Source: a bacterium
GTDB taxonomy: Bacteria > Patescibacteriota > Minisyncoccia > UBA6257 > Colwellbacteraceae
Length of the DNA: 39,302 nt
Assembly (NCBI GenBank): GCA_021787205.1
Contig: JAJYME010000008.1
Coordinates: 1-39,302 of the forward strand
Reading direction: 5' to 3'
Shown here: positions 1 through 39,302 of the stretch, piece by piece
Numbering within the stretch: position 1 is the stretch's first letter
Layout of the letters: each line of letters opens with the position of its first letter
Program-made: the position numbers and the translations under genes
The notes under the pieces: model-generated
Databases searched by the model: none
What the model was told of the DNA's origin: nothing
What the model saw: only the letters and a program-made list of their open reading frames with translations

Positions 1-91
1 AGCGTGCGAGGCGCAAACATTATTAGTCAAAATCCTGTGGATTTTGTCCGAAATACATTCGAACTTCGTCCAATACACACCGCCAAAAAAT

Positions 92-118
92 CCCGCCAAA
101 AGGCGGGGTTTTTATTTT
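92..118 (+). terminator. intrinsic terminator
   Basis: CCCGCC/GGCGGG hairpin followed by TTTTTATTTTT. Confidence 0.7.
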
Positions 119-135
119 TGTAGTTCCAAAAGATA

Positions 136-849
136 TTACGACTTCTCGCTTTTCCTGGCGGTAACGATTTCTTGTCCCCATAATTTGGAGATGACTAGTT
201 CATAAAAATTTTTGGGATGAAGTTCTCGATAGATCCTTTTCACATCTTTGAAGCCAAGCTTTTCCAGATAAGGAGCCATCAACACTGGCCGGCAGGGGAT
301 TCCGGTCCACTTGTAAAAAGTTTCATAAAACGTCTTTCGTTCATCTAGTTTGCTCATGTTTAATAAGACGATCCTTCCGCCCGGTTTTAGGACTCGCATC
401 ATTTCCTTCAAGATGGGCATGAATCCGGCGAGTTCTATAAGGTCAAACATATAGCCGTTATAAACAATGTCAAAGGTTTCGTCGGGATATGGCAGGTGAC
501 GGACATTGGCTTGTGTAAAATGAATACGATCTTTTATGCCAAGCTTCTCGGCTTTGTTCCGGGCTTGGTCTATCATTTCTTCTGATATATCTATAGCGTC
601 AATCTTACCTTCTGGTCCGACTGCCCCTGCCAACGCTTCCATTCCTCTGCCGGTGCCGCAGGCTGCTATCAGTATATGCTGACCTGGCTTCGCATCCGTG
701 ATCCTGACGGCTTCGTCATGGGGAGCGATCTCCCAATCAGCCAAGGCATCATAATTCGAAGCTCGCCAAGCGTAATACTTCTTGGTTTTGTCGTCGGTGT
801 ATGTCGTTTCGACCACACTTTGTTTTTCCTTTGTTTTTTTATAAGTCAT
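136..849 (-). CDS. class I SAM-dependent methyltransferase
   Basis: 237 aa; SAM-binding loop region ILIAACGTGRGMEAL, DAIDISEEMIDQARNKA, VLKPGGRIVLLN motifs. Confidence 0.85.
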   Translation of the reverse strand: MTYKKTKEKQSVVETTYTDDKTKKYYAWRASNYDALADWEIAPHDEAVRITDAKPGQHILIAACGTGRGMEALAGAVGPEGKIDAIDISEEMIDQARNKAEKLGIKDRIHFTQANVRHLPYPDETFDIVYNGYMFDLIELAGFMPILKEMMRVLKPGGRIVLLNMSKLDERKTFYETFYKWTGIPCRPVLMAPYLEKLGFKDVKRIYRELHPKNFYELVISKLWGQEIVTARKSEKS

Positions 850-891
850 GTCTTTGTAATGTCTTTAAATGATTAGCCGATTGATTAGAAG

Positions 892-1188
892 CTAGCAACA
901 GTTTTTGAGCCACTTCGTCATTTCTTCAAGGAATCCTATCGCATACTCCTTGTTAAAAGAATAATAGATTTCTTTTCCTTCCTTCCGGGCGTTGAGTAAT
1001 TTTGCCCTTTTCATCAGGTTGAGATGATGGGAGATCGTTGGTCGGCTTAAGGCGAATCGTTTTGCGATGTCGCTTACATTTATCTCTTTATGCCCCATAA
1101 ATCCGAAAATTATTTCCTGGCGAGTCTCATCGGACAGCGCTCTTAGGAATTCGGAATATTCCTCAATTGAATAACCAGTCTTTTTCAT
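892..1188 (-). CDS. ArsR-family winged-helix regulator
   Basis: 98 aa; SDETRQEIIFGF...INVSDIAKRFALSRPTISHHLNLMKRAKLLNARKEGKEIYYSF; C-terminal ...WLKNCC. Confidence 0.88.
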   Translation of the reverse strand: MKKTGYSIEEYSEFLRALSDETRQEIIFGFMGHKEINVSDIAKRFALSRPTISHHLNLMKRAKLLNARKEGKEIYYSFNKEYAIGFLEEMTKWLKNCC

Positions 1189-1365
1189 AAGTATATATGA
1201 TTAAGTATATCTACATATTATCGGATTATCAAATTGGAGTCAACCATAATTTTTCTCAGATATCTTTTTAATAGCGGCTCATCATTCTTCTTTTAAGAGC
1301 CATAATCACTCAGCTGCAGATAATATCTTATTTTGATGGAGAACCTTGTTTTATCGTTAGGATGA

Positions 1366-1394
1366 TTGACAAAATCTAAAAAAGTTGTTACGGT
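1366..1394 (+). promoter_or_regulatory. putative sigma70 promoter TTGACA-17-TACGGT
   Basis: -35 TTGACA 1366-1371, 17 nt spacer, weak -10 TACGGT 1389-1394, upstream of the 1545 ORF. Confidence 0.45.
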
Positions 1395-1544
1395 GAATCG
1401 TTAGAACAGCACCTTTAAAATAAAACTAAGCTTACTCATGAAGTACCGCATCGGTTCTGAAGATATTCGGCTCTTGTTGCGTTACCTCATGTAGAGGAAA
1501 TCTTTTGTCGGAGTGAGAGCTTGAAAGACGGAAGGAGAATGACA

Positions 1545-2447
1545 ATGTTGGAAAAGATACTGGTTACCAGTCATGATCCTCAGGGCCTACATGCGGTTAG
1601 CATCTTCGAAACGGCTTACAACCAGTCTAATCTTGACGACACGCTTGCGCAGCGGCTCAGTGATCGCGCTGAGGAGCTGCAGAGCGGGATCGCGAAGCTC
1701 ATTGCTGAGCTTTCGAGGTCCGATCGTTACAGTCTTGAAGAGACCGCTTCTGATTATGCTTACCCTAATAAGTACGACGGGCCAAAGCCGATCGCCGAGC
1801 AGGTCAGGGCCATTGCCAGACTCTTCCACCTTGACCAAACGCTTGCCCTTGAATACATCAAGAGCTTGCCGCCCTTGTCCGCTGGCGCCGAGGGGTGGTT
1901 TGCCATCCCGTCCGTGAACGCTCTGGTCGCCAAGTATTTTCCCGAAGTGACTGACTCTGGTCGGAAATACTGTCTCTCCACCGAGCTGGTTCTTGCAAAG
2001 ATCGCCACTGCCCGCCCATTTACTAACTACTCTGGCAAATATATCATCCCCGATCGTTTCAAGGCTAGTGACCGCACGACGCGCGCTCTTGACCTTATCG
2101 CCGGGACGCAGAAAGGAGATATCCTGATCGTCCCCGCCCAGCTTGGTCTGCGGCATCGTGGTCGCTCTGTTCGCCGGGCTCGCGAGGTTTTCGCGGGAAG
2201 TGAGTTCGGTCTCGGGATCATCGCTGTCGGCTCGATCATCTTGACCCATCCAGAACGTCTCTTCCGCCAGCCGGAGTTGAGCCTTGAGCTCGATTGTCCG
2301 GGTGACGAGTTCGATTGGCAATCCGCCCTTTCTGTCTTTCTGGCACCGAGCTTTTTCTCCGAAGGCGCCCAGTCGACTGGATTTGATATGCATTATACCA
2401 GCGCAAGAAGCGTCTTCTCCGCCCCCGCTTCCGGCTTCCTCTTTTAG
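1545..2447 (+). CDS. hypothetical protein of unknown family
   Basis: 300 aa from ATG 1545, preceded at about 7 nt by AAGGAG (1532-1537); no family recognised. Confidence 0.7.
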   Translation: MLEKILVTSHDPQGLHAVSIFETAYNQSNLDDTLAQRLSDRAEELQSGIAKLIAELSRSDRYSLEETASDYAYPNKYDGPKPIAEQVRAIARLFHLDQTLALEYIKSLPPLSAGAEGWFAIPSVNALVAKYFPEVTDSGRKYCLSTELVLAKIATARPFTNYSGKYIIPDRFKASDRTTRALDLIAGTQKGDILIVPAQLGLRHRGRSVRRAREVFAGSEFGLGIIAVGSIILTHPERLFRQPELSLELDCPGDEFDWQSALSVFLAPSFFSEGAQSTGFDMHYTSARSVFSAPASGFLF

Positions 2448-2525
2448 TAATCAACCTTCTAAGGTTTCGGCTTCCAGATTCTATGCTTGATGACTCTCGG
2501 ATCGACTGACGATGGTTTAAAAAAT

Positions 2526-2563
2526 AAGGCTATCCACCCAGTGTGGACAGCCTTTTCTTTTTT
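2526..2563 (+). terminator. intrinsic terminator, probably bidirectional, between convergent genes
   Basis: AAGGCTaTCCACccaGTGTGGAcAGCCTT hairpin with T-run on + and A-run upstream. Confidence 0.7.
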
Positions 2564-2567
2564 GTTT

Positions 2568-4391
2568 TTACCAACTTCCGCCTCCGCCGCCGCCACCACC
2601 TCCGCCCGATGATCCGCCCCCGCCGCTTCCTCCGCCCGAGGGCGAGGATGAAAGCGATGAGTATGCGAAGGTATTGAATTCGGACATCGCCTCATTGAGG
2701 GCGACGGCGCTGAAAGCAGTTGTCCCGGTTGAATCAGAATACCATGACGGAGAAGTCTCATAGATTCCTTCAAACTCCTTCGCCCAAGCTTCGGATACTC
2801 CGAAGATCATTGCGTAGGGGAGAAGCTTCTCGAATGTTTCCGGATTCTTCTCGGGCGCGTTATGGAAGTCCAACCTGTTCTTCTCGGCGATTTGAAGATA
2901 TTCCTTGAGTCCTAAAAGATATTCCTTTTCTGCTACCCCCATCTTCGTTTTTGCCGGGCTAAAATGCAAGATTATTCCATAAATCGGAACCGAAACGAAT
3001 ACTCCGATTATAAGAGGTAGGGGATTTCCGTCCAGTAGGGTCGCGCTCAGGATTCCTCCGATGAATAAGGAAATCCAAATCGCTAGGAACAAGGTGACGA
3101 ATATCCCGGCCCCGCCGGTTTTCATCTTTCCCAGATTGCTGTAATAGCCTTTGGTTAACAAAGCGTCCAAAACCTTTTTGACGATTGACTGGGCGTTCTT
3201 ATAGAAGTAATAATTCAAATCAGACATCTTTATGACATCCCCCTGTATCGTCTTTGTCAGGTCACCCAGCTTCTTCTTTCCTTTCAAGATCTCCCATAAA
3301 TCATTGAGACCGGTCTTGGGATGGATTGTGAATAGGGCGTCCAACAGCTCTTTGTCATAATCATTTTCAAGTTCGGAAGAATCCTTAAGTTTTGTCAGCT
3401 CGTAATCCGTTGATTGGAAAAATCCGAACGAGGTTTGAATTCTTTTTATTTTCAAATATCCCTTGGTTGCCAGATAGATTATCTCGGCGGAGATTCCGGT
3501 CGCGGAAACGTCTTCCAGGACGATTCCTCCAGCCTCCATCGGGGTTATCCCTTTTTCTATGTCGTACTGGGGAACGATCACGCCGGTTCCCTTCGGGTCC
3601 CTGCCTTTCTTATACCAATATCGCAATGAGAAGAATAAGGTCAGAAGGGGCATCAAGATCGCGACTGCCCACTGTTTGTAAACGTTGAAGAAATTGGAGA
3701 TGTTGTCCTTCATTGTGTAAGGAGAAACCCATCCCTTAGCGAAGCCGGCGGCAACGGTCAGTCCTTCTCCCGGATCAAGCCTTCTGCCGGCGATAAAGGT
3801 ATAGATGTTTTCCTCTTTGTCGGCAGTCGAGCACTTCGCCGTGCTTCCCTTAACCCCGTAATAGCAGGCGCCTTGGGTTATTTTTTGACCTGGCGGGAGG
3901 GTGATTTTTGCTTTGGCCGAGTATATCGGCATAGACCATCCGTTTCCTGTCACATTCCAATAAACCTCATCATTTTTCTCCAGCTGGGCGACGGCGTTTG
4001 TCGCCTTGTAGCTGATGATATACGTTTTTTCTCCCACAAACGTCCTTCTGGGATCACCTATCTTTATCCTTATATCACCTCCGTTTTTTAGGATCTCGAA
4101 TGTATAAGGGGTGTTTTCCTCATCGGTCACCTTGATGTCTTCGATCTCCATCCTTCTTTTCTGGGAGGAGAGGGGGATTATGTCCCTGTATATTCCGTGT
4201 TTGCTTTGAGAGCCGCTGTCATAGACAATCGTCTCGGTCACGTCTATTGAATTATCTTGGTTGACAGAGATGTCTGACAGGAAAGAATTTATCGCTTCTT
4301 CTCCGAATGACTGATTCTGGGCGAAGGCAACTCCGGAAAATATTATAATGCCGGCTGCCGCGGCGAAGAGTGTTGTTTTTAGTTTGCTCAT
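2568..4391 (-). CDS. DUF2207-type predicted membrane protein with Gly-rich C-terminus
   Basis: 607 aa; signal peptide, GIYRDIIPL...FEILKNGGDIRIKIGDPRRTFVGEKTYIISYKA pattern, TM segments, (G)nSGGGGS tail. Confidence 0.8.
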   Translation of the reverse strand: MSKLKTTLFAAAAGIIIFSGVAFAQNQSFGEEAINSFLSDISVNQDNSIDVTETIVYDSGSQSKHGIYRDIIPLSSQKRRMEIEDIKVTDEENTPYTFEILKNGGDIRIKIGDPRRTFVGEKTYIISYKATNAVAQLEKNDEVYWNVTGNGWSMPIYSAKAKITLPPGQKITQGACYYGVKGSTAKCSTADKEENIYTFIAGRRLDPGEGLTVAAGFAKGWVSPYTMKDNISNFFNVYKQWAVAILMPLLTLFFSLRYWYKKGRDPKGTGVIVPQYDIEKGITPMEAGGIVLEDVSATGISAEIIYLATKGYLKIKRIQTSFGFFQSTDYELTKLKDSSELENDYDKELLDALFTIHPKTGLNDLWEILKGKKKLGDLTKTIQGDVIKMSDLNYYFYKNAQSIVKKVLDALLTKGYYSNLGKMKTGGAGIFVTLFLAIWISLFIGGILSATLLDGNPLPLIIGVFVSVPIYGIILHFSPAKTKMGVAEKEYLLGLKEYLQIAEKNRLDFHNAPEKNPETFEKLLPYAMIFGVSEAWAKEFEGIYETSPSWYSDSTGTTAFSAVALNEAMSEFNTFAYSSLSSSPSGGGSGGGGSSGGGGGGGGGGSW

Positions 4392-4524
4392 GGCACGATG
4401 CTCTTTTGTTCTATATCTTAATCATTATATAATTTTGCCGGAAAATATTCGAATGATGGATCTTCTGGAAGCGGTTTTGTCACTTTTGTTTTTTCAGGGA
4501 AGAAGCTAGAATGATAGCAAGAAG

Positions 4525-5088
4525 ATGATCGAATATATTCTTAGGGAAGCGGAGGAAAAAGACATCCCTCAAATTGCGCTCATCCATATCGAAGCGATGC
4601 GGGCCAATCCCAGTAATGACGTTTTCAGCGGTTATATGGAGAATATATCCCCCGACGAGCATCTTGGGACTTGGTTGGAGAAGTTCAAGAATCTAAAACC
4701 ATTAGCTAGGATGTTTGTCGCCGAAGCTGACGGACTTATCATCGGTTTTGGCGAAGTCGGTCCTTCCGTCGATTACGCCGTCGGCAATAAGACATCCAGT
4801 TTCTACGGACTGTATATTTTGCCAGAGTTTCAGGGTAAGGGGGTCGGCCTGGCGATCCAAAAGCGAGGACTGGATTATCTCAGGGATGCTGGCTTCGATT
4901 CGGTCGGGGGTTGGATCAAGGAGGATAATTATCTTGTTACCAAGATTTTTTCTGTTGAGAACGGTTGGTTATTTGATGGTGAGCGCTATGGTTTTGCCGA
5001 CGGTTCGAATTTTAAAGAGATTAGGATTAAAAAGATTCTCCGTGGGGAGGGGAGCGATTCCATTTCTAAAAGCGGAGAGAAAATATAG
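4525..5088 (+). CDS. GNAT-family N-acetyltransferase
   Basis: 187 aa; REAEEKDIPQIALIH...FYGLYILPEFQGKGVGLAIQKRGLDYLRDAG (acetyl-CoA binding motif). Confidence 0.85.
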   Translation: MIEYILREAEEKDIPQIALIHIEAMRANPSNDVFSGYMENISPDEHLGTWLEKFKNLKPLARMFVAEADGLIIGFGEVGPSVDYAVGNKTSSFYGLYILPEFQGKGVGLAIQKRGLDYLRDAGFDSVGGWIKEDNYLVTKIFSVENGWLFDGERYGFADGSNFKEIRIKKILRGEGSDSISKSGEKI

Positions 5089-5095
5089 ACAATTC

Positions 5096-5632
5096 ATGAA
5101 AAATAATAAAAGTTCCTTACCGGGTTTGCTCATCATCGCCGCCATTTTTCTTGGGGTCTTGATCTACTCGGTTTTCATCAGACACGATTTAGTTATAGAG
5201 AGAAATAATTCCAATGTCCCGGCTGGCCCTCAAACTGGGCTGACGAAGGAGAGGCGACAGGAACCGGCTGAGGCGCCAATCCTTACCTGCACTGATTCAA
5301 GTGAGGGAGAGCCGGTTATTATCTCGCTCTCTAAGTCATCAGGCTCCGTTGGTGATACCTTGGAGATAAAGGGTTGCAACTTTTCCGGATTTGAAGGCGA
5401 TAAGGTCGCCTGGATCGAGAATGGCTCCGGCGTCAAAGGCATCCTCCGCGGTCTGCCGGACTCTACTGCCAAATCGATCAGGATTACTCTCTCATCTCCT
5501 CTTTGTAGCCGGGATACCTCTTATAGCGGTCTGCCCTGTGGCGAGTATCTCTCGCTCATCCCCGGGAAGTATAAGATCTATACCGAACCTTGGGGTAAGA
5601 AAAGTAATGTCGTTGATTTTGTAATAAACTAG
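5096..5632 (+). CDS. membrane-anchored protein with IPT/TIG-like domain
   Basis: 178 aa from internal ATG 5096 of the 4715 ORF; N-terminal TM then PVIISLSKSSGSVGDTLEIKGCNFSG. Confidence 0.65.
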   Translation: MKNNKSSLPGLLIIAAIFLGVLIYSVFIRHDLVIERNNSNVPAGPQTGLTKERRQEPAEAPILTCTDSSEGEPVIISLSKSSGSVGDTLEIKGCNFSGFEGDKVAWIENGSGVKGILRGLPDSTAKSIRITLSSPLCSRDTSYSGLPCGEYLSLIPGKYKIYTEPWGKKSNVVDFVIN

Positions 5633-5652
5633 TTAAGTAATATAATCTTATT

Positions 5653-6150
5653 ATGCGAAACAAGAAAACAATAGCCGCGATCCTTATTGCTGTCCTTGTC
5701 GTGGTTCTCGGTATTGGCGGATATTTTGTCTTGAATAAAGAGGAAAAGACGGTCATTTCCGAGATTCCGACCACCCAATCGGGTACGACACCTGATCAAC
5801 AGACTATTACCGGCCAGGGCTCTGACGTGACTCAACCGACCGCCGGCACGGAGAAGCCGGAAGTAATCCGAACCGTTTCCCTTGGAGATGAGGTCACCTT
5901 AAGGGAGAATGAGACCGTCATTTTGGATCAACCGGAGGTTTCGGTCAAAGTTATCAGATTTATTAACTCTCCTTGCCCTTCCGGGGTCCAATGTATTTGG
6001 AGCGGACAAGCCGTCTCTTTCGAGTTGAAAGTCGGAGATCGCGTCTATAAGGCGCCTTTGGGCAATCTTTCAAGCGATGCGCCATACAATGTGACCATCA
6101 AGGATACTGATTATCAAACCTTTGCCACCTTTGTCATCAGCTCAAAATAA
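5653..6150 (+). CDS. membrane-anchored extracellular protein, unknown function
   Basis: 165 aa; N-terminal TM, Thr/Gln-rich linker, NSPCPSGVQCIWSGQ motif; TATAAT at 5641-5646. Confidence 0.65.
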   Translation: MRNKKTIAAILIAVLVVVLGIGGYFVLNKEEKTVISEIPTTQSGTTPDQQTITGQGSDVTQPTAGTEKPEVIRTVSLGDEVTLRENETVILDQPEVSVKVIRFINSPCPSGVQCIWSGQAVSFELKVGDRVYKAPLGNLSSDAPYNVTIKDTDYQTFATFVISSK

Positions 6151-6157
6151 GTTTCTC

Positions 6158-6185
6158 AAACCCGCCGATTCGGTGGGTTTTCTTT
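6158..6185 (+). terminator. intrinsic terminator
   Basis: AAACCCGCC-GATTC-GGTGGGTTT then TCTTT. Confidence 0.6.
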
Positions 6186-6207
6186 ATCTAAGTGAAGTCG
6201 TTATTAT

Positions 6208-6244
6208 TTGACATTTATGTCAAGCTGTTTTACTCTTAAAACAG
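6208..6244 (+). promoter_or_regulatory. TTGACA-17-TACTCT promoter with two palindromes
   Basis: TTGACAT-TT-ATGTCAA (6208-6223) over the -35; CTGTTTTA-CTCT-TAAAACAG (6225-6244) over the -10. Confidence 0.6.
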
Positions 6245-6283
6245 ACAACAAGAACGGAGTAATCCAAAAGGAGGGAACAATTT

Positions 6284-6718
6284 ATGAAAGTGGTGGTAAT
6301 CGGCAACGATCCGGGTGAGGTTGCCAGATGGAGGGATTTCTGGAAGGAAAACGGTTGTGAGGTAATCAACTGGTTCTCGTCTCCGGACGTAGGCCTGGAT
6401 GATCCTGGTAACTCCTGGAAAAGGACCATAGAGAACCTGTGCCTCAACCTCGGATTGGCAGACATCCTGTTCATCGCTAATGAGACGGACGGGATGATCA
6501 CTCCCAACGCCTTCGGTCTTATGACGTCGGCGGTCAGGGATATGAGCCTTGGCCGGAATATCAGGACTATCGTCTGCAGTATTCCCAAGGAGGGCTGCTG
6601 CTCATCAGAGGTTGCGAAGTACATAGGAATCGGCTACGTCGAAGTGGCTAGCGAGGTTTTGCCCAAGATCTTGCCTCGTTCGCCCATCGACCTCCCCGTT
6701 ATCGAACTCGTTTCTTGA
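6284..6718 (+). CDS. hypothetical small Rossmann-like protein
   Basis: 144 aa; MKVVVIGND...; strong SD AAAGGAGG upstream. Confidence 0.7.
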   Translation: MKVVVIGNDPGEVARWRDFWKENGCEVINWFSSPDVGLDDPGNSWKRTIENLCLNLGLADILFIANETDGMITPNAFGLMTSAVRDMSLGRNIRTIVCSIPKEGCCSSEVAKYIGIGYVEVASEVLPKILPRSPIDLPVIELVS

Positions 6719-6732
6719 TCAAGATCATTTTT

Positions 6733-6759
6733 GGCCGGCATCCGCCGGCCTATTTTTTT
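6733..6759 (+). terminator. intrinsic terminator
   Basis: GGCCGGC-ATCC-GCCGGCC followed by TATTTTTTT. Confidence 0.85.
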
Positions 6760-6805
6760 GGCTCTGAGTCCCAAAAGGGAGTCGCCGCGCGAAGGGTAAT
6801 CTTTT

Positions 6806-6834
6806 TTGACAACAAAGCCAAAATGTGTTAAATT
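6806..6834 (+). promoter_or_regulatory. putative sigma70 promoter TTGACA-17-TAAATT
   Basis: -35 6806-6811, 17 nt spacer, -10 6829-6834. Confidence 0.55.
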
Positions 6835-6884
6835 CTGATTAGAAAACTAAAAGTTTATAAAAATAAACAAAAGGAGTTGTTTTC

Positions 6885-7037
6885 ATGAGTGACAGATATT
6901 TGGAAACGTTTTACGACAAAGCGAGCGGCGGAGTAATTCTTATTTCGCGAAGCAAGCCTGATTCTGCCGTCCCCAAGGATGGCAAAGATCGCGTCGTCGA
7001 CCTTTCCAAGGTTGAAAAAGCAAAAAATCAAAACTGA
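6885..7037 (+). CDS. 50-aa hypothetical microprotein
   Basis: MSDRYLETFYDKASGGVILISRSKPDSAVPKDGKDRVVDLSKVEKAKNQN; own promoter, SD AAGGAG and terminator; absent from the supplied ORF track (below its size cutoff). Confidence 0.6.
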   Translation: MSDRYLETFYDKASGGVILISRSKPDSAVPKDGKDRVVDLSKVEKAKNQN

Positions 7038-7053
7038 TCTCCAAAAATCCAAA

Positions 7054-7080
7054 ACCGCCTCTGAAAGAGGCGGTCTTTTA
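7054..7080 (+). terminator. intrinsic terminator
   Basis: ACCGCCTCT-GAA-AGAGGCGGT then CTTTTATTT. Confidence 0.8.
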
Positions 7081-7171
7081 TTTCAACAACCCACCAGTCT
7101 TTTGGGTGGGGAGCCTTGTTTTAAAAATAGAGATTATATAGTAGAATGAGAGCATACAATAAATCAACTTG

Positions 7172-7204
7172 AGTCCGGCGAGACGTATCCGTCGGACTTT
7201 TTTT
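7172..7204 (+). terminator. terminator-like hairpin immediately upstream of the 7214 start codon
   Basis: AGTCCGGCG-N9-CGTCGGACT followed by TTTTTT. Confidence 0.6.
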
Positions 7205-7213
7205 GTTTTCGCC

Positions 7214-8143
7214 ATGAAAATTATAAAAATATTATTGATAATCTTGTCGGTCCTGGCCACTTGCTCCATCTGGTTGGGGATCATCCTTATGGTGGACCGC
7301 AACCGGGCCGAAGCCTATAAAAGCGCTATTCAGAAGGCGGACAGTACTATGAGTCCGTTTATCCAATCTATTTCCCTGGCTTCTTACGAATCAGTGACGA
7401 TGATCAACCGTCTGAATAGTATGGCGTCAATCAATTTTGTGAAGGATTACCCCGAAGAGAGATTTTCCAAAAAGAAGGAGATTCTGAAGGATGTTGGCGA
7501 AGCCCTTAGGGAATGTTCTTGCGCGATGTCCTTCGATATCTATGATGCTGACACTCGAATCCTTTCAAGGATTTATCTCGACAAGGACGGCGCGGCGAAG
7601 GTCGAAGAGACGAAGGAGTCTGGTCTTGTCCGTGATATGTTCATCAGAGGATCACTGCTTAATGAGGGGGAGATTTATATGAGCAGATTCTACGAAACCG
7701 CCGATCCTTTGACTGGAGCAAAGGTGAATGTGATCTCTTATGTCAGCCCTATCCGCTCCCGGGAGGGGAAAATTATCGGTTTGGGTGGTTTGACCGTTCC
7801 CGTAAACCAGTTCTTTTCCGGTTTTGAAAAGCAAAGTATCCCGAAGGGGTTATTCGTCGTTGATAACGAAGGGAATTACCTTTGGCACTCCGACAAGAGC
7901 CGGGTCTTGGAAATATTAAAAAAGAAGGATTCCTCCTTCTTTGCCGATTTTTCCAAAAGCTACCCGGACATCCTCGGGGGCAGAGGGGAATTGAGGATTT
8001 GGGATGGCGCCCTTAATGATTATCTGGAGGTGCGCCCCGTCCATCCGGCTTTTGAAGTCATAGTCGACGGAGTCTCAAGAAAGATAAATGCCCAAGAGAC
8101 CCCCAATGCAAACAAAGTTTGGTTTATAGGATATGAAGAATAA
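7214..8143 (+). CDS. membrane-anchored Cache-like (dCache) extracellular sensor domain protein
   Basis: ATG 7214; single N-terminal TM, long extracytoplasmic region with YVSPIRSREGKIIGLGGLTVPVNQF; no HAMP, kinase or methyl-accepting region. Confidence 0.65.
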   Translation: MKIIKILLIILSVLATCSIWLGIILMVDRNRAEAYKSAIQKADSTMSPFIQSISLASYESVTMINRLNSMASINFVKDYPEERFSKKKEILKDVGEALRECSCAMSFDIYDADTRILSRIYLDKDGAAKVEETKESGLVRDMFIRGSLLNEGEIYMSRFYETADPLTGAKVNVISYVSPIRSREGKIIGLGGLTVPVNQFFSGFEKQSIPKGLFVVDNEGNYLWHSDKSRVLEILKKKDSSFFADFSKSYPDILGGRGELRIWDGALNDYLEVRPVHPAFEVIVDGVSRKINAQETPNANKVWFIGYEE

Positions 8144-9488
8144 AAAAATTGACAAAACAATAATCATTAGAATTGCCTTGGCGGTCTTTGTAGTTTTCGC
8201 TCTCACTCTTGCCTTAGTTTCTGCCGTCAGGAATTCTGGACCGAAGACGCTTGTCATCGGCTGGTTTGATTTTCCGGTCGTTGGCGTCATGCCTAGGGTG
8301 ACGAAGGACTTTACCGACAAGACCGGTATCAAGGTTGTCTTCAAGAATTTCCCCCTGGAGGAATGGGAAAGGGAGTTCTATGATAACGTCTGCTCGCCTC
8401 ATCCCGATTATGATCTTTTTGTTGGCGACTCCCAATGGCTCGGCTATGGCGCCGAGAACAATTGTTATGAGGATCTTACTTCCGTGGTAAACAAGAATAA
8501 GCTCTGGGGAAAGTTCGTCAATTTTGCCATTGACAACTACGGGGAGTTTCCCGCCAATTCTGAGAAATATTACGCCGTTCCTTTCTCCGGCAACTCCTTC
8601 ATTTACGCCTATCGGAAGGATTGGTTTGAGAACGAGACGGAAAAGAAAAACTTTTATAATAGATACGGTTATGAGTTGTCCTACCCGAGGACGGTCGTGG
8701 AGCTGCGGGACATTGCCGAGTTCTTTACCCGTCCGGAAGAGGGTAAATACGGCATCGTCTTTCCCACGTCGTCTGAGTATGACTGTATCACTATGCAATA
8801 CGGGACATTTCTTTTCGGCGCCGGGGGCGATTGGGGTGATTATGCTTCTTGCGATTCGGATGGACATATAAATAGCGATAGGGCTATCAGGACCTTGAAG
8901 CTATTCAAGGAGCTTAAGGGCTATATGCCGCCCAAAGAGGCTATTAACTATGCCGACGTTGGTAGGTTATTTATGAAGGGCGATGTTGCCGTGATGTCCG
9001 GCATTGCCGCCCACGGTTTCGATCTGACCGACAATCCTGATTATAAGAAGATGAATATTGGTTGGTTTGGCAGCTTATACGGGGAGGGTGGCGGCTTTTC
9101 CCAGCTTGCCGGCCAAGGGATCTCTATCTCCAAGAATTCGAGCCAGAAGGAGCTGGCCAGAAAGTTCATTGATTGGTGGATAACCGAAGACACCCAAAGG
9201 CTCTTCGCCAGAGAGGGCGGTTTGACCCTCGAGAAAAAAGCTATCTCTTCTAATGAATTCAAGGATGTCCAGCCATTCAATGTCGCTTATTCGGATTCGG
9301 CGGAGTTTATGAAAGATTTTTGGAACGTTCCTTCATACGACAAGCTTCTGATCGTTTCCCAAAAAAACCTTTATGATTATTTTTATGATAAGAGCGGCCT
9401 CTCGGCTAAGGAGACACTGGATAAGATTAATGAGGAATGGAAAACAATCTTGAATAATGATCAGTACTGCAGTCAAATGACACGTTAG
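8133..9488 (+). CDS. extracellular solute-binding protein (family 1-like), N-terminally anchored
   Basis: 451 aa; N-terminal TM without lipobox Cys; VMPRVTKDFTDKTGIKVVFKNFPLEEWEREF, YDLFVGDSQWLG, WWITEDTQRLFAREGGL; overlaps the upstream gene by 11 nt. Confidence 0.75.
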   Translation: MKNKKIDKTIIIRIALAVFVVFALTLALVSAVRNSGPKTLVIGWFDFPVVGVMPRVTKDFTDKTGIKVVFKNFPLEEWEREFYDNVCSPHPDYDLFVGDSQWLGYGAENNCYEDLTSVVNKNKLWGKFVNFAIDNYGEFPANSEKYYAVPFSGNSFIYAYRKDWFENETEKKNFYNRYGYELSYPRTVVELRDIAEFFTRPEEGKYGIVFPTSSEYDCITMQYGTFLFGAGGDWGDYASCDSDGHINSDRAIRTLKLFKELKGYMPPKEAINYADVGRLFMKGDVAVMSGIAAHGFDLTDNPDYKKMNIGWFGSLYGEGGGFSQLAGQGISISKNSSQKELARKFIDWWITEDTQRLFAREGGLTLEKKAISSNEFKDVQPFNVAYSDSAEFMKDFWNVPSYDKLLIVSQKNLYDYFYDKSGLSAKETLDKINEEWKTILNNDQYCSQMTR

Positions 9489-9512
9489 CCTGTTTGGTAT
9501 ATAATTCAGGGA

Positions 9513-10457
9513 ATGAAAAAGCTTAGAGTTTGCGTCATCATGGGAGGACCGTCTTCGGAGCATGAGGTTTCTCTTATGAGCGGGAAGAACGTTCTTGAAA
9601 ACATTGACCATTCAAAATACGAAGTTTCATCTTTGACTATCGAGAAGAGCGGGGAATGGCCGGTTACTCCGGAGAGCCTGATTGGCAAGATCGACCTGGC
9701 TTATCTGGCGCTTCATGGCGAATATGGCGAAGACGGTCATCTCCAGATGCTTTTGGAGAATCTTGGCATTCCCTATACCGGCACCGACAGCAAGGGGAGC
9801 GCTTTGGGAATGAATAAGTCAGCCGCGGCCAGACTGTTCAAAGCCAGAGGGTTGAATGTCCCTGAAGGAGTTGATGTCTCCTATCACGACCGATGGTCAG
9901 ATTTCGTTTCCCCATTCGGTTATCCGATAGTTGTTAAGCCAATGGACAGGGGGTCGTCCGTCGGGGTTAGCATCGTGAGAAGTGAGCGGGAGTTGAAGGA
10001 AGCCTTCTGTCTCGCTTTTGATGTTTCGAAACACGTCCGGGTTGAACGTTTTGTCTCTGGAAGAGAGCTGACCTGCGGCGTCATTGAGAATGGAGGCAAA
10101 GACGCCGCTCTTCCGCCTACGGAAATAATCTCCGGCGCCAACTTCTTTGACTACAATGCCAAATACACCGCCGGCGCCTCGAAGGAAATTACTCCGGCTA
10201 ATCTGCCTGCCGATGTGACAAAGAAGGTCCAGGAGGCGGCGCTTATCGCTCATAATTCCGTAAATGGCAAGGGGGTGACGAGGACTGATTTTATCCTTAC
10301 GACCGACAATACGCCCTACGTTCTTGAAATCAACACTCTGCCGGGAATGACGAAAACCAGCCTTGTCCCGCAGGCTGCGGCGGTTATGGGAATCTCGATG
10401 CCCCTTCTTATTGATAAGATTATTGCCGACGCCGTCCGTCGCTTTGATATCAGATAA
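9513..10457 (+). CDS. ddl: D-alanine--D-alanine ligase
   Basis: 314 aa; MGGPSSEHEVSLMSG, HGEYGEDGHLQMLLE, PYTGTDSKGSALGMNK, VLEINTLPGMTKTSLVPQAA. Confidence 0.95.
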   Translation: MKKLRVCVIMGGPSSEHEVSLMSGKNVLENIDHSKYEVSSLTIEKSGEWPVTPESLIGKIDLAYLALHGEYGEDGHLQMLLENLGIPYTGTDSKGSALGMNKSAAARLFKARGLNVPEGVDVSYHDRWSDFVSPFGYPIVVKPMDRGSSVGVSIVRSERELKEAFCLAFDVSKHVRVERFVSGRELTCGVIENGGKDAALPPTEIISGANFFDYNAKYTAGASKEITPANLPADVTKKVQEAALIAHNSVNGKGVTRTDFILTTDNTPYVLEINTLPGMTKTSLVPQAAAVMGISMPLLIDKIIADAVRRFDIR

Positions 10458-10482
10458 ACAACCCTTTTGGGTTGTTTTTTTG
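10458..10482 (+). terminator. intrinsic terminator
   Basis: ACAACCC-TTTT-GGGTTGT then T-run. Confidence 0.75.
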
Positions 10483-10507
10483 GCGTTTTTTGTGTATTTT
10501 AAGTGTG

Positions 10508-12244
10508 ATGACCCCAATTGAAGAAATCAAAGCAAAACTTGATTTGGTTGATTTTCTCCGCTCTTATCTGGAATTGAAGCCGGCGGGGAAGAATTGGAAG
10601 GCAAATTGCCCGTTTCATAGGGAAAAATCGGCATCTTTTATGGTCTCGCCAGACAGGGGTATCTGGCACTGCTTCGGTTGCGGAGAAGGAGGTGATCTTT
10701 TCAAGTTCGTGATGAAGTATGAGAACCTCGAGTTTTACGAGGCTTTGAAGTTGCTCGCGGAAAAAGCCAATGTCGAACTAAAAAAGATTTCTCCCCAAGA
10801 CCACAAGGAATTCGATGTCTTGTTTGAGATAAACCGCGCCGCCGCGGACTTTTACAAGGCGGAGTTGAAAAAGTATCCGGTTCCCCAGACTTATCTTCAA
10901 GGTCGGGGATTGATTCCGGAGACGATTGAAAAATTTGAAATCGGTTTCGCTCCCAATTCTTGGGAAGATCTGACGCTTCATCTTTTAAGGCTTGGTTACA
11001 GCGCTGAGGATATCATTCGCTCCGGTTTTTCCATCAAGACGGAGAAGGGCAAGATGATTGATCGCTTCCGGGGCAGGATAATGTTCCCGCTCGAGAACAC
11101 CTTCGGCAAGGTGATGGGTTTCACGGGAAGGATCCTTCCTGAATTTGATGACGGCAAGCAAGCCAAATATCTCAATTCTCCGGAAACTCCGATTTTTTCA
11201 AAATCGCGCCTGATTTTCGGTTTGAGCAAGGCCAAGGATGCGATCAGGGCCAAGGGCGAGATTCTTTTAGTTGAGGGACAGATGGATGTCATCATGTCCC
11301 ACCAGGACGGCGTTGGCTTCGCCGTCGGCACCTCCGGCACCGCTCTCACTGAAGAACAGCTGATAACGATGAAGCGTTATTCTGATAAGCTTATTCTTAA
11401 TTTCGATAATGACGAGGCAGGGAAGATGGCAGCGGAGCGCTCGATTGATTTGGCTCTCGCCAAAGATTTTACCGTTAAGATTTTGGATTTTTCCGCTTTC
11501 AAGGATGAGATTGGCGAGTTGAAGGATCCGGCTGATATTGTCAAAGGTTTTCCGGGCAAGCTGAAGGAAATTGTCGATCGGGCCGTCTATGCTTTTGAGT
11601 GGTATTTCTCGCGTTATCCGGTGGGAGTTTCAGACATCGTTGAAAAGAAGAGGAATATCAGATTCATTTTAAGGAAGATCGGAGGATTGAATTCTCCAAT
11701 CGATCGTTCCTATTGGATAAAGGAATTATCCTTCAGATCGAATATCAAGGAGTCGGACTTGATGATGGAGATGTCATCGTTCAACTCCGGCATTGCCGCC
11801 GCTCGTAGGGAGGAGGGGACGGTTATGAAAGTCGTGAGAACCCAAAAGAATCTGAGAAAGACCAAGAGGGATTCTATCTCCGAACGCTTGATCCTTCTCT
11901 CTCTCTTGTCTGACGAGATAAAGAAGGGGCTCGAGCCCGTTTCCAGCTTTCTCTCGCCGACCGACGCTATCATCTGGAATGCCATAAAGACCGGAGGAGA
12001 TGACTCCGCTCTCAGGGAAAATATCGATGAGCTGACTTTCAGGGCTTCCGCCCTCCCGACGGAAGGAATTGAGAAGGAGGCCGAAATATTGATTATTGAC
12101 CTCGAAATAGAGTATCTTTTAGAGGAAAGAAACAAGCTTTTAAGCGGATTTGCGGATGATAATGATATGGTCTCCCGCCATAAGGAGCTGACCGGCCGTA
12201 TCGAAGAATTAAAAAAGAGAAAAATTAATGCCCAAAACTCTTAA
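10508..12244 (+). CDS. dnaG: DNA primase
   Basis: zinc finger [30 protein letters not shown]; Toprim [19 protein letters not shown] 10508. Confidence 0.95.
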
Positions 12245-13742
12245 AAAACAAACAAAAAAAGCGCCTGAATCAAAAAAGAAGGTTGCTAAGAAAATTGCTG
12301 TCGCTTCTAAGAAGCCAGCCAAAAAACCGGCAAAGCCTGCAAAGGCCATGAAGCCGGTCAAGAAGATTGTGTCGAAGCCAACCGCAAAGGCCATGAAGCC
12401 GGTCAAGAAGCCGGCGGCGAAGCCGTCTCTGAAGAAGGCCGTCAAGAAGGAATCCAAAGCCGTCAAGAAGCCGGCTGTTAAGATTCAGGAAAAGGAAACG
12501 AAAAAGACCTCCAAGAAGGTTCCTCAAGCATCATCCGTAAAAGCAAAGGAAACCGTAAAGGCAAAAGAGAAAGAAAAAGTTATAACCCGTCCAGTGGAAG
12601 CAGTAGCAAAAAAGAAAGAAATAAAACAAAGTAAAGTAAAAGAAGAAAACAGGAGAGAGGAACCGCAATCTTATAAATTTGATGAAGTAGCTTTGAATGA
12701 GCTTATCGATTTGGGCAAGCCGAAAGGTTATGTCACTGATGTCGAAGTCTTGAAGGCCTTTCCGTCAATCGAGATGGATATCGCTTTCCTCGAGCACTTG
12801 TATGACAAGCTCGAAGAAGTCGGGTTGAGATTTGTCGAGGTCGGCAATCTGATCGAACTGCCGGGAGACGAGATTACCGAGAAGGAGTTGCAGGAAGCGA
12901 CCTTCATCACTGAGGAGTTGCCGGATACCGTTCAGATGTACCTGAAGGAAATCGGCAAGACTCCGCTCTTGTCTGCGGCTGAGGAAAGAGAAATCGCCAA
13001 GCGCGTGAGTTTCGGCGATGAGGAGGCGAGACAACACTTGATCAGAGCGAACCTTCGCTTGGTTGTCTCTATTGCCCGTCGTTATATCAACCGTTCCCCT
13101 CAGCTCTCCATTCTGGATTTGATCCAGGAAGGAACGATCGGACTCTTCAGGGCTGTCCAGAAGTTTGATTATCGCAAGGGATTCAAATTCTCGACTTATG
13201 CCACCTGGTGGATCCGCCAAGCGATCACCCGCGCCCTTGCGGATTATTCAAGGACGATTCGCATCCCGGTCCATATGGTTGAAACTATCTCAAAATACAC
13301 CCATGCCAAGCGTAAGCTTATGCAAGAATTGGGCCGTGAACCGCTGGCTGAAGAAATCGCCTCGGAAATGGGAATCGATGTTGACAAGGTCCACCACATC
13401 CAAAAGATTTCCCAGGAGGTTATCTCCTTAGAATCTCCGGTTGGAGAAGAGGACGACTCTGTCCTTTCGGAGTTCATCGAGGACGAGAGCAATCTTCGCC
13501 CCGACCAAGCAGTTTCCCGTGAATTGTTGAAAGATCAGATCCGTTCGATCTTGGGAGATTTGACCGAAAGGGAGAGAAAGATCTTGGAGCTTCGCTTCGG
13601 ACTTTCTGACGATGTCACCCATACTCTGGAAGAAGTCGGAAAGGTTTTTGGCGTCACAAGGGAGCGTATCCGTCAGATTGAAGCTAAGGCGTTGGAGAAA
13701 ATCCGCACCCACCAAGCTTCGGAGAAATTAAAGGAATATTAA
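12228..13742 (+). CDS. rpoD: primary RNA polymerase sigma factor with Lys/Ala/Pro-rich N-terminal extension
   Basis: [68 protein letters not shown]; overlaps dnaG. Confidence 0.95.
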
Positions 13743-13751
13743 TTATCAGAG

Positions 13752-13779
13752 AAACTTCACTCATCAGTGAAGTTTTTTT
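13752..13779 (+). terminator. intrinsic terminator
   Basis: AAACTTCACT-CATC-AGTGAAGTTTTTTT. Confidence 0.8.
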
Positions 13780-13821
13780 GTTTGGCTAAACGGGTTTTTT
13801 GCGGTAAAATCCAATAAATCA

Positions 13822-15231
13822 ATGAACAAGGCTAATTCTTCACAGGAAAGGATGGAAAAGATGCTTTCCTTGACAAAAAGACGTGGATTTGTTTTCCCCA
13901 GCTCGGAAATTTATGGCGGATTTGCCGCTGTTTATGACTATGGCCATTATGGAGCCCTGCTTAAGAACAATATTCGTGACGCGTGGCTGAAACATATGGT
14001 CCAACTTCGCGACGATGTCGTCGGTTTGGACTCGGCCATCTTTATGCACCCCACTACTTGGAAGGCTTCCGGTCACATCGACTCATTCGATGATCCCCAG
14101 ATCGATTGTCGCGTTTGCAACACCAGGATGCGCGCCGATCACATTCTCGAGTCTTTCGGCATCTCCGCCGATAAGGCAACTTTGGAGTTCATCAATGAAG
14201 AATTAGACAAGTTGCGCGCCGAGAAAAAATTGAAATGCACCAACTGCGGTTCGACCGATATCACCCCAGCCAAGAGATTCTCTTTGATGGTCAAGTCGAA
14301 TCTCGGCTCTCCGACAGATGCCTTGTCCGAAGAAAACGTGGTCTATCTGAGACCGGAAACTTGTGGCGGTATTTATCTCGAGTATAAGAATACCTTGGAC
14401 TCTACCAGGATGAAGCTTCCTTTCGGTATTGCCCAAGTCGGAAAGGCTTTCAGAAACGAGATTGTTGCCAGACAATTCATCTTTAGGACTAGGGAGTTTG
14501 AGCAGATGGAGATGCAATACTTCCTGCATCCATCGGAAATGGATCAGAAGTTTAACGAGTGGAAACAAACGAGATGGAACTGGTATTTGGATTATGGCAT
14601 TCCCGAAGAGAAGATCCACTGGTATAAGCACGAGAAGCTTGCTCATTACGCCTCCGACGCTTATGACATCGAATATAATTACAGCATTTTGGGAGGCTTC
14701 AAGGAAGTTGAGGGTATTCACGCCAGAGGCAATTGGGACTTGTCCCAACATTCGAAGTTCTCGGGCGTCGATCTGACTTACTTTGATGAGAAGAGGGGTG
14801 AGAAGTTCATTCCCCATATTATGGAAACTTCGACCGGTTTGGGCCGTCAGTTCCTTATGTTCCTAGACAATGCTTTTGTCGAGGAAGAATTGGAGGGGGG
14901 CGATGTAAGGACCGTCCTTAAGCTTGATAAGAGACTGTCTCCGATCAAGGCTGCGATTTTCCCGCTTCTTAAGAATAGGCCGGAGCTCGTGGAAAAAGCC
15001 CAATCCGTTTATAAGGATTTGCGCGAAAGTTTCATGTGCGAGTTTGATGACAATGGCAATGTCGGAAAACGCTATCGAAGGCAAGATGAGATCGGTACGC
15101 CTTATTGCATAACCATCGATTTTGAAACTCTTGAGAATGATACCGTCACTGTCCGCGACAGGGATACGATGAAACAGGAGAGGATGAATATTTCCGACCT
15201 TAAGACCTTCATTTTAACCAACATTAATTAA
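13822..15231 (+). CDS. glyS: glycine--tRNA ligase (single-chain alpha2 type)
   Basis: 469 aa; RRGFVFPSSEIYGGFAAVYDYGHYGALLKNNI; RPETCGGIYLEYKN; FRTREFEQMEMQYF. Confidence 0.94.
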   Translation: MNKANSSQERMEKMLSLTKRRGFVFPSSEIYGGFAAVYDYGHYGALLKNNIRDAWLKHMVQLRDDVVGLDSAIFMHPTTWKASGHIDSFDDPQIDCRVCNTRMRADHILESFGISADKATLEFINEELDKLRAEKKLKCTNCGSTDITPAKRFSLMVKSNLGSPTDALSEENVVYLRPETCGGIYLEYKNTLDSTRMKLPFGIAQVGKAFRNEIVARQFIFRTREFEQMEMQYFLHPSEMDQKFNEWKQTRWNWYLDYGIPEEKIHWYKHEKLAHYASDAYDIEYNYSILGGFKEVEGIHARGNWDLSQHSKFSGVDLTYFDEKRGEKFIPHIMETSTGLGRQFLMFLDNAFVEEELEGGDVRTVLKLDKRLSPIKAAIFPLLKNRPELVEKAQSVYKDLRESFMCEFDDNGNVGKRYRRQDEIGTPYCITIDFETLENDTVTVRDRDTMKQERMNISDLKTFILTNIN

Positions 15232-15234
15232 CTT

Positions 15235-16518
15235 ATGTTTTTTGACAAGAAAAATTACGAAAAGAAAACTTTTAAGAACGGGATCAGATATATTTATGTT
15301 CCCGCGCCCGAATCTCGAGCTACCACCGTTCTGGTTTTGGTGAATGCGGGTTCGGAATTTGAAACTAAGGACATAAACGGCATTTCCCACTTTCTCGAAC
15401 ACCTTTGTTTCAAAGGAACTGTCAAGCGTCCTTCTTCCGATTTGATCGCCAGCGAACTTGATTCTTTAGGGGCGGAGTATAACGCTTTTACCGGCAATGA
15501 AGCGACTGGCTATTATGCCAAAGCCGCCAATAAGAACTTTGAGAAGATTTTGGATGTCGTCGCCGATTTATACTTGAATCCGGTTGTCGACCAGAAAGAG
15601 ATGGACAAGGAGAGGGGAGTCATCATCGAGGAAATAAATATGTATGAAGACTTGCCGATGGAAAAGGTCCGGGAGAATCTGGCCGCCCTTTTGTACGGTG
15701 ATACGCCGGCGGGTTGGTCTGTCGCCGGGACTAAGGAAAATATCGAGAAGATCAGCCGTGACGATGTCTTGAGTTACAGAAAGAGGCATTATGTCGCCGG
15801 CAAGACCGTCGTTGTCGTTTCTGGCGGAATTAAGAATCCGGAAAGGTTAGTCGAGGAGAAATTTGCCTCCCTGGATGGAGGAGAGATTATAAAAAAGGTG
15901 GAGACTAAGGAGTCCCAGGATAAGCCGATGATCAAGCTTCAAAATAAGGAAACAGATCAGACGCACATCATATTCGGTATCAGGGCTTTCTCTCTCTTTG
16001 ATGAGAGACGATACACCCTTTCCGTATTAGCCGACATTCTCGGCGGCAGTATGTCCTCCAGGCTTTTTAACAAGGTCCGTGAGGAAATGGGAGCTGCCTA
16101 TTATATCAGGGCGGGAGTGGAACTTTCATCAGACGTTGGTATTCTGACCGTCTCTTCAGGGATAGACAAGAACCGTCTTTATGAGATTTCCTCAGCCATT
16201 ATCGGAGAGTTGAAGAGAATGGCGACCGAGAAGGTTAGCGATGAGGAATTGAGCAAGGCGAAGGAACACCTGTCGGGAAAACTCGTTCTTCAGCTTGAAA
16301 CCTCCGACGAGCTGGCTGGATTTTATGGATCGGACGAATTGATTTGCGGCAGCGAGAGGACTCCGGATGAGATAATCGCCAATTATCAGAAAGTGACAAC
16401 TGACGACATCTTGCAACTCGCGAAGGATTTGATGAAGAATGAGAAATTGAATTTCTCTGCCATTGGACAATTCGGCCCGGAAACTGAAGAGAAGCTTGCT
16501 GAGATTATCAGACTGTAA
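15235..16518 (+). CDS. M16-family zinc metallopeptidase
   Basis: 427 aa; inverted zinc motif HFLEH; conserved downstream EEINMYEDLP. Confidence 0.92.
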   Translation: MFFDKKNYEKKTFKNGIRYIYVPAPESRATTVLVLVNAGSEFETKDINGISHFLEHLCFKGTVKRPSSDLIASELDSLGAEYNAFTGNEATGYYAKAANKNFEKILDVVADLYLNPVVDQKEMDKERGVIIEEINMYEDLPMEKVRENLAALLYGDTPAGWSVAGTKENIEKISRDDVLSYRKRHYVAGKTVVVVSGGIKNPERLVEEKFASLDGGEIIKKVETKESQDKPMIKLQNKETDQTHIIFGIRAFSLFDERRYTLSVLADILGGSMSSRLFNKVREEMGAAYYIRAGVELSSDVGILTVSSGIDKNRLYEISSAIIGELKRMATEKVSDEELSKAKEHLSGKLVLQLETSDELAGFYGSDELICGSERTPDEIIANYQKVTTDDILQLAKDLMKNEKLNFSAIGQFGPETEEKLAEIIRL

Positions 16519-16525
16519 TCGAATC

Positions 16526-16550
16526 AAAAAACGGCTCTGGCCGTTTTTTT
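16526..16550 (+). terminator. intrinsic terminator
   Basis: AAAACGGC-TCTG-GCCGTTTTTTT. Confidence 0.8.
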
Positions 16551-16593
16551 GATTTTCAATCCGCAGGCTTTCTGTTAAAATTATCAATGTAGC

Positions 16594-17238
16594 ATGGCCC
16601 AAAACCCGATAAAGTTTTTTAACGATGTCCCTAACATCAAGGACGCTCTTAAAAGCAGGTTTTCTTTTTTGGAAATATTCTTTGTCGTTCTTATCGTCTC
16701 TATTTTAGGATATGTCGTCGTCTCTGTCTTGAGTCCGGCGGAAATCATAAGACAGTCGAGAGATGGCCAGAGAATGGTTGAGCTGGTAGATCTCTCCCAG
16801 GCGATCAGTCTCGAAAAAGCGAATCTCGGCAGCGGCAATTTCGGGCTCTTAAAGACGGTCTATATCTCCGTGCCCGCCGAGTCGTCCGATTGCGACTATC
16901 TTTCTTCAAACCCGATGCATCTGCCTGAATTGCCGGTTGGCTGGGATTATCACTGCGTCTCTGCCGCCTCCTTGCGGAATGTCGACGGAACCGGTTGGGT
17001 TCCTCTCAATCTCTCCAACGAAATGGCTTCCTTCAAGGTGCTGCCGATTGATCCGGTGAATAACCCCGCCCACAATCTTTTCTATTCCTATTATCCTGGT
17101 ATCGGCGGTTATAAGGTCATGGCCAGGCTTGAATCAAAGAAACATAGTTTTGATGGGAGAGTCGGGGACCTTTCGGCCCGAGTTGCCGGCGGGTACGGCG
17201 TCCTGGAAAAGGGGACTGATCTTAATATCGGTCATTAG
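16594..17238 (+). CDS. prepilin-like protein with atypical leader
   Basis: KSRFSFLEIFFVVLIVSILGYVVVSVL N-terminal helix; C-terminal half resembles the 20006 pilin (NVDGTGWVPLN). Confidence 0.7.
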   Translation: MAQNPIKFFNDVPNIKDALKSRFSFLEIFFVVLIVSILGYVVVSVLSPAEIIRQSRDGQRMVELVDLSQAISLEKANLGSGNFGLLKTVYISVPAESSDCDYLSSNPMHLPELPVGWDYHCVSAASLRNVDGTGWVPLNLSNEMASFKVLPIDPVNNPAHNLFYSYYPGIGGYKVMARLESKKHSFDGRVGDLSARVAGGYGVLEKGTDLNIGH

Positions 17239-17338
17239 GCGTCCCGGTTATGTCGGCTGGATTTGGGACCCGGTAAAAAGACAAAAATTCGTTTTTGCTC
17301 TTTTGATATTTTTTAGCGAATCCATTATTATTAGCTTA

Positions 17339-18406
17339 ATGTCAAATAAGACCGAGATCACAATCAGCTGGGCATCCCTTTTAAGGATTCTGGTGATTTC
17401 CGGGCTCGCCGTCGCCCTTATTTTTGTAAAGGAGGCCATCCTTATGCTCCTTTTGGCGATAGTCATATCAAGCGCCGTTGATGTGCCGGTATCCTTTCTT
17501 AAGAACAAATTCAATATCCCGAGGATATTGGGCGCTATTTTGATATATTCGGTTGTCATTTTCTGCGTCGCCTTTCTCTTCTATATCGTCTTGCCGGTAG
17601 TCATTTTGGAAGTCGGCTCTTTGGCGACCACTCTTAGGGGGACCTCTGTCGGTTCCGCTTTTAGCGACCTCTCAAGCTTTTTGAAATTAGGGACGAAGTT
17701 GACTGATTTAAGCAGCTTAAGCAAGCTGACTGATTTGATAATCAAGAGCTCGTCTCCTATATTCCAGACGATTGGCAATATTTTTTCCGGAATCGCCTTC
17801 TTTGTTTCCTCAATAATCATCTCTTTCTATATGACCCTTTCGAGGGACGGCGTTTCCAGATTCTTAAAAGCCGTTCTCCCGGATAGCGCTGAGGAAAGGG
17901 TTCTGGAGATTTACCAGAGGACTAGGAAGAAGATTGCCCTCTGGCTTCAGGGCCAGATATTGCTTTCCGTCATCATCGGCCTTTCAGTTTCTATTTCCCT
18001 TTGGGTGCTTGGCGTCAAATACGCCTTGGCTTTGGGGTTGCTCGCCGGCTTGTTTGAAATCTTGCCGGTCGTCGGCCCTGTTTTTTCCGGGGCGGTAGGT
18101 ACTCTGGTCGCCGTTTCCCAATCCACGACTTTGGGATTGTATGCCTTATTTGCCTTTGTCGCGATCCAGCAGCTCGAGAACCATATTCTGGTTCCGGTCA
18201 TTATGAAAAAGGTGGTTGATATCCATCCGGTTGCCGCCCTCTTTTCTTTGGTTGCCGGATATCAGCTCTTCGGCGTTGTCGGCATGGTTTTGTCGGTCCC
18301 GGTGACTGTCGTTATCCAGGACATCTTAGAGGAGAGGTTGAGAAGAAGGGAACATCGAAAAGGAAGATCGGCTGAGGACGTCTTAATTGAAGAAAATGGA
18401 GACTAA
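17339..18406 (+). CDS. AI-2E family transporter (permease-like)
   Basis: multi-TM; LLAGLFEILPVVGPVFSGAVGTLVA; QQLENHILVPVIMKKVVDIHPVAALFSLVAGYQLFGVVGMVLSVP. Confidence 0.9.
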   Translation: MSNKTEITISWASLLRILVISGLAVALIFVKEAILMLLLAIVISSAVDVPVSFLKNKFNIPRILGAILIYSVVIFCVAFLFYIVLPVVILEVGSLATTLRGTSVGSAFSDLSSFLKLGTKLTDLSSLSKLTDLIIKSSSPIFQTIGNIFSGIAFFVSSIIISFYMTLSRDGVSRFLKAVLPDSAEERVLEIYQRTRKKIALWLQGQILLSVIIGLSVSISLWVLGVKYALALGLLAGLFEILPVVGPVFSGAVGTLVAVSQSTTLGLYALFAFVAIQQLENHILVPVIMKKVVDIHPVAALFSLVAGYQLFGVVGMVLSVPVTVVIQDILEERLRRREHRKGRSAEDVLIEENGD

Positions 18407-19862
18407 AAGAGAAATAAAAAACAAGAAAAAGTTTTACATCACGACGGCGATAGCTTATGCTAACGCCGCTCCTCATATCGGTCACGCGCTTGAATACATC
18501 CAAGCGGATGCGATAGCGAGGTACCATCGCAAAAAAGAAGATGTCTGGTTTCTGACCGGCACGGATGAGCATGGGGATAAGATCAACCGTGTCGCCTTGT
18601 CGTCTGAGAAGACCGCGAAAGTTTTTGTCGATGAGATAGCCAAGATTTTCAAGGCCCTTAAGAAAGACCTTAATCTTTCTTATGATGATTTCATCAGGAC
18701 GACTGATAAGAAGAAACATTGGCCGGGGGTCTATGCCATTTGGAACAAACTCCTGAAAAGAGGCGATATTTATCTCAAGAACTATCAGGGATTGTATTGC
18801 GTTGGCTGTGAAAAATTCCTGACTGAGAAGGATCTGAACGAGGAGGGCAATTGCCCGATTCATAAGAAGAAACCGGAATTGGTTGAAGAACAAAATTACT
18901 TCTTCAGACTCTCCCGTTATGAAGGGAAAATCAGGGAGTTGATCGAGAGCGGCAAGATGGATGTGAAGCCGGCCGCCACCAGATCGGAAATCCTGTCTTT
19001 TCTCAACCAGGGGTTGGAGGATATCAGTTTCTCCAGATCGAAGAAGACCGTTCCTTGGGGAATACCCGTCAAGGATAGCGATCAGACCATTTATGTCTGG
19101 GGGGACGCGTTAGTCAATTATATCTCCGCCATTGGTTACGGTCGCGATGAGGAAACCTTTAAGCGCCTTTGGCCGGCGGAAGTCCACCTTATCGGAAAGG
19201 ATATCGCCCGTTTTCACGCTGTTATCTGGCCGGCGATGCTCTTGTCTGCCGGGCTTAAGACCCCTAAGAAAATCTTCACCCACGGTTATATCACCGTTGA
19301 TGGAGAGAAGATGTCGAAGTCTATCGGCAACGTCATCAGCGCCTTCGAACCTGCTAAGAAATACGGAATCGATCCTCTTCGTTATTATGTCCTGAGAGAG
19401 ATTCCTTCCGATGGCGATGGCGATTTCAGCTACGACCGTCTGACCGAAAGATATGAAAGGGATTTGGCTAGAGGTCTTGGAAACTTCGTTTCCCGCACCT
19501 TGAATCTGATAAACGGAGAAAAGATTGATGTTTCCAAAGCTCCTTCCAAAGAGGTCCGGGACGAGGTTAAGAGGATGAGAGCCCGAGTAGAGAAGGGCTT
19601 TGACGAATTCAGGCTTCACGAAGCTTTATCAGCCGTCTTTGACTTCATAAAGGCGGGGGATATCTATGTTAACGATAAGCAACCTTGGAAGAACAAATCC
19701 GTAAAGATCTCCAGAGACCTTTTGGCCTACCTGGAGCATATCGGCGAATACATCGAGCCGTTTATGCCGGAGACCTCAAAGAAAATAAAATCGGCTTTGA
19801 AATACAAAGAAGATTTTTGTACGCCTAAAAAGATCGACCCTTTGTTTCCTTTGCAAAAATAA
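18387..19862 (+). CDS. metG: methionine--tRNA ligase
   Basis: HIGH in AAPHIGHALEYIQAD, KMSKSIGN, zinc knuckle CVGCEKF...CPIH; start may be 18396. Confidence 0.95.
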   Translation: MKKMETKREIKNKKKFYITTAIAYANAAPHIGHALEYIQADAIARYHRKKEDVWFLTGTDEHGDKINRVALSSEKTAKVFVDEIAKIFKALKKDLNLSYDDFIRTTDKKKHWPGVYAIWNKLLKRGDIYLKNYQGLYCVGCEKFLTEKDLNEEGNCPIHKKKPELVEEQNYFFRLSRYEGKIRELIESGKMDVKPAATRSEILSFLNQGLEDISFSRSKKTVPWGIPVKDSDQTIYVWGDALVNYISAIGYGRDEETFKRLWPAEVHLIGKDIARFHAVIWPAMLLSAGLKTPKKIFTHGYITVDGEKMSKSIGNVISAFEPAKKYGIDPLRYYVLREIPSDGDGDFSYDRLTERYERDLARGLGNFVSRTLNLINGEKIDVSKAPSKEVRDEVKRMRARVEKGFDEFRLHEALSAVFDFIKAGDIYVNDKQPWKNKSVKISRDLLAYLEHIGEYIEPFMPETSKKIKSALKYKEDFCTPKKIDPLFPLQK

Positions 19863-19869
19863 TTTTTTT

Positions 19870-19901
19870 AATACGCGTCCGACTGGATGCGTATTTTTTT
19901 T
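19870..19901 (+). terminator. intrinsic terminator
   Basis: AATACGC...GCGTATT then T-run. Confidence 0.75.
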
Positions 19902-20005
19902 GGAAATGGATCCGATGTGATTCCGATTTTTTCTTGCTGATTTCACGATGAAGTTTTGCGGCGGTTTGGTGTCGGAAATGCAAGAAGGTGTTATAATTAG
20001 AACCG

Positions 20006-21256
20006 ATGAAAAATCTTTTCAGGAAAAACTCCGCTTTTACAATCGTCGAGCTTCTGATAACGATTGCCATTGTGATTATTCTCGCTTCCTCGGTTGTCCT
20101 CTATCTTAATCCGGTACAGCGCCTTGCTGAAGGCAGGGATAGTCGTCGCACTAACGAGCTCAACCAGATCTCGGCTGCTCTTAGACTTGTTTATAACCAA
20201 GGCAAAATCAAGGGTAATTCTCAGGTGGTTTATCTTTCTCTGCCGGATTCGTCCGCCACTTGCGGCTCCTATTCTTTGCCGCAGTTGCCCTCAGGTTGGT
20301 CATACGCCTGCGCCCCTTCAGCGACCTATCTTAATGTCGATGGCACCGGTTGGATCCCGGTCAATTTTAACGTCATCCCCGGGGGTTCGACCTTATCCTT
20401 TATTCCGGCTGACCCAAGGAATACCCAGGATTTTTATTATGCCTATGTCACCGACCCGACGGATCACACTTTCGTCGTGACCTCTCTTCTGGAATCTGAA
20501 AAGCATATGAAACTTGCCGCTGCTAAAGACAATGGTTATGACGCCGGGCGTTATGAAGTCGGTTCTAAGGTGGCTTTATGGGGCGATGCCGCCGGCCTTG
20601 TTGCTTATTGGCCGCTGAATGAGGGCAGTGGAAGTGTGATTCATGATTATTCGAGTTCTGCGGCAAATCTGACGGCTTATTCTTTGGTAAACTGGGTTGC
20701 TGGTAAAAACGGCCCTGGAGTCCAGATGGATCCGACAATCTCTACCGGTTGCACAAACCAAAACGCGGGTATTTATAGCAACTCCCTCCCAGCTGCAATT
20801 AAGAATCTTCCCGCGGGAAAGTTCACCCTCTCATGGTGGAACTATCTTCCGTCGAACAGTGGAGTTGCGAGGGTGCATCTGGCGACAACCATCCCAGTGA
20901 CAAGCTGCGGCAACTGCTCTATCTGGAATCGAGTTAATTCAGTCACGACCAATGCATCCGGATATTCCTCGGCTAGTCTTACATACTCAGCTCCATCCAT
21001 AAACGTCTGGCATCATTTTGCTTATACATTTGATCCCATCTCTGGTCAGTCTTATATGTATGTGGACGGCAAACAGACGGCGAGCGGAGCTTTGATTGCC
21101 GGTGGCAATTACGGGACAATCCAATGGGTTGGAATTGGTGTTTACACGCCATCTTGCGTTGATTCGATTCCTGGGCAAATTTTGAATCATGTCCGACTCT
21201 ACAACAGATTGTTGTCCCCAGTAGAAATCCAGTCTGCTTATTCTTCAGAAAGATAG
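20006..21256 (+). CDS. type IV pilin-like protein with C-terminal LamG/concanavalin-like domain
   Basis: SAFTIVELLITIAIVIILASSVVLYL; GLVAYWPLNEGSGSVIHDYSS...WHHFAYTFDPISGQSYMYVDGKQ...VRLYNRLLSPVEIQSAYSSER. Confidence 0.85.
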   Translation: MKNLFRKNSAFTIVELLITIAIVIILASSVVLYLNPVQRLAEGRDSRRTNELNQISAALRLVYNQGKIKGNSQVVYLSLPDSSATCGSYSLPQLPSGWSYACAPSATYLNVDGTGWIPVNFNVIPGGSTLSFIPADPRNTQDFYYAYVTDPTDHTFVVTSLLESEKHMKLAAAKDNGYDAGRYEVGSKVALWGDAAGLVAYWPLNEGSGSVIHDYSSSAANLTAYSLVNWVAGKNGPGVQMDPTISTGCTNQNAGIYSNSLPAAIKNLPAGKFTLSWWNYLPSNSGVARVHLATTIPVTSCGNCSIWNRVNSVTTNASGYSSASLTYSAPSINVWHHFAYTFDPISGQSYMYVDGKQTASGALIAGGNYGTIQWVGIGVYTPSCVDSIPGQILNHVRLYNRLLSPVEIQSAYSSER

Positions 21257-21270
21257 ATTACTCTTATAAA

Positions 21271-21298
21271 ACAAGGGAATTGCCCCCTTGTTTTTTTG
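21271..21298 (+). terminator. intrinsic terminator
   Basis: ACAAGGG...CCCTTGTTTTTTTG. Confidence 0.8.
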
Positions 21299-21315
21299 TT
21301 GCTAGTATAACACTT

Positions 21316-22137
21316 ATGAATCCTTACTTGATTGATGCTCATTCTCATCTTCAATTCCCTCAGTATGAAGCTGACAGGGAGGAGGTGATAAAGAGAATGT
21401 TTGATAAGAATATCTGGACCATTTGCGCCGGGAGCAATTCCATTTCTTCCGAGTGGGGCATCGCCCTCGCTGAAAGGTTTGAGAAGGGCATTTATGCCAC
21501 CGTTGGCATCCATCCTTCCCATTCCACCGAAACTGACGAACCTCTTGAGGTTGATGGCGGTTACGATAAATTCGATTATGAAAAAATGCTGGCTTTGGCT
21601 AGCAGGAAGAAGGTGGTCGGCATTGGCGAATTCGGCTTCGAATTCTTCGACGATAAAAAAACCTTGGATGATCAAAGAATTCTTTTTGACCTCCACCTTG
21701 ATCTGGCCAACGAGGTTAAAAAGCCGGTCGTCATTCATTGTCGTAACGGTTATGAGGAAACTCTGGACGCCCTTTATGCCAATAGGGAGAAATTATTGCC
21801 GGAGGCGGGGATTATGCATTTCTATTCGGGCGATAAGGAATACGCCAGGAAGTTTTTGGATTTGGGGTTCAGCTTCACTTTTGGCGGAGCCCTGACTTTG
21901 CCGAAGAAAGCTGACGGCGCTGATTTTGCCGAAGCCTTGGCGTATTTGCCGCAAGACAGGATTCTCTTCGAGACTGATGCCCCTTATGTCGCTCCGAAGA
22001 AGTACCGCGGCCAGCGAAACGAGCCCGCTTTCGTCGAGGAAGTCCTACTTAAAGCCTCGGAAGTTCTCCAGGTTCCAGCAGATGTCCTTGCAAAAAGCTC
22101 GGTCGAAAACACCTTGAGAGTCTTTAATCTTATTTGA
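21316..22137 (+). CDS. tatD: TatD-family deoxyribonuclease / metal-dependent hydrolase
   Basis: IDAHSHLQFPQYEADREEVI; GIGEFGFEF; VIHCRNGYEETL; FETDAPYVAPKKYRGQRNEPAFV; start ATG 21316. Confidence 0.92.
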   Translation: MNPYLIDAHSHLQFPQYEADREEVIKRMFDKNIWTICAGSNSISSEWGIALAERFEKGIYATVGIHPSHSTETDEPLEVDGGYDKFDYEKMLALASRKKVVGIGEFGFEFFDDKKTLDDQRILFDLHLDLANEVKKPVVIHCRNGYEETLDALYANREKLLPEAGIMHFYSGDKEYARKFLDLGFSFTFGGALTLPKKADGADFAEALAYLPQDRILFETDAPYVAPKKYRGQRNEPAFVEEVLLKASEVLQVPADVLAKSSVENTLRVFNLI

Positions 22138-22206
22138 GTTTTACCCTCAAAAGTTATAAACTTTTGCTTAATAGGCGGCGTCCATACAGCCGTTTAAACA
22201 CTAATC

Positions 22207-24768
22207 ATGAAAAAAGCTAGCAGTCAGAAAACCGTTTCCGCCAAAAGCTCCGGCGCGGTAAAATCTGCCAAAAAACCGGCCAAAATGGCTGTGTCCAAAA
22301 AAGAACCGAAAAAGGCGGCCGTCAAAGCCGCTCCCAAGAAGTCTCTGAAATCTGCCAAAGTCGTGAAGAAGGCTGTCAAAAAAGCCTACCCCAAGGAATA
22401 TCCCTTTAAGGAGATCGAGAAACGTTGGTCGACCAATTGGATCGAAAAGAAAGTTTACGAACCGGATTTGAAGAAAGCCAAGAATCCCTTCTATAACTTG
22501 ATGATGTTCCCTTATCCTTCGGCTGAAGGGCTTCACGTCGGCAATATGTATGCTTTCACCGGAACGGATATCTATGGGCGTTTTAAGAGAATGTCCGGCT
22601 TTGATGTTTTTGAACCGATCGGTTTGGACGGTTTTGGAATCCATTCGGAGAACTACGCCATGAAGAAGGGCGTCCATCCGATGAAGCAAGCGAAGGTCGC
22701 GGAAAAGAACTTCTACAACCAGCTTAAGATGATCGGCAATGGTTTCGCCTGGGAAGAAAGGTTGGAGACCTATAACCCGGAATACTATAAGTTTACCCAG
22801 TGGATCTTCACCTCTCTCTTTAATGCCGGATTGGCTTATAGGAAGAATGCGCCGGTCAACTGGTGTCCTTCTTGTAAGACGGTTTTGTCTGATGAACAGG
22901 TTATCGCTGGAAGATGTGAGAGATGCGACAGTGAGGTTTCCAAGAAAGAGCTTAATCAGTGGTTCTTCAGGATCACCAAATATGCTCCCAAGCTTTTAAA
23001 GAACTTGGACAAGCTTGATTGGTCGGAAAAGGTGAAGACCGCCCAGAGAAATTGGATCGGCGAATCAAAGGGAACCCAGATCAAGTTCTCCTTGGATACC
23101 GGAACCGAAAAAGAATTGTCGGTTGAAGTCTTTACTACTAGGCCCGATACGATCATGGGTGTCAGCTTTATGGTTGTCGCCCCGGAAAGCGAGACCTTAA
23201 AAGAGCTCCTGAATTATGTTCAGAACAGGGAAGATGTCGAGCAATATATCTTCGAAGCTAAGAACAAGCCGGAGGTTGAGCGTATTGCCGATGATAAGGA
23301 AAAGACCGGTATCGTCTTAAAAGGCGTTAAGGCGATCAACCCTGCGAACGGGATGCCTATCCCTCTTTATGTCGCCGATTATGTCCTCTCCGGGTATGGA
23401 ACCGGATTTGTCATGGGCGTTCCCGCTTATGACGAAAGGGATTTGGCCTTTGCCGAGAAATACGATTTGCCGATATTGAATGCTCCCCTCATTGATAGGG
23501 ACAAGGCCATTAAGCAAGTTAACGGAAAAGAGGTGACTCAATACCGTCTTCGCGACTGGTGTGTTTCCCGTCAGCGATATTGGGGCGCTCCCATTCCTTT
23601 GGTCTATTGCGAGCATTGCGCCGAGAAGGTCAAGAAAGCCAAGGGTGCGGAAAGAAAACAATATTCGGCTGGTGAGTTGGAGAACCCCGGTTGGTTCGCC
23701 GTCAAGGAGAAGGATCTCCCCGTCGAGCTTCCTTTCGTTAAGGAATTCCGTCCGGAGGGGGCTGGCACTTCACCGCTCGCAGCTGTTAAAAAATTCTACA
23801 CCGCCAAATGTCCCAAATGCGGGAAGGAGGCGAGAAGGGAAACCGATGTCTGCGATACTTTCCTTGATTCGTCTTGGTATTTCCTTCGCTATCCGTCAGT
23901 CAAGAGCAAAAAAGTTGCTTTCGATTCGAAAACGACCGCCAAGTGGTTGCCGGTCAACATGTATCTTGGAGGAGCCGAGCACTCCGTTCTTCACTTGCTT
24001 TATTCGCGTTTCGTGACCATGGTTCTCAAGGACTTGAAGCTTGTCAATTTTGACGAACCCTTCACCAAGTTCAGAGCTCATGGCCTTGTTATCAAGGACG
24101 GCAAGAAAATGTCCAAGTCTAAAGGCAACGTCGTCAATCCTGATGATTACATCAAGCAATTCGGTGCCGATGTCCTTCGTATGACTCTTATGTTCATGGG
24201 GCCGCTCGAAGACGGTGGGGACTTCAGGGACGCTGGAGTTGTCGGTATCGTCCGCTTCTTGAATCGCGTTTGGAATTTCGGAACCTCGTTTAACTTCAGT
24301 AATGGTGAATTGTCGCAATGGATGCACAAGACCATCAAGGAGGTCACCGAGGATTTGGAAAACTTGAAATACAATACAGCCATCTCCGAGCTCATGGTCG
24401 CCATCAATAATTTCTATGACAAGCCGGATGAGGTCAGTAAAAAAGACCGCGATGCGTTCTTAAAACTTTTGGCTCCCTTGGCTCCGTTCATCACCGAAGA
24501 GCTTTGGAGCGTTGTCGGAAACAAGGGATCGATTCACAGGGCTTCTTGGCCGGAATACGACAAGAAGGCCTTGAAGGAAGAAAACTTCGATTTGGTTATC
24601 CAAATTAACGGCAAGGTAAGGCACACTATTCGCGCCAAGCGTGGCATTTCCGAGGAGAAAGCCCTCAAGCTGGCTTTAGCCGAGGAGAAGGTTAATCAAT
24701 TCCTGGAAGGGGAAACGATAAAGAAAGTCTTTTTCGTCCCTGATAGGTTGATAAATCTGGTAATTTAG
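22207..24768 (+). CDS. leuS: leucine--tRNA ligase with Lys/Ala-rich N-terminal extension
   Basis: PYPSAEGLHVGNMYAFTGTDIYGRFKRM; editing domain TTRPDTIMGVSFMVVAPE; KMSKSKGNVVNPDDYI. Confidence 0.95.
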   Translation: MKKASSQKTVSAKSSGAVKSAKKPAKMAVSKKEPKKAAVKAAPKKSLKSAKVVKKAVKKAYPKEYPFKEIEKRWSTNWIEKKVYEPDLKKAKNPFYNLMMFPYPSAEGLHVGNMYAFTGTDIYGRFKRMSGFDVFEPIGLDGFGIHSENYAMKKGVHPMKQAKVAEKNFYNQLKMIGNGFAWEERLETYNPEYYKFTQWIFTSLFNAGLAYRKNAPVNWCPSCKTVLSDEQVIAGRCERCDSEVSKKELNQWFFRITKYAPKLLKNLDKLDWSEKVKTAQRNWIGESKGTQIKFSLDTGTEKELSVEVFTTRPDTIMGVSFMVVAPESETLKELLNYVQNREDVEQYIFEAKNKPEVERIADDKEKTGIVLKGVKAINPANGMPIPLYVADYVLSGYGTGFVMGVPAYDERDLAFAEKYDLPILNAPLIDRDKAIKQVNGKEVTQYRLRDWCVSRQRYWGAPIPLVYCEHCAEKVKKAKGAERKQYSAGELENPGWFAVKEKDLPVELPFVKEFRPEGAGTSPLAAVKKFYTAKCPKCGKEARRETDVCDTFLDSSWYFLRYPSVKSKKVAFDSKTTAKWLPVNMYLGGAEHSVLHLLYSRFVTMVLKDLKLVNFDEPFTKFRAHGLVIKDGKKMSKSKGNVVNPDDYIKQFGADVLRMTLMFMGPLEDGGDFRDAGVVGIVRFLNRVWNFGTSFNFSNGELSQWMHKTIKEVTEDLENLKYNTAISELMVAINNFYDKPDEVSKKDRDAFLKLLAPLAPFITEELWSVVGNKGSIHRASWPEYDKKALKEENFDLVIQINGKVRHTIRAKRGISEEKALKLALAEEKVNQFLEGETIKKVFFVPDRLINLVI

Positions 24769-24774
24769 CTTAAA

Positions 24775-24812
24775 CTCGTCTTTGCAGACTACCTGTAAAG
24801 GCGAGTTTTTTG
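24775..24812 (+). terminator. intrinsic terminator
   Basis: ACTCGTCTTTGCAG...CTGTAAAGGCGAGTTTTTTG. Confidence 0.75.
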
Positions 24813-24816
24813 TCTC

Positions 24817-24845
24817 TTGACGGAAAACAGCGAATGTGTTATAAT
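24817..24845 (+). promoter_or_regulatory. sigma70 promoter TTGACG-17-TATAAT
   Basis: -35 24817-24822, spacer 17, -10 24840-24845, ATG at 24857 (11 nt after the -10). Confidence 0.75.
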
Positions 24846-24856
24846 ACTAGAAACAA

Positions 24857-25285
24857 ATGAAAGACAAGCGAGTCTTAATTTTAATAGCAGTTTCGGCCAT
24901 TTTTTTTGGCTTTTTGTCGTTAGCTTATAGAACGGCTTCTTCGCTTGCAACCATTTCCTTGGCTAGCATTAATGATGCCGGGATCAATACCGCTGATTTC
25001 ACCAAAGACAGACGCGGCCTTCCGGAAAGAGTGACTGGCGTCAGGGTAGACTCTTCTGATTGCGAGGTTGATTTATTCTGGAATGGAATCACCGGTGCCA
25101 GGGGATACAGGATTTATAAAGGAGATTCTGTCGGCGCGGAGACTATCTACTCCGGCTCCAACGGCATCCAATTTACCGATACCAACGTCAAATGCGGCAA
25201 AAAATATTCATATCGCATTTCGGCGATCAATAACAAAGGCGAGGGCTTGAAGTCCTCTCCGGTGCAGATTGTCCCCGAGGAATAA
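24857..25285 (+). CDS. membrane-anchored fibronectin type III-like protein
   Basis: 142 aa; N-terminal TM; VTGVRVDSSDCEVDLFWNGITGARGYRIYK...YSYRISAINNKGEG. Confidence 0.75.
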   Translation: MKDKRVLILIAVSAIFFGFLSLAYRTASSLATISLASINDAGINTADFTKDRRGLPERVTGVRVDSSDCEVDLFWNGITGARGYRIYKGDSVGAETIYSGSNGIQFTDTNVKCGKKYSYRISAINNKGEGLKSSPVQIVPEE

Positions 25286-25316
25286 TAAAGAGGCTTAAAC
25301 CTCTTTATTTTTTTTG
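25284..25316 (+). terminator. intrinsic terminator
   Basis: AATAAAGAGG-CTTAAA-CCTCTTTATTTTTTTT. Confidence 0.85.
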
Positions 25317-25355
25317 AAAACCTGTTTATAATACGTAAGTATTAACTTAAACCGC

Positions 25356-25426
25356 GGGCCTATAGTATAGCGGTAGAACGCCTCCATGGCATGGAGGAGG
25401 TCGGAGTTCGACTCTCCGTAGGTCCA
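25356..25426 (+). tRNA. tRNA-Ala (anticodon GGC)
   Basis: cloverleaf: GGGCCTA/TAGGTCC acceptor with G3-U70, CCTCC-ATGGCAT-GGAGG anticodon arm, CGGAG-TTCGACT-CTCCG T arm. Confidence 0.92.
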
Positions 25427-25449
25427 CAGACTTTTTCTAAGTCCGCTAA

Positions 25450-25538
25450 GGAGGCGTGACAGAGCGGTCGAATGTGCCTGTCTTGAAAACAGGTATACCC
25501 AAAAGGTATCAGAGGTTCGAATCCTCTCGCCTCCGCCA
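25450..25538 (+). tRNA. tRNA-Ser (anticodon UGA), CCA encoded
   Basis: GGAGGCG/CGCCTCC acceptor, CCTGT-CTTGAAA-ACAGG anticodon arm, long variable arm, GCCA 3' end. Confidence 0.93.
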
Positions 25539-25554
25539 ACTAAAATAGCAAATA

Positions 25555-25585
25555 AAAACACTCCTCATGATGGGGTGTTTTTTTG
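25555..25585 (+). terminator. intrinsic terminator after tRNA genes
   Basis: AAACACTCC-TCATGAT-GGGGTGTTTTTTT. Confidence 0.8.
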
Positions 25586-25617
25586 ACGCATCTTCATTTT
25601 GCAATATAATGGGATTC

Positions 25618-26772
25618 ATGAAGAAGTATTCGTTGATCTTTGGTATCATTTTCCTTTTCTCCGCTTCGACCGCCTCCGCCGCAACCGTGAAGGTTTCGGG
25701 TTGGATTCCCTGGTGGCAGGCGAGCGCCGGTATCGTGAGCGCCAAGAAACATCTCTCGGAGCTCGATACGGTCCATCCCTTCGCCTTTGAAGTCGATAAG
25801 AATGGCGCGCTTATTGAGAAGACATCGCTTAGCGGCAGTAATTGGCAACAATTCTTCGCTGACGCTAGGAAAAATAATATTGCGATTGTCCCGACAATTA
25901 ATTGGTCGGATGGGGCGCAAATCCATACTATATTAAGCGATACGACCAAAAGGAATGCCCACATCCAAAATATCGTCAACATGGTTTCAAATGGCGGCTA
26001 TGCCGGTGTCGATATCGATTACGAACAGAAGCTCGCGGAAACGAATCCTTATTTCTCCATCTTTCTTAAAGACCTGAAAACGGCGCTCTCGGGAAAGACC
26101 CTCTCATGCGCCATCGAGGCGCGCACCCCGCCAGCCGATCTTGCCAAAGGCGGCCTCAAGACTCCGCAGTACGCGAACGATTATGCGGTGATTGGCAAGA
26201 CTTGTGATGTGGTTGAGCTGATGGCTTATGATCAGCAGCGAATCGACGTGACTTTGAATACCGCTCGCAAAGGCGAGCCGTATATTCCCGTTGCCGACAG
26301 CGCCTGGGTTGAGAAGGTGCTCAAACTCGCCATCAAAGAAATCCCCACCTCAAAGCTTATGCTCGCCGTGCCGACCTATGGTCGTGAATGGACGCTTACG
26401 GTTGCGCCTGAATGGTATAAGGCCTACGCTCCCGTACAAACGCTCAATATGCCGAATATCGAGATGCTCGCGAGGAAATATAATCTTACCGCCGGGAAAA
26501 ACAAGGCGGGGGAGATGAGCTTCAGTTATTTCCCGTCGAACTCTCCGTATTCGGTCTTGAATCAACTCGCGACTCCGCCAGGTACCCGTCAAGGATTCGA
26601 AGCCGCCGCCAAAGCGCTCCTTTTTGCGACTTATGCCAAAACCGAGGTCCCGGTAAATATCGTTTGGTATCCTGACCCTAATATCCTTATGAACGCGAAG
26701 AATCTGGCCAAGAAATATAACCTTCGCGGCGTTTCCATCTTCAAGATTGACGGCGACGAGCGCGTCTGGTAG
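25618..26772 (+). CDS. secreted glycoside hydrolase family 18-like protein
   Basis: signal peptide; catalytic DxDxE in GGYAGVDIDYEQ; LMLAVPTYGREWTL; start set by TATAAT at 25605-25610. Confidence 0.85.
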   Translation: MKKYSLIFGIIFLFSASTASAATVKVSGWIPWWQASAGIVSAKKHLSELDTVHPFAFEVDKNGALIEKTSLSGSNWQQFFADARKNNIAIVPTINWSDGAQIHTILSDTTKRNAHIQNIVNMVSNGGYAGVDIDYEQKLAETNPYFSIFLKDLKTALSGKTLSCAIEARTPPADLAKGGLKTPQYANDYAVIGKTCDVVELMAYDQQRIDVTLNTARKGEPYIPVADSAWVEKVLKLAIKEIPTSKLMLAVPTYGREWTLTVAPEWYKAYAPVQTLNMPNIEMLARKYNLTAGKNKAGEMSFSYFPSNSPYSVLNQLATPPGTRQGFEAAAKALLFATYAKTEVPVNIVWYPDPNILMNAKNLAKKYNLRGVSIFKIDGDERVW

Positions 26773-26805
26773 CGCGCCAGAAACATCTTGGCGTATAATG
26801 ATTAT

Positions 26806-27009
26806 ATGGATGAAGAAATTAAGAAACAGCTCGATCATCAGGACGAGCTGCTGAATAAGATTTTTATATCGACCGAAAAGACCCGCAAATATTTCTTGGC
26901 GAGCCTTATCATAACGGTCGTGATGATCTTTTTGCCGCTAATTGGGCTTCTCTTTGCCATTCCGCAATTCTTGAAGATGTATTCCGGTCTGAGCGGTTTT
27001 GGTCTATAA
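26806..27009 (+). CDS. small single-pass membrane protein, unknown
   Basis: 67 aa from ATG 26806; TATAAT at 26794-26799; one hydrophobic segment. Confidence 0.55.
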   Translation: MDEEIKKQLDHQDELLNKIFISTEKTRKYFLASLIITVVMIFLPLIGLLFAIPQFLKMYSGLSGFGL

Positions 27010-27024
27010 CCTGATTGCCAAATG

Positions 27025-27053
27025 AAATTCGCCCGGAGGGGCGAATTTTTATT
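27025..27053 (+). terminator. intrinsic terminator
   Basis: AAATTCGCCC-GGAG-GGGCGAATTTTT. Confidence 0.8.
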
Positions 27054-27075
27054 TGATTCATCGCTTAATTCGGCT

Positions 27076-27104
27076 TTGACTAACGCTCGGGAATCTTTTA
27101 TTAT
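27076..27104 (+). promoter_or_regulatory. sigma70 promoter TTGACT-17-TATTAT driving the tRNA-Ala cluster
   Basis: -35 27076-27081, 17 nt spacer, -10 27099-27104; tRNA-like 5' half begins at 27123. Confidence 0.65.
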
Positions 27105-27122
27105 ATGGAACATATTAACCAT

Positions 27123-27169
27123 GGGCCGTTAGCTTAGTTGGTAGCGGATAAACAGGTTTATCCATTTGC
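27123..27169 (+). other. 5' part of an interrupted tRNA-Ala
   Basis: GGGCCGTTAGCTTAGTTGGTAGCGG...CCATTTGC; its acceptor strand GGGCCGT pairs fully (with G3-U70) with ACGGTCC of the downstream 3' halves, not with the intact tRNA. Confidence 0.7.
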
Positions 27170-27192
27170 TTTCATTTTTAAATATATGGGCC
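27170..27192 (+). repeat. left arm of inverted repeat
   Basis: TTTCA-TTTTTAAATATAT-GGGCC complementary to 27269-27292 with one bulge and one G-U. Confidence 0.85.
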
Positions 27193-27260
27193 GGTAGCTT
27201 AGTTGGCAGAGCGCCACATTTGCAATGTGGAGGTCGTGGGTTCGACTCCCATCCGGTCCA
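27188..27260 (+). tRNA. tRNA-Ala (anticodon UGC), complete, lying inside the interruption
   Basis: GGGCCGG/CCGGTCC acceptor with G3-U70, CCACA-TTTGCAA-TGTGG, GTGGG-TTCGACT-CCCAT. Confidence 0.93.
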
Positions 27261-27400
27261 CCGATACGGGCTCATATATTTAAAAATTGAAACCATGTGG
27301 AGGTCAGCGGTTCGACTCCGCTACGGTCCACTGATACGGGCTCATATATTTAAAAATTGAAACCATGTGGAGGTCAGCGGTTCGACTCCGCTACGGTCCA
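27261..27400 (+). repeat. two tandem 70-bp direct repeats, each = inverted-repeat right arm + tRNA-Ala 3' half
   Basis: 27261-27330 and 27331-27400 differ at one base (CCGATA/CTGATA). Confidence 0.95.
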
Positions 27401-27402
27401 CA

Positions 27403-27445
27403 AAAAAACAGCGAGTTAGTCTCGCTGTTTTTATTATTTTTTTTC
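27403..27445 (+). terminator. intrinsic terminator closing the tRNA cluster; shared with the convergent zinc-ribbon gene
   Basis: AAACAGCGAG-TTAGT-CTCGCTGTTT with T/A runs. Confidence 0.8.
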
Positions 27446-27688
27446 TCTCCAATAGGGAAGGGTCGCCATGTTTGAAACGGTCAGGTTTTCCGCCTCTTCT
27501 CTCGAGGCGCCGGTAGCTTCCATAAAATATTTTACTCCGCCTTCTTTGATCTCGTCGTAAGAACCGACGGTTCCGGTTTCTTGGCTTTGGCAATAGACGC
27601 AGAAACCATTGCTGAATTTAGAAACTTCATCGGGGTTTTCCAAGGGCATTCCGCAAGCTTGGCAGGTATTTGTGTTTTCCATTTCCAT
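27434..27688 (-). CDS. small putative zinc-ribbon protein
   Basis: CQACGMPLENPDEVSKFSNGFCVYCQ (two CxxC); exact start uncertain. Confidence 0.75.
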   Translation of the reverse strand: MEMENTNTCQACGMPLENPDEVSKFSNGFCVYCQSQETGTVGSYDEIKEGGVKYFMEATGASREEAENLTVSNMATLPYWREKK

Positions 27689-27775
27689 AATCTTGCCATA
27701 AAATTTTCCGGTTGTCATTGCGAATAAACGAGGTTTCGACGGGAGGCTCTTTGTGTTATCATTAGTCTAATAGTT

Positions 27776-28876
27776 ATGAGGTCAAACAGGGCTTTTACGC
27801 TTATAGAACTTTTGATTGTTATCGGCATCATTGCCATTATGAGCTCAATCGGCGTTGGGTATTATTTTGGCTACTATAAGCAGACCGTCCTTAGGTCCCA
27901 GGCTGACAAGATCAGCTCTTTCCTTTACCTTGTCCAACAGAAATCGATCGGCCAGGAGGGCAGGACTAACTGGGGCGTCCATTTTGAGAATCCTTCTACT
28001 GGCACTCCTTACTACGCCTCCTTCCAGGGGACTTCGTACTCGACTCCGGTAGAAAAGTTTTATCTCGATGGTTCTTTGACATACGAATATCCGGCAAGCG
28101 GCCAGAGCTTGGACGTGGTCTTCAGCAAGATTACCGGCAGGACTTACGATAATCAGTATAAGAAAATATATCTTAAGAATACGAGCGGGGAAGGAGATAG
28201 GTCTATTCGGGTGACGCCAATCGGGGTCATTGCCGTTGATGATGGAGAAGTGGCCTGGTGGAAGCTTGATGAGGGCAGCGGCACCTTGGCCGTCGATAAT
28301 ACTGTCTTTCGCTCCAACGCTTCTTTTGTCGGCGCTCCGACCTGGTCTCCAATAGCCGATTGCCGCGGCGAAAGCCAGTGTCTGACTTTCTCTGCCGGCA
28401 ACTACCTCTCCGTCGGCAATGCCGTTCCCTTGAGGATCACCGGCAACCAGACGATCATGATGTGGCTTTATCCGACAAGCTTCGCCTCCCGCCGAAATCC
28501 GTATAATAAGGCCTATGGCGGCGAGGGGACGATTACCCAGGAAACCAGCGGTTCCTTGAGTTATTATTACGGCACTTATGGCGGCGACGGTGGCTCCTAT
28601 CAAGGGTTTGGCAGCACTCCGATCACGATCAATACCTGGTCCCACGTGGCTATCGTGAGGGATCTGACCAATATGAAACTTTACTGGTATATAAACGGCA
28701 AGCAGGTCTCTATGACGAACGCTACTTATTCGGCGGCGGTCAGCGGCACCAACAGCGTTTACATCGGTCACGGCTATGCCGGCGATTATGTTGGCAGGAT
28801 TGACGATGTCAGAGTTTACGACCGGGCCCTGACAGGGGCTGAGATCAAGAAGATTTACGAGCAGACAAGACAATAA
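27776..28876 (+). CDS. type IV pilin/pseudopilin-like protein with C-terminal LamG-like domain
   Basis: RAFTLIELLIVIGIIAIMSSIGVGYYF; EVAWWKLDEGSGTLAVDN...WSHVAIVRDLTNMKLYWYINGKQ...GRIDDVRVYDRALTGAEIKKIYE. Confidence 0.87.
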   Translation: MRSNRAFTLIELLIVIGIIAIMSSIGVGYYFGYYKQTVLRSQADKISSFLYLVQQKSIGQEGRTNWGVHFENPSTGTPYYASFQGTSYSTPVEKFYLDGSLTYEYPASGQSLDVVFSKITGRTYDNQYKKIYLKNTSGEGDRSIRVTPIGVIAVDDGEVAWWKLDEGSGTLAVDNTVFRSNASFVGAPTWSPIADCRGESQCLTFSAGNYLSVGNAVPLRITGNQTIMMWLYPTSFASRRNPYNKAYGGEGTITQETSGSLSYYYGTYGGDGGSYQGFGSTPITINTWSHVAIVRDLTNMKLYWYINGKQVSMTNATYSAAVSGTNSVYIGHGYAGDYVGRIDDVRVYDRALTGAEIKKIYEQTRQ

Positions 28877-28887
28877 TTTTTTATCCA

Positions 28888-29370
28888 ATGACATTAGCTG
28901 ATTATTTTTTTATTTTTGGCGCCAAATATCTTTTTTTGCTGGCGCCGGCGGTCGCTTCCATCTGGTTGCTTAGGTTGCCTAAGGACCAGAAAAGGAAAGT
29001 CGCCGCTTTCGGGTTGATTGCCTTGCCCGCGATTTATGTTGCGGCTAAGATCGGGTCAGCTCTCTATTTTGATCCGCGTCCTTTCGTGGTCGGCGGCTTT
29101 TCCCCACTCATTCCCCATAAGGCCGATAACGGCTTTCCCTCGGATCATACTTTGATCACCGCCGCCATTGCCTCGGTTGTTTACTATTTCAATAAGAATG
29201 TTTCGACAGCCATTTGGTGGCTCGCGGTCATGGTCGGGATCTCCCGGGTCTATGCCGGAGTCCATCATCCGGTCGATATCCTGGGGAGCCTGGCGATTGC
29301 CGCTATCGTTTCCTGGGCGGTTTGGCTCGTTTTCGAAAAGTTCTATAAGAAAGGTAAGAATACCCCTTAA
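28888..29370 (+). CDS. PAP2-superfamily phosphatase (undecaprenyl-diphosphatase-like)
   Basis: DNGFPSDHTLITAAIA...SRVYAGVHHPVDILGSLAIA. Confidence 0.88.
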   Translation: MTLADYFFIFGAKYLFLLAPAVASIWLLRLPKDQKRKVAAFGLIALPAIYVAAKIGSALYFDPRPFVVGGFSPLIPHKADNGFPSDHTLITAAIASVVYYFNKNVSTAIWWLAVMVGISRVYAGVHHPVDILGSLAIAAIVSWAVWLVFEKFYKKGKNTP

Positions 29371-29383
29371 ATCCGGGGTATTT
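29359..29383 (+). terminator. hairpin terminator
   Basis: AATACCCC-TTAAATCC-GGGGTATT then TGTCTTT. Confidence 0.55.
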
Positions 29384-29410
29384 GTCTTTCTGACGGGAAT
29401 ATGGTACAAT
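29382..29410 (+). promoter_or_regulatory. putative promoter TTGTCT-17-TACAAT for the RRM gene
   Basis: spacer exactly 17 nt; about 100 nt upstream of ATG 29519. Confidence 0.5.
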
Positions 29411-29475
29411 TCCAACGTAAGTATAAAAACTCTATTCGTGACGTGTGTTCTTTTATGTACTAGTTCGTCAACAAA

Positions 29476-29526
29476 ATGAGGAAACGGTTGGCTTACGCAA
29501 AAAAAGTAAAAAAAATAAATGAATAA
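29476..29526 (+). CDS. possible 16-aa leader peptide/uORF overlapping the RRM start
   Basis: MRKRLAYAKKVKKINE*, stop TAA 29524-29526 overlaps the downstream start region (ATG 29519). Confidence 0.35.
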   Translation: MRKRLAYAKKVKKINE

Positions 29527-29773
29527 ACTTTACGTTGGAGGACTTCCTTATTCCACTAGGGATAACGATCTCGCTTCTGAGTTTTCCGCTGCCGGAAATG
29601 TTGTCTCTGCTGTTATCATCATGGACAAGATGTCTGGACGCTCAAAGGGTTTTGGATTCGTTGAATTCGCTACCAAAGAGGAAGCTGACAAAGCTATTGA
29701 AATGTTTAACGGAAAGGATTTCGGAGGACGCACCATCATTGTTAATGAGGCTCGCCCTATGCAATCCCGCTAA
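29519..29773 (+). CDS. RRM-type RNA-binding protein
   Basis: 84 aa; RNP2 KLYVGGL and RNP1 KGFGFVEF. Confidence 0.93.
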   Translation: MNKLYVGGLPYSTRDNDLASEFSAAGNVVSAVIIMDKMSGRSKGFGFVEFATKEEADKAIEMFNGKDFGGRTIIVNEARPMQSR

Positions 29774-29780
29774 GCAATAA

Positions 29781-29809
29781 TAAAACACCCCATAATTGGG
29801 GTGTTTTCT
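29781..29809 (+). terminator. bidirectional intrinsic terminator
   Basis: AAAACACCCC-ATAATT-GGGGTGTTTT. Confidence 0.8.
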
Positions 29810-29814
29810 GTTGG

Positions 29815-29902
29815 GCGGAGAGTAGAGGATTCGAACCTCTGAGGGGATTTCTCCCCAAGCGCATTTCGAGTGCGCCGCACTAGACCTCTATGCGAACTCT
29901 CC
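29815..29902 (-). tRNA. tRNA-Ser (anticodon CGA)
   Basis: reverse strand: GGAGAGT/ACTCTCC acceptor, GCGCA-CTCGAAA-TGCGC, long variable arm, AGAGG-TTCGAAT-CCTCT. Confidence 0.92.
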
Positions 29903-30004
29903 TTGTTATCTTAGGAGTATCTTAGTCTTTTTTCTGGTAAAAATCAAAAAAAATATTCAAATAGACATTTGAATATATTTATCTTTGATGATAGAATAGG
30001 GGAC

Positions 30005-30340
30005 ATGGAACAAGTAAAAAATATTGATGTCTCAAATTTTGATGCCGAAGTCTTGGCGTCAGACGTCCCTGTTTTGGTTGATTTCTGGGCGCCTTGGTGC
30101 GGTCCTTGCCGAATGATGGCTCCCATCTTGGATATGCTCGCCGAGGGTTCGGAAGGCAAATTCAAGGTAATGAAGGTTGACGTGGAAAATCCTGTTAACG
30201 CTCCGCTCGCAATCAAGTACCAAATCGCGAGTATTCCTAACATGAAGCTCTTCAAGGGCGGCGCGGTTGCCGATGAGTTTATTGGGGTGACTGATCTCAA
30301 GACCTTGCAGGCGGCAATCAAGGAGGATCTTGATGACTAA
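30005..30340 (+). CDS. trxA: thioredoxin
   Basis: VLVDFWAPWCGPCRMMAPIL; KYQIASIPNMKLFKGG; start ATG 30005. Confidence 0.95.
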   Translation: MEQVKNIDVSNFDAEVLASDVPVLVDFWAPWCGPCRMMAPILDMLAEGSEGKFKVMKVDVENPVNAPLAIKYQIASIPNMKLFKGGAVADEFIGVTDLKTLQAAIKEDLDD

Positions 30341-30611
30341 GAAAGAGCTCGCGGAAACCTTGAAGCTCATCGGCGAGGAAAACAGGCTCTATATCATCTG
30401 TGAGCTTCTTAAGAACAAGAGGCTCAACGTCACGGAAATCTCGTCGAAGGTCGATGTCTCCATCGCCACCGCTTCCCATCATTTGAAGGCTTTGGAAAAA
30501 GGAGGCGTCCTTCTTTCTGTCAAATCGGGCAAGGAGGTTTATTATTCCTTGGCAGACCTGGAGATGATGTCTGAGCTCAGGGATTTGATTTGCAAAAACA
30601 CGAAGATCTAA
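30330..30611 (+). CDS. ArsR-family winged-helix regulator
   Basis: LNVTEISSKVDVSIATASHHLKALEKGGVLLSVKSGKEVYYSL; overlaps trxA by 11 nt. Confidence 0.88.
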   Translation: MMTKKELAETLKLIGEENRLYIICELLKNKRLNVTEISSKVDVSIATASHHLKALEKGGVLLSVKSGKEVYYSLADLEMMSELRDLICKNTKI

Positions 30612-30637
30612 AAACGCCTTGCGGCGTTTTTTGTTTT
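30610..30637 (+). terminator. intrinsic terminator
   Basis: AAAAACGCC-TTGC-GGCGTTTTTTG. Confidence 0.8.
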
Positions 30638-30678
30638 TTCGCTTTTGCGATGACGATAGTTGTTGTATAATTTTATCA

Positions 30679-32337
30679 ATGAAAAAACAAAGAGGAATAA
30701 AAGGTTTTACTCTTGTTGAGCTTTTGATCTATACGGCCATCTTTACCATGACCGCCGGACTTTTGACGAGTATCTTGATTATGATCAGCAATATCCAAAC
30801 AAAGGAAAACGCATCATTCGAGGTTACCCGTCAGTTGCAATTCATTACCCAGACCGTCCAGTATGCCATTCGCGATTCGGCGGTCGTTGAAAAGGTATAT
30901 GAAGGAAATGATCCGGCTATTGCCTGTACCCAATTTTGCTCCGTCCTTCTCCGTGAGTCCGATCCGACTCTTGATCCTACCATAATCACTTCCGATGCCG
31001 GAGGGGTCTATATCCAAGAAGGCGCCAATCCGAAGGTTCCTCTGACCTCGACCAAGGTGAGGGTATCAGGCCTGACTTTCAAAAAGACGGATAACCCTGG
31101 CGGCATGTCCACGACGGCAGTCAGCCTTTCCATTGTTTATGACGGAGGCACTCCGGAACTTACCTTTTCCAAATCCCTGACCTCTGCCATCGCCCACGTC
31201 CAGGCCGCCACCTTCGATTCCGAACTCCTGCCTGACACTGATGCCGCAAGAGGGATAGGTAGCTCGACTTTGAGATGGAAGGATGCGACCTTGTCGAATG
31301 GGATTACGATTGTCGGCCCTGAAGCCGTCGGAGATTCGGCTAACATCACGATGAGAATGGGAACGGCTCACGGCTCAAGCAATATAAGCCAATATTATGC
31401 TTCCGGCACTCCCGACAAATATGGTGCCCATATGGATGTCGGCGGCACGCCTTTGCTTTATTTGGAAGCTGACAGCGGCACCGCGACCAGGAGATCATAT
31501 CTTTTGAATAGTAACTTAGGAATCGGGACGGCGAACCCGACATCTCCACTTAATGTGTACAACAATACGGTCTGGACTTCTTATGCCGATAACGAGTACC
31601 CTGCTATCTTTAGAACCAATAGCTATGTTGGCATAAAGGTCAAAGCCGATGGTAATGGCTACGCGCCGGCTTCCGTTGTATTGGAATCAACACAAGGGAC
31701 ATCAAGAGGTCAGGGTATATATTATTCTAATTCTACTACAAGCAATCTATGGTTTTCTGGAACGCCTTATACCAGTTCAAATGATAGGTATATTGTGGCT
31801 TATAAGAGTTCGGCAACTTTTACAGGTGATGTTGCTCAAACTGGCAATGCCTTAATGACAGTTCTAACAAACGGGAATGTCGGTATAGGTATGGTTCCGA
31901 CCTACAAGCTTGATGTTACTGGGGATCTGAGAATCACCGGCACGCCCTATAGAGCCGGTGGGGATATCGCTTGGACCGTCCCTTCTGACGCTAGGTTGAA
32001 GAATATCAAAGGCGATTATACTTCCGGTCTCAAGGAAATCTTAGCCCTGACTCCGGTCCGTTATACCTATAAGGAGAATAAGGAAATGGAGCTTCGCTCC
32101 GACAAGGAATATGTCGGTATTATCGCCCAGGAAGCCCAGAAGGTAATCCCGGAATCAGTTTCGACCGATAGTCGCAATGGCTATCTGACTCTTAATACCA
32201 CCCCGATCTTTTGGAGCATTATCAATGCCATTAAGGATCTGAATAAGTCCGATGATGATTTGAGGGCTCAGATAAAGAGTCAGCAAGAGCAGATAAACGC
32301 CCTTGAGGCCCGGCTTAAGTCCTTGGAGAACAGGTAG
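30679..32337 (+). CDS. prepilin-like protein with C-terminal S74-type tail-fibre intramolecular chaperone domain
   Basis: GFTLVELLIYTAIFTMTAGLL N-terminus; C-terminal NVGIGMVPTYKLDVTGDLRI...SDARLKNIKGDYTSGLKEILALTPVRYTYK...YVGIIAQEAQKVIPESV...NALEARLKSLENR. Confidence 0.87.
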   Translation: MKKQRGIKGFTLVELLIYTAIFTMTAGLLTSILIMISNIQTKENASFEVTRQLQFITQTVQYAIRDSAVVEKVYEGNDPAIACTQFCSVLLRESDPTLDPTIITSDAGGVYIQEGANPKVPLTSTKVRVSGLTFKKTDNPGGMSTTAVSLSIVYDGGTPELTFSKSLTSAIAHVQAATFDSELLPDTDAARGIGSSTLRWKDATLSNGITIVGPEAVGDSANITMRMGTAHGSSNISQYYASGTPDKYGAHMDVGGTPLLYLEADSGTATRRSYLLNSNLGIGTANPTSPLNVYNNTVWTSYADNEYPAIFRTNSYVGIKVKADGNGYAPASVVLESTQGTSRGQGIYYSNSTTSNLWFSGTPYTSSNDRYIVAYKSSATFTGDVAQTGNALMTVLTNGNVGIGMVPTYKLDVTGDLRITGTPYRAGGDIAWTVPSDARLKNIKGDYTSGLKEILALTPVRYTYKENKEMELRSDKEYVGIIAQEAQKVIPESVSTDSRNGYLTLNTTPIFWSIINAIKDLNKSDDDLRAQIKSQQEQINALEARLKSLENR

Positions 32338-32383
32338 TCCTCCACTTTTTGCCAAAATCAATTTATGATACAATAAAAACCAT

Positions 32384-32935
32384 ATGAGAGACTTAGTAAC
32401 ACCACGAGAGCCGTATTTTCAATCACAACATTCAAATATGAATAAAAAATCAAATCTTACAACTACCGTTGCGATTTTGTTATCCCTTGCCATTTTAGGG
32501 GCCGCCGCCTGCTTTGTCATTGGTTATGCCTACAGGCCTTACGTTGCCGTTTATCTTTCAACCGGTGATATCTACTACGGAAAGTTGTCTTATTTCCCGA
32601 CCTTGAAACTTATCAACCCTTGGTTTATCCAAAAGACCCAAGACGGTCAGCTCGCTTTATCCAGATTCTCTGACGCTGTCTGGAAACCTGAGAGCGAGAT
32701 CGTTATCGCCAGGGATAAGGTTGTCTTTATCGCCAAGCTTGATAAGACCAGTCCGGTCATTGATGCTATTGATGGAAAGCAATCCGCCGTCCAGCAACAG
32801 CAGCAGGGTCAGCAGACTCAGCCCCAACAGCAGGTCCAGCAACCGGTTCAACAGAACCAGCCAGGAACTAACGATGGCGTTTCCAATCCGACTAAGGACA
32901 CTACCACCAACACCAATCAGCCTAAAAGAAATTAA
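32384..32935 (+). CDS. single-pass membrane protein with Gln-rich C-terminal tail, unknown
   Basis: TM ILLSLAILGAAACFVIGYAY; YVAVYLSTGDIYYGKL; poly-Q/P tail; start may be the later ATG. Confidence 0.6.
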   Translation: MRDLVTPREPYFQSQHSNMNKKSNLTTTVAILLSLAILGAAACFVIGYAYRPYVAVYLSTGDIYYGKLSYFPTLKLINPWFIQKTQDGQLALSRFSDAVWKPESEIVIARDKVVFIAKLDKTSPVIDAIDGKQSAVQQQQQGQQTQPQQQVQQPVQQNQPGTNDGVSNPTKDTTTNTNQPKRN

Positions 32936-32964
32936 TAAAACACCCTTAAGGGTGTTTTATTTTG
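32935..32964 (+). terminator. bidirectional intrinsic terminator
   Basis: AATAAAACACCC-TTAA-GGGTGTTTTATT. Confidence 0.85.
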
Positions 32965-33610
32965 CTCTGGCAAAAACGAGGTAATCGATCTTTCTGACTC
33001 CGGCGCTTCTCAATATCCTTGCCGCCTCATTCATAGTCGCTCCGCTGGTTCGGATATCATCAACTAAGATGACTTTTTCGGGAATCTGGCTTTGGCTGTC
33101 GATCGCGAATGCCCCTCTGATGTTTTCCATTCTCTCGGCGTCGCTCTCAAGCAGGCTTTGGGGTGTGGTCATTCTTGTTCTTTTCAAGATTGCTAAGACG
33201 GGGATCTTCAATTCCTTGCCTATCCTTCCGGCTAATAATTCTGCCTGGTTAAAACCCCTGGCTCTGAGCTTCCTCGGGTGAAGGGGGACCGGAACGATAG
33301 CTGCCCCAGGAATTGATTCTTCCAACCCGCTGGTTCTTATATGTGCCGTCATGAATCGCGCCATGGGAGCCGCCGCTGATCTGTCACAGTCATATTTCAA
33401 TCTTTTAATGAAGCCGGCTGAGACATCATCGTAGTCAAAGGGTGAATAAACCAGCACTCCGCCACTTTTCTCGGGATTTTTCTTGATGATGATTGCCGAG
33501 AGGCATTTTCCACAGAGATGGTCATCTCTCTCATTATCCAGCAATATCTGATTGCAGGAAATGCAAAAGGTGGGGAATAGGGAATCGAGAATGAAATTTA
33601 ATAAAAACAT
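32957..33610 (-). CDS. comF: ComF-family phosphoribosyltransferase-like protein
   Basis: CISCNQIL...CGKC zinc ribbon; VPVPLHPRKLRARGFNQAELLA; VILVDDIRTSGATMNEAARILR. Confidence 0.9.
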   Translation of the reverse strand: MFLLNFILDSLFPTFCISCNQILLDNERDDHLCGKCLSAIIIKKNPEKSGGVLVYSPFDYDDVSAGFIKRLKYDCDRSAAAPMARFMTAHIRTSGLEESIPGAAIVPVPLHPRKLRARGFNQAELLAGRIGKELKIPVLAILKRTRMTTPQSLLESDAERMENIRGAFAIDSQSQIPEKVILVDDIRTSGATMNEAARILRSAGVRKIDYLVFARAK

Positions 33611-33650
33611 TTCTTGTTTTTCGATGTTTCTGTTATAATTAACATTAATT

Positions 33651-34718
33651 ATGCTTGAAGTTCTTGGTAAAAAAAATATCCTGGGAGTTGATATCGGGAC
33701 CGTCTCTATCAAAGTTGCCGAATTGCAATCAGCCGGAGAGGGGAATTTCTTGCTTACCAATTATGGGATTGCCGAATCGACCGAATATCTTGATCGTTCC
33801 AACAGTGTCATTCAAAGCAGCTCTTTTAAGATTGATGAATCATCCGCGGTGGATATGCTCTCCTTCCTTATCAAGAAGGGGGATTTCAAGACCAAGGACT
33901 GTTGCGCTGCCGTTCCCGGATTCACTTCTTTTACTTCGTTGCTCGAACTTCCGGTTATGTCCGATGCGGAATTAGCCCAGGCCATCCCTTTCCAGGCTCG
34001 CTCGCTTGTCCCTCTTCCCATTTCCGATGTGACTATCGACTGGATGCCGATCGGCACCTTTGAAGATGAGAAGGGAAACAAAAAGCAGCAGATATTCATG
34101 GTTTCCGTTCCTAACGAGACCATCCATACTTACCACAGCATCTTCAAAAAATCCGGACTTAATTTAAAGATGTTGGAAATTGAAGGCATGAGTTTGGCCA
34201 GAGCCCTGTCTAACAAAGGGGATGGCAATATCCTCGTCATTGATATAGGCGCCTTATCAACCTTGATAACTGTCGTATCCAATGGTTCGCTTAAATATTC
34301 GACCCAAACCGATTTTGCCGGCAGTTCGCTGACACAGGCTCTCATCAAAGGCTTGGGTATCTCCTCAAAAAGAGCGGAAATACTAAAGAAACAAAGAGGG
34401 CTCTCCGGTATGACGGGCGAATACGGATTATCCACTTTAATGCAGCCTTTTCTGGATGTTATAATTAATGAAGCAAGAAGAGTCGGGGATATCTTTGAGA
34501 AAAAATATAATCAAAAGATCGAAAAGGTTCTTCTGACCGGCGGTGGCGCCGACCTTGTCGGTATCGATGTCTATATAGCCAAGGCCCTATCTCTCAAAAC
34601 CGAGAAAGGGAACGGCATGGAAAAGATCAAATTCCCGGCGATTGTCGCTCCGATAGCGTCTTGGATAGGTACTCGCTTTGCCGTAGCCTTGGGCGCAGGA
34701 TTAAAAATATTTTATTAA
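33651..34718 (+). CDS. pilM: type IV pilus assembly protein PilM
   Basis: VLGKKNILGVDIGTVSIKVAEL; AIPFQARSLVPLPISDVTIDW; VLLTGGGADLVGIDVYIAKAL. Confidence 0.93.
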   Translation: MLEVLGKKNILGVDIGTVSIKVAELQSAGEGNFLLTNYGIAESTEYLDRSNSVIQSSSFKIDESSAVDMLSFLIKKGDFKTKDCCAAVPGFTSFTSLLELPVMSDAELAQAIPFQARSLVPLPISDVTIDWMPIGTFEDEKGNKKQQIFMVSVPNETIHTYHSIFKKSGLNLKMLEIEGMSLARALSNKGDGNILVIDIGALSTLITVVSNGSLKYSTQTDFAGSSLTQALIKGLGISSKRAEILKKQRGLSGMTGEYGLSTLMQPFLDVIINEARRVGDIFEKKYNQKIEKVLLTGGGADLVGIDVYIAKALSLKTEKGNGMEKIKFPAIVAPIASWIGTRFAVALGAGLKIFY

Positions 34719-34728
34719 ATAACAAATT

Positions 34729-35391
34729 ATGGATGGAGAATTAAACAAAATTTTAGGGGGATCCGGAGGTTCTCTATACCGGCCGGAAGAAAAACCAGTC
34801 TTTACCTGGGGAATCTTGTCGGTTTCAGGGGTAGCTTTCGGTATCGTCTTTTTGATCTATGCCGGCCTAGCCTTCGGCTATAAATCTCTCTTGAATAACT
34901 CTATCGCCGACATCGAGGCGAAGACCAAGGAGATTTCCGCCCAAAGGCAACAGGACGCGGCTGCTAACCAATTCACCTCCGGCTTCATCGACCTCTATTC
35001 CCAAGCGACCAACGCCAAGAAACTATTGGCCGCTCACACCTCCTTCCAACCCGTTTTCGATTTTTTGGAGAACACTACCCGCCCCGATGTTTACTATAAG
35101 ACTATTCAGGTAAGCAAAGATGATAATCTTGTTTCGGTGACCGGGATCGCCAAGGATTATTCCGCCTTCTCGAATCAGATGGCTATCTTTAACGCCTCTC
35201 CTTTGGTCACCGGGACGAGTGTCATGGGCGTAGTTGAAAACGAGGAGGGTATTCCTTTCGATATCAGGATCGCCGTCGTTCCCGAAATGTTCAAATATAG
35301 CGTTTTGCAGCCCTCGATGGCCGGATCGACCGATGCCTCTCAGAACCAGGTGGGAAGCGCTGGATCGTCCCAAAACCAAACAAACCAATAA
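34729..35391 (+). CDS. PilN-like pilus assembly protein
   Basis: short N-terminus, one TM, coiled region; position directly after pilM. Confidence 0.6.
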   Translation: MDGELNKILGGSGGSLYRPEEKPVFTWGILSVSGVAFGIVFLIYAGLAFGYKSLLNNSIADIEAKTKEISAQRQQDAAANQFTSGFIDLYSQATNAKKLLAAHTSFQPVFDFLENTTRPDVYYKTIQVSKDDNLVSVTGIAKDYSAFSNQMAIFNASPLVTGTSVMGVVENEEGIPFDIRIAVVPEMFKYSVLQPSMAGSTDASQNQVGSAGSSQNQTNQ

Positions 35392-35402
35392 TAACTGACT
35401 TT

Positions 35403-36035
35403 ATGCTCGAAACATTAAAAGATTCAACAAAAAGACTATATAGCTCTATATTGGCCCTTACCCTGATTTCAGGGAGCTTTTACGTCTTCTTTACAATGGT
35501 TGTCCCGGAGTATCAAGCCGACCAGGAATTGAGATCCAAGAAAGCCAGCGAAGAGAAGGTCCTTGCGGAATTTCAAAAAGCTCTTGAAGAAACCAACAGG
35601 CTTAAGGCTACTTATAGCAGCGTCGAGCAATTTAAAAGCCAGCTTAACCAGTTTTTACCCATAAGGGAAGAATTACCCCCGATCATCAACCAGTCTTACG
35701 GCTTAGCCTCCCTCAACAATATCACCTTATCCGGAATCGACTTCCAGGTAAAACCCTCTGGAGAATCGATCAATAAGAAAGTTATCGTCCGTCCGAACTC
35801 AAAGGTAACCATTACCGTCAGGAGTTCTGGGAAGTACGATGATCTTAAGCGTTATATCTCGGACTTGGAAACCAATTTGAGACTTTTTGATCTGGAATCA
35901 ATCAATGTCAGCGGTGGAGGCAAGAAGGATTCTCCTCTTGAAGCTTCGATTTCCTTTGATGCTTATTATCAACCAAAGAGCGTGATCGACAATACGAAAG
36001 CCTCGGGGGCTCAGGATCAGTCCCAATCTCAATAA
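35403..36035 (+). CDS. PilO-like pilus assembly protein
   Basis: N-terminal TM, coiled coil, LPIREELPPIINQSYGLASLNNITLSGIDFQ; position after the pilN-like gene. Confidence 0.7.
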   Translation: MLETLKDSTKRLYSSILALTLISGSFYVFFTMVVPEYQADQELRSKKASEEKVLAEFQKALEETNRLKATYSSVEQFKSQLNQFLPIREELPPIINQSYGLASLNNITLSGIDFQVKPSGESINKKVIVRPNSKVTITVRSSGKYDDLKRYISDLETNLRLFDLESINVSGGGKKDSPLEASISFDAYYQPKSVIDNTKASGAQDQSQSQ

Positions 36036-36039
36036 TCAT

Positions 36040-36384
36040 ATGGCCATCATAGTTAAAGAAGAAAAAAAATCTAATATCTTGAAGTTCGTTTTGCCCGGTA
36101 TTATTACGGCCCTGATCGGCACCGGGGTTTACTTTACTTTCTTCTCCGCTGCGCCCCTTATCGCTAATATCTCGACTCCGGAGGGTTATGATGAGTTGGA
36201 AAAAATATCCAAGCTCAAGATCGATGTTAATGGGATTGTTGAATCTCCAGTCTGGAAGAGCCTTAAGGTCAGGGAAAATATCGTACAAGTAGATACGAGT
36301 GTTCCCGAAAAGCGCACCAACCCGATGGAACCGTTAATCGTAAAGTCTCAAGCTCCGGTAGTGACCAAACCGGCGACAAGATAA
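36040..36384 (+). CDS. small single-TM protein in the pilus operon
   Basis: 114 aa; ILKFVLPGIITALIGTGVYFTFF; PilP position but no recognised PilP similarity. Confidence 0.55.
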   Translation: MAIIVKEEKKSNILKFVLPGIITALIGTGVYFTFFSAAPLIANISTPEGYDELEKISKLKIDVNGIVESPVWKSLKVRENIVQVDTSVPEKRTNPMEPLIVKSQAPVVTKPATR

Positions 36385-36399
36385 AAAACAAATAACAAA

Positions 36400-38172
36400 A
36401 TGGACGCTAGAAAACTTGCAGAAGAATTAATAAAAAAAGGCGCCATCTCGGATGAGTTGGCCCAGAGGATTATCAATGAGGCGGCGGCAAGAGCTTACCC
36501 CTTTGAGAAGCTTTTGTATGAAAAAAGGCTTATTGATGAGGTCGCTGTCGCTAATGCCAAATCGGCAATCTTGGGCATCCCTTATCAGAAGATAGACCCG
36601 ACGACAGTCTCAGACGATGTCCTTAAGCTTATCCCCGTTGAAACGGCACAATCTTATGGCATTGTGCCGATTAGCGTCACTAAGGATATGGCAATCGTCG
36701 GCATGGTTAATCCGGACAATGTCGAAGCCCAGGAAGCGCTTAAGTTCCTGGCTCAACAGAATAAGATCTCTCTCGGAGTCTATATCATTACCCCGACTGA
36801 TTTTGAGCTTATCATGCGCCGCTATGTTCCTTTTGAAAAAGAAATCCAGCAAGCATTGAAAGCTATCAATATCAAGGTCTTGGGGCAGACGACCGTCGGT
36901 CAGAAAGTTGTCTCCTTGGATGAAGAGAAGGCTTCAGCTGATGAAGCGCCGGTCATTAAGATCGTCTCCTCGATTCTCCGTGCTGCTGTCGACCAGAAGG
37001 CATCCGATATTCACATAGAACCCCAAAGAGGGAGACTCAGGATCCGTTTTCGTTTGGATGGAAACCTGAAAGAAATCCAATCTTTGCCGATAGAGCTTTG
37101 CGCTGCGATTACCGCTCGCGTCAAAGTCTTGGCCGATCTTAAGATCGATGAGACTCGTATCCCTCAAGACGGAAGGTTCAGAACTATTATCTTTGGACGT
37201 GATGTCGATTATCGTGTCGCCACCCTGCCTACTCCTCTCGGAGAGAAGGTGGTTATCCGTGTTTTGGATCCGCTTTCGACCGTCAAAAATCTCTCCGATT
37301 TGGGACTCGTCGGCCAGAACGCCGAGTGGATCCAGGAAGCCCTAGATAAACCGTTCGGGATGGTCTTGGTCACCGGTCCTACGGGATCTGGTAAGACGAC
37401 CACCTTGTATGCTTTCTTGCAACAATTGAACACCGAGGACGTCAATATCATGAGCATGGAAGATCCGGTTGAATATTTCGTTGATGGGGTAAACCAGTCT
37501 CAGATGAAACCGGAAATCGGCTATACTTTCGCCGCCGGTTTGAGACAGGCTCTGCGTCAAGATCCGGATATCATCATGGTCGGTGAGATCCGCGATGGTG
37601 AGACGGCTTCTCTGGCTGTCCAGGCGGCTCTGACCGGTCACACGGTCCTATCAACCTTGCATACCAATAATGCCGCCGGTGTTATTCCGAGATTGGTTGA
37701 TATGAAGGTTGCGCCTTATCTCTTGCCTCCGGCTTTGTCTATTATGATTGCCCAACGTCTCACAAGGAGGCTTTGCCCGAAGTGCAAGCATCCGGTTCCT
37801 GCGACGCCGGAACAAACCAGGATCATTGAGGAAACCTTGAAGGATATGGCTTCGCGCGTTCGCGAAACCGCTTCTCAAAAGACAGCGCCTTTCCAAGTTT
37901 GGGAGGCTCCGGGTTGCGACTTCTGCAAGGGCAAAGGAACCAAGGGAAGAATGGCAATCTATGAATCGATGAAGATGACCCGCGAGCTCGAAGACGTCAT
38001 AGTCAAGGAGCCGTCCGAAGGTAAGGTGAGAGATGAAGGAAAAAGACAGGGTATGGTCACCTTAAGGCAGGATGGAATCTTGAAAGTTCTGGATGGATCG
38101 ATCGGCATCGAAGAAGTTCTGCGCGAGACGGAAGCTGTCGAGCCGGAAGAGACTGAAACTCAATCATCATAA
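36400..38172 (+). CDS. pilB: type IV pilus/type II secretion assembly ATPase (PilB/GspE)
   Basis: GPTGSGKTTTLYAFL Walker A; MSMEDPVEY; LRQDPDIIMVGEIRDGETASLAVQAALTGH; zinc CPKC...CDFC. Confidence 0.95.
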   Translation: MDARKLAEELIKKGAISDELAQRIINEAAARAYPFEKLLYEKRLIDEVAVANAKSAILGIPYQKIDPTTVSDDVLKLIPVETAQSYGIVPISVTKDMAIVGMVNPDNVEAQEALKFLAQQNKISLGVYIITPTDFELIMRRYVPFEKEIQQALKAINIKVLGQTTVGQKVVSLDEEKASADEAPVIKIVSSILRAAVDQKASDIHIEPQRGRLRIRFRLDGNLKEIQSLPIELCAAITARVKVLADLKIDETRIPQDGRFRTIIFGRDVDYRVATLPTPLGEKVVIRVLDPLSTVKNLSDLGLVGQNAEWIQEALDKPFGMVLVTGPTGSGKTTTLYAFLQQLNTEDVNIMSMEDPVEYFVDGVNQSQMKPEIGYTFAAGLRQALRQDPDIIMVGEIRDGETASLAVQAALTGHTVLSTLHTNNAAGVIPRLVDMKVAPYLLPPALSIMIAQRLTRRLCPKCKHPVPATPEQTRIIEETLKDMASRVRETASQKTAPFQVWEAPGCDFCKGKGTKGRMAIYESMKMTRELEDVIVKEPSEGKVRDEGKRQGMVTLRQDGILKVLDGSIGIEEVLRETEAVEPEETETQSS

Positions 38173-39248
38173 TGATCAATTATCAGGAAAAACTAAATCA
38201 ACTTTTGCAGCTTACCGCCAGGCAAGGCGCTTCCGATTTGCACATCGCTGTCGGCCGTCGCCCCACCGTCAGGATTGATGGCTCGCTCATCAGCTTGCAG
38301 CAGGAGCCGATCTTATCGCCAGAAGATGCCCAGGGGTTATCGCTCGCGCTTTTGACTCCGGATCAGAAGGAAAAGCTTTTGAAATTCGGCGATGTCGATT
38401 TTACCTACGCTTATGAAGATAAGGCCCGCTTCAGGACTAATGTCTACTTCCAGAGAGGATTTTTGGCTGCCGCTCTTCGCTTGATTCCAGCTGGGATTAA
38501 GAGTACGGAAGACCTCAGGCTTCCACCAGTAATGCACGAGTTCTCAAAGCTCTCCCAGGGATTTGTCCTGGTGGTGGGACCTGCCGGTCAGGGTAAATCA
38601 ACTACCTTGGCGGCTTTGATTGATGAGATCAATCATAAAAGGATGGATCACATCATCACCGTTGAGGATCCTATTGAATATCTTTTTATCCAGGATAAAT
38701 CGATCATCTCCCAAAGGGAGGTCTCGACCGATTCTCCGGATTTTCACAGGGCTTTGCGCGCTATTCTGCGTCAGGACCCGGATGTCTTGATGATCGGTGA
38801 AATGCGTGACCAGGAATCAATCGCGACCGCTATGACTGCCGCGGAAACCGGTCACTTGGTCTTCTCGACTTTGCATACCAATTCCGCTGCTCAGACCATC
38901 GACCGTATCGTCGATTCTTTCCCGGCGGAACAGCAAGACCAGGCTGCTTCTCAGCTTGCGGCCACGCTCGTCGGGATTATCTCCCAGCGTTTGGTTCCGA
39001 GGATCGGTGGAGGCCGCGTTCCTGCTTGTGAAATCATGATCGCAAACCCCGCCGTCAAGAATCTGATCAGAGAGAAGAAATTCTTTCAGATCGATTTGGT
39101 CATAGAGACGAGTCTTCAGGAGGGAATGATAACCTTGAACCGCTCTCTGGCTGAACTTGTCGTCAGGAAGGAGATTGCCGTAGAGACCGCAGAAACCTAT
39201 TCGCTCAATCCGGGCGAACTGAGACTGTTGCTTGATAGAATGAGATAA
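38172..39248 (+). CDS. pilT: type IV pilus retraction-type ATPase PilT
   Basis: GPAGQGKSTTLAALID; RQDPDVLMIGEMRDQESIATAMTAAETGHLVFSTLHT. Confidence 0.94.
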   Translation: MINYQEKLNQLLQLTARQGASDLHIAVGRRPTVRIDGSLISLQQEPILSPEDAQGLSLALLTPDQKEKLLKFGDVDFTYAYEDKARFRTNVYFQRGFLAAALRLIPAGIKSTEDLRLPPVMHEFSKLSQGFVLVVGPAGQGKSTTLAALIDEINHKRMDHIITVEDPIEYLFIQDKSIISQREVSTDSPDFHRALRAILRQDPDVLMIGEMRDQESIATAMTAAETGHLVFSTLHTNSAAQTIDRIVDSFPAEQQDQAASQLAATLVGIISQRLVPRIGGGRVPACEIMIANPAVKNLIREKKFFQIDLVIETSLQEGMITLNRSLAELVVRKEIAVETAETYSLNPGELRLLLDRMR

Positions 39249-39278
39249 AAATCGCCCTTGTGGGCGATTTTCTTTATT
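39247..39278 (+). terminator. intrinsic terminator
   Basis: AAAATCGCCC-TTGT-GGGCGATTTTCTTT. Confidence 0.75.
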
Positions 39279-39302
39279 TCGGTTTTTTGATTGCGCTTCA
39301 GG

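Follow-up and report, generated by a model that had tools for sequence, protein, structure and literature searches.

A tRNA-Ala(UGC) gene nested within a split tRNA-Ala gene is one case of a recurrent arrangement in Patescibacteria

The 39,302-nucleotide stretch of Patescibacteria DNA analyzed here, referred to as the window, contains a complete tRNA-Ala(UGC) gene that lies between two complementary arms within the anticodon region of another, broken tRNA-Ala gene. This nested arrangement is confirmed, and it is one case of an arrangement that recurs in Patescibacteria. The open-access literature searched contained no earlier account of nested tRNA genes from Patescibacteria. We consider it probable that such nests form when a very small tRNA cassette flanked by stems breaks a resident tRNA gene in two and takes over its role, and that the window locus is a relic of that process, the outer tRNA parts (the shell) being what is left of the former resident.

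Anatomy of the window locus

The genome from which the window derives (G000) spans 616 kb in 11 contigs and is 96% complete. A preliminary description had reported a promoter, an outer tRNA 5′ part, inverted-repeat arms, an inner tRNA-Ala(UGC), an outer 3′ half and a terminator, and each of these was found in the place given for it. The parts of the locus are as follows.

27076–27104, + strand: sigma-70-like promoter TTGACT-17-TATTAT, 5′ of the outer tRNA (−35 TTGACT at 27076–27081, −10 TATTAT at 27099–27104), from the sequence
27123–27145, + strand: 5′ part of the shell tRNA-Ala, with acceptor strand GGGCCGT and the start of the D arm, GCTTAGTTGGTAGC; all seven acceptor positions pair with ACGGTCC in the 3′ halves
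27146–27163, + strand: palindrome P1, GGATAAAC-AG-GTTTATCC, a perfect 8-bp inverted repeat
27164–27169, + strand: remnant of the shell anticodon loop, ATTTGC, from the sequence
27170–27187, + strand: left arm of the insert, TTTCATTTTTAAATATAT, complementary to 27274–27292
27188–27260, + strand: complete inner tRNA-Ala(UGC); Rfam tRNA 70.2 bits, ARAGORN, genome tRNA census
27261–27294, + strand: right side of the insert, CCGATACGGGCTC, plus arm ATATATTTAAAAATTGAAACC; inverted repeat 91% over 23 nt
27274–27294, + strand: the right arm itself, opposite the left arm
27295–27330, + strand: 3′ half of the shell tRNA-Ala, copy 1 (3′ strand of the anticodon stem, T arm and acceptor ACGGTCCA), from the sequence
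27331–27364, + strand: second copy of the right arm/spacer, by the 70-nt tandem repeat
27365–27400, + strand: 3′ half of the shell tRNA-Ala, copy 2, identical to copy 1
27404–27432, + strand: intrinsic terminator, AAAAACAGCGAG-TTAGT-CTCGCTGTTTTT, a 12-bp perfect inverted repeat

The nest proper occupies 27123–27401, and the region from promoter to terminator (27076–27432) reads as one transcription unit. According to Rfam and ARAGORN the inner gene has a full cloverleaf, a UGC anticodon and G3·U70, and across 27060–27450 it is the sole tRNA match above threshold in Rfam and likewise the only one in ARAGORN. The genome census returned 42 tRNAs; each anticodon has one copy, except that there are two Met genes. 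No Ala(UGC) gene other than the inner one was detected in the 616 kb.

The outer acceptor strands GGGCCGT and ACGGTCC pair in all seven positions, including G3·U70, as had been described. The outer D arm had been characterized as 2 nt short. It is indeed defective, but the defect goes beyond two nucleotides: the P1 hairpin (GGATAAACAGGTTTATCC, 27146–27163) follows GGTAGC and occupies the place of the end of the D stem and the 5′ strand of the shell's anticodon stem. Hairpins at comparable positions occur in the shells of loci L114, L119, L122 and L108. Similarly, the single outer 3′ half noted earlier is present at 27295–27330, but its second copy at 27365–27400 had been overlooked. Both copies belong to a 70-nt tandem repeat whose units start at 27225, 27295 and 27365, the first within the inner tRNA. 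The canonical Ala anticodon loop is TTTGCAA, and joining the outer 5′ and 3′ halves, with or without P1, gave no valid tRNA in ARAGORN. The sole Ala(UGC) status of the inner tRNA and the non-rejoinable shell both count in favor of a takeover.

The window shares the anatomy of the nested class described below, namely a complete tRNA between complementary arms within the anticodon region of another tRNA, with the same amino acid (Ala) inside and outside. Its arms end in TTTC...GAAACC, however, and lack the usual (C/T)CCCG...CGGG(A/G) ends, the sole resemblance being TACGGG beside the inner tRNA, so that class membership rests on architecture. Elsewhere in the window, pilin-like N_methyl proteins fused to LamG or endosialidase-chaperone domains are encoded at 20006–21256, 27776–28876, 30619–32337 and 36400–38172, with a type II/IV secretion ATPase near these genes.

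Recurrence and shared anatomy of nests

A loose pattern of two T arms 41–70 nt apart, closer than ordinary tRNA neighbors allow, was matched in 26 of 245 genomes of the order and in 62 of 384 sampled genomes of the phylum. Most of the matches inspected had outer tRNA parts flanking a complete tRNA, although not every match is a nest. In Pseudomonadota, whose genomes are each several times larger, 7 of 200 matched the same pattern, without an obvious nest. A stricter scan of species genomes yielded at least 120 candidate loci; among the matches listed, 61 passed an automatic filter (inner tRNA present, outer acceptor pairing at least 6/7), and 48 nests were retained after doubtful ones had been removed by hand. 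Nearly all of these 48 are in Patescibacteria. Nests also occur outside this group, in metagenome-assembled genomes labelled Bacteroidetes (L110, Leu), Elusimicrobia (L113, Leu) and Endomicrobiia (L140, Thr). As a false-positive control, the same pattern gave 54 matches on viral contigs, none of them a nest with 7/7 outer acceptor pairing. The arrangement thus recurs in dozens of unrelated genomes, more than chance would give.

This recurrence bears on whether short and inverted repeats led to a misassembly of the locus, the source being a metagenome-assembled genome. Its 11 contigs, and the well-known difficulty of assembling features such as the 70-nt repeat and the inverted arms, would speak for an artefact. 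The architecture is nevertheless present in dozens of assemblies made independently, with sequences specific to each genome, and related pairs have flanking genes in common. An artefact is therefore extremely improbable.

Insert ends are commonly, but not universally, (C/T)CCCG...CGGG(A/G), that is, CCCCG...CGGGG or TCCCG...CGGGA. The scan pattern demanded CGGGR on the right side, so the right end motif is partly selected, whereas the left end and the pairing of the arms are free of selection. The arms vary in sequence between genomes yet pair, and the inserts of compact nests are only ~100–140 nt long. Subclasses of insert end and site, read by eye among the matches listed, are as follows.

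Ala nests: TTTG, then insert TCCCG..CGGGA, then CAA
Glu(CTC) nests: TTC, then insert CTTGCCCCG..CGGGG, then TCAA
Arg(GCG/CCG) nests: like the Glu nests
Pro, Thr and Arg(CCT) nests: CCTGCCCGCC..GGCAGGCGGG
Type 1 nests (Val, Glu(UUC), Met): TTCACCCCG..CGGGGCARG, with CA of the loop replaced

In type 1 inserts the CA is replaced at differing loop positions in Val-UAC, Val-GAC, Val-CAC, Glu-UUC and Met, which would fit a target sequence better than a fixed intron position. The entire anticodon arm is absent from the Leu, Tyr, Ser and Lys nests. As at the window locus, the stretch from D arm to insert often contains an extra palindrome. Palindromes such as CCTGCCTGCCGGCAGGCAGG also occur within the D loop, anticodon region, variable region or T loop of Patescibacteria tRNA genes and shells (L067, L077, L095, L131, L044, L039).

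These features also speak to a spliced nested tRNA, in which the insert would be a tRNA-carrying intron and the outer tRNA would mature after its removal. Exact removal gives a complete anticodon loop in the seven hand-cut nests tested (Pro, Arg, Glu-CTC, Ala), so that splicing is conceivable in these, and in the predicted fold the arms bring the exons together. However, no outer tRNA can be recovered in this way from the window or from the type 1, Arg(UCG), Leu, Tyr, Ser and Lys nests; type 1 loops lack the CA dinucleotide, so that removal of the insert cannot restore the anticodon loop. The insertion position varies, Rfam intron families are absent from 27060–27450 (E up to 1) and from 16 related loci (gathering threshold), and where the outer anticodon is restored it equals the inner one, making the outer tRNA redundant. 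Splicing is accordingly a poor candidate, and the earlier proposal of a nested tRNA processed from one transcript found no support in the window, where the outer anticodon arm is destroyed. A fixed-position intron as a general explanation was rejected because the break position varies and type 1 inserts remove CA.

The shell and the inner tRNA are usually matched in amino acid. The nearest neighbor of the shell has the amino acid of the inner tRNA in 37 of the 48 nests among the matches listed (shuffled mean 6, maximum 14), and the discriminator base is the same in shell and inner tRNA in 45 of these 48. Five Arg(UCG) nests from distant lineages (L104, L106, L127, L133, L194) have a common internal loop, YGGAGTYTA/GA, and covarying anticodon stems. 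The exact Arg(UCG) motif occurs in only 1 of 384 phylum genomes, indicating a patchy spread, and the idea of a single shared Arg(UCG) element was dropped on this count.

Stem comparisons between inner tRNA and shell gave 160 compensated and 9 broken differences among the matches listed. Since most pairs differ by several compensated changes, the inner tRNA is not a fresh copy of the shell; such differences would fit a newcomer with a separate ancestry. In L099, L119 and L158 no difference was seen between the stems compared, as might be expected of a recent source in the same lineage. These identical stems, together with the plain tandem repeats of 3′ half and spacer in the window and in L311, could also be taken as recombination debris, that is, the outcome of stepwise tandem and inverted duplications at a tRNA gene with no mobile unit. 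The several compensated changes in most pairs stand against debris, as does the recurrence of the insert ends and of target replacement across genomes, and we regard it as unlikely.

Resident, newcomer and shell decay

The direction of events can be read in one genus (g16) of the window's family. Genome G021 carries a tRNA-Met nest whose shell reads GCCGGCG...GGGACT, insert, TAAACCC...CGTCGGC and is, outside the insert, 100% identical to the uninterrupted tRNA-Met of its congener G015, which lies at the same locus, upstream of the same gene. In the G021 loop, the CA of CAT has been swapped for an arm, a different tRNA-Met and an arm. In a further congener, G024, the tRNA-Met at this locus is also uninterrupted and has the same acceptor and T arm. 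Because the G021 shell is identical to the resident tRNA-Met of G015, it represents the gene that was there first, and the inner tRNA is the later arrival. This is the only resolved filled/empty pair, and it concerns tRNA-Met rather than tRNA-Ala; in a second congener comparison (Arg-CCU, G105), resident and newcomer could not be told apart. The G021 nest is one and the same as that of L101 (G021:C43). An initial assignment of its outer tRNA as a sole Thr isoacceptor was discarded, a separate Thr(UGU) gene being present and the G015 comparison pointing to Met. The G021/G015 pair and the non-rejoinable halves in the window show the alternative suggestion of the preliminary description, a decayed tRNA that captured another, to have been essentially right.

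Two further observations concern G015. At the end of contig C1 (L332), the 3′ end of a GIY-YIG nuclease gene lies directly upstream of the intact tRNA-Met. On contig C5 (L484), the 5′ part of a tRNA-Met, whose D loop contains a palindrome, precedes a short GIY-YIG start, with a D12 methyltransferase, a PD-(D/E)XK nuclease and an IS1595 transposase nearby. L332 and L484 may represent a larger insertion at the same tRNA locus.

Shells elsewhere have lost parts or acquired layers. The 5′ half is lost and the 3′ half kept in L315 relative to L314 (Cys), and in L308 and L311 relative to L309 (Val), and a palindrome lies in the T loop of the L044 shell. Locus L324 contains several stacked tRNA-Val 5′ parts, one complete tRNA-Val(CAC) and then two 3′ halves, with near-identical arms around two of the Val layers, and in L158 the 5′ copies are repeated. 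Taken together, the 5′-half losses, the L044 palindrome and the layers of L324 and L158 support what appear to be repeated takeovers and decay. Tandem tRNA 3′ halves with spacer, resembling the 70-nt repeat of the window, are also found in L311 (G588) and L316 (G508).

Many shells nevertheless remain intact in their stems: among the matches listed, the nests have 356 of 364 acceptor pairs and 153 of 156 unconditioned T-stem pairs. For several nests with the same amino acid inside and outside, distantly related genomes have the flanking genes in common, and the syntenic Tyr pair L157/L160 has compensatory shell changes and several neighboring genes in common. These observations, along with the matching discriminator bases and the five Arg(UCG) nests, would favor a functional architecture in which decoding falls to the inner tRNA and selection retains the acceptor, D arm and T arm of the shell as a tRNA-shaped module for processing or protection, in the manner of a naturally occurring tRNA scaffold. 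However, the strict search demanded an intact T-arm core and acceptor, filtering out decayed shells, so stem pairing alone cannot decide between a relic and a maintained shell. Moreover, the G021 shell is simply the resident tRNA of G015, and intact stems are to be expected after a recent insertion. Close relatives that drop the 5′ half and the palindrome in the L044 T loop also argue against maintenance, which we judge to be doubtful.

A candidate takeover mechanism and known systems

For the window, a cassette consisting of a complete tRNA-Ala(UGC) and two complementary arms would have entered the anticodon region of the resident tRNA-Ala, after which the inner tRNA would decode and the split resident would be left to decay. 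The shell would afterwards have been changed by a palindrome and by the 70-nt tandem duplication of its 3′ half. This account supposes that the cassette moves as one unit, that, with one gene per isoacceptor in these genomes, insertions are survivable only where the amino acid is the same, and that the window nest arose by the same route as the G021-type insertion. The recurring insert ends and pairing arms, as read in the sequences, count in favor of a cassette. Against it, no transposase, integrase or reverse transcriptase is so far tied to the nests, and the flanking genes shared across deep divergence together with the paired stems could mean that shells are maintained. A GIY-YIG homing endonuclease was rejected as driver, such a gene lying within 1.5 kb of only 1 of the 61 filtered loci among the matches listed. 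Carriage by phage was also rejected: the type 1 arm pattern had 68 matches in viral contigs, in none of which the arms enclose a tRNA, and the viral contigs yielded no convincing nest.

Nests may be compared with several known systems. Genomic islands integrated by tyrosine integrases (Islander) split tRNA genes and bring a sequence that regenerates the target, the displaced fragment marking the far end, and anticodon-loop targets are known (PMC4383910). Nests resemble these islands in that a tRNA gene is split and the target function regenerated, but what they carry between inverted arms is an entire tRNA rather than a substitute 3′ part, both old halves remain as a shell, and the compact, arm-flanked insert lacks an integrase and has no room for any gene.

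In archaea, the halves of intron-containing and split tRNAs are parted in the anticodon loop and joined via complementary arms, with splicing at a bulge-helix-bulge. The resemblance to nests is in shape only: nests are bacterial, the insert holds a tRNA, the outer anticodon is often destroyed and the shell is a displaced resident. No consistent bulge-helix-bulge motif was seen at the junctions upon inspection by eye. The rtT repeats of E. coli tyrT, in which 3′ tRNA fragments are repeated downstream of a tRNA gene, are tandem and carry the 3′ end of the adjacent tRNA like the 70-nt repeats of the window, but they have no upstream 5′ half, inverted arms or nesting, and the window repeat extends as far back as the anticodon stem. 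Rickettsia palindromic elements and REP/MITE-like palindromes are small palindromes inserted within genes, comparable to CCTGCCTGCCGGCAGGCAGG inside tRNA genes here (L067, L095, L131); unlike nest inserts, they bring no tRNA and do not take the place of the gene into which they insert. In the engineered tRNA scaffold, an RNA is placed where the anticodon arm of a tRNA was, and nests similarly present a foreign structured RNA on the extended anticodon stem of a tRNA shell, although the scaffold is artificial and displaces no resident gene.

More tentatively, stem-flanked tRNA cassettes of ~100–140 nt may be undescribed minimal selfish elements that spread between Patescibacteria via a matching tRNA anticodon loop, disable the gene and supply its replacement, so that the host becomes dependent; repeated rounds would then produce Russian-doll tRNA genes. 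If mobile, such cassettes would be among the smallest mobile elements known, enforcing host dependence through replacement of an essential gene. The filled and empty sites of G021 and G015 offer a handle for testing the mechanism. The nests suggest that, within a large bacterial radiation, essential tRNA genes present in one copy are replaced recurrently and in a way that is easy to overlook. tRNA finders report the inner gene alone and miss the shell.

Follow-up and report, generated by a model that had tools for sequence, protein, structure and literature searches.

A minor prepilin with an S74 fibre chaperone, built on a pilin chassis that carries varying heads across an order of Patescibacteriota

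The combination of an N_methyl start with a Peptidase S74 domain (IPR012902-IPR030392) ranks among the 15 commonest modular pilin architectures in the survey by Raynaud et al. 2021, which also describes CofB and TcpB as homotrimeric minor pilins that sit at the tip of T4b pili and bear a large C-terminal extension (PMC8179133). Within the Patescibacteria, type IV pili have been implicated in partner-cell binding in one cultured lineage, and the Saccharibacteria minor pilin PilX2, which carries a C-terminal propeller, is required for full host binding (PMC12206443). In the studied members of the S74 family, a Ser/Lys dyad whose lysine follows the serine at +5 (S587/K592 in MYRF, S911/K916 in endoNF) cuts its own chain after trimerisation; in MYRF both residues are indispensable, and cleavage requires trimerisation (PMC8326128). 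The targets of diversity-generating retroelements (DGRs) in this radiation are usually without a recognisable membrane or other domain (Roux et al., PMC8144416), and putative pilin structures have been cited among such targets (PMC6642488), so that a link between pilins and these elements is not wholly unprecedented. Our literature searches returned no paper on DGRs with prepilins, no relevant one on peptidase S74 with pilins (the 2021 modular-pilin survey gives the domain by its InterPro number), and none on S74 tail fibres in the candidate phyla radiation.

The locus described here lies in the window (the whole stretch of 39,302 nucleotides that was analysed, positions 1-39,302 of the forward strand of contig JAJYME010000008.1, assembly GCA_021787205.1), which comes from a member of the Colwellbacteraceae (Patescibacteriota; Minisyncoccia; UBA6257). 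The source genome, in 11 contigs, totals 616 kb; those of its relatives that bear names are Ca. Colwellbacteria MAGs, and the bacterium is probably host-dependent; the order also holds Harrisonbacteria, Jorgensenbacteria, Liptonbacteria and Wolfebacteria. On the plus strand, an unbroken reading frame with its ATG at 30679 and a stop codon ending at 32337 encodes a modular minor prepilin of 552 residues: after a class III prepilin start come a minor pilin domain of the J type, a stalk like that of phage fibres and, at the C-terminus, an S74 chaperone. A preliminary description of the stretch had placed a prepilin N-terminus and an S74 C-terminus in one protein, and the reading frame and Pfam agree with it: the profile search that it proposed recovers both N_methyl (PF07963, residues 7-29, E 6.6e-5, 22.8 bits against a cut-off of 21.2) and Peptidase_S74 (PF13884, residues 436-494, E 5.4e-13, 49.5 bits against a cut-off of 22). 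A TATAAT box 7 bases 5' of the ATG (window 30640-30681; TATAATTTTATCAATG) suggests that the transcript may be leaderless.

The gene belongs to a type IV pilus setting. Downstream of it begins a pilus operon whose first gene is pilM (33651..34718, +; Pfam PilM_2), followed up to position 39248 by pilN, pilO, pilB and pilT-like genes, which were named from their sequence and have tblastn matches in relatives. The order of the pilin upstream of pilM is kept in several family members, and in the closest relatives the pilin lies just upstream. It sits in a type IV pilus operon among housekeeping genes, not in a phage genome among structural genes, and in the annotated part of the window Pfam showed no further phage gene nearby. 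A small protein with one transmembrane segment and no Pfam match is encoded at 32384..32935 (+), and relatives of it lie downstream of the pilin in 14 of the 72 named loci. The source genome also encodes a prepilin peptidase (a single Peptidase_A24 gene, located elsewhere), T2SSF/PilC-type genes and other prepilins, with 21 N_methyl matches in its 616 kb. Two further modular pilins that combine N_methyl with Laminin_G_3 (Pfam) fall within the window, at 27776..28876 (+) and at 20006..21256 (+), the N_methyl match of the latter scoring 20.6 bits against the cut-off of 21.2 and 25.0 bits in a six-frame search; with these two counted in, LamG-like ends akin to theirs are found on eight of the genome's 21 prepilin-type genes.

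The leader, MKKQRGIKG (30679..30705, +), runs directly into FTLVELL, and the predicted prepilin peptidase cut falls after Gly9, before Phe10, with Glu14 at +5. This is a canonical class III site, and the prepilin signal first read in the segment KGFTLVELL is borne out by these residues as well as by the N_methyl score. For the domain that follows (residues 10-174; 30706..31200, +), an AlphaFold2 model of residues 1-215, built on 67 homologues and with a mean pLDDT of 87.5, predicts a long N-terminal helix (residues 12-66) and a beta-sheet head. A Foldseek search of the PDB returned nothing significant for this domain, and a second structural look (VIA) found the matches, at Z 9-12: the type IV-like pilin TTHA1219 (Z 11.7) at the top, then the J-type minor pseudopilins XcpW (3nje, Z 10.5), EpsJ (Z 9.4) and GspJ (3ci0, Z 9.3), and PilB of S. 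sanguinis, a known modular pilin (Z 9.1). After the minor pilins, the matches drop to Z ~5 and below. As modelled, the pilin part is a J-type minor pilin fold of the GspJ/XcpW kind.

The pilin domain bears directly on the possibility that the protein is a membrane-anchored trimeric surface fibre, whose prepilin start would serve export and anchoring alone and which would never be polymerised into a pilus. Nearby genomes do have separate S74 fibre proteins with ordinary N-terminal membrane anchors, some of them adjoining this locus, so that fibres of this kind occur without a pilin, and pilin heads grouped in threes may be hard to accommodate in the pilus helix; a plain anchor, however, would need neither a conserved globular J-type domain that folds as a minor pilin nor synteny with pilM, and we consider this reading rather unlikely.

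Beyond the pilin domain lies an order-specific connector, AATFDSELLP...IG....LRWKD (31201..31323, +), eight positions of which (A176, A177, T178, F179, D180, P185, G194 and W200) are invariant in a 67-row alignment. A search with the window's protein found pilin relatives in 178 of the 244 genomes of the order, nearly all of the matches being to the pilin part (about residues 5-220) of frames that range from ~150 to >2000 aa in length. In a sample of 116 genomes drawn from across the phylum, most of the homologues are 160-230 aa frames that stop where the pilin fold does, and those from outside the order are mostly short, bare pilins that end before the connector. A chassis of conserved pilin and connector, bearing varying heads, is thus found order-wide.

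The heads placed past the connector include S74, phage Collar, C1q, LamG, Kelch, LVIVD, F5/8C and glycine-rich types, and they vary even inside one genus. The closest relative of the window's pilin is ~55-60% identical to it up to about residue 300 and then <20% identical over much of the head, which holds no S74. In the place of S74 this relative (L019/L107 895-2424) has a short end of the form DRTPYP...DHSTL, followed by a coiled coil and without a Pfam match, which is perhaps another trimerisation cap. Two species of one genus have the pilin and a C-terminal hydrophobic tail in common, with much less alike in the sequence between. In L012 (5517-7814) and L062 (6002-8308), two species of one genus, a near-identical hydrophobic tail (ILGAGLLGGLLGGA.ILLLLERKH) closes proteins with different heads, one of them S74; this tail may keep the chain membrane-bound at either end up to the time of cleavage. 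Five other relatives (L066, L071, L081, L083 and L078) carry on their pilins a common C-terminal head, KLTVGTVDPLF...RLTAPRFD, that is assigned to no family, the PHROGs tail-fibre match for it being weak and confined to L066. C1q-like heads had been suspected by eye in L014, L057 and L104, and Pfam backs one in L077 only.

S74 heads occur on the chassis in 7 genomes, the window's and that of L158 counted. The S74 domains of these seven pilins are not monophyletic, a single origin of S74 pilins being rejected (AU p = 0.0009), which indicates that S74 joined the chassis more than once. That the window's S74 groups with viral contigs was set aside as a sign of phage origin, these contigs having been recruited with the window's own peptides. 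The same seven genomes dispose of the suggestion that a prophage remnant or an assembly chimera has accidentally fused a pilin to a tail fibre. The head is indeed phage-like, but the frame is open, the connector conserved and the synteny with pilM kept in the family, and the joining of pilin to S74 in six other genomes means that neither a chance fusion nor an assembly chimera is at hand; the idea is effectively refuted by the relatives, and we give it practically no credence. Of the preliminary description's picture of a chimera of pilin and phage fibre, the domain reading stands, and the implication of a one-off does not: the architecture had been catalogued in 2021, and across the order the same pilin chassis bears many other heads.

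The stalk itself (residues 216-435; 31324..31983, +) also resembles phage fibres. Tail-fibre families of the PHROGs collection cover residues 270-546 (best match phrog_1980, E 2.5e-21), which makes the stalk as well as the S74 domain fibre-like by this measure, and tblastn matches are found in phages, where they are annotated as tail fibres. The stalk contains GIG...P repeats (31513-31563 and 31876-31929, +), which had earlier been taken as typical of fibre-associated regions. A second model, spanning residues 176-552, is confident in its C-terminal part only, and the stalk, modelled as a monomer, has a pLDDT <50; a poorly modelled monomer would be expected if the stalk is an intertwined trimer, yet is no evidence for one.

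The Peptidase_S74/intramolecular chaperone domain (31984..32160, +) has as its best PDB match by sequence the chaperone of MYRF (7dc3, phmmer E 2.2e-5). The fold, whose failure to appear would have told against the initial reading, is recovered: the modelled domain superposes on the MyRF ICA structure 7dc3 with Z 9.2 and an rmsd of 2.1 A over 106 residues, and model residue 261, which is Ser436 of the protein, falls on MYRF Ser587. Ser436 (31984..31986, +) is accordingly the predicted autocleavage nucleophile, with the cut expected before it, and Lys441 (31999..32001, +) the predicted general base, the dyad being that described for MYRF (PMC8326128). Both codons had been located exactly in the preliminary description, and the Ser-x4-Lys arrangement that it pointed out has the same +5 spacing as the dyads of MYRF and endoNF. 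Behind the domain, a predicted helix (residues 507-551; 32197..32331, +; pLDDT mostly >85) is expected to form a trimeric coiled coil. The source genome holds a second S74 protein (C2:97113-100391), which is 1000 aa or more in length and continues C-terminally past S74; the portion read shows no pilin start.

Two other functions of the S74 domain may be weighed against this dyad. The domain could be a protease module with 'peptidase activity' on other proteins, as its database name (Peptidase_S74) implies and as the architecture is read in the 2021 survey (PMC8179133). The dyads that have been studied, however, cut their own chain after trimerisation (PMC8326128), and the dyad of the window's pilin stands at the same place, after a fibre stalk and with a C-terminal helix behind, so that action on other proteins appears highly improbable. 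Alternatively, the protein could be a trimeric, S74-tipped minor pilin that undergoes no self-cleavage and keeps S74 as its distal tip. Cleavage is indeed predicted from residues only, and the S74 relative that has a membrane-spanning tail after its S74 would fit retention of the domain, at least as a tether; against this, every one of the seven copies found on pilins retains the Ser, Arg and Lys of the S..R.K motif, the pattern that selection for cleavage should leave, and we regard an uncut tip as improbable. If cleavage does happen as in phages and MYRF, S74 would be shed, and the adhesive part would be the stalk and the tip that precede Ser436.

Some heads on the same chassis are linked to diversity-generating retroelements. 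A scan for variable regions, which took in the relatives' loci and one locus of the source genome (L220), found two window-type pilins that end in a variable region: L058 (5076-5938), where 16 of 16 substitutions fall at template A, and L085 (8188-10096), where 12 of 13 do. At both loci a template repeat lies 596-722 bases off and an RVT_1 gene is close by; in L058 the reverse transcriptase gene is on the strand opposite the pilin. L220 (2114-4084; C3:121113-123083) encodes a prepilin with a sulfatase-modifying-factor-like head and a variable region in which 13 of 14 mismatches are at template A, accompanied by a template repeat, a bAvd gene and an RVT_1 gene that is split over two overlapping frames in this assembly. 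A repeat match in L098 was discarded, since the repeat there is long but ordinary and has its mismatches at the very ends. All three DGR targets found are prepilins, then, and two of them share their chassis with the window's gene.

This variety bears on whether the protein might be a minor pilin for DNA uptake (competence) instead of an adhesin. J-type minor pilins occur in competence pili too, and a ComFC-like gene, identified by reading the sequence, lies nearby on the minus strand (32957-33760). DNA binding, however, needs no such variety as heads that change within a genus and that in two relatives are retroelement targets, and a role in competence seems very unlikely. Exchangeable heads, some of them under targeted hypermutation, suggest an exchangeable hook for partner-cell recognition.

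From the computed domain identities and folds, the position of the dyad, the order-wide chassis and the exchange of heads, we infer, with moderate confidence, that the protein probably forms the receptor-binding tip of a type IV pilus, as a homotrimer that processes itself, and that its J-type minor pilin part displays a fibre of the phage kind. After export by Sec, the N-terminal helix would hold the protein in the membrane, and its 9-residue leader would be taken off by prepilin peptidase. Three copies would then associate through the C-terminal coiled coil and the S74 domain, which would nucleate the trimeric fibre stalk and set its register; correct trimerisation would bring Ser436 into line with Lys441, the chain would be cut before Ser436, and the 117-residue chaperone would come away, after which three pilin heads would carry a locked trimeric fibre. 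Like CofB and TcpB, this complex would take its place at the pilus tip or close to it, on the pilus that the neighbouring pilM-N-O-B-T machinery builds, and its fibre would bind the surface of a partner cell. A point against this picture is that the GspK-I-J tip is generally taken to contain a single J-type pseudopilin, so that a trimer of J subunits would need a CofB-like arrangement. More tentatively, and at somewhat less than even chances, the constant J-type pilin and connector may form a receptor-display platform, a cellular counterpart of the phage tail-fibre base, on which trimeric heads are swapped between species (S74-chaperoned fibres, Collar, C1q) or hypermutated by DGRs and which would set the partner cell that an episymbiont can hold.

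For the question of how Patescibacteria choose and hold their partners, this locus singles out one subunit, which occurs in nature with a series of swapped heads and could determine the range of partners. The prepilin targets also give a testable structure to the remark (PMC8144416) on DGR targets without a recognisable domain, and if trimerisation and cleavage prove true, phage fibre assembly would have been reused in a pilus.

Among described systems, the modular pilin of Raynaud et al. has the same two modules in the same order as the window's pilin, and the bare N_methyl and S74 architecture is thus already known; that survey, in contrast, calls the module a peptidase and describes no fibre stalk, J-type assignment or head exchange (PMC8179133). 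Set against the literature searched, what is new is the reading of the peptidase as a self-cleaving fibre chaperone, the identification of the pilin as a J-type tip subunit, a chassis that spans the order and has its heads swapped, and homologues that are hypermutated. CofB and TcpB, as described in the same survey, are also minor pilins with a large C-terminal extension (PMC8179133), but theirs consists of a beta-repeat and a beta-sandwich, with no S74 or phage fibre. PilX2 is likewise a patescibacterial minor pilin with an extra C-terminal domain, which differs in being an RCC1 beta-propeller with a noncanonical signal and no S74 (PMC12206443). The MYRF ICA (7dc3) resembles the window's pilin in being its best PDB match, in its Ser/Lys dyad at +5 and in belonging to a membrane-anchored protein; MYRF, however, is a eukaryotic transcription factor whose anchor comes after the domain, whereas that of the pilin is N-terminal. 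The chaperones of endosialidase endoNF, GA-1 gp12 and the T5 L-shaped tail fibre (3gw6, 3gud and 4uw8) share the S74 fold (Z 5.0 to 6.2) and its placement after a fibre, trimeric in the phages and predicted to be so in the window's pilin, but these are phage adhesins carried on a virion and not on a pilin. BPP-1 Mtd, finally, is a DGR-diversified phage receptor-binding protein, and proteins of its type are matched by the chassis homologues L058 and L085 in having a DGR variable region at the receptor-binding end; in contrast to Mtd, these two relatives are cellular pilins, and the window's gene carries S74 where they carry retroelement-linked heads.
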